From: a virus
Reading direction: 5' to 3' (one strand)
Length of the DNA: 37,619 bases
Virus record (IMG/VR): IMGVR_UViG_3300037529_000004
Coordinates: 1 to 37,619 of that record
Shown here: positions 1 through 37,619 of the stretch, piece by piece
How positions within the stretch are numbered: the stretch's first letter is position 1
How the letters are laid out: the number at the start of each line of letters is the position of its first letter
The notes under the pieces: generated by a model
Database searches by the model: none
What the model was told of the DNA's origin: nothing
The model's input: only the letters and a program-made list of their open reading frames with translations
Made by a program: the position numbers and the translations under genes

Positions 1-23
1 CCACCCAAGGATTGCGAACGGCA

Positions 24-407
24 CTATGCGTCTTTTCTTCTATTAGGCCAGCCATCTAAACCACAACCCAGCGTCACATTGAGTTGTTTTGCACGATGAT
101 CGTGTGTACCGCGCCATTTGTCCGAATGCCGGCGGTTATCGCACGACGCACAAAGCACGCGAAGGTTATCCAAGATTAGCGCGAGATGCGGATGGGTGCG
201 GACGGGTTGGATGTGGTCAACGCGGGATGTGCCGAGTTTGCGCACGGATGCGCCGCACTGCGTGCAGCGGTAGCCGTCGCGGCGCAGCGCGAGGCGGCGG
301 GCGGTGCGCCACTGTGGGCTGCGGTAAAAGCGGTAAAGCGCGCTATCAACAATCTGGCCGAGTTTATCAAGCCGCGGCGTGCGGTATGCGCGATGTGCCT
401 GCGTCAT
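24..407 (-). CDS. HNH endonuclease (packaging-associated type)
   Basis: A 127-residue HNH nuclease. Residues 46-94 hold the core: CxxC at C48/C51, the DH pair at D64-H65, N81 and a second CxxC at C86/C89 with H94, i.e. a zinc-stabilised beta-beta-alpha metal fold. The preceding RFYRSPQWR motif is typical of the HNH proteins encoded next to phage terminases (HK97 gp74-like), which stimulate terminase cleavage at cos. If the window ends are joined, this gene lies 145 bp upstream of terS on the same strand, exactly that position. The ATG shares a CATG with the ATG of the divergent gene at 406, leaving no room for separate ribosome-binding sites, so one of the two starts may lie further inside. 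Fold assignment is firm; the packaging role rests on family knowledge and inferred circularity. Confidence 0.88.
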   Translation of the reverse strand: MTQAHRAYRTPRLDKLGQIVDSALYRFYRSPQWRTARRLALRRDGYRCTQCGASVRKLGTSRVDHIQPVRTHPHLALILDNLRVLCASCDNRRHSDKWRGTHDHRAKQLNVTLGCGLDGWPNRRKDA

Positions 408-738
408 GAAAATGAAACCCTACATTCTCGCGGCCGTGCTGGCCGTCCTTCCGCTGGCCGCGCAGGCTGAAACGGCAACAGTGCGCTCGGCGTGCCTGCC
501 GAAGCAGGGCTGGCAGATGTGCTATACCGTGGCCGAGACGGCGGCGACGGCGACCTGGGCGATGTGCTTCACCCGCGGCGCGGTGCAGCAGTGCCGCGGC
601 GATCACGTCGATAAGAAAGATCCGAACGCCTCGGTTTCTGATGCGATCGAGAAGACGGCGCGCGAGATCGTGCTAGGGGAACCGCAGGGCGTCACGGTGG
701 ATACCCGCACCGGCGTCAAGGTTCTGCGTGGCCGCTAG
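406..738 (+). CDS. Small secreted Cys-containing protein
   Basis: A 110-residue protein beginning with a textbook Sec signal peptide: MKMK, a hydrophobic stretch (residues 5-18) and an AQA-E cleavage site near residue 20. The mature part is about 90 residues and has four cysteines (in SACLP, QMCYT, AMCFT and QQCRG), compatible with two disulfides in the periplasm. I recognise no family. It stands alone on the plus strand, divergent from the HNH gene with which it shares its start region. A GTG at 379 would add nine residues in front of the signal peptide, so the ATG at 406 (or 412) is preferred. No Shine-Dalgarno is visible. Such isolated secreted phage proteins are often expressed in lysogens and alter the host envelope or exclude other phages; that is inference only. 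Confidence 0.6.
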   Translation: MKMKPYILAAVLAVLPLAAQAETATVRSACLPKQGWQMCYTVAETAATATWAMCFTRGAVQQCRGDHVDKKDPNASVSDAIEKTAREIVLGEPQGVTVDTRTGVKVLRGR

Positions 739-915
739 AATGCCCCATAAATCCCATGCCGTGGCGCGTGGATGGTTGAAGGCATTTTCTGGTCCCCGAC
801 ATAGGGTCACGCATTCAGGCCACTGTACGGGCTTTAAAACGGGTCCGCCCGCCGGGCTGCCAAGCCGTGGCGGACGGTGCGATCGAGTGACAACACTCGA
901 CAGATAAATTATTTC

Positions 916-1476
916 CTAAAAATTCCCGGAGATTGTCAAGCGGAAATGCTCGGCCAACACGCCGAGTGTGCCGAGCAACGTCCCTTTGGCGACCTCCTCG
1001 CGCAGCGGCTTGCCGCCCCAGCCTTCGCGTCTGGCCCATTCGGCGACGGTCATCTCGTTGCCCAGCACATGCCACGCGCAGGAGCCGCACGGGCTGCCCA
1101 TGCCACCGCAGGCGCGGATAGCCTGCCACACCGAGTCGCGGGCACGCTCCACGGCGAGGGCGTTCACCGGCGCGCTGTAGCGCACGTCCCTCGCGAGGTC
1201 GGCGGCGCGCAGACCGTCGTGGTGCGCCAGGCGGAACAGCCGCTGAAACTGCTCGCCAGCCAGGAGCTGCGCCTGGCTGATGGCGCCGCGCTCGTAGAGG
1301 CGCTGCAGCGGCGTCTCGCAGACCCATGGCAGGCCGATACCGCCGTCCACGTCCGCCACGCTGTCGCGCGCCCGGCTGACGGCGCCGTGTTGCAGCCGCT
1401 CCGGCGTCGGCGACAGCAGCGCCATGCCGGCGGCGGCGGCGCGTTTGCTGAGGCGCGATGGCGGGCGGGATTTCAT
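916..1476 (-). CDS. DUF6456-like protein
   Basis: 186 residues. The start at 1476 is preceded by GAGG seven bases upstream and overlaps the stop of the upstream reading frame as ATGA. The first 35 residues are basic and probably disordered. The rest (TPLQRLYERGAISQAQLLAG..., then ARDSVWQAIRACGG, a Cys-containing turn, and EWARREGWGGKPLREEVAKG...LGVLAEHFRL) matches the layout of DUF6456 proteins of alphaproteobacteria and their phages: an initial helix with an aQ..AGe motif, a central helix, and a C-terminal helix-turn-helix-like segment ending in LaxHyrL. Those proteins are thought to bind DNA, but I cannot show this here. It is the last gene of the early minus-strand operon. The 175 bp beyond it contain two inverted repeats (843-849/869-875 and 883-889/894-900) without a U tract. 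Confidence 0.7.
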   Translation of the reverse strand: MKSRPPSRLSKRAAAAGMALLSPTPERLQHGAVSRARDSVADVDGGIGLPWVCETPLQRLYERGAISQAQLLAGEQFQRLFRLAHHDGLRAADLARDVRYSAPVNALAVERARDSVWQAIRACGGMGSPCGSCAWHVLGNEMTVAEWARREGWGGKPLREEVAKGTLLGTLGVLAEHFRLTISGNF

Positions 1477-1835
1477 TCGGCGGCCTCGGCCGGCGGGTCG
1501 GGCGGCATGCGGCGGGCGATGTCGGCAACCAAGGCGGCGACGATCTCGCCGAGCGGACGCAGGCCTTGGTGTTGGGACCAAATGGGGGGTTGGGACCGGG
1601 GTCGGGACCACGGAGACCCGCAGATTTCCTTACTAGGTCCCAACGGTCCCAACGGTCCCAACCTATTTTCTATACACGCGAGAGGGTCGGGGACCTTTCG
1701 CGTATACGGGCGCGCAGACAGGTTGGGACCGTTGGGACCTGCCCAATTTTTACAATGATTTAGGTTGGGACCTAGGTTGGGACCTAGGTTGGGACCGGGG
1801 CTTAGGTTAGGACCATTTTTCGGCGGTATTTCCAC
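1473..1835 (-). CDS. Low-complexity ORF over the GGTTGGGACC repeats; doubtful gene
   Basis: This frame is open from inside the end of the helicase-primase gene to a TGA overlapping the next ATG. Its first 90 codons translate the repeat tract as GPNLGPNL and LGPLGPLGP runs. Only the last 30 residues (LGEIVAALVADIARRM...) look like ordinary protein, a short amphipathic helix. Overlap with the next start suggests translation does pass here, perhaps from one of the TTG codons inside the repeats near 1640-1665. A real product could be a peptide of about 60 residues. Alternatively the whole stretch is non-coding and serves as a repeat-containing replication site. The true start cannot be decided from sequence. 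Confidence 0.3.
   Translation of the reverse strand: MEIPPKNGPNLSPGPNLGPNLGPNLNHCKNWAGPNGPNLSARPYTRKVPDPLACIENRLGPLGPLGPSKEICGSPWSRPRSQPPIWSQHQGLRPLGEIVAALVADIARRMPPDPPAEAAE
1571..1814. repeat. Iteron-like GGTTGGGACC repeat cluster
   Basis: About twelve copies of a 9-10 base unit lie in 244 bp. Plus-oriented copies (GTTGGGACC or one-base variants) start at 1571, 1588, 1601, 1721, 1731, 1763, 1775, 1787 and 1804. Three inverted copies in perfect 9-base tandem (GGTCCCAAC) occupy 1636-1662. The three copies at 1761-1796 form exact 12-base tandem repeats of TAGGTTGGGACC. AT-rich stretches (1663-1675, 1745-1762) lie between blocks. The cluster abuts the stop codon of the helicase-primase gene. 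Short clustered repeats in both orientations next to replication genes resemble replication-origin iterons, and similar GGGAC repeats accompany primase genes in other proteobacterial prophages. The origin role is inference. Confidence 0.75.
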
Positions 1836-3052
1836 TCTCTGTCCCTCCCGTTTCGCGCCCTAAACCGTTCAAAGTCAAGCTGTTTTAGGCAGGCGGCGAC
1901 CCGCATCTGACTTGCGCGGTCGTAATCCTGTTGCTTAAAGCCCAGGTCTCTGAGGCATTCGGCGACCGAAATCTCGTTGCGGGTTCCCACGATGTCCCGA
2001 ATCAGGTCGATCCAGGCATCGCTAGCCTGTCGTTCTTCCTGCACGGCTTTTGCCTGCTTTGTCAGATCGTCGGTGTCGAGCCACCAGACCTCTCCGGCGC
2101 GGTAACAATCGCGCGCCTCGGCCCAGAGCTGATCGCGCACGCCGCGCAGTCCCTCAATGTCGATCGTCCCGCAAGCCACGGGCCAGAACCGGCGCAAGCC
2201 GGTTTCGTCGCGGCCCCATTCGGTTTCGTTGGTCGTGGCGCAGAACACGGTCTGTCGGGCGAGGCGCACGACGGCGCGCCCATAAGGCGGGCGAAAGCGA
2301 TCGTGGGTGCGCGACAGGTACGCCTTAACGCGGGAGACGTCCCGGTGCTTGATCGAATCAAGTTCGGCGATCTCGATGATCCACACGCCCGAAAGCTGCA
2401 TCGCGGCGTCTTTGCTGCCGACCTCGGCGAGTTCGTCCGTGAACCAGTCGCCGCCCAAAATCTTTAGGGCCGACGATTTCAGCGTGCCTTGTTCGCCCTC
2501 GAGCACTAGGAGGCAATCCGCCTTGCAGCCGGGGTCGCAGATCCGTGCTATGGCCGAGATCATCCAGCGGGCGGAAACGGCGCGCATGTAGGCGCTATCC
2601 TCGGCCCCGAGATAGCGCAGGGTCCATGTGTCGAGGCGCTTTGTGCCGTCCCATTCCAGGCTATCGAGATAGGCGCGAACCGGGTGGAATGTGTTTGCGC
2701 TGGCGGTAAGCTCGGCGGCTTGGCGTACGATAGCGGGCGAGACGAAGATTCCGACGTGCTGCATCCATTTGGCGGCGCGCAAATCGTCGATGTCGCTCCA
2801 GTATTGCTGCCGCTGGTGATCCCAGATCTCGTTCGCGAAGGCGTCGAAGGCGAGGCGCCCGGCCCATTCCTCGGACAGACGCAGGGCTGTTTCGGCATTC
2901 GCCATCAGGGCTTTCGGCTTGCCCTCCTGGTTTTTGATCAGCAGGTCTTTCCAGTCGCCGTTGCCGTAATTTCCGGAAGCGACGGGCCGGCGGCTCTTGC
3001 GCTTTTGCGCCGGCCGCGGCGGGATCGGGGACGGCCCCTCAAACACAGGCAT
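1802..3052 (-). CDS. VirE/VapE-family helicase-primase ATPase
   Basis: 416 residues, a VirE (virulence-associated E, PF05272-type) replication ATPase. An N-terminal segment (residues 45-130) leads into the P-loop domain: Walker A GEQGTLKS at about 186-193, Walker B WIIEIAELD at about 224-232, the sensor-like FCATTNE at about 270-276, and an arginine-rich LRRFWPV at the expected arginine-finger position. These are SF3-like ring-helicase features. The protein likely unwinds DNA for phage replication. The start at 3052 has GGAGG seven bases upstream and overlaps the previous gene by 14 bp; an earlier ATG at 3184 lies in the overlapping gene and lacks comparable support. No Toprim or AEP primase motif is visible, so priming may be done by the upstream protein or the host. 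Confidence 0.92.
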   Translation of the reverse strand: MPVFEGPSPIPPRPAQKRKSRRPVASGNYGNGDWKDLLIKNQEGKPKALMANAETALRLSEEWAGRLAFDAFANEIWDHQRQQYWSDIDDLRAAKWMQHVGIFVSPAIVRQAAELTASANTFHPVRAYLDSLEWDGTKRLDTWTLRYLGAEDSAYMRAVSARWMISAIARICDPGCKADCLLVLEGEQGTLKSSALKILGGDWFTDELAEVGSKDAAMQLSGVWIIEIAELDSIKHRDVSRVKAYLSRTHDRFRPPYGRAVVRLARQTVFCATTNETEWGRDETGLRRFWPVACGTIDIEGLRGVRDQLWAEARDCYRAGEVWWLDTDDLTKQAKAVQEERQASDAWIDLIRDIVGTRNEISVAECLRDLGFKQQDYDRASQMRVAACLKQLDFERFRARNGRDREWKYRRKMVLT

Positions 3053-3635
3053 GCGCCGCCTCCACCGTTGGGGCGCGCCAAGGGCAGGCGAGGGCACGGC
3101 GCAGGGTGCGGGCGTGCGCTTCGTCGGCGGCGACAAGACCGCCCAGGCAACCGGCCAGGATCGGATATTGGTCGGCGGGTTCATCGGACAGCAGCACCAG
3201 CCCGCTGCGGCCGGCGCGCAGCCAGTCGAGCGCCGAGCGGTGTATAAGCACCGCCTCCGGCTCTAGGTACTGCGGCTCGATACAGCCGAGCCACGTCGCG
3301 GCACCGACGCGCAGAGCCATCTGCTCCGGCGCGCTCGGGTGCCAGGCGACGAGATCGACGATAGGCCCCCACTGCGAGAAGATGCGCGGTCGGCGCGATT
3401 GCGGGGTTGTGCCCCTCTCCAGCCGCACCGGCGTCACAACGACGACATCACCGTTCGGCGCAGGCGCATAAAGACCATTGCTGATCGAGACGCGCTCGAT
3501 GCCGCACAGCCCGCGGTGGCCGTCGATGTCGCGCGCGTCGATGCCGAGATCGATCAGCGCGGCGCGGTAGTCGGCATCGAGACGGCCCGCGGCGGCGCGC
3601 ATTTCCGCGCGCAAATCAATCGGTTTCTCAGGCAA
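3039..3635 (-). CDS. Phage replication-module protein of unknown function
   Basis: 198 residues. I choose the TTG at 3635 because GGAGG lies six bases before it; reading back to an ATG at 3761 would translate the structured leader. The N-terminus is a helix (PEKPIDLRAEMRAAAGRL...). The body has beta-strand segments around GDVVVVTPVRL, IVDLVAWHP and RVGAATWLGCIEPQY, then HRSALDWLRAGRSGLVLLSDEPAD and a final helix pair. The SGLVLLSDE-like strand recalls Rossmann or Toprim-type folds, but no catalytic motif can be assigned. Similar proteins sit directly before VirE helicase genes in other alphaproteobacterial phages, so a primase accessory role is possible. It overlaps the helicase-primase by 14 bp, which suggests coupled translation. 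Confidence 0.7.
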   Translation of the reverse strand: MPEKPIDLRAEMRAAAGRLDADYRAALIDLGIDARDIDGHRGLCGIERVSISNGLYAPAPNGDVVVVTPVRLERGTTPQSRRPRIFSQWGPIVDLVAWHPSAPEQMALRVGAATWLGCIEPQYLEPEAVLIHRSALDWLRAGRSGLVLLSDEPADQYPILAGCLGGLVAADEAHARTLRRALACPWRAPTVEAAHACV

Positions 3636-3748
3636 TCGGGGCCTCCATCGGGTTGCACGAAACCCGTTCGGAAGCGGCCCGATGAAGGCGCACCTCGCCT
3701 GTGGCGTGATGACACGCTTGCTTTTCGCGGCGAGATGGGGAAATCTCA

Positions 3749-3991
3749 GGGTTGCAGCCACTGAGTTTCGTCGGCTTCTCGCCGGATATCAGACCCGCCT
3801 TCCGAGGCGGGTTTGTTATTTCCGCGTTCAGCGTGGCGCATCTGCGCGCCGTGCGCAAGGCGCCCGTGGCAAGAATCGGGCTTGCGAAAATCGGCGCGCT
3901 GTGCGAGGGAATGGTGGCGGTGGCGACACCGAGTTCCCTCGGCCTTTGCGCCGATATGCACAGCCCCGATTCCAGCCGGGGCTTTGCTATT
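3749..3991 (-). ncRNA. Structured leader with two copies of a double-hairpin repeat
   Basis: The 413 bp between 3636 and 4049 hold no convincing gene but two homologous 72-73 nt units on the minus strand: A at 3991-3919 and B at 3820-3749, starting 171 nt apart. Each runs AATARCAAA, then a 7-bp GC hairpin (A: AGCCCCG/CGGGGCT at 3983-3962; B: ACCCGCC/GGCGGGT at 3812-3793), an ATATC box, a second small stem (A: TCGGC/GCCGA; B: CGGC/GCCG), then GRAACTC and a GTG-rich tail. The stems differ in sequence but keep their pairing, which is compensatory change. The tails of A (GGTGTCGCCAC) and B (GTGGCTGCAACC) are partly complementary. This layout, a repeated structured leader before a primase operon, resembles P4 CI / P1 C4 antisense immunity RNAs. 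The identity is not proven. Confidence 0.5.
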
Positions 3992-4049
3992 CTGGGATCT
4001 CTCTCCCATAGCGCCGGCACGATTGCCGGGTGCGGCCCGCGCAAGTCGT

Positions 4050-4262
4050 TCATGGCGGCCCCCGCCGCACGCCGATCTGATGATTGCGCTCGGCCAGCAG
4101 ATGCCGCAGCCCGGCCGCCAGCAGCTCCCCCGCGAGTTGCAGACAGCGCAGCGGCGCCAGCAGCACGATCGTCGGCGGGCCGTCGGGCGCGGCGTAGGCG
4201 TGGAGCTGGATGCTGACGCCGTCCACCACGATCGCCCGGCTGCCCGGCTGCGGGTCGCTCAA
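4050..4262 (-). CDS. Small conserved-looking phage protein
   Basis: 70 residues, probably starting at the TTG at 4262, which overlaps the stop of the upstream PEP-CTERM gene (TTGA) and so is likely read by translational coupling. The sequence has a beta-hairpin-like start (SRAIVVDGVSIQLHAYAAPDG) followed by IVLLAPLRCLQLAGELLAAGLRHLL, an amphipathic rather than membrane-spanning helix, and a basic tail. I do not recognise a characterised family. It is the last gene before the long structured leader. Good coding character and the overlap support it as real; no function can be proposed. Confidence 0.6.
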   Translation of the reverse strand: MSDPQPGSRAIVVDGVSIQLHAYAAPDGPPTIVLLAPLRCLQLAGELLAAGLRHLLAERNHQIGVRRGPP

Positions 4263-4984
4263 ACGCCGCGCCGCCGCCGGACGATGCCAAACCCGAGCAG
4301 CGCCGCGCCCAACAGCGCCAGCGAGCCCGGCTCAAGGACGGCGAGCTGTGGCTTGATCTCAGACTCGCCACGGCTCAAGAGCGACGCGCCGGGCTGTAGC
4401 GTCCCGCTTGCGGTAAGGGTCATGCTGAAAAGCGCGCCGTCTGTTGTCGCGCCGGAATCATCAAAAGAAAATGATTGCGAACGGGCGAGCGTCTGCGTTG
4501 CGGTGAATGTGTCGAGAACATTCCCTGGGAGATCGTTGAATGTCTCGGCGCCTTGTGCGTTTGACGGATCGTTCAGCCATTGATATGTCACGGTCGAGCC
4601 TGTGACAGCGCCGTTAAATGTCCCCGATCCGCTAACAAAAAATTGATTGATCGGGCCAAGAAAATCGGTGTCGCCAACAGTGAACGTGATGTCAACCGGT
4701 GTGGTGTTATTGTTGATAACGCTCAGACTAGATGTCGTGATCGTGTTGTCGCCGCCTTTGGTCGAAGCGCTGATCTGGCCGTTGACGGAGACGCCGTTGA
4801 TGGTCTGATCGGCGAGCTGCAAGATGCCAACCGTGCTGTTCGTATCGCAGGCGGAGTTGTTGTCCACGCACGTCGCCGTGGTGCCGCCGACATTGTAGGA
4901 AACCATCAGCTCGGCACTTGCCGGCGCCGCAGAAATAAGCGCGGCGAGGCTGGCAACGGCCGCTTGTATAATTGTGTTACGCAT
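4259..4984 (-). CDS. PEP-CTERM sorted surface protein (phage cargo gene)
   Basis: 241 residues. The start at 4984 has a perfect AGGAGG five bases upstream. Residues 1-24 are a signal peptide ending in ASA. The mature region is Ser/Thr/Asn/Gly-rich with alternating beta-strand character (TITTSSLSVINNNT, GTFNGAVTGSTVTYQW), typical of PEP-CTERM proteins, and has two cysteines near its N-terminus. The C-terminus is a complete sorting signal: the EPGS motif, a hydrophobic helix (LALLGAALLGFGIV) and an RRRR cluster. In hosts with exosortase (EpsH) this tail is processed for export to the surface or extracellular matrix. The gene lies between nuclease and primase genes, 13 bp after one gene and overlapping the next, so it is transcribed with early replication genes. 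It looks more AT-rich than its neighbours, which suggests host origin. Confidence 0.9.
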   Translation of the reverse strand: MRNTIIQAAVASLAALISAAPASAELMVSYNVGGTTATCVDNNSACDTNSTVGILQLADQTINGVSVNGQISASTKGGDNTITTSSLSVINNNTTPVDITFTVGDTDFLGPINQFFVSGSGTFNGAVTGSTVTYQWLNDPSNAQGAETFNDLPGNVLDTFTATQTLARSQSFSFDDSGATTDGALFSMTLTASGTLQPGASLLSRGESEIKPQLAVLEPGSLALLGAALLGFGIVRRRRGV

Positions 4985-4997
4985 GGGTTCCTCCTGG

Positions 4998-5189
4998 TTA
5001 AAAAGGCTGCTCCGGGTCGTCGGCGCGCGGATCATCGGCGCGGACGAATTGGCACTTGAGCAGGCGGGCCAATAAGTCTTCCTGGACCTCGGGCGTTTGC
5101 TCGCCGCCGGCCTCGAGCAGCTCGAAATGCGCGGCGAGGTCATTGATCAACTGTTCATCCATCAGATAGAAAAGCTTTTGCCGCCTCAC
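4998..5189 (-). CDS. Small acidic helical protein
   Basis: 63 residues from a GTG at 5189 that overlaps the stop of the nuclease gene (GTGA) and has GAGG six bases upstream; an internal ATG at 5162 lacks such a site. The sequence MDEQLINDLAAHFELLEAGGEQTPEVQEDLLARLLKC is almost wholly helical and acidic, with a polar ADDPRADDPEQPF tail. No family recognised. Placement and overlap indicate a true operon member; it might be a small regulator or binding partner, but nothing in the sequence shows which. Confidence 0.55.
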   Translation of the reverse strand: MRRQKLFYLMDEQLINDLAAHFELLEAGGEQTPEVQEDLLARLLKCQFVRADDPRADDPEQPF

Positions 5190-5860
5190 GATTGGCCTCG
5201 CCTTCGCGGTGAAAACAAATGCGCGTGCAAGGGAGGAAGATCCTCCCCAAATTGTACCCGGCGGCCAATCTCGCGCACCGCCTGCGAGTACGATCCGGCC
5301 GCGTCGGCTTCGAGTTCGGCTTGTGTAAGCGCTTCGCGCAGGGCCGTGATGACCGGTGTCTCGGTGGCTTTCTCTTTCAAAGGAATTTTGTGCCGGCGCA
5401 ACGCTCCGAGAAACTCACCGAGGCTCTCGCACGTCTCGACCCAGCAGCCGGCGAGCTTCAACAGGCGCTGTGCTTCGGCCTGTCGCAGTTCGTGCGCGGT
5501 ATATTTGTGGGTGCGGGCCTTAGCGCGAGACCACCCGGGCCGCTTGAGTTCGATAAAGCCGCACCTTCCGTTGTACACGACAACAAAATCCGGAATGCCG
5601 GGCAATATGCCCATGCGGTGGGCTTCTATTTTTTGCCACGTCCCGGTCCGCTCGTTGCGGATATGCGCCGCCAGGGCACCCGGTCCCAAACCCACTTTCC
5701 TCAAATATTCCGCGACCTGCAGGTGCACCGCCCGCTCGCTCGGCAGCGGCCGGCGCTGTCTGCCCGGCCCCGGAGCCGCGCCGCCGCGACCCCCCACGGC
5801 GGACAACGCCGGATCTCGACCGGGCCGGGCAGCAGGAGGAGGGCGATCGGTGCGGGTCAT
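5186..5860 (-). CDS. VRR-NUC domain nuclease
   Basis: 224 residues. The start at 5860 overlaps the upstream stop as ATGA. A basic, proline-rich N-terminus (1-42) precedes a PD-(D/E)XK fold: helix ERAVHLQVAEYLRK, then GIPDFVVVYNGRCGFIELKRP, where D91 (in GIPD), E104 and K106 (in ELK) form the catalytic motif, and the LRQAEAQRLLKLAGCWVETC segment that closes VRR-NUC domains. This family cleaves branched or flapped DNA, for example Holliday junction resolvase-like phage enzymes. The roughly 80-residue C-terminal extension, helical with a basic end, is not part of the core. The enzyme likely resolves replication or recombination intermediates before packaging. Confidence 0.88.
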   Translation of the reverse strand: MTRTDRPPPAARPGRDPALSAVGGRGGAAPGPGRQRRPLPSERAVHLQVAEYLRKVGLGPGALAAHIRNERTGTWQKIEAHRMGILPGIPDFVVVYNGRCGFIELKRPGWSRAKARTHKYTAHELRQAEAQRLLKLAGCWVETCESLGEFLGALRRHKIPLKEKATETPVITALREALTQAELEADAAGSYSQAVREIGRRVQFGEDLPPLHAHLFSPRRRGQS

Positions 5861-6498
5861 GCGGCAATCTCGGCGAGGAAGGCGGCGCGCTCCTCGGGCG
5901 AAGCCTTTTTCCACGCCCGCCGTAACTTCGTGAGCGGCAGTGCGTCTACTTTGATTCCGGCGGCTCGGGCGGCGGCGGTCGGCGTCTTGAACTCTCCGCG
6001 CTCGTAGGCGGCGAGGATCTCGGGGTGATCACGCGCGAGACGGCGAAGCAGGTAGGACGCGCTGTTGCCCTGCCTAAATCTAATTACGACGTAATTGGAT
6101 TTAGTGCCGCCCCGACCAGGACTGACGTTCTCATCCGCAATCACCCTTTCGGCGTCGGCCGTGCACCCCTGCAACTGCCGCACCAGCGGATGAGCTTCGC
6201 CCTTATAGGCCGCGATCAGCTTCGCGACGCTGACGCAATCAACTCCAGCCGCATAGCGAAGGTATTTGTCCGGCGATCGACACGGCCGCCCTTCCGGGAA
6301 TACATTCCACGGCTTCGGATCCCCGGCTTCCAACGCCATCTTGACCAATGGAATGAGCCGATCGACACCGTGCTGCTCGGTGGTCTCGACCGCGTTCAAG
6401 ATCCTCAGCCCCAGCCGTTCCGCCCATGCGGGCGTTCCGGCCGGAACCGCTTCAAGCGGACCCAGCATCGGGGGATACTGATGTCGCTCAAAGCTCAT
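5857..6498 (-). CDS. Phage protein with ParB-like C-terminal motif
   Basis: 213 residues. The start at 6498 overlaps the helicase stop as ATGA; an ATG three codons earlier is possible. The N-terminal half is a helical region of the kind seen in uncharacterised phage proteins (RLGLRILNAVETTEQHG..., KYLRYAAGVDCVSVAKLI). The C-terminal part, SASYLLRRLARDHPEILAAYERGEFKTP then TAAARAAGI, matches the LxRxxPdLxxxVxxGExxxxAAAxeAG motif common to phage ParB-like DNA-binding proteins and is probably a helix-turn-helix. A central GRGGTKSN linker separates the two. It sits between helicase and nuclease genes, so a role in early DNA transactions is likely. Whether it recognises the parS palindrome at 13283 is an open question. 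Confidence 0.6.
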   Translation of the reverse strand: MSFERHQYPPMLGPLEAVPAGTPAWAERLGLRILNAVETTEQHGVDRLIPLVKMALEAGDPKPWNVFPEGRPCRSPDKYLRYAAGVDCVSVAKLIAAYKGEAHPLVRQLQGCTADAERVIADENVSPGRGGTKSNYVVIRFRQGNSASYLLRRLARDHPEILAAYERGEFKTPTAAARAAGIKVDALPLTKLRRAWKKASPEERAAFLAEIAA

Positions 6499-8381
6499 GA
6501 AGTCCACATCTCTAAACAGTTGATCATTGCTTGGAGACGCGGCACGTCGCGGCAGGACCGGAGCGTCTCCTCAATGCCCGCGCGTCGCTTCGCCTCTGCA
6601 GTGATTGTCTTGCGGTGCTGCGTCCAACCTGCCTGATCGGTGCGGTAATCACACTTTGAGTTTGCGTATTTTCGCGTGAGTTCGTTTATACGCTCATAAA
6701 GCGTCTCACGATCATCGCTGACATTATCAACGACGATTTCCTCCACATCTTCATCATCTTCGGTGATCGTAATCTGGCCGCTGTCGAGACGACGCGCGAT
6801 TTCTACCCGATCGTAAATCATCGCCAATTTTGGTTGTTGACGCAAAACCTTGCTAACCATCTCATCTTTGGCATAACCGATTGCATCCAAATGGAGATCG
6901 GTTACGCCGGCATTAAAGGGGTTCGAGATATCAGGTTCAGGCGGCGGATCGCCGGGCTCACGTTCCTCATCTTCAAGCCGCACTTTGTTGGCTAGGGATG
7001 CCAGGTCGCCGCCTTCATTAGCCACAACATATGCATAAAGGTCTTGTGTAATAATATCGTCGGGCAGGATCAATGTACCATTGTTAGCCAGCGGTCTACC
7101 ATCAGCATCTTCCCAGGGCGTCGCAATTCGCAGCCACCTCTGTATGCCACCCGACGATGTACGAATAACTGATAGATCTAGGGCGGTTTTAGTACGATCC
7201 GTATCGAGCCCGGTGCCACCCATCTGTTTAACTATCAGCACGTCGCCAACACCGGGCGTTTCGTCGGTTCCGACAAACCGAGCAATGCGCCGAGCTGCCT
7301 CCTCCTGTTTCATGCCGTGCTGCATCGCTATAACTACGACAGGGGCGACGCCAGTTTTCTGCCGCCAGACCGTTCCGATGATGTTCTTAACTTGGCTGGT
7401 ATGTCTTTCGTCCTCTGCCTCGTTCTGCGCATCATTGCCGACATAGACAATCGAGGCGCTGGTTGGGGCCGTATGCCTGCGCGTCATAACATCATCGACC
7501 AGAAGCTCCGCTCCCTGGCGGATCACGGCAGGATCACGCACCGCTAGGGACAAAGCCTTACGCACCCTGGCCGCATCCTTAATGGCGCTGATTACCTGCC
7601 CATCGGAATAGTAGGAAAACCATCGCGCCTGCACTGGAACGAGATACCCCTTCGTCCAAGCGTCTTTCCGAGTGAACTCATAGTCCGCCTCCAGTTCATA
7701 GGCGACACGTTCAGCCGAATAAACCTTGAAGATCGGCTCGCCGGCGGCGTCATGACCGGGAACCCGATAATTCACCGCCTGGCGGGCTAGTTCCTTTACG
7801 CGAAATCCATACGGCGCGATATTGTCGGAGCGATGTTTTGATCCGGTCAATAAAACAACATGCGCGCCAGAAGCCTCCAGCCGTGCAGCAGTCTTACCCC
7901 AACCTGCCTGCTCGGAGCTGATAAGGTGCCCTTCGTCTATGTATACAACCAATAGCCTTCCCTGCCGCTTCAGGTGTGCCGCAGTTGCCTCAAGCTGAAT
8001 TAAACTGGATTCCTGTCCGGCAGCCGCAATCGTCATCGACCAAAGATGGCGTGTCGGCGTCGCGAGATAAAAATCCCAATTAAATAACCCCTCCAACTTA
8101 TCCGGGGTGTATCGCGCGATGCGCAAGCGCCGGCACATCCCGTGGATCTTGTCCGGATTAATCAGTTGGTCCCGTAAAAATACCCATGGCGACAGAGCCA
8201 CAGAAACGGCGCGAAACTGTTCAGCAACTTCCAGGGACGCCGCCCTGATCACATAGGACTTGCCGGTGCGTGGCGGCTTGACAATCGCGGAGGTCGTTTG
8301 TCCTTCAGTAATCCGCCGGACAATCGTATCAACTGCGATCTCGATTTCTGGACGGCGATCAGACGCAAACGTCCTCGGCAT
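6495..8381 (-). CDS. SF2 (DEAD/DEAH-like) helicase
   Basis: 628 residues. Motif I is PPRTGKS (residues 36-42), motif II is the DEAH variant DEGH (149-152), and an LLTGSK segment follows as motif III. The second RecA-like domain includes IVKQMGGTGLDTDRTKTALDL near residue 390, corresponding to motifs V/VI. These are features of superfamily 2 nucleic-acid translocases. The C-terminal 170 residues are acidic then basic helical and probably unique to this phage group. The start overlaps the small HNH gene by 23 bp. The gene is visibly more AT-rich than its neighbours. It may open the origin or act with the VirE ATPase and VRR-NUC nuclease. Confidence 0.9.
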   Translation of the reverse strand: MPRTFASDRRPEIEIAVDTIVRRITEGQTTSAIVKPPRTGKSYVIRAASLEVAEQFRAVSVALSPWVFLRDQLINPDKIHGMCRRLRIARYTPDKLEGLFNWDFYLATPTRHLWSMTIAAAGQESSLIQLEATAAHLKRQGRLLVVYIDEGHLISSEQAGWGKTAARLEASGAHVVLLTGSKHRSDNIAPYGFRVKELARQAVNYRVPGHDAAGEPIFKVYSAERVAYELEADYEFTRKDAWTKGYLVPVQARWFSYYSDGQVISAIKDAARVRKALSLAVRDPAVIRQGAELLVDDVMTRRHTAPTSASIVYVGNDAQNEAEDERHTSQVKNIIGTVWRQKTGVAPVVVIAMQHGMKQEEAARRIARFVGTDETPGVGDVLIVKQMGGTGLDTDRTKTALDLSVIRTSSGGIQRWLRIATPWEDADGRPLANNGTLILPDDIITQDLYAYVVANEGGDLASLANKVRLEDEEREPGDPPPEPDISNPFNAGVTDLHLDAIGYAKDEMVSKVLRQQPKLAMIYDRVEIARRLDSGQITITEDDEDVEEIVVDNVSDDRETLYERINELTRKYANSKCDYRTDQAGWTQHRKTITAEAKRRAGIEETLRSCRDVPRLQAMINCLEMWTS

Positions 8382-8589
8382 ACTTCACTCCCTTTTTTAA
8401 ATTGCATTGCGGACAGGTTGCTTGGAGTTCAGAAAGCACCGTCCGGCCAGTGACCGAGAACGGGATGATGTGATCCGCATGAAATTCCCGAATAGCGATC
8501 GGCGTACCACATATCGCGCACCGTCCGTTTGCTCGGCGATGGAGCAACACCCGCTCCAATTTTGACGGTCTGCGTCGTCTCATCGTCAT
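8359..8589 (-). CDS. Small HNH endonuclease
   Basis: 76 residues from the ATG at 8589, which overlaps the previous stop (ATGA). After a basic start (MTMRRRRPSKLERVLLHRR) comes a compact HNH domain: CAICG, then FHADHIIPFS, then LQATCPQCNLKKG, giving two CxxC zinc ligands around the catalytic DH. This is close to the smallest functional HNH size. It is followed at once, with 23 bp overlap, by the helicase, so nuclease and helicase are probably made together. It could be a nicking or replication-linked nuclease or a free-standing homing endonuclease; the tight operon overlap favours a fixed role. Confidence 0.87.
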   Translation of the reverse strand: MTMRRRRPSKLERVLLHRRANGRCAICGTPIAIREFHADHIIPFSVTGRTVLSELQATCPQCNLKKGVKYAEDVCV

Positions 8590-8879
8590 CCCCGCCCGGC
8601 GCCGGGGGAGCGGCTGGCACCGGCGTTGGCGGCACCGTCGCATGGCGACCGGGCGGGGATCGGGATGTCGGCGGGCCAGGGGAGATCGAGCGGCCAGTTC
8701 GCGGCGAGCCAGCATGCAGCGCGCTCCAGCGTGCGCACGGTGCAGGTCTTGCCGGCAGCCAAGCGGGTAAATACCTTGTCGTTGTTGGCCGCCTTGACGC
8801 CGATCGTGACCAGCGAGCGGCCGACATGGTCGCTGTAGGCGCGCGCCAGGCGCAGCAGATCGTCGGCCGAGAGGCTCAT
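8586..8879 (-). CDS. Small DNA-binding-like protein, first gene of the early operon
   Basis: 97 residues. LSADDLLRLARAYSDHVGRSLVTIGVKAANNDKVFTRLAAGKTCTVRTLERAACWLAANWP reads as a four-to-five-helix domain with a helix-turn-helix pattern (SLVTIGVKAANNDKVFTRL), a type common in small alphaproteobacterial phage proteins. The C-terminus is a disordered Pro/Ala/Gly tail. It is the promoter-proximal gene opposite the repressor at 8985, the position of Cro in lambda-like switches. A palindrome (8885-8902) lies just before the start codon, and no clear Shine-Dalgarno is seen. A Cro-like role is inference. Confidence 0.65.
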   Translation of the reverse strand: MSLSADDLLRLARAYSDHVGRSLVTIGVKAANNDKVFTRLAAGKTCTVRTLERAACWLAANWPLDLPWPADIPIPARSPCDGAANAGASRSPGAGRG

Positions 8880-8884
8880 GCCGA

Positions 8885-8902
8885 CAATTTTCGAGAAAAT
8901 TG
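8885..8902. promoter_or_regulatory. Operator-like palindrome O1
   Basis: CAATTTTC-GA-GAAAATTG, an 18-bp inverted repeat with perfect 8-base arms, lies six bases upstream of the early operon start codon and would block its transcription start or ribosome access when bound. A second, related palindrome lies 35 bp away. Binding by the 8985 repressor is inferred from position. Confidence 0.6.
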
Positions 8903-8937
8903 ACCCAGATGTAAATCTAGAGTTTGCCGCGGCGATA

Positions 8938-8951
8938 CAGAAAATTTTCGG
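8938..8951. promoter_or_regulatory. Operator-like palindrome O2 with putative repressor promoter
   Basis: CA-GAAAATTTTC-GG contains the perfect 10-base palindrome GAAAATTTTC and shares the AATTTTCG half-site with O1. Its right half overlaps a possible -35 (TTTTCG, 8945-8950) for the plus strand, followed by a possible -10 (TAGTTA, 8970-8975) that would start transcription at or near the repressor ATG, i.e. a leaderless message. On the minus strand TTTCTG (8948-8943 region) and TAGATT (8919-8914) could form the early promoter. The promoter hexamers are weak matches. Confidence 0.45.
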
Positions 8952-8984
8952 GAGTACCGCTATCTGTGCTAGTTAACTGCTCTG

Positions 8985-9422
8985 ATGGACAAGACCGAAC
9001 GCAAGCACGCGCTGGCCTGGGATGATGATGCGTTCCGCGCTCGCGCGGCATTGCTCGCCAAAATGCAGGGGCGGCCGCTTGACGAGGTGTGCATCACTGC
9101 CGGTCTGGCGCATGACACGCTAACCAAGACCGTGCGCAAGGGGCGCAACATTAGTACGATCTTTGCGCTTGCCCGCTCGTTGCACGTCGAGCCGAGCGTC
9201 CTTATGTTCGACAGCCCCGGCGCGTCTGCGCCGCAGTTCGATTCGGGAGCATTACGCCGGCTCGCTTTGTTGGCCCACGTTGCGACGCATCTTTATCTCT
9301 CGCTTGGTCAGACCTTGCCGACGCAGAGCCCCGAGATCGAGCGCATCATGCGGCTTATTATGTCCATCATCGAGGCCGGCTCAGCAACGCCAGAACCGCC
9401 CGCAGCGGCACCAGATCCATAA
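8985..9422 (+). CDS. Helix-turn-helix repressor (CI-like)
   Basis: 145 residues. Residues 8-65 form an XRE-like helix-turn-helix: FRARAALLAKMQGRPLDEVCITAGLAHDTLTKTVRKGRNISTIFALARSLHVEPSVLMF, with the recognition helix around AHDTLTKTV. The C-terminal part (SGALRRLALLAHVATHLYLSLGQTLP...IERIMRLIMSIIEAG) is helical and probably dimerises. No LexA/S24 Ser-Lys protease domain is present, so SOS self-cleavage is unlikely. It faces the early operon across a 105-bp region with two palindromes. No Shine-Dalgarno precedes the ATG, consistent with a leaderless message as in lambda cI. The 3' end overlaps the convergent gene ending at 9367 by 56 bp. Confidence 0.8.
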   Translation: MDKTERKHALAWDDDAFRARAALLAKMQGRPLDEVCITAGLAHDTLTKTVRKGRNISTIFALARSLHVEPSVLMFDSPGASAPQFDSGALRRLALLAHVATHLYLSLGQTLPTQSPEIERIMRLIMSIIEAGSATPEPPAAAPDP

Positions 9423-9600
9423 ACACGAGAGGCGCGAGCAGGATGCCGTCGGTGTCGGCCCACGCGGTGCCGTTCCAGCGGCCGATCGTCCAATCTTCGC
9501 CGTGAAGACCTGGCCCTAACAGACAGGGACCATACTCCACCCCCGGCGTGACCGGCGCCTCCGAGATCGGCCGACAGAAGATCGCGTCTCCGGTTGCCAC
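9367..9600 (-). CDS. Small phage protein of unknown function
   Basis: 77 residues from a GTG at 9600, preceded by AAGGAGG seven bases upstream, a near-perfect ribosome-binding site. The pattern DAIFCRPISEAPVTPGVEYGPCLLGPGLHGEDWTIGRWNGTAWADTDGILLAPLVFMDL is beta-rich and resembles small phage proteins with a W.iGrWdG.xW.d..G..l.P motif. No function is known to me. It is convergent with the repressor and overlaps its last 56 bp, so the two messages could form antisense pairs. Confidence 0.65.
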   Translation of the reverse strand: MATGDAIFCRPISEAPVTPGVEYGPCLLGPGLHGEDWTIGRWNGTAWADTDGILLAPLVFMDLVPLRAVLALLSRPR

Positions 9601-9784
9601 CCTGTTGCCTCCTTAGCGCTCGATTTCAGCCGCTTTTCTTGTCTGTATCAGTTGCAACCGCATCTTAACCGCTCGGTTCCGCCGCTCGCAGCCTATATCG
9701 AATTTGATGCGAATTAAGATTAAATTCTAGAAAACCGGCGCTTCGGGTGGCACACTGCGCAGCCGTAGCTCGCGCGAGGGCGCC
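9601..9784. promoter_or_regulatory. Divergent AT-rich control region
   Basis: A gene-free stretch between the minus-strand gene at 9600 and the plus-strand recombination operon at 9785. It contains an AT-rich core with three AATT-type half-sites: CGAATTTG (9699-9706), GAATTAAG (9711-9718) and TTAAATTC (9720-9727), the last two forming an inverted repeat GAATT-N7-AATTC. TTGATG (9704-9709 region) could be a -35 with a weak -10 about 17 bases on. This is the only place where the rightward operon promoter can reasonably lie. Confidence 0.4.
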
Positions 9785-9949
9785 ATGCTGGAAGGCTTTC
9801 GAAGGACCGATTATCCCAGCCTAGCTAGCAACGCGATCGACTGGCCGCTGTACCCGCGCGGCCCGATGTCGCGCCTGTATGTTGGCGAGGCGGCCGTCGT
9901 GGCGCTGATTTCGCTGGTTGTGTATCTCCTGCTGGTGGCGCTGCCGTGA
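9785..9949 (+). CDS. 54-residue single-pass membrane protein
   Basis: A short gene beginning MLEGFRRTDYPSLASNAIDW and ending in a hydrophobic segment (AAVVALISLVVYLLLVALP, residues 36-54) that would span the membrane once, with the basic N-terminus inside and almost no residues after it. GAGG lies about five bases before the ATG, and the TGA stop overlaps the next start as GTGA. It opens the rightward operon. Size and topology would allow a tail-anchored or holin-like peptide, but its position away from late genes argues against a main lysis role. Confidence 0.65.
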   Translation: MLEGFRRTDYPSLASNAIDWPLYPRGPMSRLYVGEAAVVALISLVVYLLLVALP

Positions 9950-10191
9950 TTACCCGCCGTTTTTCTGCCCGGGCCGACGCGATCACGCTGCGCATCCAGC
10001 CGCTGCTCGCCGGCCAGGGGTCGGTATTGCAGGGTGCGGTCATTGCCGATTTGTGCGCGATCTGGATCGCCGGGCACCGCTGCAGCGATCCCCAGGAGGA
10101 GCGGCGCATCCATGAGGAGCTGATCGCGCTGCACGCCGATTGCGTGCGGCAGTTGGTGGAAATGTATGTGCGGGAGCGAAATGAACGATGA
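9946..10191 (+). CDS. Small helical phage protein
   Basis: 81 residues from a GTG overlapping the previous stop. The sequence is helical (RRFSARADAITLRIQPLLAG..., AVIADLCAIWIAGHRC, EERRIHEELIALHADCVRQLVEMYVRER). No family function is known to me. Its last codons, LVEMYVRER plus the following ATG region, are repeated imperfectly near 10585-10635 in front of the gene at 10633, which suggests an old tandem duplication. Confidence 0.65.
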   Translation: MITRRFSARADAITLRIQPLLAGQGSVLQGAVIADLCAIWIAGHRCSDPQEERRIHEELIALHADCVRQLVEMYVRERNER

Positions 10192-10596
10192 GTAGAGAAA
10201 GAATATATACCTCGCACCATATGGATATAGCCGAGTCGCTTTTTACGCACGGTGGTCGGATCGCGCGGACATCGCCGAAGCGCTCACCGCTGCCGCAAAA
10301 TCTGGAAACGACGGTTATCATACGTTTGATGAACTATATGAGCATCGACACGCGCTATTTATCGCTCTGTGTCGCGAGCTTATTGGTTTTCCGATTTGGC
10401 GTAGTCGGCAGCATCATGACGGCTCGACCTATGATGGTTGGTTTATAATGGGGATTTGCTCATTGCCGGGCGAACAGATCACATATCATCTGCAGCCTTT
10501 TTTGCAACACCGCTCGACCGCGCGCCGGAATGGGACGGGCATACATCAGAGGACGTGATTCGGAGGCTGTATGTCCTTGCTCGGCGACGTGGGTAA
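10188..10596 (+). pseudogene. Frame-disrupted WDGFH/DELYEHR-type phage gene
   Basis: The three frames together spell a known small phage protein family, but no single frame does. The upstream frame starts at ATG 10188 (MSRERIYTSHHMDIAE...). The frame at 10262-10540 reads DIAEALTAAAKSGNDGYHTFDELYEHRHALFIALC, WRSRQHHDGSTYDGWFIMGI and LPGEQITYHL. After the T6 run at 10498-10503, a third frame reads TPLDRAPEWDGHTSEDVIRRLYVLARRRG and stops at 10594. The middle frame has no ATG, GTG or TTG start. Both changes are -1 in sense. The region between YHL and DRAPEWDGH is shorter than usual in the family, so a small deletion at the second site is likely. Loss of function is the simplest reading; sequencing error at the T6 run or programmed slippage (T TTT TTG) are alternatives. 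Confidence 0.7.
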
Positions 10597-10637
10597 TATG
10601 GTGCAGATGTATATGAGGGAGCGGACTTAACGATGGC
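10585..10637 (+). repeat. Imperfect copy of the 10150-10197 segment
   Basis: ATGGTGCAGATGTATATG and the following AGGGAGCG...TTAACGATG match TTGGTGGAAATGTATGTG, CGGGAGCG and ATGAACGATG at 10153-10190. The copied part carries the end of the 9946-10191 gene (LVEMYVRER versus MVQMYMRER) and the ribosome-binding site and ATG of the next gene. It marks a past duplication that now flanks the broken gene on both sides. Confidence 0.6.
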
Positions 10638-11361
10638 TGATAAATCGTACCGGCTGCGCGTGTGGGCGCGGCAGATTTTGCTGCAGACATCGGGCGACGT
10701 GAATGCCGCGCTGCCGCATCTCGACCGGCAAATTATCGAGGCCGACGATGCAGCCCTGGAACGGGCGCTGACCGCGACCTATCGCGAGTACGCGCTGCGG
10801 GCGCTCTTGAACAGCAACCTGACCGATCTTGAAGAAGAAGGCGCTTTGCCGACGCAGCGGGAGGCGCCGCCAGAGCCAACGCGGGAGGCGAAGGCGAATA
10901 CTTGGGCACACGAGCGTGTGCGGGATATGGACGAGCGCCGCAAAATGGAGGTCCGCAATTACCTCGACAGTTTCCTGGTGAACGGCGAGCCGATCGGCGA
11001 TCTGACGCCGGAGACTGTCCTGGCGCGTGCCGACCTGCACGAGCGCGACGCGCGGTTTATGCGGTTGATCGCGTCCGGCGTGCCCCTGGGCCACCGCATC
11101 CGCGAGTTCGTGACACCGCAGGAGGCGGCAGAGCGCTGGCAAATGGCGCATGAGCCGCCCGCGCTGTCTGTTGAGCAGGAGCGGCAGGCCGCACTAATGC
11201 GGCTGCTGACGCTCAACCGCACCCTAACGGAGCATGAGTACCTCGCCGCCAAGGCGCGCGTCGAGGCACTGCAGGCACAGCCAGACCGGACGCGCATGGA
11301 CGAGCTGGAGCAGGATTGCCTCGCGCGCATTATGAGCGAGTACGAGGACGCGCAGCGTTGA
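10633..11361 (+). CDS. Hydrophilic phage protein upstream of the exonuclease
   Basis: 242 residues, strongly helical and charged. Segment 1-65 (SYRLRVWARQILLQTSGDVNAALPHLDRQIIEADDAALERALTATYREYALRALL) is a helical domain, followed by an acidic/proline linker and a second helical domain (AHERVRDMDERRKMEVRNYLDSFLVNGEPIGDLTPETVLARADLHERDARFMRLIASGVP) that resembles small phage replication or recombination accessory proteins. The last third is coiled-coil-like. No catalytic motif is visible. Its TGA overlaps the TTG start of the YqaJ exonuclease, which suggests a linked function, perhaps as a recombination accessory. Confidence 0.65.
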   Translation: MADKSYRLRVWARQILLQTSGDVNAALPHLDRQIIEADDAALERALTATYREYALRALLNSNLTDLEEEGALPTQREAPPEPTREAKANTWAHERVRDMDERRKMEVRNYLDSFLVNGEPIGDLTPETVLARADLHERDARFMRLIASGVPLGHRIREFVTPQEAAERWQMAHEPPALSVEQERQAALMRLLTLNRTLTEHEYLAAKARVEALQAQPDRTRMDELEQDCLARIMSEYEDAQR

Positions 11362-12242
11362 GCGACGGTCTGCGCCGCGAGAGCGTGCTGATCGAAAGCG
11401 TCGGCGACTGGCTCGAACACAGAAAAGGCCACGTCACGGCGTCACGCATGGCCGCGCTGTTTGACGCACACTTATATATGACGCGCGAGCAGCTCGCCGA
11501 CGATCTGCGCGGGCAGAGCGTCAAGGGCGACACGCCCGCGATGGCGCGGGGCCGCCGGCTGGAAGTCGCCGTGATCGAGGCTCTACGCGAGACGCATCCC
11601 GATTGGACGATCGAGCGGGCGCATACGTATCATTACCTACCCGAGCACCGCTTGGGCGCGACGCCGGACGCCTTCTATAACGAAGACGGGCTGATCGAGG
11701 CCAAGACCGTGCATCCCAAGCGCTGGGAAGAATGGCACGGGGCGCCGCCGCTTCAATATACCTTACAGACGCTAACCAACCTCATGTGCACCGGCCGCAC
11801 GCGCGGCATGTTGGCGTGCATGGTGCTCGGCGGCGCCTTCGAGGTCTACGAGTACGAGGTGCCGCGCCATCCCGCCGCCGAACAGCGCATTCTCGATGCC
11901 GTTGCGCAGTGGTGGCAGGAGTACGACACCGGCCGCATCGCCGCGCCGCAGGCGGTCGATGAACTGGAAGCGATGCTCGACGACGGCAGCCACAAGGATC
12001 TGAGCGATCGCGAGGACATTCGCCAGGCGCTCGCAGATCGCCGCGAGTTGAAGGCCGAGATCAGCCGCCTCAATCAGCGGCTCGGCGAATGTGAATATCT
12101 CATCAAAAACACGATTGGGCCGGCAAGCACCGCTTGGCTGCCGGGCTGGTCCGTAACCTTCCGCCGGACGCACCGCCGCGAGTACACAGTCCCCGCTGCC
12201 GATGTCCGCACCCTGAGAATCAAGGAGATCAGCCTTGACTGA
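11358..12242 (+). CDS. YqaJ-type viral recombinase exonuclease
   Basis: 294 residues from the TTG at 11358, which overlaps the previous stop (TTGA). The N-terminal domain is a lambda-exonuclease/YqaJ PD-(D/E)XK fold: helix VTASRMAALF, RGRRLE (E69), GATPDAF (D104), LIEAKTV (E114 and K116) and the QYTLQTLTNL helix with its glutamine. These residues bind the metal and cut DNA 5'-3', leaving 3' single strands. Residues 195-260 form a coiled coil (DLSDREDIRQALADRRELKAEISRLNQRLGEC), common in the extended YqaJ forms. The annealase follows directly with an 8-bp overlap, so the pair forms a two-component recombination system. Confidence 0.92.
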   Translation: MSDGLRRESVLIESVGDWLEHRKGHVTASRMAALFDAHLYMTREQLADDLRGQSVKGDTPAMARGRRLEVAVIEALRETHPDWTIERAHTYHYLPEHRLGATPDAFYNEDGLIEAKTVHPKRWEEWHGAPPLQYTLQTLTNLMCTGRTRGMLACMVLGGAFEVYEYEVPRHPAAEQRILDAVAQWWQEYDTGRIAAPQAVDELEAMLDDGSHKDLSDREDIRQALADRRELKAEISRLNQRLGECEYLIKNTIGPASTAWLPGWSVTFRRTHRREYTVPAADVRTLRIKEISLD

Positions 12243-13278
12243 TATAGCGATAGCCCGGCAGCACGCCGGCGATCTCATCGAGAGCGTCATTACCAAGGGC
12301 GATCTTGGCAAGCTATCGCCGGGGGAGCGCACGCATTATTATGTAGAGGTTTGTCGCAGTGTCGGGTTGAACCCCTTCACGAAGCCCTTTGAGTATATCG
12401 TTTTGAACGGACAGTTGCGTCTATACGCGCGGCGCGAGGCGACCGACCAACTGCGCAAGATCAACGGCATATCGCTTGAAGTGATCTCGCGCGAAATCGA
12501 CGGCGATCTGTTCGTCTGCCATGTGCGAGCGCGCGACAAGACCGATCGGACGGATGAAGATTATGGAGCTGTCAGCATCGCCGGTCTGCGGGGCGAGGCT
12601 CGCGCGAATGCGATTATGAAAGGGATAACCAAAGGCAAGCGGCGTGTCACGCTGTCGCTATGCGGCCTGGGGTTTCTCGACGAGAACGAGATTGAGGACA
12701 TTCCGGCGCGGGATCGCCACATGCCGCCGGTCAGTGTAACGGCGGAGTTGGATGCTTTCGCGGCCGTGAATCCGCCGAAGCTGCCGGATGTCAGCCTGCC
12801 GCACGCTACGGTGCAGGAGCCGCCGGCGGACGAGCGCCTTTTAGAGCGCGACGCCCGCGCCGCCGCCGCCCAGGGCACCGAGGCATTGCGCAAGCATATG
12901 CGCAGTCTAACGCCCGAGGACCGCGACCGGCTGGCGGCTCTCGTCGGCTCGCGGCAGACGCCCGGCGAATTGCTGCGGCTGGCGCAGGCTAGCGACGCCG
13001 CGTTCCAGGCCGCCGAGCCGGACGACGGGCCGGTCGATGCGTTCGGGCTGCCCGCCGAGAAACCGCGCGATGAGGCATGGTTCGTCGTCGAAGGCAAAAA
13101 CCCGCGGGCGTTTCACGCTGCGATGTACCAGCGCATCCGTGAGGCGCGCACGGCCGCGGAGATCGAGCGGCTGCGGGCCAGCAATCCCGCGATCGACGAC
13201 CTCGACAAGGCGACGCGGGAGGCCGTGCTGGGCGAACTCGCCGACCGCGAACAGGAGTTGAGAGCGGCCGCAGACTAA
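12235..13278 (+). CDS. RecT/Bet-family single-strand annealing protein
   Basis: 347 residues from a TTG at 12235, which has AAGGAG about seven bases upstream. Residues 25-160 match the annealase core: YYVEVCRSVGLNPFTKPFEYIVLNGQLRLYARREATDQLRKING, then the SLEVISREIDGDLFVCHVRARD strands, and ANAIMKGITKGKRRVTLSLCGLGFLDE. The C-terminal half is acidic and alanine-rich with helices, much longer than lambda Beta's tail; it may bind a single-strand-binding protein or the exonuclease. The protein anneals strands exposed by the adjacent exonuclease during phage recombination and replication restart. A parS-type palindrome starts four bases after the stop. Confidence 0.9.
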   Translation: MTDIAIARQHAGDLIESVITKGDLGKLSPGERTHYYVEVCRSVGLNPFTKPFEYIVLNGQLRLYARREATDQLRKINGISLEVISREIDGDLFVCHVRARDKTDRTDEDYGAVSIAGLRGEARANAIMKGITKGKRRVTLSLCGLGFLDENEIEDIPARDRHMPPVSVTAELDAFAAVNPPKLPDVSLPHATVQEPPADERLLERDARAAAAQGTEALRKHMRSLTPEDRDRLAALVGSRQTPGELLRLAQASDAAFQAAEPDDGPVDAFGLPAEKPRDEAWFVVEGKNPRAFHAAMYQRIREARTAAEIERLRASNPAIDDLDKATREAVLGELADREQELRAAAD

Positions 13279-13281
13279 TCC

Positions 13282-13297
13282 CGTTTCACGTGAAACA
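13282..13297. promoter_or_regulatory. parS: parS-type ParB-binding palindrome
   Basis: CGTTTCACGTGAAACA matches the bacterial chromosomal parS consensus (TGTTTCACGTGAAACA) at 15 of 16 bases, including the perfect 14-base palindrome GTTTCACGTGAAAC (13283-13296). By chance an exact 14-mer is expected about once in several thousand windows of this size. It lies in the short gap between the annealase stop and the next gene. In bacteria such sites load ParB clamps for chromosome segregation near the origin. Binding by host ParB here is inferred from sequence alone. Confidence 0.8.
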
Positions 13298-13356
13298 CGC
13301 GCTAGCGCCGCCGGGCCTTGCGCTTATCCGCGCGCACGGATCGAGGGGAGCCTCTG

Positions 13357-13608
13357 TTGAGCTACTGCCGCTGGTCGAGCGACAATTTTCGCTGCGAGCT
13401 GTATTGCTATCAGGACACGCGCGGCGGCTGGACAACGCACGTCGCGGCCGGTCTGTCTCACGACAGCCAGAAATTCAGCGATCCGACGCTGGAGGCTTTT
13501 CGCGCGCGGCTGATCGTGCTGCGGGAGGCCGGCTACAGATTTCCCGATTGCGTGCTTGAGAGAGTCGATGCGGAAATCGAACAGACCCGTGCCGCCGGCC
13601 GCGATTGA
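13357..13608 (+). CDS. Small conserved phage protein (SYCRxSSDNFxCxLYCY type)
   Basis: 83 residues. The TTG at 13357 is chosen because GGGGAG lies about six bases upstream and because relatives begin with MSYCRFS; an earlier ATG at 13318 would add 13 unrelated residues. The protein has SYCRWSSDNFRCELYCYQDTRGGWTTHVAAGLSH, with three cysteines in the first 17 residues, then a helix (LEAFRARLIVLREAGYRFP) and a polar tail. The family is widespread in phages and prophages but has no assigned function that I know. It ends the rightward operon. Confidence 0.75.
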   Translation: MSYCRWSSDNFRCELYCYQDTRGGWTTHVAAGLSHDSQKFSDPTLEAFRARLIVLREAGYRFPDCVLERVDAEIEQTRAAGRD

Positions 13609-13610
13609 CG

Positions 13611-13635
13611 AAAAACCCGGCGCCGTAGCGCCGGG
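13611..13635 (-). terminator. Intrinsic terminator of the late operon
   Basis: On the minus strand the sequence reads CCCGGCGC-TACG-GCGCCGGG followed by TTTTT, a perfect 8-bp GC stem with a 4-base loop and a U tract. It lies 85 bp after the last late gene and three bases beyond the convergent plus-strand gene, so it stops late transcripts from entering the recombination operon. No U tract follows in the plus direction. Confidence 0.85.
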
Positions 13636-13719
13636 CCTCGTCCTACTCAGATCGAATACGCTCGAAAAGCCGCCGCGAGCGTCGCCCCGAGGGCGCCGCC
13701 TCTGGCTCGGGCGGCTCTG

Positions 13720-14181
13720 CTACTTTTTTGGCCCGGCCGTTGTATCGCCCGGGTAGTAGCCCCAGCCGTACTGTTCATGAAAGCTCCAGCTTGGCTGGCC
13801 CTCTTGCGGCGGCTTGATAAACCCGTTGTCGTCCCCGGACCCCCCCGGCGGCTCGGTCGGCGGCTGCGGCACGGGCAATGTATTGTCGGGATGACCAGGG
13901 CTCGGCCACACGCCCACGCCGCTTGGCGGCAATCCCTGATCCGGCCGGCCCGGCGAGGGCCATATCCCGACGCCTGCTGGCGGGAGGTCGTGGCCGGGCA
14001 TCGGAGGCGAAACACCGCCCCAAAACCCAAGTCCGGGGCCGCCCGGCAGCGGTCCGCCGCCTACCCCGACGCCAGAATAAAACAACTCGCCGACAAGCGT
14101 GATATTGACTGCTGCTTGCGGAGTGACTCCAACACCGGACAGGTAAGCCTGCCCAACGAAGGTTGCGGGTATTGACGCCAT
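13720..14181 (-). CDS. Gly/Pro-rich late protein with internal repeats
   Basis: 153 residues. The start at 14181 has AAAGGA six bases upstream. An N-terminal beta-like segment (ASIPATFVGQAYLSGVGVTPQAAVNITLVGELFYSGVGV) is followed by Gly/Pro-rich repeats: the unit LPPxGVGxWPSPGxPD occurs twice in tandem with further partial copies, then a low-complexity PVPQPPTEPPGGSGDDNG stretch and an aromatic tail (WSFHEQYGWGYYPGD). No known family. It is the last gene of the late operon, after the fibers, and has an intrinsic-terminator-like hairpin just before its ribosome-binding site. It could be a decoration or fiber-associated protein; this is inference. Confidence 0.7.
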   Translation of the reverse strand: MASIPATFVGQAYLSGVGVTPQAAVNITLVGELFYSGVGVGGGPLPGGPGLGFWGGVSPPMPGHDLPPAGVGIWPSPGRPDQGLPPSGVGVWPSPGHPDNTLPVPQPPTEPPGGSGDDNGFIKPPQEGQPSWSFHEQYGWGYYPGDTTAGPKK

Positions 14182-14194
14182 GTTAAGTCCTTTC

Positions 14195-14216
14195 AAAAAG
14201 CGCCGGCCGCGGCGCT
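14195..14216 (-). terminator. Terminator-like hairpin ahead of the last late gene
   Basis: Minus strand: AGCGCC-GCGGCC-GGCGCT followed by TTTT, ending just before the AAAGGA ribosome-binding site at 14181. It resembles an intrinsic terminator but sits inside the late operon, so it may attenuate expression of the final gene, act as an RNA processing or stability element, or be bypassed by antitermination. A similar arrangement precedes the capsid gene. Confidence 0.55.
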
Positions 14217-14307
14217 GCAATATGCAACCCCATCCCCTGCGCCCAGCGGCCTGGACGCAGCCCACCCTCTGCCGACCGGCGGAACGAGCAGGCCGGCATA
14301 CTCGCTG

Positions 14308-14478
14308 TTACTCGCGGTCGATAAACAGATGGATATGCGCAACGCCGTCGCTGTCCGGGACAAGCGAGAAGGTCGCTTGAAGTATCTGCCCCGGCACGAT
14401 CGGTTGTCCCGTCGCGCTTTCGGAATTGACGATTATCGTGACCGGCAGGTTGTTTGTAATATCGAGCTGGACGATCAT
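14308..14478 (-). CDS. 56-residue late protein
   Basis: A short gene with GAGG five bases before its ATG. It reads MIVQLDITNNLPVTIIVNSE followed by a TGQPIVPGQILQATFSL strand pair and VPDSDGVAHIHLFIDRE, an all-beta pattern without cysteines or membrane segment. It starts 15 bp after the previous stop and belongs to the late operon after the fibers. No family recognised; a small tail-fiber accessory or decoration is possible. Confidence 0.6.
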   Translation of the reverse strand: MIVQLDITNNLPVTIIVNSESATGQPIVPGQILQATFSLVPDSDGVAHIHLFIDRE

Positions 14479-14492
14479 GTTGGCCTCGCGCG

Positions 14493-14708
14493 CTAATGCC
14501 CCTCGATGCCGCGCTGAATGTCGTCGCAGCGGTTCGCGACGGAGATCAGCTTCCCATCATCGGTCAGCAGCAGGCAATTTGTTCCGCGCGCAAAGTGGTC
14601 CCGCGCCCGCGGCGCCCGCATGCTGACGATGTGCTGCGGTGCCACGAGTATCCGCTGGCCGTCCGGTCCGGTCAGAACGATCCAGGCGGCGACAAGTGTT
14701 GCCAGCAC
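14493..14708 (-). CDS. Small late protein, FlbD-like beta fold
   Basis: 71 residues from a GTG at 14708. A hydrophobic first segment (LATLVAAWIVL) could be a signal or a strand. It is followed by TGPDGQRILVAPQHIVSMRAP..., TNCLLLTDDGKLISVANRCDDIQRGI, a pattern like short FlbD-type proteins (LTgpdGxxixvxpxxIxxv...tvvhxxxGxxixVxespeei). The resemblance is in layout only. It lies between the S74 fiber gene and the 56-residue gene with small gaps, so it is part of the late operon. Function unknown. Confidence 0.6.
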   Translation of the reverse strand: MLATLVAAWIVLTGPDGQRILVAPQHIVSMRAPRARDHFARGTNCLLLTDDGKLISVANRCDDIQRGIEGH

Positions 14709-14717
14709 ACCATCGGC

Positions 14718-15653
14718 CTACCGCGCCGCCTCCAATGCCTCCAGCCGCGCGGACAATTCTTTTACCGCGTTGATAAGCACAAACACCAGATCCGTCGGCG
14801 AATAGGATTTCAGCGTCACCGGCGTCGCCGGATCGTCATCATCACGCGCCGGCGGCGCATACTCATAATCGCGGATCAGCTCAGGCAGATAATCGGCCAC
14901 CTCTTGCGCCGACAACCCGTAATGCACCGTCCCGTCGTCGGTCGTGCCGTATTGCCCGTTCCAGGAGAATGCAATCGGCGTTAGCCCACACAGCTCCTTC
15001 AGACCGCGGGGATATTCCACGACCTCACGTTTTAGTAACGGATCGGAAATCACCGCCCAGGTCGAAGAAGCCGAGCACGCTCCGGCCGTAGTGATGGCGA
15101 TCCGGGTCGCCGCAGCGGTGCCGTCAAAGACGTTGTAGGAGCCGTCGGCGGCAACATAGCTCACCCAACCCCTCGTCCCGGTTACGGTAAAATACACCCC
15201 ACAAGCAGTGCCGCTATTCGTTGTTAACGACAGATTGCCCGTCCCGGCATTGATTGTCAGCGAGCCATTCAGCGTCGTGCTGGCGCCAATCGTCCCGCCG
15301 CTCGCGGCCAGTGCGTTGAAGGCGGCGCCGGCAGTTACCTGTCCCGAGCCGCCGCTGGCGATCGGCACGATACCGCTCAGATAAGACTGATTGCTCGCGG
15401 CGGTGACGCGGCCCTGCGCATCAACCGTCAATCCCTGATAACTGCCCGGCGTTACCGAGGTATTGGCGAGGCTCAGCGTCACATCGCCGCTCAAGCCGCC
15501 GCCGCTCAAGCCAACACCGGCGATAACCGCCGCGATGTCGCCGCCGGAGGCGACGGAGCCGCCGACCCACTTGCCCGACGAATAGGCCCAGCTCATCGCG
15601 CCCGAGCTGAACACCTGACCTTCGGTAGGACTAGCCGGGAAATCCAGTGCCAT
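14718..15653 (-). CDS. Tail fiber/spike with S74 intramolecular chaperone domain
   Basis: 311 residues. Start at 15653 (ATG with GAGG nine bases upstream); a TTG at 15668 overlapping the previous stop is an alternative. The N-terminal 45 residues (ALDFPASPTEGQVFSSGAMSWAYSSGKWVGGS) are a common phage fiber start motif. A glycine/serine-rich beta region follows. The C-terminus (about 200-311) is a Peptidase_S74 chaperone: the catalytic dyad lies in SDPLLK (S203, K208), followed by GLKELCGLTPIAFSWN, HYGLSAQEV and a trimeric coiled-coil end (LVFVLINAVKELSARLEALEA). Such domains trimerise fibers and then cut themselves off. Likely a host-recognition protein at the tail tip. Confidence 0.88.
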   Translation of the reverse strand: MALDFPASPTEGQVFSSGAMSWAYSSGKWVGGSVASGGDIAAVIAGVGLSGGGLSGDVTLSLANTSVTPGSYQGLTVDAQGRVTAASNQSYLSGIVPIASGGSGQVTAGAAFNALAASGGTIGASTTLNGSLTINAGTGNLSLTTNSGTACGVYFTVTGTRGWVSYVAADGSYNVFDGTAAATRIAITTAGACSASSTWAVISDPLLKREVVEYPRGLKELCGLTPIAFSWNGQYGTTDDGTVHYGLSAQEVADYLPELIRDYEYAPPARDDDDPATPVTLKSYSPTDLVFVLINAVKELSARLEALEAAR

Positions 15654-15664
15654 TGCGCTGCGCC

Positions 15665-18472
15665 TCAAAAATAGGTGATGACGTAGGCCGAGCCCGCGCC
15701 GCCGTCGCCGCCGTTGCCCTGAGTGGGAGTGCCCCCGCCGCCGCCGCCGCCGCCGCCGCCAGGGACCGCGCCGTTGCCGCCCTTGCCGCCGGTGCCGCTC
15801 GTGTTCGCGCCGCCGCCGCCGCCGCCGGTGCCGCCGCGGGTGCTGTTGCCGGCGGTGCCGTCACTGCCGACTGCCCCGGTTGCTGCTCCTGCCGCGCCGC
15901 CGCCTCCCGCTGAGACGGTCGTTACGTAGGTGTTTACGCCGCCGCCCGCGCCACTTGTGCCGGCGGCATTGCCGGTCGTGATGCCGCCGGCGGCGCCGCC
16001 ACCACCCGCGCCGTAAAGCGATGGACCCGCCGCGGCACCGGCCCCGCCGTTAGCGGCAGAGCTGCCGCCGCCGCCGCCGCCCCATTCGGCTCCCATCTGC
16101 GACGCGCCGCCGCCGCCGCCGACACCGGGCAGTGTGCTCGAAGTGGTCGGTAGACCACCGACTGCCGCTGCGGTGCTGCCAGCGTTTCCTGGGCCACCAC
16201 TGCCGCCCCCGCTGCCACCTGACGAGCCCAGAGTGGTGCCGCCGCCTCGGCCGGCGCCCCCGCCGAACGAAGTGAACCGCGTCCCGAACGCCGTGTTGCC
16301 TCCGGCGATCCCGTTGCCGGCACTGGTGGTCGCACCGCCACCTCCCGCGCCGATCGTCACCGTCTCCGATACGCCTAAATCCGCCGCTGCGAATGTGCGG
16401 ATTACGCTCGCGCCGCCGCCGCCGCCAGAACCGCCGCCCCGCGCGCTTCCGGCTGCCGCGCCCACACCAGCGCCGCCGCCGCCGCCGCCGCCGTACAAAA
16501 TGACCGTCACCGCAACCGCGCCGGCCGGCTTTGTCCAGGTCAGCGTTCCCGCAGTCGTATAGGCGTCAATTTGAGTGGCACTGGCGCCCGTTGTTGCCGG
16601 CGCGCTGTTCGCCTGAATCCACGCGGAGCTATCGGGGTCCGTGTAGTAGACGAAGAGCTGCCCCACACCTACCGCGGAACACCACCACAGGTCGCCCGCT
16701 ACGGGAGCCGGCGATGTTGGCGCGGTGTCCGATACCGTGACCCTGGCGCCCCCGGTCGCGACCGTCGTCCAACTCGGGTTGCCCGAGCTGCCGCCGGTCT
16801 GCAATAGCTGGCCCGACGTGCCCGGCGCCAGTGCCTGCCAGGCGGATGCGCCCCGGAACAGAATCGATCCGCGCGCTGACGAAAACACGGCATCGAGCAC
16901 CGCCGAAACGGTCTGCCCGGTGGCTGTCGCGGTGCCGCCCGTCAGGTTCGCGAGCATGTTTAAGGAGGCGATCGGTGCGCCCGTCACTGCTGCGGCCCAA
17001 GCCGGGTTCGCTGCCGAACCGCCCGAGGTCAGCACTTGGCCGTTCGTCCCCGGTCCCAGCGCCGCCCAACCTGTGGCGGCGCGGTAAAGAACTGAGCCCT
17101 GTGCCGAACCGAGGATTGCATCGAACAGCGCCGACAACGCGGTAGGAGTCGGCGCCGTGCTGCTGCCGGAGATGTTGGCGAGCAGCGTTTGGTTAGCAAC
17201 AGATGCGAGCGACACGCTGCCGGAGCCGGTGATCGGCGCGCCGCCCGTGCTGATCCCGCTGCCGGCGTTGATGCTGGTCACGGTGCCGCCGCCGGCCGGA
17301 CTTGTCCAGATAAGGTCGGCGCTGGCGCCCTGCGATGTGAGCGTCTGCCCGATAAGACCGGGCGCCAGGCTGACCCAGCCGCCGATTGTGCGGGTCAAAA
17401 CGCTGCCGCGAGCGTTGCTCAGCACAACATCCAGAAAGGCCGACAGCGTGTGCGGCGTCGGCGGCGCAGACGCGCCGGAGATATTCGACAAAAAATTCCG
17501 ATCCGGCACCGGATCGAGCGAGACGGTGCCGGTAGCGACGATCGGCCCCGCGCCCGTGCTGATCCCGGTGCCCGCCGTGATGCTGGTCACGCCCGAGCCG
17601 CCCGGCGCCCACGCGGGGTCAAGGCCGGGTCCGTTGGTTTTTAAAAACTGGCCGGAGGTGCCGGGCGGCAACACGGTCCAGCTTGTGCTCGACCGATAAA
17701 TGATCGTGCCCGCGACCGTGCTGGTGAACACATAGTCGAGGTAATCGCTTAAATGCGTCGGTATCGCCGGCCCGGTTACGGTCGAGGCATTTGCCATCAT
17801 CGTGCCGGGGCCGGATGTCATCCCGGCCGGCAGCGCATCGACGTATGCTTTGTTAACGACATCGCCCGGATTGACCGGCGCGGCCATCCCGGTGATCGAG
17901 CCGCCGGTGATCGCGACGTTAAATGGCTCCTGGAACGCCAGGTCGCCAAGATGCCTGTTTGTCCACTTATACCCGATCCCGCCGTCGTGGTACGTCCACA
18001 CCAGCGCGTCGCCGACCGATTCGACAGGGTCGATATAAACGTCGCTAAGCCCACTCAAGCTCGCGTCAACGCTGCCGAACAACTGCAACCAAACGAGCGT
18101 GCCGCCGATTTCCTGGTTGATGTCGAACGTGGCGCCGGACGTATGGCTGACCTGGCACATAAAAATGCCGGTGAACTCCACCGATATGACATCGAGCGCG
18201 ACATAATCCGCGCCAGCTTCCCACTCGCCGCGCCAGCGGAAGGAAAGCACCGGCAGAGTAAATGGGCCGAGCACCGTGCCGTCGGTCAACGAGATATACA
18301 TCTGCGTACCGGAGACGGTGATGCTGGCAATCCCGACCGGCTGCGCCGGGTTTGTTTGCAGCGCTACGATAGCTTCGGCGAGCGACCAGAAATTCGTATC
18401 GACTTCGCTCGGCTGCAGGTTTGCACCCTTGCCTGATCCCCACGGTCCCAAGGTGCGATAGGTGATGTCCAC
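15665..18472 (-). CDS. Large tail fiber with tandem modules and glycine-rich tip
   Basis: 935 residues. Residues 1-160 look like a fiber base (TYRTLGPWGSGKGANLQPSEVDTNFW..., then a WRGEW...ADYVALDVI module as in carbohydrate-binding or fiber shaft repeats). Four related 65-residue modules start near 227, 327, 430 and 504, each with LxNxxG..TA.T..LSA.LDxVxxSxxGSxLxR....W..LxPGTxGQxLxTxG....PxW; two are followed by VTSIxAGxGISTG linkers. From about 655 to the end the protein is glycine-rich, with runs of 7 or more Gly, as in fiber tips built of polyglycine helices that bind receptors. DNA is correspondingly CCG-rich. It overlaps the preceding gene by one base and is very likely the main receptor-binding fiber. 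Confidence 0.88.
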   Translation of the reverse strand: MDITYRTLGPWGSGKGANLQPSEVDTNFWSLAEAIVALQTNPAQPVGIASITVSGTQMYISLTDGTVLGPFTLPVLSFRWRGEWEAGADYVALDVISVEFTGIFMCQVSHTSGATFDINQEIGGTLVWLQLFGSVDASLSGLSDVYIDPVESVGDALVWTYHDGGIGYKWTNRHLGDLAFQEPFNVAITGGSITGMAAPVNPGDVVNKAYVDALPAGMTSGPGTMMANASTVTGPAIPTHLSDYLDYVFTSTVAGTIIYRSSTSWTVLPPGTSGQFLKTNGPGLDPAWAPGGSGVTSITAGTGISTGAGPIVATGTVSLDPVPDRNFLSNISGASAPPTPHTLSAFLDVVLSNARGSVLTRTIGGWVSLAPGLIGQTLTSQGASADLIWTSPAGGGTVTSINAGSGISTGGAPITGSGSVSLASVANQTLLANISGSSTAPTPTALSALFDAILGSAQGSVLYRAATGWAALGPGTNGQVLTSGGSAANPAWAAAVTGAPIASLNMLANLTGGTATATGQTVSAVLDAVFSSARGSILFRGASAWQALAPGTSGQLLQTGGSSGNPSWTTVATGGARVTVSDTAPTSPAPVAGDLWWCSAVGVGQLFVYYTDPDSSAWIQANSAPATTGASATQIDAYTTAGTLTWTKPAGAVAVTVILYGGGGGGGAGVGAAAGSARGGGSGGGGGASVIRTFAAADLGVSETVTIGAGGGGATTSAGNGIAGGNTAFGTRFTSFGGGAGRGGGTTLGSSGGSGGGSGGPGNAGSTAAAVGGLPTTSSTLPGVGGGGGASQMGAEWGGGGGGSSAANGGAGAAAGPSLYGAGGGGAAGGITTGNAAGTSGAGGGVNTYVTTVSAGGGGAAGAATGAVGSDGTAGNSTRGGTGGGGGGANTSGTGGKGGNGAVPGGGGGGGGGGTPTQGNGGDGGAGSAYVITYF

Positions 18473-19281
18473 TAGCAGCAGCCCCCGAGGTAGTTATGCG
18501 GGTCGAGCGCGTGCCGGTGCGTCGGCGGCTCGGCGCGGTAGCGTAACGGCGGCGGCACGGGCGGCGGATGCAGCGGGTCATTGATGCTGCCGGGCATCGG
18601 GTAGACCCACAATGAGTTGATATTAAAAAACGTACCCCAGCCCGGCGGTTGCGGCGGCAAGGCACCCACGGTTGTAAACTGGCAGTGCGCCTGCACTGTC
18701 ATGTGCGGGTAACGCACGGTTTCCCACGGCACGGCAGACGTTCGCATCACCTCGACCATGAACATTGGCGGGTAATACTCCGTATCGACGTTGATGAACG
18801 GGATCGTCGCTTGCGCGCCGTTTATGATTTCATCGGCGGGCGGCGGATCGGACAGCATATTGCCGAACAGTTGCGGGTTTGTATTGCGCCATATCTTGTA
18901 CCTGGAAACGGCGCCGGGATAACCCGATATTCCTAGCCAGGTCAGCGTCCATTTCTCGGGTGACCCCCACACATACGGACGGATGGTTGCCAGTCCCATT
19001 GTGACGTAATCTTGGAAACAGGGGAAATACATCCACGGCTTGTCTGCGTCATGACCGAGATTGCTGTCGGGAATGTGCATATACATATTAGCGACCCACA
19101 GCGTGTAGACGCCGCTGAAACCTATCGGTGCGCCCGGAACCAGGCCATTTTCAAACATGCCGCAATAGGCGTAGGGATCGCCGCCAGTGTCAGGCGGGCC
19201 GCCGCCATTGTTCTCTTTGAAATGCACCGCAATGATTTCATCGCCGGGAAACTCGGTATAGGTATTTCCGCTATCGCTCAT
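18472..19281 (-). CDS. Tail-associated protein of unknown function
   Basis: 269 residues; start overlaps the previous stop (ATGA). The sequence is rich in aromatic residues and proline (GVYTLWVANMYMHIPDSN, YFPCFQDYVTMGLATIRPYVWGSPEKWTLTWLGISGYPG, TEYYPPMFMVEVMRTS), suggesting a compact beta protein. A C-terminal segment is proline-rich (HPPPVPPPLRYR) and ends with CC. I know no characterised relatives. Its position between the duplicated tail genes and the receptor fiber suggests a tail-tip or fiber-attachment part. Confidence 0.65.
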   Translation of the reverse strand: MSDSGNTYTEFPGDEIIAVHFKENNGGGPPDTGGDPYAYCGMFENGLVPGAPIGFSGVYTLWVANMYMHIPDSNLGHDADKPWMYFPCFQDYVTMGLATIRPYVWGSPEKWTLTWLGISGYPGAVSRYKIWRNTNPQLFGNMLSDPPPADEIINGAQATIPFINVDTEYYPPMFMVEVMRTSAVPWETVRYPHMTVQAHCQFTTVGALPPQPPGWGTFFNINSLWVYPMPGSINDPLHPPPVPPPLRYRAEPPTHRHALDPHNYLGGCC

Positions 19282-19742
19282 GAAGCTGCGGCTGCTGGCC
19301 GCGTGTTTGGCTTATAGGTGATCTCGTGCTTGCATTGCTCGTCGGTCGTGTTGTCGCCGGCAAATTCCATGTCCATTTCGAACTCGGCCAATGCTTCACT
19401 CGTACCAAAGGCAACGCCGCTCATCTGGTCCCATTCGCTTGCACACTCGTTTTTGTGCTTGTTATTCAGCTTCATCTTGCTGGCGCGCGCCACGTCAACC
19501 CAATTCTCAGGTTCGTTGTCTTGAGTGATCCGCAAGACGTTGGTCTCGCGCTCGAACTCGGTCTCCTTGCTTGAGCAGCATTCGACATTCGTGCCGCTGC
19601 GTGCCGGCACGATCTTGCCGTCGGAAGTAGCGCCCCACGTCAAAGTGGCTCGCTCTTTGGTAGCACCGGGGGTCGATGCAATAATCGTGCGACCGAGCGC
19701 CCCAGGACTTTGGTAGGGTCTAACAAAGCTCTCAAACGGCAT
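19278..19742 (-). CDS. Duplicated tail protein, copy 2
   Basis: 154 residues, ATG at 19742 overlapping the previous stop by one base (TGATG). It is a clear paralogue of the gene immediately upstream: both open MPFExFVRPYQSPGxLGR, share TPGATKERAxLTWG, TSDGKIxPARSGTNVECC, SxWDQMSGVAxGTSEALAEFExDM and FAGDNxT. The middle region differs in sequence and length. Copies share the double cysteine in VECC. No known function; probably a structural or decorating element of the tail tip. Ends with an alanine-rich tail. Confidence 0.72.
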   Translation of the reverse strand: MPFESFVRPYQSPGALGRTIIASTPGATKERATLTWGATSDGKIVPARSGTNVECCSSKETEFERETNVLRITQDNEPENWVDVARASKMKLNNKHKNECASEWDQMSGVAFGTSEALAEFEMDMEFAGDNTTDEQCKHEITYKPNTRPAAAAS

Positions 19743-20218
19743 CAGGCTGCTTTCCCGTCTGGTGTGTTGTGCAAGCTCCAGGAAACGCCGCATTCCGAGC
19801 TTGTCGAATTGTCGCCGGCAAACGCCATGTCCGCCTCGAACTCGGCAAGCGCCTCGGACGTACCGAGAGCGACGCCCGACATCTGGTCCCAATCGGAAAT
19901 GCAGGAGCTTTCTTCGCGCTGCTTGAATTTGAGCTTATTGGCGCGTTGGAAATCGACACGCTGCCCGGCAGAGGGGCCACCGTCCGGCGCCACGACCGCC
20001 ACGTCCTCGAAATCGCTGTCTTTGTGGTCGCTCTGCTTGCTTGAGCGCTTGCAGCATTCGACGTTCGTGCCTGAGCGCGCCGGCGTTATCTTGCCGTCGC
20101 TCGTGCTGCCCCATGTGAGCCTCGCTCGCTCTTTCGTGGCGCCGGGAGTGGCCGCAATGCGGATGCGACCGAGCGTGCCGGGCGATTGATACGGCCGAAC
20201 AAACCCCTCAAATGGCAC
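19742..20218 (-). CDS. Duplicated tail protein, copy 1
   Basis: 158 residues from a GTG at 20218, overlapping the upstream gene by 11 bp. See its neighbour for the shared blocks. Specific to this copy are a lysine/serine-rich insert after the VECC motif (CKRSSKQSDHKDSDFEDVAVV), and the central RVDFQRANKLKFKQREESSCISDWDQMSG. The copies lie head to tail, indicating a tandem duplication with later divergence in the middle segment. Function unknown; late-operon position points to a virion component. Confidence 0.72.
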   Translation of the reverse strand: MPFEGFVRPYQSPGTLGRIRIAATPGATKERARLTWGSTSDGKITPARSGTNVECCKRSSKQSDHKDSDFEDVAVVAPDGGPSAGQRVDFQRANKLKFKQREESSCISDWDQMSGVALGTSEALAEFEADMAFAGDNSTSSECGVSWSLHNTPDGKAA

Positions 20219-22976
20219 GGGAGCGGCTCGCCGCGGCTGACAGGTCGATGCCTTTCGGCAAGGCCAGCATGCTTACCGCCGGATAGAACGAGGTGTGAAA
20301 CTCGGCACCGGCAACCGGCACAAGATCAAGCGTCACGGTGGTCTTCATCTTGACCGCAGCCGAGATTGGATCGCCGTCGGTCGGCGCCTGCTTGCGTTGG
20401 TACTGGCTCAGCACGTCGAGTTGTTCGATCAGCCCGTCCTTCACCCAGCAGGCGTTCACCGCGGTATCGACCGTAAGGTTTGTCAGGTCGATGCCGTCGT
20501 CCTGGATCGCGAACTGGTCGAGTGACTGATAGTAAAGCTCTGCATCAACCACCGCGTCCTGGCCGCCGTCGATCACTTGCCAGCCATCGGCGACATAATC
20601 GATTTCGACGTAGGTTTCCTCGCCGATCGTGCCCGAGGACGCCGCGCCCGTGCCGATGGGCACGCCGATGACGAACTCGCCGAGCATGACGCCATCGCCC
20701 ACGGTCAGTTTATAGCTCTTGACCTTGCCTGTAGCGCTGCCGCCGGCAATGCGCCGGTCGCTGAATGTGACGCTGTTGCGCAAAGTGATTGTCAGCGCCG
20801 TGCGCCAATCGACGGCAAACGCAATCTCGATGGCGCGGGACTTCGCGCGCATCTTGGCCCGCGCCTGAAGCAGCAGGTTTTCGAAGCTCGATGCGCCGCG
20901 GTCGGTCTGAAAGTAGCTCGCCTTCGTGAGCGAGCCGATCGGCACCTCGCCGCCGGCATCCACGCCTTGCCCGACATATTGCGACGTGAGGCTGACATCC
21001 TCCGCGTCGGCATCTGCGGTGTCGGTCAGCATGCGCTGCACATTAGCTGTGACGACAGCCGCCACCGTCTCGGTGCGCCGCCGGTCGGCCCGCCATTGCA
21101 GCACCATCCGCACTTTGTAGATCGAGATCGGGAAACTCGCCTCGTACTGCCCATAACTCGCGGTATAAGCCGCGACGGTGTTCTCCTCCTCGGTGCTATC
21201 CGCGGAGGTGGCCGGCTTCTGTTGTCCGGTGAACCTCACCGTGTAATTTGTCTGTCGGAACGTGCCGTTTTGCACGGAATCCTCGATATAGCACAGCGGT
21301 TTGCCGCTGCTGTCATTGCGTGTTGTCAGGCTCCAGCCGCCGCCGATGCTAGCCCCTGGCTTCGGCCAGTCCGATTTCAGTCCGTCGCCGTTGACGGTGC
21401 TAATCAAGCCCCCGCCGCCGCTGTCGCCGTGACGCAACGGGAACGATGTCCTATAGGGCGATCCCGCATTTGCGAAGGCGTTCACAAGCCGCTGCGTTAC
21501 CTCAACCGTGCCGTCACCACGTTGCTGCCATTCGACCGTGCCCGAAACGGTAACGGCAGTCAGCGGCGCATCCCCAACGGTCAGCGAGAAGGCATCGTAG
21601 AATGCGTCGCTTTCATCTATCGAGACGATGCCGTCCTCGCCGTCGAGGATGTCGCTGGCGGACAATTCCAGCGTGACCCGATCGAGGTGCCACAGCGCAG
21701 AGTAGGTTTCGAGCACTGTGTCCTGCGACACGTCCGCCGCCACCCAGATCGGGTCCCAATACGGCAGCGCCTTCATGTCATCGACAAGCGCGGACTTCTG
21801 CGCCAGGTAATCGTCCGGCCTCGCCCGGAACTGCAATGTTACGACCTCGCCCGCGGCCAGGCTCGGCACGCCGACGAGCTGACCGTTGAACAGCGGCACG
21901 AGGTCCGGTGTGCCACTGCCGTCCGCTGTCCACGCCTGATCCCAGGATAGCCAGCACCACAGTTGCCGGCCGAGCGCGAGAAGCCCCACATTCGGGTTCT
22001 TGAGTTCGATGTCCAGCGTCGCGAACCCGCCCTCCTCCTGGGCGATGACGATGCTCAGCACCTCTTCGTCAAAGCGGTTATGCACGGCCGGGTCGAAGTC
22101 AACGTCCGGTGTGCGCGGCCCTGTGATGGTCAGGAGCGCGCCGATCTCGGCCGAGGTCGCCGGCTGCTCTAGAATGAGGCTCGTCGCCGTCGCCGGGCTG
22201 TCGGGCGCAACAAACGTCGTGCCGACCGGAATGCCGTTGCCGGCGATGTTGTAACGCAAGCCCGGCACGAGGTCCGCCAGCACGCCCATCGGAATGCTAG
22301 TGATGCTGTACCAATCTTGATCGGCAAACCCGGTGATGTTGACCGGCACCTCGCCGGAGCCTGATGCGGTCACGTCTTGCTGCACGACGGCATCATCCAC
22401 CAGCGCGTAAATGTACATATCCACGTCCGGCGACGCGCCGTCGTAATCAATGAGCGCACCGGAGACCAGCATCGTCTCGTCGGCGACCGTGCCCTCGTCA
22501 TCCGGCGGCGGCGCCAGCGTGTTGCCGATGAACGTGCCGTTCACTTGATACGTACCGGCCGGCAGATCGAGATCGGCCGGCAATGTGATTGTGGCGCTGT
22601 CCAGCGTCGTTGTCGCCGAGATCGTGCCGAACGACACGGCCTTGGTGAGTTTGTAGGTGGCCGATGTATAGGTGCCGGTCGCCGCAGCCGAGAGGTTGAT
22701 TGTGCCCGTCTCGCCGGACAGCACCGAGTTGTCGTAGATAAACAGCGTGTCGTCAGCGACACCGGCGCCCTCGATGCCATAGAGCGCGTAGCCGTCCAGA
22801 TCGACGGCCGGCGCGAGATTAAAGAGCTGCTGCGTGCCGCTCTCGACCGAGCCGGTTGCCGTCAGGGTGAGGATCTGGCCGCCGTGCGTGTTGCCGGTGG
22901 TCGCGATCAGCACCTGCTCTTGGATCGTGCCGCCGGTCCAGGCGAAGCAAAACGGGCCGGGCACGCTATATTTCAT
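20208..22976 (-). CDS. Large tail tip / host-specificity protein
   Basis: 922 residues. Residues 1-290 are beta-rich repeats of the carbohydrate-binding or Ig-like kind (TLTATGSVESGTQQLF..., TASGSGEVPVNITGFADQDWYSI). From 300 on, DVDFDPAVHNRFDEEVLSIVIAQEEGGFATLDIELKNPN and LFNGQLVGVPSLAAGEVVTLQFRARPDDY resemble baseplate/tail-tip hub proteins of alphaproteobacterial siphophages and gene-transfer-agent tails, where the virus binds and opens the tip. The C-terminal third has RRTETVAAVVTANVQRMLTD and LRNSVTFSDRRIAGGSATGKVKSYKLTVGDGVMLGEFVIG. It follows the tape measure and one further tail gene, as expected. Confidence 0.78.
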   Translation of the reverse strand: MKYSVPGPFCFAWTGGTIQEQVLIATTGNTHGGQILTLTATGSVESGTQQLFNLAPAVDLDGYALYGIEGAGVADDTLFIYDNSVLSGETGTINLSAAATGTYTSATYKLTKAVSFGTISATTTLDSATITLPADLDLPAGTYQVNGTFIGNTLAPPPDDEGTVADETMLVSGALIDYDGASPDVDMYIYALVDDAVVQQDVTASGSGEVPVNITGFADQDWYSITSIPMGVLADLVPGLRYNIAGNGIPVGTTFVAPDSPATATSLILEQPATSAEIGALLTITGPRTPDVDFDPAVHNRFDEEVLSIVIAQEEGGFATLDIELKNPNVGLLALGRQLWCWLSWDQAWTADGSGTPDLVPLFNGQLVGVPSLAAGEVVTLQFRARPDDYLAQKSALVDDMKALPYWDPIWVAADVSQDTVLETYSALWHLDRVTLELSASDILDGEDGIVSIDESDAFYDAFSLTVGDAPLTAVTVSGTVEWQQRGDGTVEVTQRLVNAFANAGSPYRTSFPLRHGDSGGGGLISTVNGDGLKSDWPKPGASIGGGWSLTTRNDSSGKPLCYIEDSVQNGTFRQTNYTVRFTGQQKPATSADSTEEENTVAAYTASYGQYEASFPISIYKVRMVLQWRADRRRTETVAAVVTANVQRMLTDTADADAEDVSLTSQYVGQGVDAGGEVPIGSLTKASYFQTDRGASSFENLLLQARAKMRAKSRAIEIAFAVDWRTALTITLRNSVTFSDRRIAGGSATGKVKSYKLTVGDGVMLGEFVIGVPIGTGAASSGTIGEETYVEIDYVADGWQVIDGGQDAVVDAELYYQSLDQFAIQDDGIDLTNLTVDTAVNACWVKDGLIEQLDVLSQYQRKQAPTDGDPISAAVKMKTTVTLDLVPVAGAEFHTSFYPAVSMLALPKGIDLSAAASRSRAI

Positions 22977-23436
22977 CCAGCGTTAGCGACCAGGTGTATT
23001 GCGCCTCCCACTCGGCGCGCTCGCTCTGGTACTCGACGACGCGGCACTCCATCGCCGGACAGTAAAAGGTATAATCGCCCTCGACCCGCACCGTGCCTGG
23101 TACGGCCGAGCGACCGGCCGAGCCGGTCGCGGTGTGATAGGCTAGCTCGACGTGACAATAAACGCTGACCTGCATACCCGGCCAGATTCCATCCAGGGCC
23201 GGCGCCTGCTGATCTTCCCCCGACGCTTCCAACCGATATTTGCGGAACTGCGGCGCGCTAATATCCACGAGCGTCCCGTTGACGGTGCGGCGCAAGAGCG
23301 CGTCACCCTGTGCCACCGCGATCGGCGCTAGTGTGCCCTTGAGGCCGCGCACGGCGTAGGGCGGCAGATCAGGCCCGGCGACCCCCGGCAACGAGATGTC
23401 GAACACTGTGTTGCGCCCGGCCGGCAATGCTGGCAT
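22966..23436 (-). CDS. Minor tail protein after the tape measure
   Basis: 156 residues, ATG at 23436 overlapping the tape measure stop by one base (TGATG); an extension to 23745 in this frame is arginine-rich and only mirrors the tape measure gene. The body is beta-rich (NTVFDISLPGVAGPDLPPYAVRGLKGTLAPI, RRTVNGTLVDISAPQFRKYRLEASG, MQVSVYCHVELAYHT, RVEGDYTFYCPAMECRVVEYQSERAEWEAQYTWSLTLDE). It has the size and place of distal tail proteins that connect the tube to the tip. It overlaps the large tail tip gene by 11 bp. Confidence 0.7.
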   Translation of the reverse strand: MPALPAGRNTVFDISLPGVAGPDLPPYAVRGLKGTLAPIAVAQGDALLRRTVNGTLVDISAPQFRKYRLEASGEDQQAPALDGIWPGMQVSVYCHVELAYHTATGSAGRSAVPGTVRVEGDYTFYCPAMECRVVEYQSERAEWEAQYTWSLTLDEI

Positions 23437-25946
23437 CAGCGCCCGCCCGGTGTCCCGCCGTACCACGACGGTTTGGTGCCGGCCGAGCGCAGCGAGTAGC
23501 GCCGCGCCTCGTGCGCGAGCGAGGAGACGACATCGGCGCCGCCGGTCAGCGCAAAGCTCTTGCCGCCAAGGTGCAGATGCACCGGCGTCCCGCCGCCGCC
23601 CGTACCCGCCATGACCAGCCCGCCGGCGGCATAGCGGCCGCGCGGCAGGTGGCTGCCGCTGCCCCGATTCAGCATCGACAGAAACGGCACGCCGAGCTGC
23701 GACACGATCGAGCGGCGCATGACGAACTCGCCCGGCGTCAGCCATGCCGGGACGGTATCGCCATTGCCGCTGCCGGGGACGACGCCGCCGGCAGCCATGC
23801 CGGGCGCGGCTTGCGATGCCGCCGATGAGATTGCCGCAGCCGCGCTGTTCAATGCGTCCGTTAGAGCGGTCAACGCCCCGGAGAACGCGCTCGTTTGCTC
23901 GCTCGCACCCTCCATCGAACCGGCAACCGATCCGGCGCTTTGTTCTAGTGCATCGAAGCCTGGAGCGGCGGTGCCTGATGATGCTTCGCCGCCGAACGGT
24001 GCCGGCGCCCCGCTGAAGGCGTCCCGTATCGCTTGCGCCAGCGGCGACACCGCACCTGGTGCTGCCGTGCCCCCCGACAACTCGCCCCCGAACGCCATCG
24101 GTGCGTTCTTCGCTGCGTCCGCGGCGGCCGAAATGCGATCGTCTACCGCTTGCTTGAACTCGTCAGATCGCGCGCGGAACGAACCTGGCGCTTGCTCTGC
24201 CGCCTTGTCCGCCGCCGTCGCCGACTTTGTCTGTGCGGCCGATGCCTTGTTCGCCGAACCTGTAACCGCGTCCAGCGCTGCGGCGGCGCCAAATCCCGCC
24301 CCTGTTACCTTGCCCAATGCTGCGTTGACATCGACCCAGCGGTTGCCGCCCGGTCCCGTGACACCCTGGCCGATCGGCATCTTCGCGCCGGTTGCCATGT
24401 CAACCATCTCCGGGTTGACCTCGTCAAAGGTGCCGGTCGGCACACTGCGCATCATCTCGTGCCAGTTGGTGTCGCGCAGCTGAAGCGGGACATCAAGCAA
24501 CTCGCTCGGCGTCATCTGGTTGAATGGTTTGTTTACCCCGCCGCTCCGCGTGTGTGCTGCGGCATCTGCTGTCGCCGCACCGAGGGCCGCAGTCTGCGTG
24601 GTCGTGCGCTGCGTCAGGTCGCGCACCTGGTCGGCGGACGTCGCCGCGCTCCTCGTGTTCTTGTTCACCTCGCTCATGTTTTGCGCGGTGGCGTCCGTCG
24701 CCGGCACCGCCTGCGTCATGCTGTCGGTGAATTTCTTACCGGCCTCGGTGCCGCTCAGCAGATACGCCACGACCGCACCGACGGCCGCAACCAAGGCGCC
24801 GAACGGGCTGCGGATCGCCGCCGCGCTTAGCAGTAGCCATGCGGTCTTTGCGATATTGATCGCCGTCGTCAGCAGGCCGAAGACGCCGACCAGCTTGAAC
24901 AGCATCAGCGACATTGCGATGCCTTTGCCGGTCCAATTCGTCCCGAACATATTGTTTACTGACGTGGCAATAAGATCCAAGCCCTTGGCGAATGCGTTGA
25001 ATGCAAAACGCAAAACACTGAGCACATCAAGCGCGACATTCTTCATCGCGATCAGATTGCGCAAAAACTCGGTCTGCGCCTGCTTGCCCAGCAATACGTT
25101 ATTGAGATCCGTAAAGAACCTTTGAATATCCGCAGTAAAGTTGCCGAGCGTGCCTCGCGCCGTGTCGAGTGCTTGCGTGAGGCCCGGAAACACCGCGATA
25201 ACGGCATCCATCTTGATCGAGTTGATGGTGCCGCGGAACTTGCCCAAGGCGGTTTCGTACCGCTCCATACTGGCCAAGTCTTGTTTGGTCGGAAACCGAC
25301 CAAACTGATGCATCGCCTGCACGAACTTCGGGATTCCGACTTCGGCGGCGAGCAGCATCGCCTTGGCGAACTTGTTGATGTCGTCTTCGCCAAAGGCGAG
25401 CGCGCCGGAGCGGGCCGCCACCGCCGGCTTGATTTCTCTGATTCGCGCCCAGCGCTTGACGTAAATATCTAGCAGCGTGTTGAGCCGGTTTACGCCCTGG
25501 ACGCTCTTCGTGTTTATTCCCAGAGCGGTAAACGCATTGTCGGCACCAGCCGCAGCCTTGTCCGCATCGGCAACGGCACCGGCGAATTGAATAAACGCGC
25601 CGCCGACCTTTTCACCTGCGTTGCCGGTCTGCTCCAGCGCGATCTGGAAGGCGCGCAATGTGTCAATCGGAAACTGCGTGGCGGCCGCGACGTTGCGCAG
25701 CTCCTGCATCTGCGAGGTGACATCGACGAGAATATCGACGCCGCGCCGCAACCCTTCGAATGCCGCGATGCCCTTTAGGCCGCCCTTCAATTGCTCGAAT
25801 GAACGCGCGGTTTTCTCGGTCGCCGCGGCGATCCGCTGCATCGACTGTTCGCCGATCTTGCCAAGGCTGAGAAAGCCCTCGCGGACCTGCTCTTGGCCGA
25901 CCAGCTCGATAAATTGCGAGATGCCGCCCGACCTGCCGCGCGCCAT
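23436..25946 (-). CDS. Tail tape measure protein
   Basis: 836 residues. The N-terminus has a helical motif (QFIELVGQEQVREGFLSLGKIGEQSMQRIAAATEKTARSFEQLKGGLKG) typical of tape measures. Hydrophobic segments near residues 335-400 (MSLMLFKLVGVFGLLTTAINIAKTAWLLL..., GALVAAVGAVVAYLLSG) can enter the host membrane. The C-terminus has AAGGVVPGSGNGDTVPAWLTPGEFVMRRS near 719-750, a hallmark of tape measures. At about 0.15 nm per residue the tail would be around 125 nm long. ATG overlaps the previous stop (TAATG); GGAGGG lies nine bases before it. Confidence 0.94.
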   Translation of the reverse strand: MARGRSGGISQFIELVGQEQVREGFLSLGKIGEQSMQRIAAATEKTARSFEQLKGGLKGIAAFEGLRRGVDILVDVTSQMQELRNVAAATQFPIDTLRAFQIALEQTGNAGEKVGGAFIQFAGAVADADKAAAGADNAFTALGINTKSVQGVNRLNTLLDIYVKRWARIREIKPAVAARSGALAFGEDDINKFAKAMLLAAEVGIPKFVQAMHQFGRFPTKQDLASMERYETALGKFRGTINSIKMDAVIAVFPGLTQALDTARGTLGNFTADIQRFFTDLNNVLLGKQAQTEFLRNLIAMKNVALDVLSVLRFAFNAFAKGLDLIATSVNNMFGTNWTGKGIAMSLMLFKLVGVFGLLTTAINIAKTAWLLLSAAAIRSPFGALVAAVGAVVAYLLSGTEAGKKFTDSMTQAVPATDATAQNMSEVNKNTRSAATSADQVRDLTQRTTTQTAALGAATADAAAHTRSGGVNKPFNQMTPSELLDVPLQLRDTNWHEMMRSVPTGTFDEVNPEMVDMATGAKMPIGQGVTGPGGNRWVDVNAALGKVTGAGFGAAAALDAVTGSANKASAAQTKSATAADKAAEQAPGSFRARSDEFKQAVDDRISAAADAAKNAPMAFGGELSGGTAAPGAVSPLAQAIRDAFSGAPAPFGGEASSGTAAPGFDALEQSAGSVAGSMEGASEQTSAFSGALTALTDALNSAAAAISSAASQAAPGMAAGGVVPGSGNGDTVPAWLTPGEFVMRRSIVSQLGVPFLSMLNRGSGSHLPRGRYAAGGLVMAGTGGGGTPVHLHLGGKSFALTGGADVVSSLAHEARRYSLRSAGTKPSWYGGTPGGR

Positions 25947-26596
25947 TATTTATTGCCCTCCAGTGCCATCATGCGCTTGTACAACTCCGGCAGTTCCTGC
26001 CGCATCCGCTCGTAGATTTCGTCAAAGTGCAGACGCTGGTGGATCGTGACCGACGAAAGCCCGACAAAGATCGGCACCTTCTGCTTGCGCGTTGCCGCCA
26101 TGCCGCGCGTCAGCCGCGCCCGTGTGACCTTGCCGGTTGTCCGCCGGCCGCCGCGACCTGCCGCCACGTCGCCCAGCAGCAACGGCGGTTTGCCGGGGCG
26201 CTTGACAAACTGCAGCTTGCCGAACATGCGCTCGTAGATCCGCGGCGTCAGACGTTTGCGGCTAACTCGCTGCACGACATGGCTCAGCGGCAGCCACAAA
26301 TACTTCTTACGGAGCGGTTCGATCGTGCCCCCGCGCTCAAAGATGTTCAGGAACTGCTTACGCCGATAGCCGCGCAAGGATGGCCGCAACGAATAGCCGC
26401 CGCGCGGCTTGGCCCGCGCGAAAAACCACTTGGCATTCGATGGCCCGACGACCGAAGCGAGGTCCGCCTGGCCTTGCCGCTGGATTTCCTTTGCGCCTTC
26501 GCGGAACGCCTTGGTTGCCGCCCGCGCCATTTGCTGCTGCGCCTCGGTCAGTCCGCGGCGCCAGGCGTTGCGGTCGTACTTGACCTTAACCGCCAT
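25946..26596 (-). CDS. DUF6441-like tail protein
   Basis: 216 residues, strongly basic. The N-terminal VKYDRNAWRRGLTEAQQQMARAATKAFREGAKEIQRQGQADLASVVGPSNAKWFFARAKPRGGYSLRPSLRGYRR is helical; the rest has KKYLWLPLSHVVQRVSRKRLTPRIYERMFGKLQFVKRPGKPPLLLG and a KVPIFVGLSSVTIHQRLHFDEIYERMRQELPELYKR tail. The layout is like DUF6441 proteins of phages, whose role is not known; the place just before the tape measure suggests a tail initiator or assembly factor. Overlaps the chaperone gene by 11 bp and the tape measure by one base. Confidence 0.65.
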   Translation of the reverse strand: MAVKVKYDRNAWRRGLTEAQQQMARAATKAFREGAKEIQRQGQADLASVVGPSNAKWFFARAKPRGGYSLRPSLRGYRRKQFLNIFERGGTIEPLRKKYLWLPLSHVVQRVSRKRLTPRIYERMFGKLQFVKRPGKPPLLLGDVAAGRGGRRTTGKVTRARLTRGMAATRKQKVPIFVGLSSVTIHQRLHFDEIYERMRQELPELYKRMMALEGNK

Positions 26597-26786
26597 TGCG
26601 GCTCAGCACCTTGCGCAGCTCTTTCGGGTCGCCCTGCGCCGCGAAGGCGTGCAAGGCCAACTCGCGCTGCTGCTCCAGCTCCATCAGTTTGCCGTCGATA
26701 AAGATGACCTGGCTCATGCGGTACGGCGTCCAGCTCATGACCTCATCCAATGAGCCATAGCCGGCACGAGACAGCGCAAGCGCCAT
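26586..26786 (-). CDS. Tail assembly chaperone, T-like part (probable -1 frameshift partner)
   Basis: 66 residues from the ATG at 26786, but the reading frame stays open and looks conserved further upstream: GIRRYWQGDGYDIAEMALALSRAGYGSLDEVMSWTPYRMSQ covers 26586-26840. The YWQGDGYDIAEMALALSRAGYG part is typical of proteins of this kind and lies before the ATG, so a free-standing start would cut it. The upstream gene's frame ends in this overlap, and moving -1 within GACGGGGACGGGGAGG (26831-26846) joins them, as in lambda G-GT. No classical X-XXY-YYZ heptamer is seen, so the slip site is uncertain. Confidence 0.7.
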   Translation of the reverse strand: MALALSRAGYGSLDEVMSWTPYRMSQVIFIDGKLMELEQQRELALHAFAAQGDPKELRKVLSRNGG

Positions 26787-26791
26787 CTCGG

Positions 26792-27211
26792 CTATGTCGT
26801 ACCCGTCGCCCTGCCAATAGCGCCGGATTCCTCCCCGTCCCCGTCCAGAACCATCTGGACGAAAGGGCGGACAACAGCCCGCGGCAGCGTCAGTTCGGCG
26901 ATCGCCGCAAGCAGATCGAGCGCCGCCACGCCGGGCAGGCTGCGCGCGTCCGCAAGCTCGCTATCTTTTGGCGCATGCCCGTTCAGCGAGGTGCCGAGCG
27001 CGATCATCGTCGCCACGCAATCCGGCGCCTGTGCCGCCAGGGCCGAGCCGTCGAGGCGGTCGAACGAGCCGGTGAGCAGCTTGCCCAGCTCCGGGTAGTC
27101 GGCGAGCAGCCGTGCCAGTTCCTCGGCCGTGAGGCCGCGGATTGTGACATCTTCGCCGGCAACCGTGACCGTGCGGTGGAGCTTTTTCGCGATGTCCTTG
27201 AGACCGGGCAC
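26792..27211 (-). CDS. Tail assembly chaperone, G-like part
   Basis: 139 residues from a GTG at 27211, two bases after the tail-tube gene stop, with GGAGG about 11 bases upstream. PGLKDIAKKLHRTVTVAGEDVTIRGLTAEELARLLADYPELGKLLTGSFDRLDGSALAAQAPDCVATMIALGTSL... is a beta-then-helical protein like lambda gpG/TAC pre-tape-measure proteins, which coat the tape measure during assembly. The last residues (DGDGEESGAIGRATGTT) read past the proposed slip site into a frame-specific tail. Placement between tube and tape measure is diagnostic. Confidence 0.75.
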   Translation of the reverse strand: MPGLKDIAKKLHRTVTVAGEDVTIRGLTAEELARLLADYPELGKLLTGSFDRLDGSALAAQAPDCVATMIALGTSLNGHAPKDSELADARSLPGVAALDLLAAIAELTLPRAVVRPFVQMVLDGDGEESGAIGRATGTT

Positions 27212-27213
27212 GC

Positions 27214-27810
27214 TTATGCCGCCTCCCTCGCGCGCTGCCGGACGGGCGCACGCTGCGCACCGCTTGCCAGGGTCGGCGTCACCTCGTCGGTGATGTCCCA
27301 GGTTGCGGTGCCGAACGAGCCGGTCGCATCGATCAACACCTCGGCGGTGATCTCCATCGAGGCCCACTCTTCGCTAATCAGGTTTATGCTGCTGCTCGGC
27401 GTGATCGAAACATTCGGCCAATAATACTGCGTCCTCGGGCCTACGTCGTTTTGCCCGACAAATAATAATGCGCCGGTAATTTCGGCCAGGCTGAATATGT
27501 CGATCGTGTCCGGGGTGGGCGGTGTCCCGGTCGTAACGTCGCCCATCAGCGCCAGCCCCAGGTTAAACGGATTTGACTCTTCGAGAACAATTCGTACCGT
27601 CGCAGATTTCTCGCGGATCACCCGGCGATCTTTCGAACGGACACCGGCCATCGCGCTAAAGTGGTCGAGCATGTCGAGATTAGGTGTCCACTCCACCTCA
27701 GGAGCATTACCGAGATGCGTCCAGACCGTGCCGCCGTCGGCACTGAACTTCACGTAGCCCTTGGCGATAAAATAATTGTTGATGTCAGGCGCGGTTGTTG
27801 CGAAGGCCAT
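27214..27810 (-). CDS. Major tail tube protein
   Basis: 198 residues. ATG has GGAG seven bases upstream. The sequence AFATTAPDINNYFIAKGYVKFSADGGTVWTHLGNAPEVEWTPNLDMLDHFSAMAG..., followed by VIREKSATVRIVLEESNPFNLGLALMG and the C-terminal WASMEITAEVLIDATGSFGTATWDI, matches tail-tube proteins of HK97/lambda-like phages: an N-terminal loop, alternating strands, and a SATVRIxLEE strand. It should form hexameric rings stacked into the tail tube. Slight overlap with the tail terminator start region. Confidence 0.85.
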   Translation of the reverse strand: MAFATTAPDINNYFIAKGYVKFSADGGTVWTHLGNAPEVEWTPNLDMLDHFSAMAGVRSKDRRVIREKSATVRIVLEESNPFNLGLALMGDVTTGTPPTPDTIDIFSLAEITGALLFVGQNDVGPRTQYYWPNVSITPSSSINLISEEWASMEITAEVLIDATGSFGTATWDITDEVTPTLASGAQRAPVRQRAREAA

Positions 27811-28267
27811 GATTTAACTCCACCGTCCCTGTGATGTCGTTGAGATTGAGCGTGTAGATGAATGTGAAATTCACATCCATGCGCGGCTCTTTCGTTTCCG
27901 GCGTGGGTTCGTTGACCGTGCATCCGTCATAGCGAATGCCGCCTGCGGTGCCGGTGAGATCGAGCAGCGTTTGGTCCTGCAAAACCGTGGAGATCAGCCG
28001 GCCGCGAAACAGGCTCATCAGCGGGCCGGCGTCGTCGGCAGCGCCGCGCACCAGCAGCCAGATTTGCGGCGTCAGTTGCAGCCGTTGCGCGCCGGAGCGA
28101 TTGGCCGAAGCTGGCGCGTCGAGGCGTTCCTCGCTGCCATCCTGGACGACCAGCGCCGGGCGGCCCAAAAGCGGCACGTCCAGAACGTTGCGCTTGGCCG
28201 AGACGATACCCTGTAGGCTGCCGCAGACCGTTGTCAAACGTGCGAGGATCGCTTCGCGCTTATCCAC
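27785..28267 (-). CDS. Tail terminator-like protein
   Basis: 160 residues from a GTG at 28267. An N-terminal helix (DKREAILARLTTVCGSLQGIVSAKRNVLD) is followed by strands (PALVVQDGSEERLDAPASANRSGAQRLQLTPQIWLLV), a helix (MSLFRGRLISTVLQDQTLLDLTG) and IRYDGCTVNEPTPETKEPRMDVNFTFIYTLNLND. The helix-strand-helix order, length and position before the tail tube fit tail terminator proteins (lambda gpU / DUF3168-like), which cap the tube and join it to the head. The assignment rests mainly on gene order. Confidence 0.65.
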   Translation of the reverse strand: MDKREAILARLTTVCGSLQGIVSAKRNVLDVPLLGRPALVVQDGSEERLDAPASANRSGAQRLQLTPQIWLLVRGAADDAGPLMSLFRGRLISTVLQDQTLLDLTGTAGGIRYDGCTVNEPTPETKEPRMDVNFTFIYTLNLNDITGTVELNHGLRNNRA

Positions 28268-28604
28268 GGGCCGTGAGATTTACCCGCACGAGAGCGCCGC
28301 CGTAGTACAGCGGCGCCACTTGCGTGATGTTCGCCGGGTCGCCATCGACCAGCAGGCGATCATCACGCGAGGGGATGCCGAAGGCGCCCAGCCCACTAGG
28401 CGAAACAATGACGACGATCGGCACCACATCGCCCGCTTCGAGATCCTGCGGCCCGCTCGGACGTACTGCCGCCGGGCAGTCGATGCTATCGGTGATTGTC
28501 ACGGCGCCGGTCGCGGTGTCCACGCTGGTGCGCTGGAGCGTCACGGTCTGCCCGTAGCCGGCGAGGGCCGCGTCCAGGCGGGCGATCAGCGTGTCGGCGT
28601 TCAC
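28260..28604 (-). CDS. Head-closure/neck protein
   Basis: 114 residues from a GTG at 28604, which overlaps the previous stop (GTGA); the longer frame to 28775 is not used. VNADTLIARLDAALAGYGQTVTLQRTSVDTATGAVTITDSIDCPAAVRPSGPQDLEAGDVVPIVVIVSPSGLGAFGIPSRDDRLLVDGDPANITQVAPLYYGGALVRVNLTARG is a beta-barrel pattern like SPP1 gp16/HK97 gp7-type stopper proteins. Located between connector and tail terminator, it probably seals the filled head. Confidence 0.65.
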   Translation of the reverse strand: MNADTLIARLDAALAGYGQTVTLQRTSVDTATGAVTITDSIDCPAAVRPSGPQDLEAGDVVPIVVIVSPSGLGAFGIPSRDDRLLVDGDPANITQVAPLYYGGALVRVNLTARG

Positions 28605-29254
28605 AGGCTGAAGAGTCGGTATGGCTGCAACAAATCGCGCGTGCCCGGCGGTATCGCGCCCGCCGTTGTGCCCGAGCCGTAATCCCCGGCAAATACCTGG
28701 GAGAGCACGTCCGGTATCGTCTCGCTGCGCAGTGCCGGATCGCGACCCTCGGCATGGTAGCGCGAGGTCAGCCAATCGAGCGCGGCGGCCTGGATGTCAT
28801 CGGGAATGGGCTCATAGCCGGCGGTGTAATCCACCGTGATGAGCATACCGGTCCAGCCGTAGGGATCGGCGCCGTCGAGGCGATAGAGCAGCCCGCGGTC
28901 GGTGTCGGCCTCATAGTACAGCGGATCGACCGCTACGCCATCTTCGGTGATGGTGGCGAGTGGCGCGCCGGTGATGTCCACCGCAATCGGGTACTGTCGA
29001 AGCTGTAATGGCTCGCCAGGGTAGTTGTAGTTGCAGACGTAGCGGAACTGGTCGCGGTAGGACTGCTGGACGAGCACGCGATCGACGTACCGGAATATCC
29101 CCTGCGACACGCTCGCGATCTGCGCCGTCAGGCTGGCATCCTGCGTCGTATCGGCCGGGTCGATGCCGAGCGCCGCCTTGGCCTGATCTACCGTGACAAG
29201 CGCCATCGATGCCGCCGGTGTCACGGTGCGGCTAATGCGATATTCGGAGATCAT
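28601..29254 (-). CDS. Head-tail connector (gp6-like adaptor)
   Basis: 217 residues; ATG overlaps the previous stop (ATGA). ALVTVDQAKAALGIDPADTTQDASLTAQIASVSQGIFRYVDR is the characteristic helical opening of gp6/phiE125 gp8-like adaptors (VTlaeaKahLrid..dtddDalI..lI.aA...ie...). A middle beta hairpin follows (PLQLRQYPIAVDITGAPLATITEDGVAVDPLYYEADTDRGLLYRL), then IPDDIQAAALDWLTSRYHAEG, the C-terminal helix seen in this family. It should form a ring under the portal. Confidence 0.85.
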   Translation of the reverse strand: MISEYRISRTVTPAASMALVTVDQAKAALGIDPADTTQDASLTAQIASVSQGIFRYVDRVLVQQSYRDQFRYVCNYNYPGEPLQLRQYPIAVDITGAPLATITEDGVAVDPLYYEADTDRGLLYRLDGADPYGWTGMLITVDYTAGYEPIPDDIQAAALDWLTSRYHAEGRDPALRSETIPDVLSQVFAGDYGSGTTAGAIPPGTRDLLQPYRLFSL

Positions 29255-29889
29255 CGCAGTTGCGCCAGGACTGCCGCGATCATCTGAGAGAACGGCTGGT
29301 AAAAGTCCTGACTGAAGGACCGACCGTCTTCGAACGTCAGCGTCAGCACACCCTCGGAGCTCAGGGTCATTGCTGCCAAGCCCGGGCCAGGTGGTCCGGG
29401 CGGGCCGGTAACGGCGTCTCCCCGGTCGCCTTTAGGGCCGGGGGGGCCTGCTTTGCCGCGTGGGCTGAGGAGCTGCCAGCCATCGCCCGGACATGGCCCC
29501 GGATCGTCCCGCAAGGCGACAAACGAGCTGCCGCCGAGCGCCACGACCGAAAGCATATCGTAAGTCTCGCCCTCGCCGTAGGTGCCGCGAACGGTAAACG
29601 AGCGTCCATCCGTGCCGTCGCGGCCGGGAGGCCCTTCGATGCTCTCGCCGGGATCGCCTTTCGGGCCGGGCGCGCCGTCTTTTACATCGAGCAGACGCGC
29701 CGCCATTTTGTCGCAGAACTCGACAGAGGTTCGTGTGTAGCCGATCGTTGCCTGAGCATGGGCCGCCTCCAGAGCGGCGATCTTCGCGTCGAACTCGGCC
29801 CGCAATGCGGCCCAGCGCAGATCATTTTCCCGCTCGATCTGACCGACTGCCGCGCCCAACTCCTCGGCGAGCACCTCGTCACGCGACAA
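29251..29889 (-). CDS. Collagen-like repeat protein between portal and connector
   Basis: 212 residues from a TTG at 29889 with GGGAG seven bases upstream; an ATG at 29946 would lie inside the portal gene. An N-terminal coiled coil (SRDEVLAEELGAAVGQIERENDLRWAALRAEFDAKIAALEAAHAQ) is followed by Gly-X-Y repeats: GAPGPKGDPGESIEGPPGRDG and, later, GKAGPPGPKGDRGDAVTGPPGPPGPG. Between them lies a YDMLSVV module (SFTVRGTYGEGETYDMLSVVALGGSSFVALRDDPG), common in phage fibers. The C-terminus is LTFEDGRSFSQDFYQPF. The mix of coiled coil and collagen suggests a trimeric fiber or whisker on the head-neck. It overlaps the portal by 11 bp. Confidence 0.75.
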   Translation of the reverse strand: MSRDEVLAEELGAAVGQIERENDLRWAALRAEFDAKIAALEAAHAQATIGYTRTSVEFCDKMAARLLDVKDGAPGPKGDPGESIEGPPGRDGTDGRSFTVRGTYGEGETYDMLSVVALGGSSFVALRDDPGPCPGDGWQLLSPRGKAGPPGPKGDRGDAVTGPPGPPGPGLAAMTLSSEGVLTLTFEDGRSFSQDFYQPFSQMIAAVLAQLR

Positions 29890-31243
29890 GGCTGCGCTCC
29901 CTGTAGCGCGCAGAGCGGAACGCGAATCGTTTGCTTGCGGCACCATCGGCGTTCTCCGCCTGGTCGTTGGCCGGCCCTTGCGGCTGCGCCGGTTGCGGAT
30001 TGGGCGGCTGGAGGTTCGCGCCGTAGGAGAGCGGTACATCCTGCTGCTGCACACGAATCTCGTCGCCGCCCTCTACTGGTGGCAGCTCCTCGGAACTGCG
30101 GGCCTCATTTATTGTGAAGACGCGATGTGTGCCGGTTGTCAGTGCTTCGATCCGTTCCTTGAATGCCGATCTCAGCAATACCGATGTATCAAATTCGGTG
30201 TACTCGTCCCGGCCACCGCTTAACTTGAAGAGAGCATCAAATCCAAGCTCGATGTGGTTCAATGTGAACCCCAACCCGGTCGATAGCCACGCCTGATTGA
30301 GAATCTCGGTAGAGCTATAGGTCGTCTCGCCAAGGCCGAGAACTTGCAGCGGGATGCGGTGCGCGAGCGCGATATTCGCCGCGCTCATCTTGAGCAGTTC
30401 AGCAAGCTGCGCATCGACCGCAGAGGTAGACAGCGGAAATGGTTTCATCCCGCCAGTCAGGATCAGCGGCAATCCCTCATTCATCCCGCTCAGCCGTTCG
30501 CTGACCTTATTGCGCAAGGCATCGGTTTGCTCGAGGGGGAACTTTTCCTCGGTGCCGAGAATGAACGAGCTGCGCGCTTGATTCTGGAAAAAAATAATCT
30601 GTTGCTGCAACGCGACATTGTACATACCGAGGTCCAGGGCCGCCGAGAGGATCGGGCTTTCGCCCTTTAGTGGGTGGCGGGGCGTATGCAGCCGGACGTG
30701 CAACACATCGCGCGCCGGCACGGGAGACGATAGGTCGAAACGGCCGTCTACTATTTCATTGCCCGACAGGCTGTAATGGATGCTACCGTCCTCGGCAAGC
30801 GCTACCTGGCCGTCGCGCATTAGGTGGAGTTCTGCGATCTCGGCGCGGTTGTTCCTGACGGCATACGCATAAGCGTTGCCGCTTTGGTACAAAGCGCGGG
30901 TGAGATTAAGCAAAAAGTCGCTGATACTTTGGTAATCGTTCGGCCGGCGCAACATCCGGCTGAGCGCCGAATTGGTTACGCGCTCGCGACCGCCATTCGC
31001 GAGGCCGCGCCAATGATCGCCCGGCAGCATCGCCACGGTCTGCGAATAGGCGCTTTGGCACGCCTCGACCATCGCCGAGCGTTCCCCATAGGGCTGCGGG
31101 TTGTAGCCGGACTGCCAGAAATTCAGATACCGGCCCCAGCTCGCGGCAATGACGCCGTCATTGGTCAGCCACGGGCCGGGACGGTATTTCCCCTCGGCCG
31201 CCTTGCCTTTCCACAGCATCGGCAGCCGGGAGAACAGGCTCAT
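29879..31243 (-). CDS. Portal protein (HK97 family)
   Basis: 454 residues. It carries the HK97 portal pattern: ACQSAYSQTVAMLPGDHWRGLANG, SALSRMLRRPNDYQSISDFLLNLTRALYQSGNAYAYAVRNN, then LHLMRDGQVALAEDG, VLHVRLHTPRHPLKGESPILSAALDLG and LKMSAANIALAHRIPLQVLGLGETTYSSTE, followed by a helical clip and a polar C-terminus (PPNPQPAQPQGPANDQAENADG). It makes the dodecameric DNA gate at one head vertex. ATG follows the previous stop directly (TAAATG). Unusually, it lies downstream of the capsid gene. Confidence 0.93.
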   Translation of the reverse strand: MSLFSRLPMLWKGKAAEGKYRPGPWLTNDGVIAASWGRYLNFWQSGYNPQPYGERSAMVEACQSAYSQTVAMLPGDHWRGLANGGRERVTNSALSRMLRRPNDYQSISDFLLNLTRALYQSGNAYAYAVRNNRAEIAELHLMRDGQVALAEDGSIHYSLSGNEIVDGRFDLSSPVPARDVLHVRLHTPRHPLKGESPILSAALDLGMYNVALQQQIIFFQNQARSSFILGTEEKFPLEQTDALRNKVSERLSGMNEGLPLILTGGMKPFPLSTSAVDAQLAELLKMSAANIALAHRIPLQVLGLGETTYSSTEILNQAWLSTGLGFTLNHIELGFDALFKLSGGRDEYTEFDTSVLLRSAFKERIEALTTGTHRVFTINEARSSEELPPVEGGDEIRVQQQDVPLSYGANLQPPNPQPAQPQGPANDQAENADGAASKRFAFRSARYRERSLVA

Positions 31244-31558
31244 TTAGCGCGTCGTGTAGCCGGGGCCACGGTCGGCGGGCTTTACGTCGCGCTCTTGACG
31301 GCCTTCGCGCGGTCTGCCGCCGGCAAGCGCACGCTCGCGAATCTCGTCGGCCTCCTCTTGTGTCGGCACCGGCGTTTCCGGCGGCTTGCCGAGGTGCTCG
31401 GCAATCTGCTTGTCCGCCTCGTCACGCTCGCGCTCGCCCTCGGCGTGCGGCCTGTCCGCCGGACGCGGCACGTTGCGCGTCGCCGCCTGCGTTCGCTCGC
31501 GCTCCTGCCGTTGCCGCTCCTCTTGCTGCTGCTCCGGCGTTCGTGTGGTCTCTGCCAT
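31244..31558 (-). CDS. Highly charged disordered protein
   Basis: 104 residues, about half of them Glu, Arg, Asp or Gln, with no hydrophobic core (AETTRTPEQQQEERQRQERERTQAATRNVP, RDEADKQIAEHLGKPPETPVPTQEEADEIRERALAGGRP). AAAGGAG precedes the ATG. Probably intrinsically disordered with a short helix in its middle. It lies between the HNH gene and the portal and ends one base before the portal start. A role as capsid or portal assembly aid is possible because of its place and character; there is no direct evidence. Confidence 0.6.
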   Translation of the reverse strand: MAETTRTPEQQQEERQRQERERTQAATRNVPRPADRPHAEGERERDEADKQIAEHLGKPPETPVPTQEEADEIRERALAGGRPREGRQERDVKPADRGPGYTTR

Positions 31559-31572
31559 GGTGTGCTCCTTTC

Positions 31573-32670
31573 CTATAGTAAACGGCCTTGCGCTCGCGCG
31601 TACTCAATCGGGTCTTTATCGTTCTTATCGAGATTGCATTTCGCGCACGTCCATTGCAGGTTTGTCTTATCATTTAGGCCGCCGCGGGATAGCGGCACGA
31701 TATGGTCAAGGTGTCGTTTGACCTTTCGCAAATCGGTGCCGCAGTAGACACACTTATAATTCTGCGCAACGAGGAGCGCTCTAATCTCTGCCGCCGTATG
31801 TGTACCCGTCGCGTTCTTTTTAATAGCGCGCCGCCTATGGACATACGCAAGCACTGTCTCTGGATGCTTCTCGCGCCACTCCTTCTGATACTGCCGCCTA
31901 GCTTCTGCATACGATGCATCTTCACGATACTTGTCTCGAAGGCGCTTATTATAAACGGTCTCTCTGTAGTTCCGGGGCTTCTCCGGGTTTGCTTTCCGCC
32001 ATCGCTTAGTGGCTTCCCGCCGCGCCTCCCGGTTCCTCTGATAATCCTCTCTTTGTCTTTGGTTGAGGCTTTCCTTATTGATCTCTCTATATGATCTTTC
32101 TTGTGCGCGAAGTGCGTCGTAGTTTTCCTGTCTATATAATTTCTTGCGGGCGAGTCGTGCATCGCGCTGTGGCCCAGGCTGCGCCCGCCGGCTCCGCATT
32201 CTGGCATTGATAAGATCCCTGTTTGCATCTTGGTATTTATGCAGGCTGGCGCGTATCTTTTCAGGATTTCTGGCTCGATGCTGCCGATCTCGCTCGCGTG
32301 CGGCTTCAGGATCGGCGGCTCTGCGAACGGCTGCTCTTTCGCGTTTGCATTCGACGCACGAAAACCCGGAAACCGTTCTTTCAGCAATGTGCCCATGCGG
32401 GCATGGCTTACCGGTGAAGTATCGCAATCGTCCCTGTGCAACCGCTTCGTCGCGAGAGACAACATTCGTAAGCTCATAGAACGTTGCCAAATATGACAAT
32501 AGGTCAGCATGAATCCACGGTCGGGAATCGCTGATCGCGCGACATTCGACACATTGCTTGTTACTGGTAAGACGCTCGACAACGTGGCCCCGATAGCACG
32601 GGTCACCAGTAAAGTACCGCTGCAAGCCCTGCGCCACCGCGTCGGCGCGTGATATGATCGGACGGTCCAC
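31573..32670 (-). CDS. Homing-type HNH endonuclease with duplicated Cys/His modules
   Basis: 365 residues from a GTG at 32670. The N-terminus has two copies of one module: SRADAVAQGLQRYFTGDPC, RGHVVERLTSNKQCVEC (residues 7-43) and SRDEAVAQGRLRYFTGKPC, HGHIAERTVSGFSCVEC (72-108), each with C...GH...CxxC, a zinc-binding pattern. Then come about 180 residues of very charged helix (Arg, Glu, Gln, Asn rich), and a C-terminal HNH: YKCVYCGTDL, KRHLDHIVPLSRGG, NLQWTCAKCN. DNA-recognition modules linked to an HNH domain are typical of free-standing homing endonucleases. The gene is clearly more AT-rich than the surrounding late genes and interrupts the capsid-portal order, which suggests recent insertion. 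Confidence 0.88.
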   Translation of the reverse strand: MDRPIISRADAVAQGLQRYFTGDPCYRGHVVERLTSNKQCVECRAISDSRPWIHADLLSYLATFYELTNVVSRDEAVAQGRLRYFTGKPCPHGHIAERTVSGFSCVECKRERAAVRRAADPEAARERDRQHRARNPEKIRASLHKYQDANRDLINARMRSRRAQPGPQRDARLARKKLYRQENYDALRAQERSYREINKESLNQRQREDYQRNREARREATKRWRKANPEKPRNYRETVYNKRLRDKYREDASYAEARRQYQKEWREKHPETVLAYVHRRRAIKKNATGTHTAAEIRALLVAQNYKCVYCGTDLRKVKRHLDHIVPLSRGGLNDKTNLQWTCAKCNLDKNDKDPIEYARAQGRLL

Positions 32671-32702
32671 TTCTCGATCCCCACATGATCGGGTTTTGGA
32701 TA

Positions 32703-32737
32703 GAGCCGGCGTTGTGCTTGTAACACTTCGCCGGCTC
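32703..32737. repeat. Long inverted repeat between capsid and HNH genes
   Basis: GAGCCGGCG (32703-32711) and CGCCGGCTC (32729-32737) pair perfectly over 9 bp around a 17-base loop that itself contains GTG...CAC. No U tract follows on either strand, so it is not a classical terminator. It lies 19 bp after the capsid stop and may be a processing or pausing hairpin, or a boundary of the inserted HNH element. A smaller hairpin (CGATC/GATCG at about 32675-32691) is adjacent. Confidence 0.5.
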
Positions 32738-32755
32738 GCCTTGGACTATAGCACA

Positions 32756-34654
32756 TTATGGGCCGGATGGTGCCCACGATGAGTTATTGGTGTACTGCAC
32801 CATCCCGTCACGCCGCATCGCCCAGGTAACCGTGAGTAGCATTCTGATTGCGATTTGCGCGGTTTGATACATGCTCTGAACTGGAGCGGCCACTGTCGCA
32901 GGTGCCCCAGGTGCCGAGATGTGTAACGGAGAGGTGTCCTCCATATGGAGCGTGGCCTGCTCGGAGGTATCGAACTCAAACCCGCCGAACACCGTCACGA
33001 GGTCCGCCGCGTCGAGGACAATCACCGTGCCGGGCGCCACCGTCGTGCTCTCCACGATGGTGAACCTGGCGGTAAACTGTGCCGCCCAGCCAAAGCTGCC
33101 ATCAGGCCCCGGCGCGAAGCCGAGCTGCATCGACTGCTCCGGGTTCATGATGAGCACCAGCGTGCGGCCGGCATTGGCAGCGTAGAACGGCGCCGTCAAA
33201 GCCGAGATGTCCGCCAGCGCCGCGGCGTAGCCCCCGGCTGTACTGGCCGCCGTTGCATTGATGCCGAACAGGATGCCGGCCGGGCGGATCGCGCTGCCGG
33301 CTGTGGCATCCAAAAACAGCGTGTCGATCGTAAGGTTAGTATCCTCAGTGATCGCGTCGCGGATGATGCCTTCGATGGACGGGTTCGAGTACCGCGCCAT
33401 CTCCCGCGAGAAGACGCTGATGCCACCCATCTTGTGCGGGCTCAAGAGGATCGAGGTCAGGCCCAGCCGGCGCACCGGGATGGGACTTGCCTCTCCGACG
33501 AACGCGCCGGAAATGCTCGGTGTCGCTGCCCGTGAGGGGATCTTTATGACACCTTGCTCGGGACCGAAATTGAGCTGCGTCCCGGCAGCTGCAACACGGG
33601 TGAAGACGGGCGCCGGTGTCAGCGTCGCAAGCCAGGCCGCGGTGCCCTCCTGCACCAGATCGCCCGCCCAGGCCGGCACCGATGTCAACGCACCCGATAC
33701 CGCCGCGCGTGTCACCCAGCCGGTTGCCTCGGCGTCGGGATAGCGCTCCAGCGGATAGCGCTCGCGCAGCGTGTCCTCGATCGACTTGCGCTGGGCCACC
33801 GCGCAAAACTGCGCTGCCGCGGCGCGCCACATGTAGTCGCCCTTGTTGACCTGCGGCGCCGGTGTCCCGAGCGGACGACGTACCGCCGGCAGTTGCGCCG
33901 GCTGCTCGACCGCGCGCAGCGCCAGGCTCTTTTCGGTGCGCTGCTTGGAGGCTAGATCCTTTTCGAGGTACTCCACCTCGTCGTTGAGCTGTTGCGCCTG
34001 CTCGATGTCGTGATCCGGGTTTTCGACATGCGCATGCAGCGCATCCCTGGCGGCGTTTAGTCTGGTTTGTACGTCTTCGATCTGCTGTGAGATGTTCATC
34101 GTCGTTGCCCTGGTACGGGGCTTCCTGTCGGCGTGCTTGCCGGGTGAAATGGAGCGGGTGATTGTCGCGGCGTGCTTGCCGAAAACCAGCTCCATCGTAT
34201 CGTCGGAGATGTCCAACGATTTCGCGATTGCCAGCGCCGCCGGATTTGCCGGAACGCTAACAATACTTGTTTCAACGAGTTCTTGTGATTTGTACCGTGT
34301 GCCGCGCGTGCCCTTGATCGGCTCGGCCTCGATGCCGTGAAAACCGACACTCGCGGCGCGCAGAACACCTTGTTCGACGAGCTTGCGTACCTCGTCGGCA
34401 ATGCGGCTGGTGCCCGGCTCGGCCGGTTGAAACTCGGCCATCAGCGCGTCCTTCGTGACGCGGACATTGCCCCATGTGCCGATAATCTGATCCGGGCGGT
34501 GGTTGAATAGAGCGATCGGGTTGGAACGGAAATTGTCCAACTGCCAGCCCTGCGGCTCCACGATGTCGCCGTACCTGTCTACCGTGGCGTCGCTGAGGAC
34601 ATAGGTAAGCGAGCCATTCGCCTTGCCGGCGGCAGCTTTGCGGATCAAGGTCAT
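32756..34654 (-). CDS. Prohead protease-scaffold-major capsid fusion (HK97 type)
   Basis: 632 residues joining three parts. Residues 1-170 are an S78-type prohead protease: TVDRYGDIVEPQGWQLDNFRSNPIALFNHRPD gives the catalytic H52, AASVGF gives S102, and VETSIVSVPANPAA is the conserved family motif. Residues 187-247 are a coiled coil like the HK97 delta domain scaffold. From about 270 the HK97-fold capsid follows, with TSVPAWAGDL, KIPSRAATPSISGAFVGEASPIPVRR, LSPHKMGGISVFSREMARYSNPSIEGIIRDAITEDTNLTIDTLFLD and the C-terminal AQIAIRMLLTVTWAMRRDGMVQY. Usually protease and capsid are separate genes; here the fused protease would cut the scaffold away. An internal ATG at 34099 (M186) could allow separate capsid synthesis. 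No Shine-Dalgarno precedes the first ATG. Confidence 0.93.
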   Translation of the reverse strand: MTLIRKAAAGKANGSLTYVLSDATVDRYGDIVEPQGWQLDNFRSNPIALFNHRPDQIIGTWGNVRVTKDALMAEFQPAEPGTSRIADEVRKLVEQGVLRAASVGFHGIEAEPIKGTRGTRYKSQELVETSIVSVPANPAALAIAKSLDISDDTMELVFGKHAATITRSISPGKHADRKPRTRATTMNISQQIEDVQTRLNAARDALHAHVENPDHDIEQAQQLNDEVEYLEKDLASKQRTEKSLALRAVEQPAQLPAVRRPLGTPAPQVNKGDYMWRAAAAQFCAVAQRKSIEDTLRERYPLERYPDAEATGWVTRAAVSGALTSVPAWAGDLVQEGTAAWLATLTPAPVFTRVAAAGTQLNFGPEQGVIKIPSRAATPSISGAFVGEASPIPVRRLGLTSILLSPHKMGGISVFSREMARYSNPSIEGIIRDAITEDTNLTIDTLFLDATAGSAIRPAGILFGINATAASTAGGYAAALADISALTAPFYAANAGRTLVLIMNPEQSMQLGFAPGPDGSFGWAAQFTARFTIVESTTVAPGTVIVLDAADLVTVFGGFEFDTSEQATLHMEDTSPLHISAPGAPATVAAPVQSMYQTAQIAIRMLLTVTWAMRRDGMVQYTNNSSWAPSGP

Positions 34655-34668
34655 AATGTCAGGCCAAT

Positions 34669-34691
34669 AAAAAAGGCCCCGAAAGGGGCCT
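34669..34691 (-). terminator. Strong terminator-like hairpin just before the capsid gene
   Basis: Minus strand: AGGCCCC-TTTC-GGGGCCT followed by TTTTT, a 7-bp GC stem with a tetraloop and U tract, ending 15 bases before the capsid ATG and beginning 26 bp after the kinase gene stop. It would split the late operon into a terminase module and a structural module unless antitermination or a hidden promoter operates. It is the best intrinsic terminator in the window together with that at 13611. Confidence 0.8.
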
Positions 34692-34716
34692 CGTGTGTGG
34701 GTGCTGTTGACTTCGC

Positions 34717-35265
34717 CTAGCCGGCGGCGTTCACTGCCTCCGGCCAGCCATCCAGGCCGATCGTGCGCCCCGTTCCGAGAACCACAACATCATCCTCGCG
34801 CAACGCGAACAACTCGAAATACCGCCGCACCGCAGAGGCGCGCACCGGATCATCACTGACCCGCGCCAGGCACTCCCGGAAGGGCGTTGTCACAACAACA
34901 ATCGCCTCCGGCTGCAATCTGTCCTGCCACCACTGCCGCCACGTGGCACACGGCTCGCTAACGATGAACCAGGCCCGCGGCCAGGGCGGCTCGGCATTCG
35001 ACAGCCGTAACAGGTCGTGGTTGCGCCGCTCCAGCGCACGCGCTAACCAGCGATCCTTCTGCGCCTGCGTCGGGTGCGCCGTGGAAGCTCCGGCGTAATC
35101 GAGAATGATCTCATCCAGATCGAGCACCAGATCCCCTGGCTGGCTGTACTGGCGGACATAGTGCGTCTTTCCGGCTCCCGGTGCGCCGGTAACGATGACA
35201 AGCGGGATGGTCGAGGGCTTCAGATAGGACGGATGGGCGCGTTGCTGACCGGGTGACGATCTCAT
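34717..35265 (-). CDS. P-loop kinase-like ATPase
   Basis: 182 residues. Start at 35265 overlaps the previous stop as ATGA. Walker A is GAPGAGKT at residues 27-34 after an IPLVIVTG strand; VLDLDEII then acts as the D-x-D motif (LID-like), with a helical middle and VVVTTPFRECLARVSDDP and RRYFELFALREDDVVVLG near the end. The pattern is that of zeta-toxin/polynucleotide-kinase-like P-loop proteins found near phage terminases, often fused to HNH domains. Here HNH is separate. The substrate is unknown; DNA-end or small-molecule phosphorylation is possible. The terminator at 34669 lies just after it. Confidence 0.75.
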   Translation of the reverse strand: MRSSPGQQRAHPSYLKPSTIPLVIVTGAPGAGKTHYVRQYSQPGDLVLDLDEIILDYAGASTAHPTQAQKDRWLARALERRNHDLLRLSNAEPPWPRAWFIVSEPCATWRQWWQDRLQPEAIVVVTTPFRECLARVSDDPVRASAVRRYFELFALREDDVVVLGTGRTIGLDGWPEAVNAAG

Positions 35266-35498
35266 CTCTGTTCCGTATGGCGTGCCATGTATTCGCCGCA
35301 CCAATCGGTCGGGCTGGTTCTCGGAAAATCCGCTTGGCTGGCGCATTGGCCGACAAGGTCTAGCGCCTCTTCATCCCGTCGCGAAATCGCCAGGCACAAA
35401 CCATAAAACTCCGTCAAGGACGGTCTCGGCGCGTGCCGGCGACATTCTTCGGATGGATCATCATAAAACCTGCAATTCTCGCATCGCACGTCGCTCAT
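35262..35498 (-). CDS. Small Cys-rich, likely metal-binding protein
   Basis: 78 residues; start overlaps the terminase stop (ATGA). SDVRCENCRFYDDPSEECRRHAPRPSLTEFYGLCLAIS...DWCGEYMAR holds CxxC (C6, C9) with further cysteines at 19, 35, 52 and 67. The CxxCxFx...eCrRxAP...DWCGE pattern is a small family found in phages, probably binding zinc or an iron-sulfur cluster. The partner is unknown. It lies between terminase and the P-loop kinase in a coupled block. Confidence 0.7.
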   Translation of the reverse strand: MSDVRCENCRFYDDPSEECRRHAPRPSLTEFYGLCLAISRRDEEALDLVGQCASQADFPRTSPTDWCGEYMARHTEQR

Positions 35499-37021
35499 GC
35501 GACCATGCTCAGTACGTCCAACGGGTCGGCGCTCTCCAATGGCGCGACGCCTGCCATCATTGCCAATGCCACCGCGCCATCAATGCGGCCCGCGCTCTTG
35601 TGCTTGGCGAGCTTGCGGTTGCCGGCGTGGTCGGTCTCAACAACCGCGTTGCCCATGCACATCGTCAGCACCGGATGCCCGCCATGCGCAAGCCGCTGGT
35701 TCAGGATCTCGGCTTCCAGAGCACGCAAGGCTGGCGACATGCTGTAGTAACCCTGGCCGAAATCAACAAAGTGCTCATCAAGCTGCTCCTCGGTGAACCC
35801 GGCTTGTAACAACCACGGACGCAGATGCTTCATGCCCCAGCGGTCGAACGCCACCTTGCGGACATCGTACTCGTCGAAGATGCTGCGCAAATACTCGGCA
35901 ACATATTGATAATCCACGCTCTTGCCCGGCGCCGCCAGCAGATAGCCCTGATCGTGCCAAATGTCATACGGCACGCGATCGGCGCGCGCCTTGGCATGCA
36001 ACGTGTCGCCTGGCAGCCAGAATGTCGGCTCGATGTGCCAGATGCCATCAATGCACGCACCCAGCACAAGCGCCGTCAAATCGGCCGTACTGGACAAATC
36101 CAATCCGGCATAAACCGGATAGCCGGCCAATGATTGCACATCGCCACCACATGCCGCCCAAACGCTGCGGGAAACGAACGGTGTGCTCGCCTCGACCCGC
36201 TGGTTCAGATACAGCCAACGAAACGTGCTCTCGGCTGTCGGCATGCGCGTGGCGCGCTCTGCCGCCTCCTCCACGTCCTGCAGAGAGCGGAAAATGCCTA
36301 AGGCCGGGTTAGCCGCTTTCCACGCCTCCCGGTCCATCAGATCGCACTCCTCCGGCGCGGCATGGACGTGAGAGACAATGTGCGGGTCTTCGGAGATGCG
36401 CGCATCGTCCAGCCAGCGTGAAAACAGGTCGTTCGGCGACGGCGCCTGCGTCGATATGGCAATCAAGAGGCTCTTGCCGGCATAGGCCCCTTGGCTGGTC
36501 TCGATCGCCTCGATAAAGGCGTCATAGGGACCGCGAACCTGCCCCACTTCGTCCAAGATTGCCACAATTGGCGAGCCGCCATGTGCGCCCTTGGCCTCCG
36601 CCGCGATCGCCTGGTACTCGACGTTCATCGGCAATCCCACCAGCGTCTTCTGACTCGGCACCGGCTTGATGATGCCCCTCAATTCCGGGCCGAGCTGCAC
36701 CATCTTGGCGGCGTAGTTGTAGACCTCAGCCGCCTGCTTGCGGCTCCTGGCCCCGGAGATGATGCGCGAGTTTTGGTATGCCTCCGGGCCGACAAGATGC
36801 GCCAGCAACAACATCGCTATCGTGCTGGTTTTTGAGTTCTTTCTTGCCATGCTGAGATAGGCCCGGCTCGTCCCCGCCGGGTTGTCGTACACGTCCAGGA
36901 TGAAACGCTTCTGAAAGTCCAGCAGCTTGACCGGCTGGCCGAGCAGCACACCCTCGGGCACGCGGCAATAGGTCTGAATAAATTGAACTACCTTCTCACC
37001 GCGGGTCATCTCTGCGGCCAT
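35495..37021 (-). CDS. terL: Terminase large subunit
   Basis: 508 residues. The ATPase domain has the deviant Walker A SMARKNSKTS (57-66), as in HK97-like terminases, and Walker B VAILDEVG (153-160 with D157 and E158). The C-terminal RNase-H-like nuclease has GLDLSSTADLTAL as its first acidic motif, DQGYLLAAPGKSVDY, VAFDRWGMKHLRP with its aspartate, and IDGAVALAMMAG near the end. The enzyme drives DNA into the procapsid and cuts genome units. ATG overlaps the terS stop by one base (TGATG). Confidence 0.96.
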   Translation of the reverse strand: MAAEMTRGEKVVQFIQTYCRVPEGVLLGQPVKLLDFQKRFILDVYDNPAGTSRAYLSMARKNSKTSTIAMLLLAHLVGPEAYQNSRIISGARSRKQAAEVYNYAAKMVQLGPELRGIIKPVPSQKTLVGLPMNVEYQAIAAEAKGAHGGSPIVAILDEVGQVRGPYDAFIEAIETSQGAYAGKSLLIAISTQAPSPNDLFSRWLDDARISEDPHIVSHVHAAPEECDLMDREAWKAANPALGIFRSLQDVEEAAERATRMPTAESTFRWLYLNQRVEASTPFVSRSVWAACGGDVQSLAGYPVYAGLDLSSTADLTALVLGACIDGIWHIEPTFWLPGDTLHAKARADRVPYDIWHDQGYLLAAPGKSVDYQYVAEYLRSIFDEYDVRKVAFDRWGMKHLRPWLLQAGFTEEQLDEHFVDFGQGYYSMSPALRALEAEILNQRLAHGGHPVLTMCMGNAVVETDHAGNRKLAKHKSAGRIDGAVALAMMAGVAPLESADPLDVLSMVA

Positions 37022-37497
37022 CAGTGCGGATGCGCAATCAATCCATCATCGACCCGTGCCGATTGCAAGACGCCGGCCTCGATCGCCTTGGCCCCATCCC
37101 TTCGCTTCGCTATTGCCTCGTGCTTACCCTCCGCAGCGAAGGCATGCAGCGACAGTGTACGGCGTAGCTGCACCACAGCCATAGTCTGCATCTGCACCAC
37201 CTGCTTGCGCGGGTTGAGGGTCGGTACACCATGATGGCCGGACACGACGCCGCCCTCGATGCGCAACATCGCCTGCTCTCTCGTCAAGTCCGCCATCGCC
37301 CGAGCCAATAAAGCGGCAACCTCAATCTTGTGCGTCGTCCATTCTGCTTTGGGACATTCATTGATGATTGCATTAAACAACGGAATATCTTCAAGCTCCA
37401 GCGGTACAGTAGGTGGTGGATGTATTACCTTTGTTGCGGCAGCAACAATTCGTTGTGTTTCAGTTAGTGTGTTGATGGGATTGCGTTTGGACTTCAT
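37021..37497 (-). CDS. terS: Terminase small subunit
   Basis: 158 residues of mainly helix. An N-terminal segment (NPINTLTETQRIVAAATKVIHPPPTVPLELEDIPLFNAIINECPKAEW) includes a helix-turn-helix-like pattern, followed by helices (HKIEVAALLARAMADLTREQAMLRIEGGVV) and an NPRKQVVQMQTMAVVQLRRTLSLHA core, as in P27-type small terminases. It recognises the packaging site and controls the large subunit. It lies directly before terL, from which the assignment gains most weight. No Shine-Dalgarno is seen; the region in front may carry the packaging site. Confidence 0.82.
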   Translation of the reverse strand: MKSKRNPINTLTETQRIVAAATKVIHPPPTVPLELEDIPLFNAIINECPKAEWTTHKIEVAALLARAMADLTREQAMLRIEGGVVSGHHGVPTLNPRKQVVQMQTMAVVQLRRTLSLHAFAAEGKHEAIAKRRDGAKAIEAGVLQSARVDDGLIAHPH

Positions 37498-37619
37498 GAT
37501 ATTGAGTTGTGTTGTTGCTGTGGTGTAAGGGCGACGCTACTACAAGGTGAGACAGCACAAGTACAAACCCCACCAGGGGGGGGGGGGAGGTACAAACACA
37601 AACCCGCCAGGAGTATGCC
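37498..37619. repeat. terS upstream region with G12 run and direct repeats
   Basis: 122 bp before terS. Two direct copies of a GTACAAACCCC-ACCAGG-type motif (about 37561-37576 and 37601-37611, ACAAACCCCACCAGG and ACAAACCCGCCAGG) flank a run of 12 G (37576-37587) followed by AGGTAC. The remainder (37501-37545) is GT-rich. In cos phages the packaging site lies upstream of terS, so this could be part of it. The G run may also reflect a sequencing or assembly uncertainty. Confidence 0.45.

Follow-up and report, generated by a model that had tools for sequence, protein, structure and literature searches.

A candidate antisense-RNA family opposite the leader of replication operons in phages and plasmids

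The window analysed here is the whole 37,619-nt stretch of the IMG/VR virus record IMGVR_UViG_3300037529_000004. Its early operon is read on the minus strand and carries two similar units just before the replication genes. The features of the locus, by position, are:

1802-3184, minus strand: gene for a VapE-type helicase/primase (3184-1802), next after the first gene downstream of the element
3039-3635, minus strand: first gene after the element, probable start TTG at 3635-3633, without a family match
3628-4053, minus strand: 141-codon open frame across both units, with an ATGA overlap with the preceding 70-codon frame
3641-3689, minus strand: operon-mRNA hairpin, predicted by folding, in which the next gene's Shine-Dalgarno GGAGG (3642-3646) is paired
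3718-3746, plus strand: predicted promoter of unit 1, from conserved boxes (-35 TTGCTT, 3718-3723; 17-nt spacer; -10 AAATCT, 3741-3746)
3728-3784, minus strand: long operon-mRNA stem of unit 1 (3728-3735 with 3777-3784), from an inverted repeat, folding and covariation
3752-3822, plus strand: predicted antisense RNA of unit 1, about 70 nt long, with a 5' tail followed by hairpins H2 and P3 (the terminator), its start placed from the promoter position
3772-3784, plus strand: hairpin H2 of unit 1 (CGGC-TTCTC-GCCG), with an equivalent predicted in the RNA of nearly all homologues
3790-3822, plus strand: terminator-like hairpin P3 of unit 1, 11 bp, with a T-rich tail, from covariation (helix 3)
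3882-3887, plus strand: -35-like TTGCGA of unit 2, its spacing to the next -10-like hexamer 4-5 nt longer
3890-3955, minus strand: long operon-mRNA stem of unit 2 (3890-3897 with 3948-3955; 3904-3911 with 3934-3941), from inverted repeat I1 and folding
3922-3992, plus strand: unit 2, the second copy (H2 3939-3954, P3 3962-3983), 97% identical to a copy in phage L003

A first-pass annotation of this DNA had described two units of 72-73 nt with boxes and stems in the same order, and an alignment with both strands read bears this out, placing the units in register on the plus strand at 3756-3820 and 3926-3991. The compensatory stem changes that it reported between the units also hold, with a UCGGC/GCCGA-type hairpin and a G+C-rich hairpin present in both. 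The tails that it called partly complementary are the arms of a longer stem that starts about 25 nt upstream of each unit. The outer arm of this stem lies upstream of the predicted antisense start, so the stem can act only in the operon transcript; in unit 1 the antisense RNA has its 5' end facing the loop of this stem. Compared with dinucleotide shuffles, the short units fold better (z -2.1 to -3.7), as do the extended plus-strand units (z -5.8 and -3.0). The predicted window RNAs (about 3752 to 3822 and about 3922 to 3992) coincide with the 72-73 nt units, and across homologues the predicted RNA is 65-84 nt long and consists of a 5' tail, then H2, then the terminator hairpin P3. A further hairpin, variable in sequence (GCAAGA/TCTTGC, GCGTG/CACGC, GCCC/GGGC), is found upstream of each element, for example at 3703-3718 of the window and at 4934-4952 of L047; standing before the -35 box or overlapping with it, this hairpin is not part of the antisense RNA, and its probable place of action is the mRNA.

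Related elements number 17 in all, counting the two in the window, and since these homologues share ancestry, counts taken across them are not independent. Protein searches with frames from the region led to one related phage only. The search for the repeats in related phages that the first-pass annotation had suggested, made with DNA patterns from the units, found L003 first and then L027/L029 (nearly identical), L028 and L031, four phages from IMG/VR besides the window. A covariance model, R1, was built from six phage elements with no plasmid sequence in it, and reports two copies each in the window and L003 and one each in L027, L028 and L031. The window copies score 89.1 and 86.6 bits with R1 and 91.8 and 79.2 bits with model R2, both copies being included in both models.

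Ten plasmids of Hyphomicrobiales also carry the element. A blastn search with the L031 element matched a Shinella plasmid, confirmed by R1 at 41.5 bits (E 2.7e-10), and further blastn searches added plasmids of Neorhizobium, Rhizobium leguminosarum, Methylocystis, Methylorubrum and Methylobacterium. Plasmid homologues outside R1 score 41.5, 39.0, 36.3 and 34.1 bits with it; the phage-only model gives E values of about 4e-8 or better for the Shinella, Neorhizobium and two Methylocystis iwaonis plasmids and weaker ones for the other six, among which Methylorubrum B1-46 also scores strongly, though less so than those four. R. leguminosarum, M. radiotolerans, M. extorquens p2META1 and Methylocystis MJC1 score weakly with R1 (13-23 bits); these plasmids were accepted because the conserved boxes are present in their alignment rows. 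In the match tables no annotated feature lies beneath the element on any plasmid, Rfam scans of the window and loci gave nothing above the gathering score for the element, and two scans of a bacterial genome collection returned no true member. Several matches were dropped: that to Cronobacter phiES15 spans 36 nt and covers the terminator hairpin alone, and those on Pseudomonas and Vibrio plasmids (L054, L055) and in Methylobacterium bullatum (L048) are hairpin-only or chance. Two loci were left out of the counts, L061 (Skermanella), which reaches only 20.7 bits with R2, and L060, which was not recovered.

Covariation in these homologues was examined in an alignment made with a covariance model, in which 17 of the 20 rows are true elements and the other three are weak or due to chance. 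Far from the lack of covariation that the first-pass annotation had named as counting against it, 11 of the 15 modelled pairs show changes on both sides and 91% of cells are paired; the covariation score, 0.338, was reached by none of 500 shuffles (0.147) and is destroyed by sliding the partner. As the alignment was fitted to its structure, these figures lean towards that structure. RNAalifold applied to the six-phage alignment gave z -8.3 on the plus strand and -8.1 on the minus strand.

The first-pass annotation had proposed folding the minus strand. Terminator polarity, promoter-like boxes and G.U pairs instead place the RNA on the plus strand, and it is most likely made from that strand, opposite the operon. 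Folding energy is lower on the plus strand in all six phage elements. In a 16-member set, G.U pairs within the predicted RNA number 45 on plus against 2 on minus, and those in helices reaching upstream of the predicted start number 61 against 33; much of the contrast inside the RNA comes from the terminator T tract, so that it mainly fixes terminator polarity, and the G.U argument for the strand is partly built into any terminator with such a tract. A pair of boxes with a fixed 17-nt spacing offers an independent sign for the plus strand. The pattern CTTGnnn-N17-nAnnnT occurs in 15 of 16 aligned copies, with CTTG invariant and the A2 and T6 of the -10 box at exactly 17 nt, in a sigma70-like layout that reads away from the replication gene. 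A CTTGAC-type -35 box is known for Alphaproteobacteria. A simple sigma70 consensus scan did not report the promoter at unit 1, missing it because the -10 boxes are weak: these hexamers match the consensus poorly.

At the 3' end of the predicted RNA there is an intrinsic terminator, and P3 scores as a terminator on the plus strand, as it would if the units were ordinary terminators that shield the operon from counter-transcription. However, the conserved stretch of about 130 nt goes well past a terminator, as it includes promoter boxes and a second stem and shows covariation, and no plus-strand gene lies upstream to be terminated; we therefore consider this explanation highly improbable. The second copy departs from the promoter pattern. 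Its spacer is lengthened by 4-5 nt, so that the promoter of unit 2 is probably inactive, and the same insertion is found in the related L003 copy. Unit 2 may serve as a target site or decoy, or it may be a duplicate in decay.

The element lies upstream of, and antisense to, replication genes in both phages and plasmids. In 10 of the 12 loci measured, the distance from the element to the next gene start is 64-117 nt (for example, 117 nt in L056 and 85 nt in L057); the two outside this range are L051 (289 nt) and L059 (191 nt). In L003, L027 and L031 the element is in the leader of a gene for a primosomal-type DUF1376 protein, while the gene downstream in L028 encodes a putative DnaB-like helicase, judged by reading its sequence. 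Several plasmid neighbours match replication-initiation families, and on the Neorhizobium plasmid ParA-like and ribbon-helix-helix genes lie alongside. Because the element is attached to several unrelated kinds of replication gene, it looks like a movable cassette for copy-number control. Such a position would also suit a replication origin or primase-recognition structure formed by folded single-stranded DNA, but the strand-specific G.U bias and the terminator and promoter signals are features of RNA, and we give this alternative very little credence.

The region had also been described as free of genes. Strictly it is not, since the 141-codon frame is open on the operon strand (4053-3628) and its end overlaps the TTG start of the next gene, with similar bridging frames in L003, L027 and L031. 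A conserved coding gene across the region, another finding that the first-pass annotation had named as counting against it, is likewise not what the operon-strand frame represents, which is open without being conserved. The copies differ by one base (AGAATAGC vs AGAAATAGC), which shifts the frame, and the CCCACATC-CGGCTTTTGCAAGC tail box, though conserved, falls in different reading frames in L003, L027 and L031; protein conservation was rejected on these two grounds. Searches by tblastn with the 141-aa operon-strand frame and a plus-strand frame gave nothing in phages and one weak match in plasmids (E=0.6), and a scan of genomes likewise confirmed no relative. Leader translation may nonetheless matter in phages, by analogy with the coupled leader peptide of some plasmids.

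These frames bear on the alternative that the element acts in cis within the operon mRNA alone, as a translational coupler or processing site, with no separate antisense RNA. In the phages such a frame connects the gene before, which it overlaps, with the start that follows; the long stem, like the upstream hairpin, falls outside the predicted antisense RNA; and the two strands of the alignment are equally significant (minus -8.1, plus -8.3). In contrast, the CTTG-N17-A/T boxes, the terminator polarity and the G.U bias favour the plus strand, and a bridging frame was not found on the Shinella, Neorhizobium and pCC283b_5 plasmids. We regard an element confined to the mRNA as unlikely.

We hypothesize, and consider it probable, that each unit encodes a cis-antisense RNA of some 70 nt, transcribed from the plus strand, which base-pairs with the operon transcript and reduces expression of the replication genes. 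The comparative evidence gives good support to the first-pass annotation where it proposed that a small antisense RNA targets the leader of these genes. As read from the aligned sequences, comparison shows a predicted two-hairpin RNA with a terminator, covariation, promoter-like boxes and a fixed place before replication genes; that this RNA is transcribed, pairs in the cell and represses by pairing, we infer. The antisense RNA would pair with the operon mRNA in the leader of the replication genes, and this pairing would lower their expression in the manner of the ctRNAs on repABC/repC plasmids. It would thus set the amount of replication protein and could render related replicons incompatible. 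The repressing step could be masking of the start site, a stop to transcription, or a block of the coupled leader frame. When occupation by the antisense RNA was simulated, access to the Shine-Dalgarno sequence was clearly reduced in 3 of 10 loci (L027, L031, L049), with no change in the window, where the sequence is already paired in the predicted leader. The hairpin responsible carries weak significance, as such pairing is common among other genes of this G+C-rich window.

The first-pass annotation had likened the units to the immunity RNAs C4 and P4 CI, in which a processed RNA pairs with repeated leader targets and shuts off the lytic operon. The general logic is alike, since C4, P4 CI and isrK are small hairpin RNAs of phages that each control a leader, and the window has repeated units and a small two-hairpin RNA in an early phage operon. 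C4 RNA is processed by RNase P out of a longer transcript. The C4 scan (RF01695) that the annotation had suggested returned nothing for the window phage or for L003, even with E allowed up to 10, against 68.8 and 74.9 bits for the P1 and P4 controls, and the best isrK (RF01394) match in the window reached only 10.7 bits, at another site, against 60.8 bits for the P4 control. The architecture also differs: C4 has a long outer stem around two inner hairpins and lies on the sense strand of its operon, whereas the RNA predicted here is antisense to the operon, lacks that outer stem and is made up of a 5' tail, H2 and a terminator hairpin. Moreover, the relatives stand next to plasmid replication initiators and not next to antirepressor or icd genes. 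The results with the models and the plasmid setting both contradict the immunity-RNA identification, and we judge the chance that it is right to be minimal.

Among described designs, the ctRNA of repABC/repC plasmids comes closest to the predicted RNA; it is antisense to the operon and lies immediately ahead of repC (PMC3155836, PMC10194956). Like the ctRNAs of p42d and pRmeGR4a, the predicted RNA is small and antisense, has a promoter of its own (predicted here), lies opposite a rep operon directly upstream of the initiator, faces a large mRNA stem-loop and belongs to Alphaproteobacteria (PMC3155836, PMC10194956). It differs in length (ctRNA 55-59 nt, about 70 nt here), in occurring also in phages, and in its replication proteins, which are O-like/HTH, DUF1376, VapE and DnaB-like. 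Neither the phages nor the small plasmids matched the ctRNA_p42d model (RF00489) significantly, with 67.5 bits for the p42d control. By analogy, the element would resemble a ctRNA in its predicted working but stands outside Rfam family RF00489. Two R. leguminosarum plasmids, pRLN3 (L050) and pCC283b_5 (L051), have an RF00489 match above the cut-off away from the element, and Methylocystis MJC1 (L059) has one below it, also away from the element; these three may have two RNA-controlled replication modules each. In lambda, the short antisense transcript OOP starts from a promoter opposite the early operon just before O and ends at a terminator (PMC3985674). Compared by layout alone, OOP shares the antisense placement before a replication gene and the terminator end, but it is antisense to the end of cII and acts on cII mRNA through RNase III.

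The best reading of the element is a new antisense-RNA family that controls a phage replication operon and is common to phages and plasmids. The family is absent from the Rfam copy searched, unannotated on sequenced plasmids and common to alphaproteobacterial phages and plasmids. It provides small plasmids of Rhizobiaceae, Methylocystis and Methylobacterium with a predicted incompatibility determinant and opens a direct test of plasmid-style RNA control of replication in phages. In six phage records, not all of them necessarily complete, neither a tyrosine integrase (PF00589) nor a ParA-type ATPase (PF13614) was found, which is compatible with a phage-plasmid life. We suggest, tentatively and with more doubt than confidence, that these are phage-plasmids that use a plasmid-type antisense RNA to set prophage copy number, and that such a resident phage and any phage or plasmid that enters with the same loop exclude one another at replication. 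If true, such exclusion would be an RNA-based immunity separate from the protein repressor. RNA-based replication of extrachromosomal prophages is described in mycobacteriophages, where a noncoding RNA governs replication (PMC7157519); there an initiator RNA lies beside parABS, whereas here the antisense RNA lies opposite a replication gene.

Other genes of the window also drew attention. A protein that resembles a secreted one with a PEP-CTERM sorting signal is encoded in three related phages (window 4259-5143, minus strand; L003 8317-9042, plus strand; L027 11247-11981, minus strand). PEP-CTERM is a tag for surface proteins in exosortase-bearing bacteria, and a gene with this sorting signal is unusual for a phage early operon. 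In the structural gene region, the minus-strand frames 19278-19892 and 19742-20218 encode neighbouring similar proteins, an apparent tandem duplication, both with ...FVRPYQSPG.LGR...TPGATKERA.LTWG.TSDGKI.... Finally, the minus-strand gene at 8359-8715 encodes a small HNH endonuclease-like protein that resembles many phage HNH families and, weakly, the HNH portion of Cas9d/IscB models.

Follow-up and report, generated by a model that had tools for sequence, protein, structure and literature searches.

A conserved in-frame start codon and a linker RNA structure in fused prohead protease-capsid genes suggest two nested head proteins

In lambda C/Nu3 and herpesvirus UL26/UL26.5, a protease is fused to an assembly protein, and a nested in-frame start yields the assembly protein alone. 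Fusion of the protease to the capsid protein itself is a stoichiometry puzzle, as a protease on every subunit would seem greatly in excess. Sections of published papers describe such protease-capsid fusions in Arthrobacter phages of clusters AM, AU and AN and in Rhodococcus phage RRH1 (PMC5513430), thaumarchaeal proviruses in which a typical prohead protease and the capsid protein are fused (PMC6563490), and a possible case in Lactococcus phage Nocturne116, where Pseudomonas phage PAJU2 is also remarked on (PMC8306868); the terms searched in a further paper (PMC11893012) returned nothing on the subject. The database record of PAJU2 ORF003 carries the note 'prohead protease fused capsid protein', the JLK-2012 record reads 'putative major head protein/prohead proteinase', and NCBIfam NF045541, a 634-position model named 'prohead protease/major capsid protein fusion protein', describes the same kind of fusion. 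A literature search by title and abstract found no report of internal starts in protease-capsid genes.

We analyzed one virus record of 37,619 bases (the window) whose minus strand carries a fused gene of 632 codons in one frame without an internal stop (Table 1). In minus-strand reading order, the neighborhood runs terminase small subunit, terminase large subunit, P-loop protein, fused gene, HNH endonuclease, small gene and portal. A sequence-only reading of this DNA had described protease, scaffold and capsid in one frame as a rare head-assembly solution. The single frame was borne out, with the same layout in relatives, while the rarity was not, since the arrangement is known from cultured phages, a full-length PHROG family and published papers. 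What this analysis adds is the conserved start codon at the junction and the RNA structure in the linker.

Table 1. Features of the fused gene and its surroundings in the window; residue numbers refer to the 632-residue protein.
Feature	Position	Strand	Evidence or remark
Terminase small subunit	37021-37497	-	phrog_5601
Terminase large subunit	35495-37021	-	
P-loop (AAA_33) protein between terminase and fused gene	34717-35346	-	best PHROG phrog_4581, E 5.4e-20
Terminator-like hairpin with T-run, 18 bases before first start codon of fused gene	34673..34692	-	
Fused prohead protease / delta-like segment / major capsid gene, 632 aa	32756..34654	-	phrog_617 'major head protein', residues 3-626, E 9.5e-78
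S78-type protease domain, residues 1-163	34166..34654	-	Pfam; H52, S102, E128 invariant; T4 gp21 fold, Z 12.1
5' arm of predicted outer RNA stem P1	34189..34196	-	7/8 pairs with two-sided changes; 62.2% of cells paired
Predicted RNA hairpin P2, CGGC-AAGCAC-GCCG	34168..34181	-	95.0% of cells paired
Flexible, hypervariable linker, residues 164-185	34100..34165	-	pLDDT <50 at 165-183; indel-rich in relatives
3' arm of predicted outer RNA stem P1	34148..34155	-	
Predicted RNA hairpin P3, same 14 bases as P2	34129..34142	-	95.8% of cells paired
AGGG, Shine-Dalgarno-like, 8 bases before internal start	34108..34111	-	duplex energy -3.1 kcal/mol
Internal in-frame start codon, M186	34097..34099	-	start codon at junction in 75/75 distinct fused genes examined
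Delta-like (scaffold-like) segment, two helices, residues 186-248	33911..34099	-	AlphaFold2 helices 188-210 and 217-248
HK97-fold capsid domain, residues 271-632	32759..33844	-	Pfam and fold matches
HNH endonuclease	31573-32670	-	endonuclease VII-like PHROG
Small gene	31244-31558	-	
Portal	29879-31243	-	
Match to tail fiber assembly family	15665-18472	-	
Helicase	1802-3184	-	

The window protein matched Peptidase_S78 (PF04586) at residues 44-143 (34.0 bits, gathering cut-off 21) and Phage_capsid (PF05065) at residues 368-525 (39.1 bits, cut-off 24.2). NCBIfam TIGR01554 also scored above its cut-off for the capsid (32.1 against 27.5 bits), and TIGR01543 fell below its cut-off for the protease (38.9 against 59). 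PHROG 617, whose family name does not mention a protease, was a full-length profile match covering 15-625 of 626 model positions. Membership of NF045541 was rejected, with 30.9 bits against a cut-off of 525 and a match limited to residues 32-256. The H52/S102 pair picked out by the sequence-only reading was invariant, together with E128, in 72 of 72 aligned fused proteins, so that the protease motifs are present in the alignment; we take the three residues to be the catalytic His and Ser and the acidic third residue of an S78 protease.

Structure prediction, suggested earlier as a check, showed the protease, the two-helix delta-like segment and the HK97-fold capsid. An AlphaFold2 model built from 72 aligned proteins (mean pLDDT 82.7, pTM 0.48) placed the protease domain up to about residue 163, followed by a disordered stretch at 165-183, the two helices, a second disordered stretch at 247-265 and then the capsid; because the pTM is low, the model describes the domains and not their placement relative to each other. 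Folded alone, the protease domain reached a pLDDT of 86.0 and best matched T4 gp21 (5jbl_B, Z 12.1, rmsd 2.6 over 132), with herpesvirus assembly proteases well below at a middling Z of 4.0-6.9. This fold comparison was used in place of a search of solved structures with the protease profile, which returned no match. By sequence alone, the solved-structure match was weak (E 0.028). For the capsid, the 50 fold matches listed were all HK97-fold proteins (Z 15.5-18.4) with HK97 at the top (2fs3_A, Z 18.4, rmsd 12.3 over 263; 2ft1_G, Z 18.1, rmsd 3.2 over 248), in line with the full HK97-fold capsid claimed before. Residues 188-248 form two confident helices ahead of a disordered stretch in the predicted structure, and this delta-like segment may be removed during maturation.

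A search for other fused forms, also suggested by the sequence-only reading, found many. Fifteen phage records covered 80% or more of the query within a single location, and the proteins of RHph_X2_26 and FSL SP-016 aligned to the window protein over its whole length; genome contigs searched with the window protein gave six pattern matches and no relative. A search with only the window protein gave 17 loci; 14 of these covered nearly the whole query, 12 as one uninterrupted frame and two (L008 and L009, identical) with one in-frame stop. Two IMG/VR profile scans matched at least 586 and at least 537 stretches. The counts given here come from the 80 best matches of each scan, a sample that yields no frequencies of fused and split genes, and the other stretches may or may not be fusions. 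Counting the window, and seven contigs fetched twice with other flanks, 180 entries had a profile match, and 165 of these held the architecture in one frame. The 15 entries left out comprised six split loci, three identical entries whose capsid part contains an in-frame stop, five genes cut by contig ends, and KM1. At less than 80% identity to each other, the 165 full-length genes reduced to 75.

PAJU2 ORF003 shares with the window its domain order, a gene order running from the terminase through the fused gene and one or more small genes to the portal, and an internal ATG at the junction, which is codon 197 in PAJU2. The two proteins are about 25-26% identical. The two differ in that the PAJU2 ATG is preceded by AGGAGGG, with a much stronger Shine-Dalgarno energy (-10.8), and in that its linker hairpins have GCG-type loops. 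In the records of Rhodococcus phage RRH1 and of two Arthrobacter phages, Circum and Decurro, compared with the window by gene layout and junction signals, protease and capsid likewise lie in one gene with a junction ATG and Shine-Dalgarno, but the portal gene comes before the capsid gene.

Several observations concern the surroundings of the fused gene. The best PHROG of the P-loop protein is named terminase small subunit, though phrog_5601 already marks another gene as such. Of 74 distinct genes, the window's included, 10 had a terminator-like hairpin within the 110 bases preceding them, compared to 0.4% of 1423 random windows; their sequences vary from phage to phage, and by eye one also precedes the separate capsid gene of KM1. 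The HNH endonuclease gene stands free between capsid and portal and has weak Cas9d/IscB HNH similarity. About 1 kb at 31618-32666 has no DNA alignment to L002 and L003, both 93-96% identical on either side, and L005 has almost nothing in its place; the gene is probably a mobile, homing-type gene. One sequence present as L008, L009 and L028 has an in-frame stop in the capsid part (codon 396 of L008) where others have Glu (E388 in the window), in an otherwise open frame, as a nonsense variant, suppressed codon or assembly error would give. Across 1802-26596 (minus strand), six of ten further proteins scanned had no PHROG match at 1e-5.

The internal ATG that the sequence-only reading had pointed out as M186 was correctly placed, and its counterpart recurs throughout the family. 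When a start was sought 3-13 codons upstream of an aligned anchor residue (I192 in the window), all 75 fused genes had one in frame, ATG in 70 and GTG in 5; in windows of equal size from other parts of these genes, the corresponding figures were 22% for ATG and 41% for either codon. An MNIS motif directly followed the indel-rich linker in 17 of 17 junction-spanning rows (the window and 16 of the 17 first-scan loci, several near-identical). The start was present in 30 of 30 genes from a scan with protease-side patterns only and in all 36 genes of the other branch without the MNIS pattern (36 of 42), indicating that it is not an artifact of the search patterns; cultured phages supply the other three of the 75.

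The junction start also carries a ribosome-binding signal in these genes. Shine-Dalgarno duplex energy with the 16S tail averaged -6.3 kcal/mol at the junction and -2.5 at 1052 other in-frame ATGs (p 5e-23, which overstates independence among related sequences). Synonymous recoding with each gene's own codons predicted -4.3 in place of the observed -6.3 (Wilcoxon p 1e-9, too small for the same reason). Local folding was weaker at the junction start (-7.1, against -12.3 at other codons), and the start was more often unpaired than controls both in the window's branch (branch A, 0.58 vs 0.38) and in the PAJU2-type branch (branch B, 0.56 vs 0.38). Taken singly, 11 of 75 genes passed p<0.05 in the synonymous test and in 33 of 75 the junction start ranked in the best 5% of its own gene. 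Over 74 genes the internal signal was about as strong as the best 5' signal, and stronger in 41. From sequence comparison, internal initiation is likely in the fused-gene family.

In the window gene itself both start sites are weak. The first ATG has almost no Shine-Dalgarno (duplex energy -1.5), and the internal start ranks at 0.39 among the gene's codons and 0.035 within the linker, with p 0.38, not significant, in the synonymous-codon test. A conserved in-frame internal start with a ribosome-binding signal, the mark of a nested dual start, is thus a property of the group that the window shows weakly, and because both of its start sites are weak, the case for internal initiation in the window is one of homology. 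The sequence-only reading had expected one protease per capsid subunit unless M186 made extra capsid protein. Since the junction start is found in 75 of 75 distinct fused genes, with a Shine-Dalgarno stronger on average than at other in-frame ATGs, the 1:1 stoichiometry is unlikely, and the suspicion that M186 matters was well placed.

Six split loci from the PAJU2-side scan (five distinct: L122 and L123, which are alike, L177, L147, L114 and L180) have protease and capsid in separate frames, which overlap in L177. In the capsid frame of all six, an ATG aligns with the junction, and inspection shows a Shine-Dalgarno-like stretch ahead of it, consistent with capsid translation beginning there. 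The gene pair seems to move between split and fused states, the capsid start staying put. In the actinobacterial fusions, an ATG lies by eye just after the protease part, at codon 274 in RRH1 (-5.7), 160 in Decurro (-5.8) and 165 in Circum (-9.0), and equal or stronger Shine-Dalgarno energies occur at other in-frame start codons of these genes too.

The linker directly before the internal start holds a conserved RNA structure that the sequence-only reading missed. In branch A, a linker tetrapeptide G-x-x-A is present twice (GKHA and GKHA in the window). Over the 42 branch A genes its two variable residues matched in 62% of cases within a phage and 26% between phages (0 of 2000 permutations), and the tetrapeptide codons were identical in 118 of 129 cases compared to 46% expected; copy 2 was picked by distance to the start, and none of the 42 genes was dropped, not even the three whose registers are evidently misplaced (L077, L088 and L091). 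The 12-mer GG[CG]NNGCNN[CG]CC, which forms a small hairpin with a hexaloop, reached a density of 10.3 per kb over the 150 bases leading up to the internal start, compared to 0.27 per kb elsewhere, with at least one copy in 39 and at least two in 26 of the 42 genes. Gln in the 12-mer is encoded by CAA in 23 of 23 cases, though the genes use CAG 749 times and CAA 333 times.

The structures on which covariation was counted had been picked by eye, from individual folds of the very sequences counted. In branch A, 12 of 16 pairs in the hairpins and outer stem had changes on both sides, and 79.9% of cells were paired, compared to 74.3% in shuffles and 29-47% when the structure was slid; the covariation score was reached by 0 of 500 shuffles and the number of further pair types by 37 of 500. 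The outer stem P1 is the weaker part. Unguided RNAalifold recovered both branch A hairpins, but with a covariation term of 0, and the unguided branch B run did not recover both hairpins as drawn. The two GCG-loop hairpins of branch B had 31 cells with two-sided changes compared to 14.0 in shuffles, the number of pairs with such changes being reached by 12 of 500 shuffles, and in 25 of 33 genes the 140 bases leading up to the start contained at least two such hairpins (at least three pairs), compared to 2% of 396 windows taken elsewhere. Amino acids in branch B change together in ways that keep the stem, as at columns 115/128 (CG 15, GC 11, GU 2, AU 1, UA 1), and compensatory changes fall at both synonymous and amino-acid-changing sites.

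A covariance model of the branch A structure found one site in the whole window record. Across 34 sources it gave 23 matches at E <1e-4, at the junction and mostly its own build sequences, and the next matches, at E 0.007 and 0.018, are probably chance; among the branch B and split loci of these sources there was no match, KM1 appearing only at E 0.25. The two branches thus have elements alike in design, which their sequences do not establish as one family. GCG-loop hairpins of at least four pairs were also sought in the split relatives L122, L177, L180, L147, L114 and KM1, with both found in L122, one each in L177 and L180, one plus a hairpin of another kind in L147, and none in L114 or KM1. 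Rfam 15 gave four weak matches over 33900-34760, all within 34572-34760 and below gathering scores, and none in the linker. Fold z-scores over -112..0 were modest (mean -1.3 in branch A and -1.2 in branch B), and in the branch B window -120..-8 only -0.7 where other gene windows reach about -1.0, making fold stability alone weak evidence. Overall, the linker RNA structure is very likely real.

Pairing of P2 with P3 was considered and is not favored, as on inspection their loops are alike and not complementary. A further small hairpin lies directly before the internal start (34107-34121, minus strand, in the window), with the Shine-Dalgarno in its 3' arm, for example CCCCTCGTAAGGGG in L012; by eye, and uncounted, it is present in many of 22 branch A genes folded singly. 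On average, the Shine-Dalgarno was not more paired than controls.

Several other readings of the gene were weighed. A frame or assembly error joining two genes, raised by the sequence-only reading as a possible source of the fusion, is contradicted by the recurrence of the same single frame across metagenome contigs and cultured phages, in 165 of 180 entries (some contigs counted twice), and we rejected it as very unlikely. The long protein could instead be the sole product, each subunit carrying one protease that excises itself after assembly, an autocatalytic polyprotein as proposed for PAJU2. One open frame, room for cuts in the flexible linker and the second disordered stretch, and the weak Shine-Dalgarno at both window starts agree with a sole product, but the junction start in every distinct fused gene, the group signal above synonymous expectation and the ATG at that place in the capsid frame of split relatives make it unlikely. 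That same ATG, and the mixing of fused and split forms in one family, would also suit an unused relic of a once separate gene pair. Yet the start persists after a hypervariable linker in fused genes that share about 25% identity, its Shine-Dalgarno exceeds synonymous expectation and the RNA around it is open, so that a relic appears improbable.

The repeated tetrapeptides, for their part, could be protease cleavage sites and not an RNA element, since their variable residues agree within a phage more than between phages, as expected if one protease reads both copies. The agreement extends to the codons, however, Gln is always CAA against the genes' own preference, and compensation reaches synonymous as well as amino-acid-changing sites; cleavage sites are disfavored and seem a poor prospect, the motif by eye not being repeated at the delta-capsid boundary of the window.

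We propose that the gene probably makes two nested in-frame products, protease-scaffold-capsid and scaffold-capsid, in a ratio of protease to capsid other than 1:1. Initiation at 34654 would give the full protease-linker-delta-capsid chain, and initiation at the internal ATG delta-capsid alone. Both chains would co-assemble, so that only part of the subunits carried a covalently tethered protease inside the prohead, and after assembly the protease would free itself and cut off the delta segment near residues 247-270, so that the mature HK97-fold capsid remained. The nested product of lambda C/Nu3 and UL26/UL26.5 is scaffold only, whereas that of the window would be scaffold plus capsid. The structured linker RNA, directly before the internal ribosome-binding site, would probably influence the ratio of the two products.

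The RNA element sits where a translational control element would, and we tentatively suggest that it may gate the internal start. Twin hairpins with like hexaloops, joined by the outer stem in the window's branch, may gate the internal site, setting the ratio of protease-bearing to protease-free subunits or, bound by a head protein, feeding back on it. If so, the constraint would perhaps run from RNA to protein, with linker residues varying in pairs because the RNA must pair. Like-loop hairpins might just as well bind a protein or act on mRNA processing.

If true, the nested start would solve the stoichiometry puzzle posed by the fusion, and it predicts a measurable second product in culturable phages, PAJU2 first. 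Annotations and mass-spectrometry searches that hold the long product only may miss a capsid precursor. The linker RNA, seen in two forms and in both branches studied, is a candidate regulator located within a coding region.
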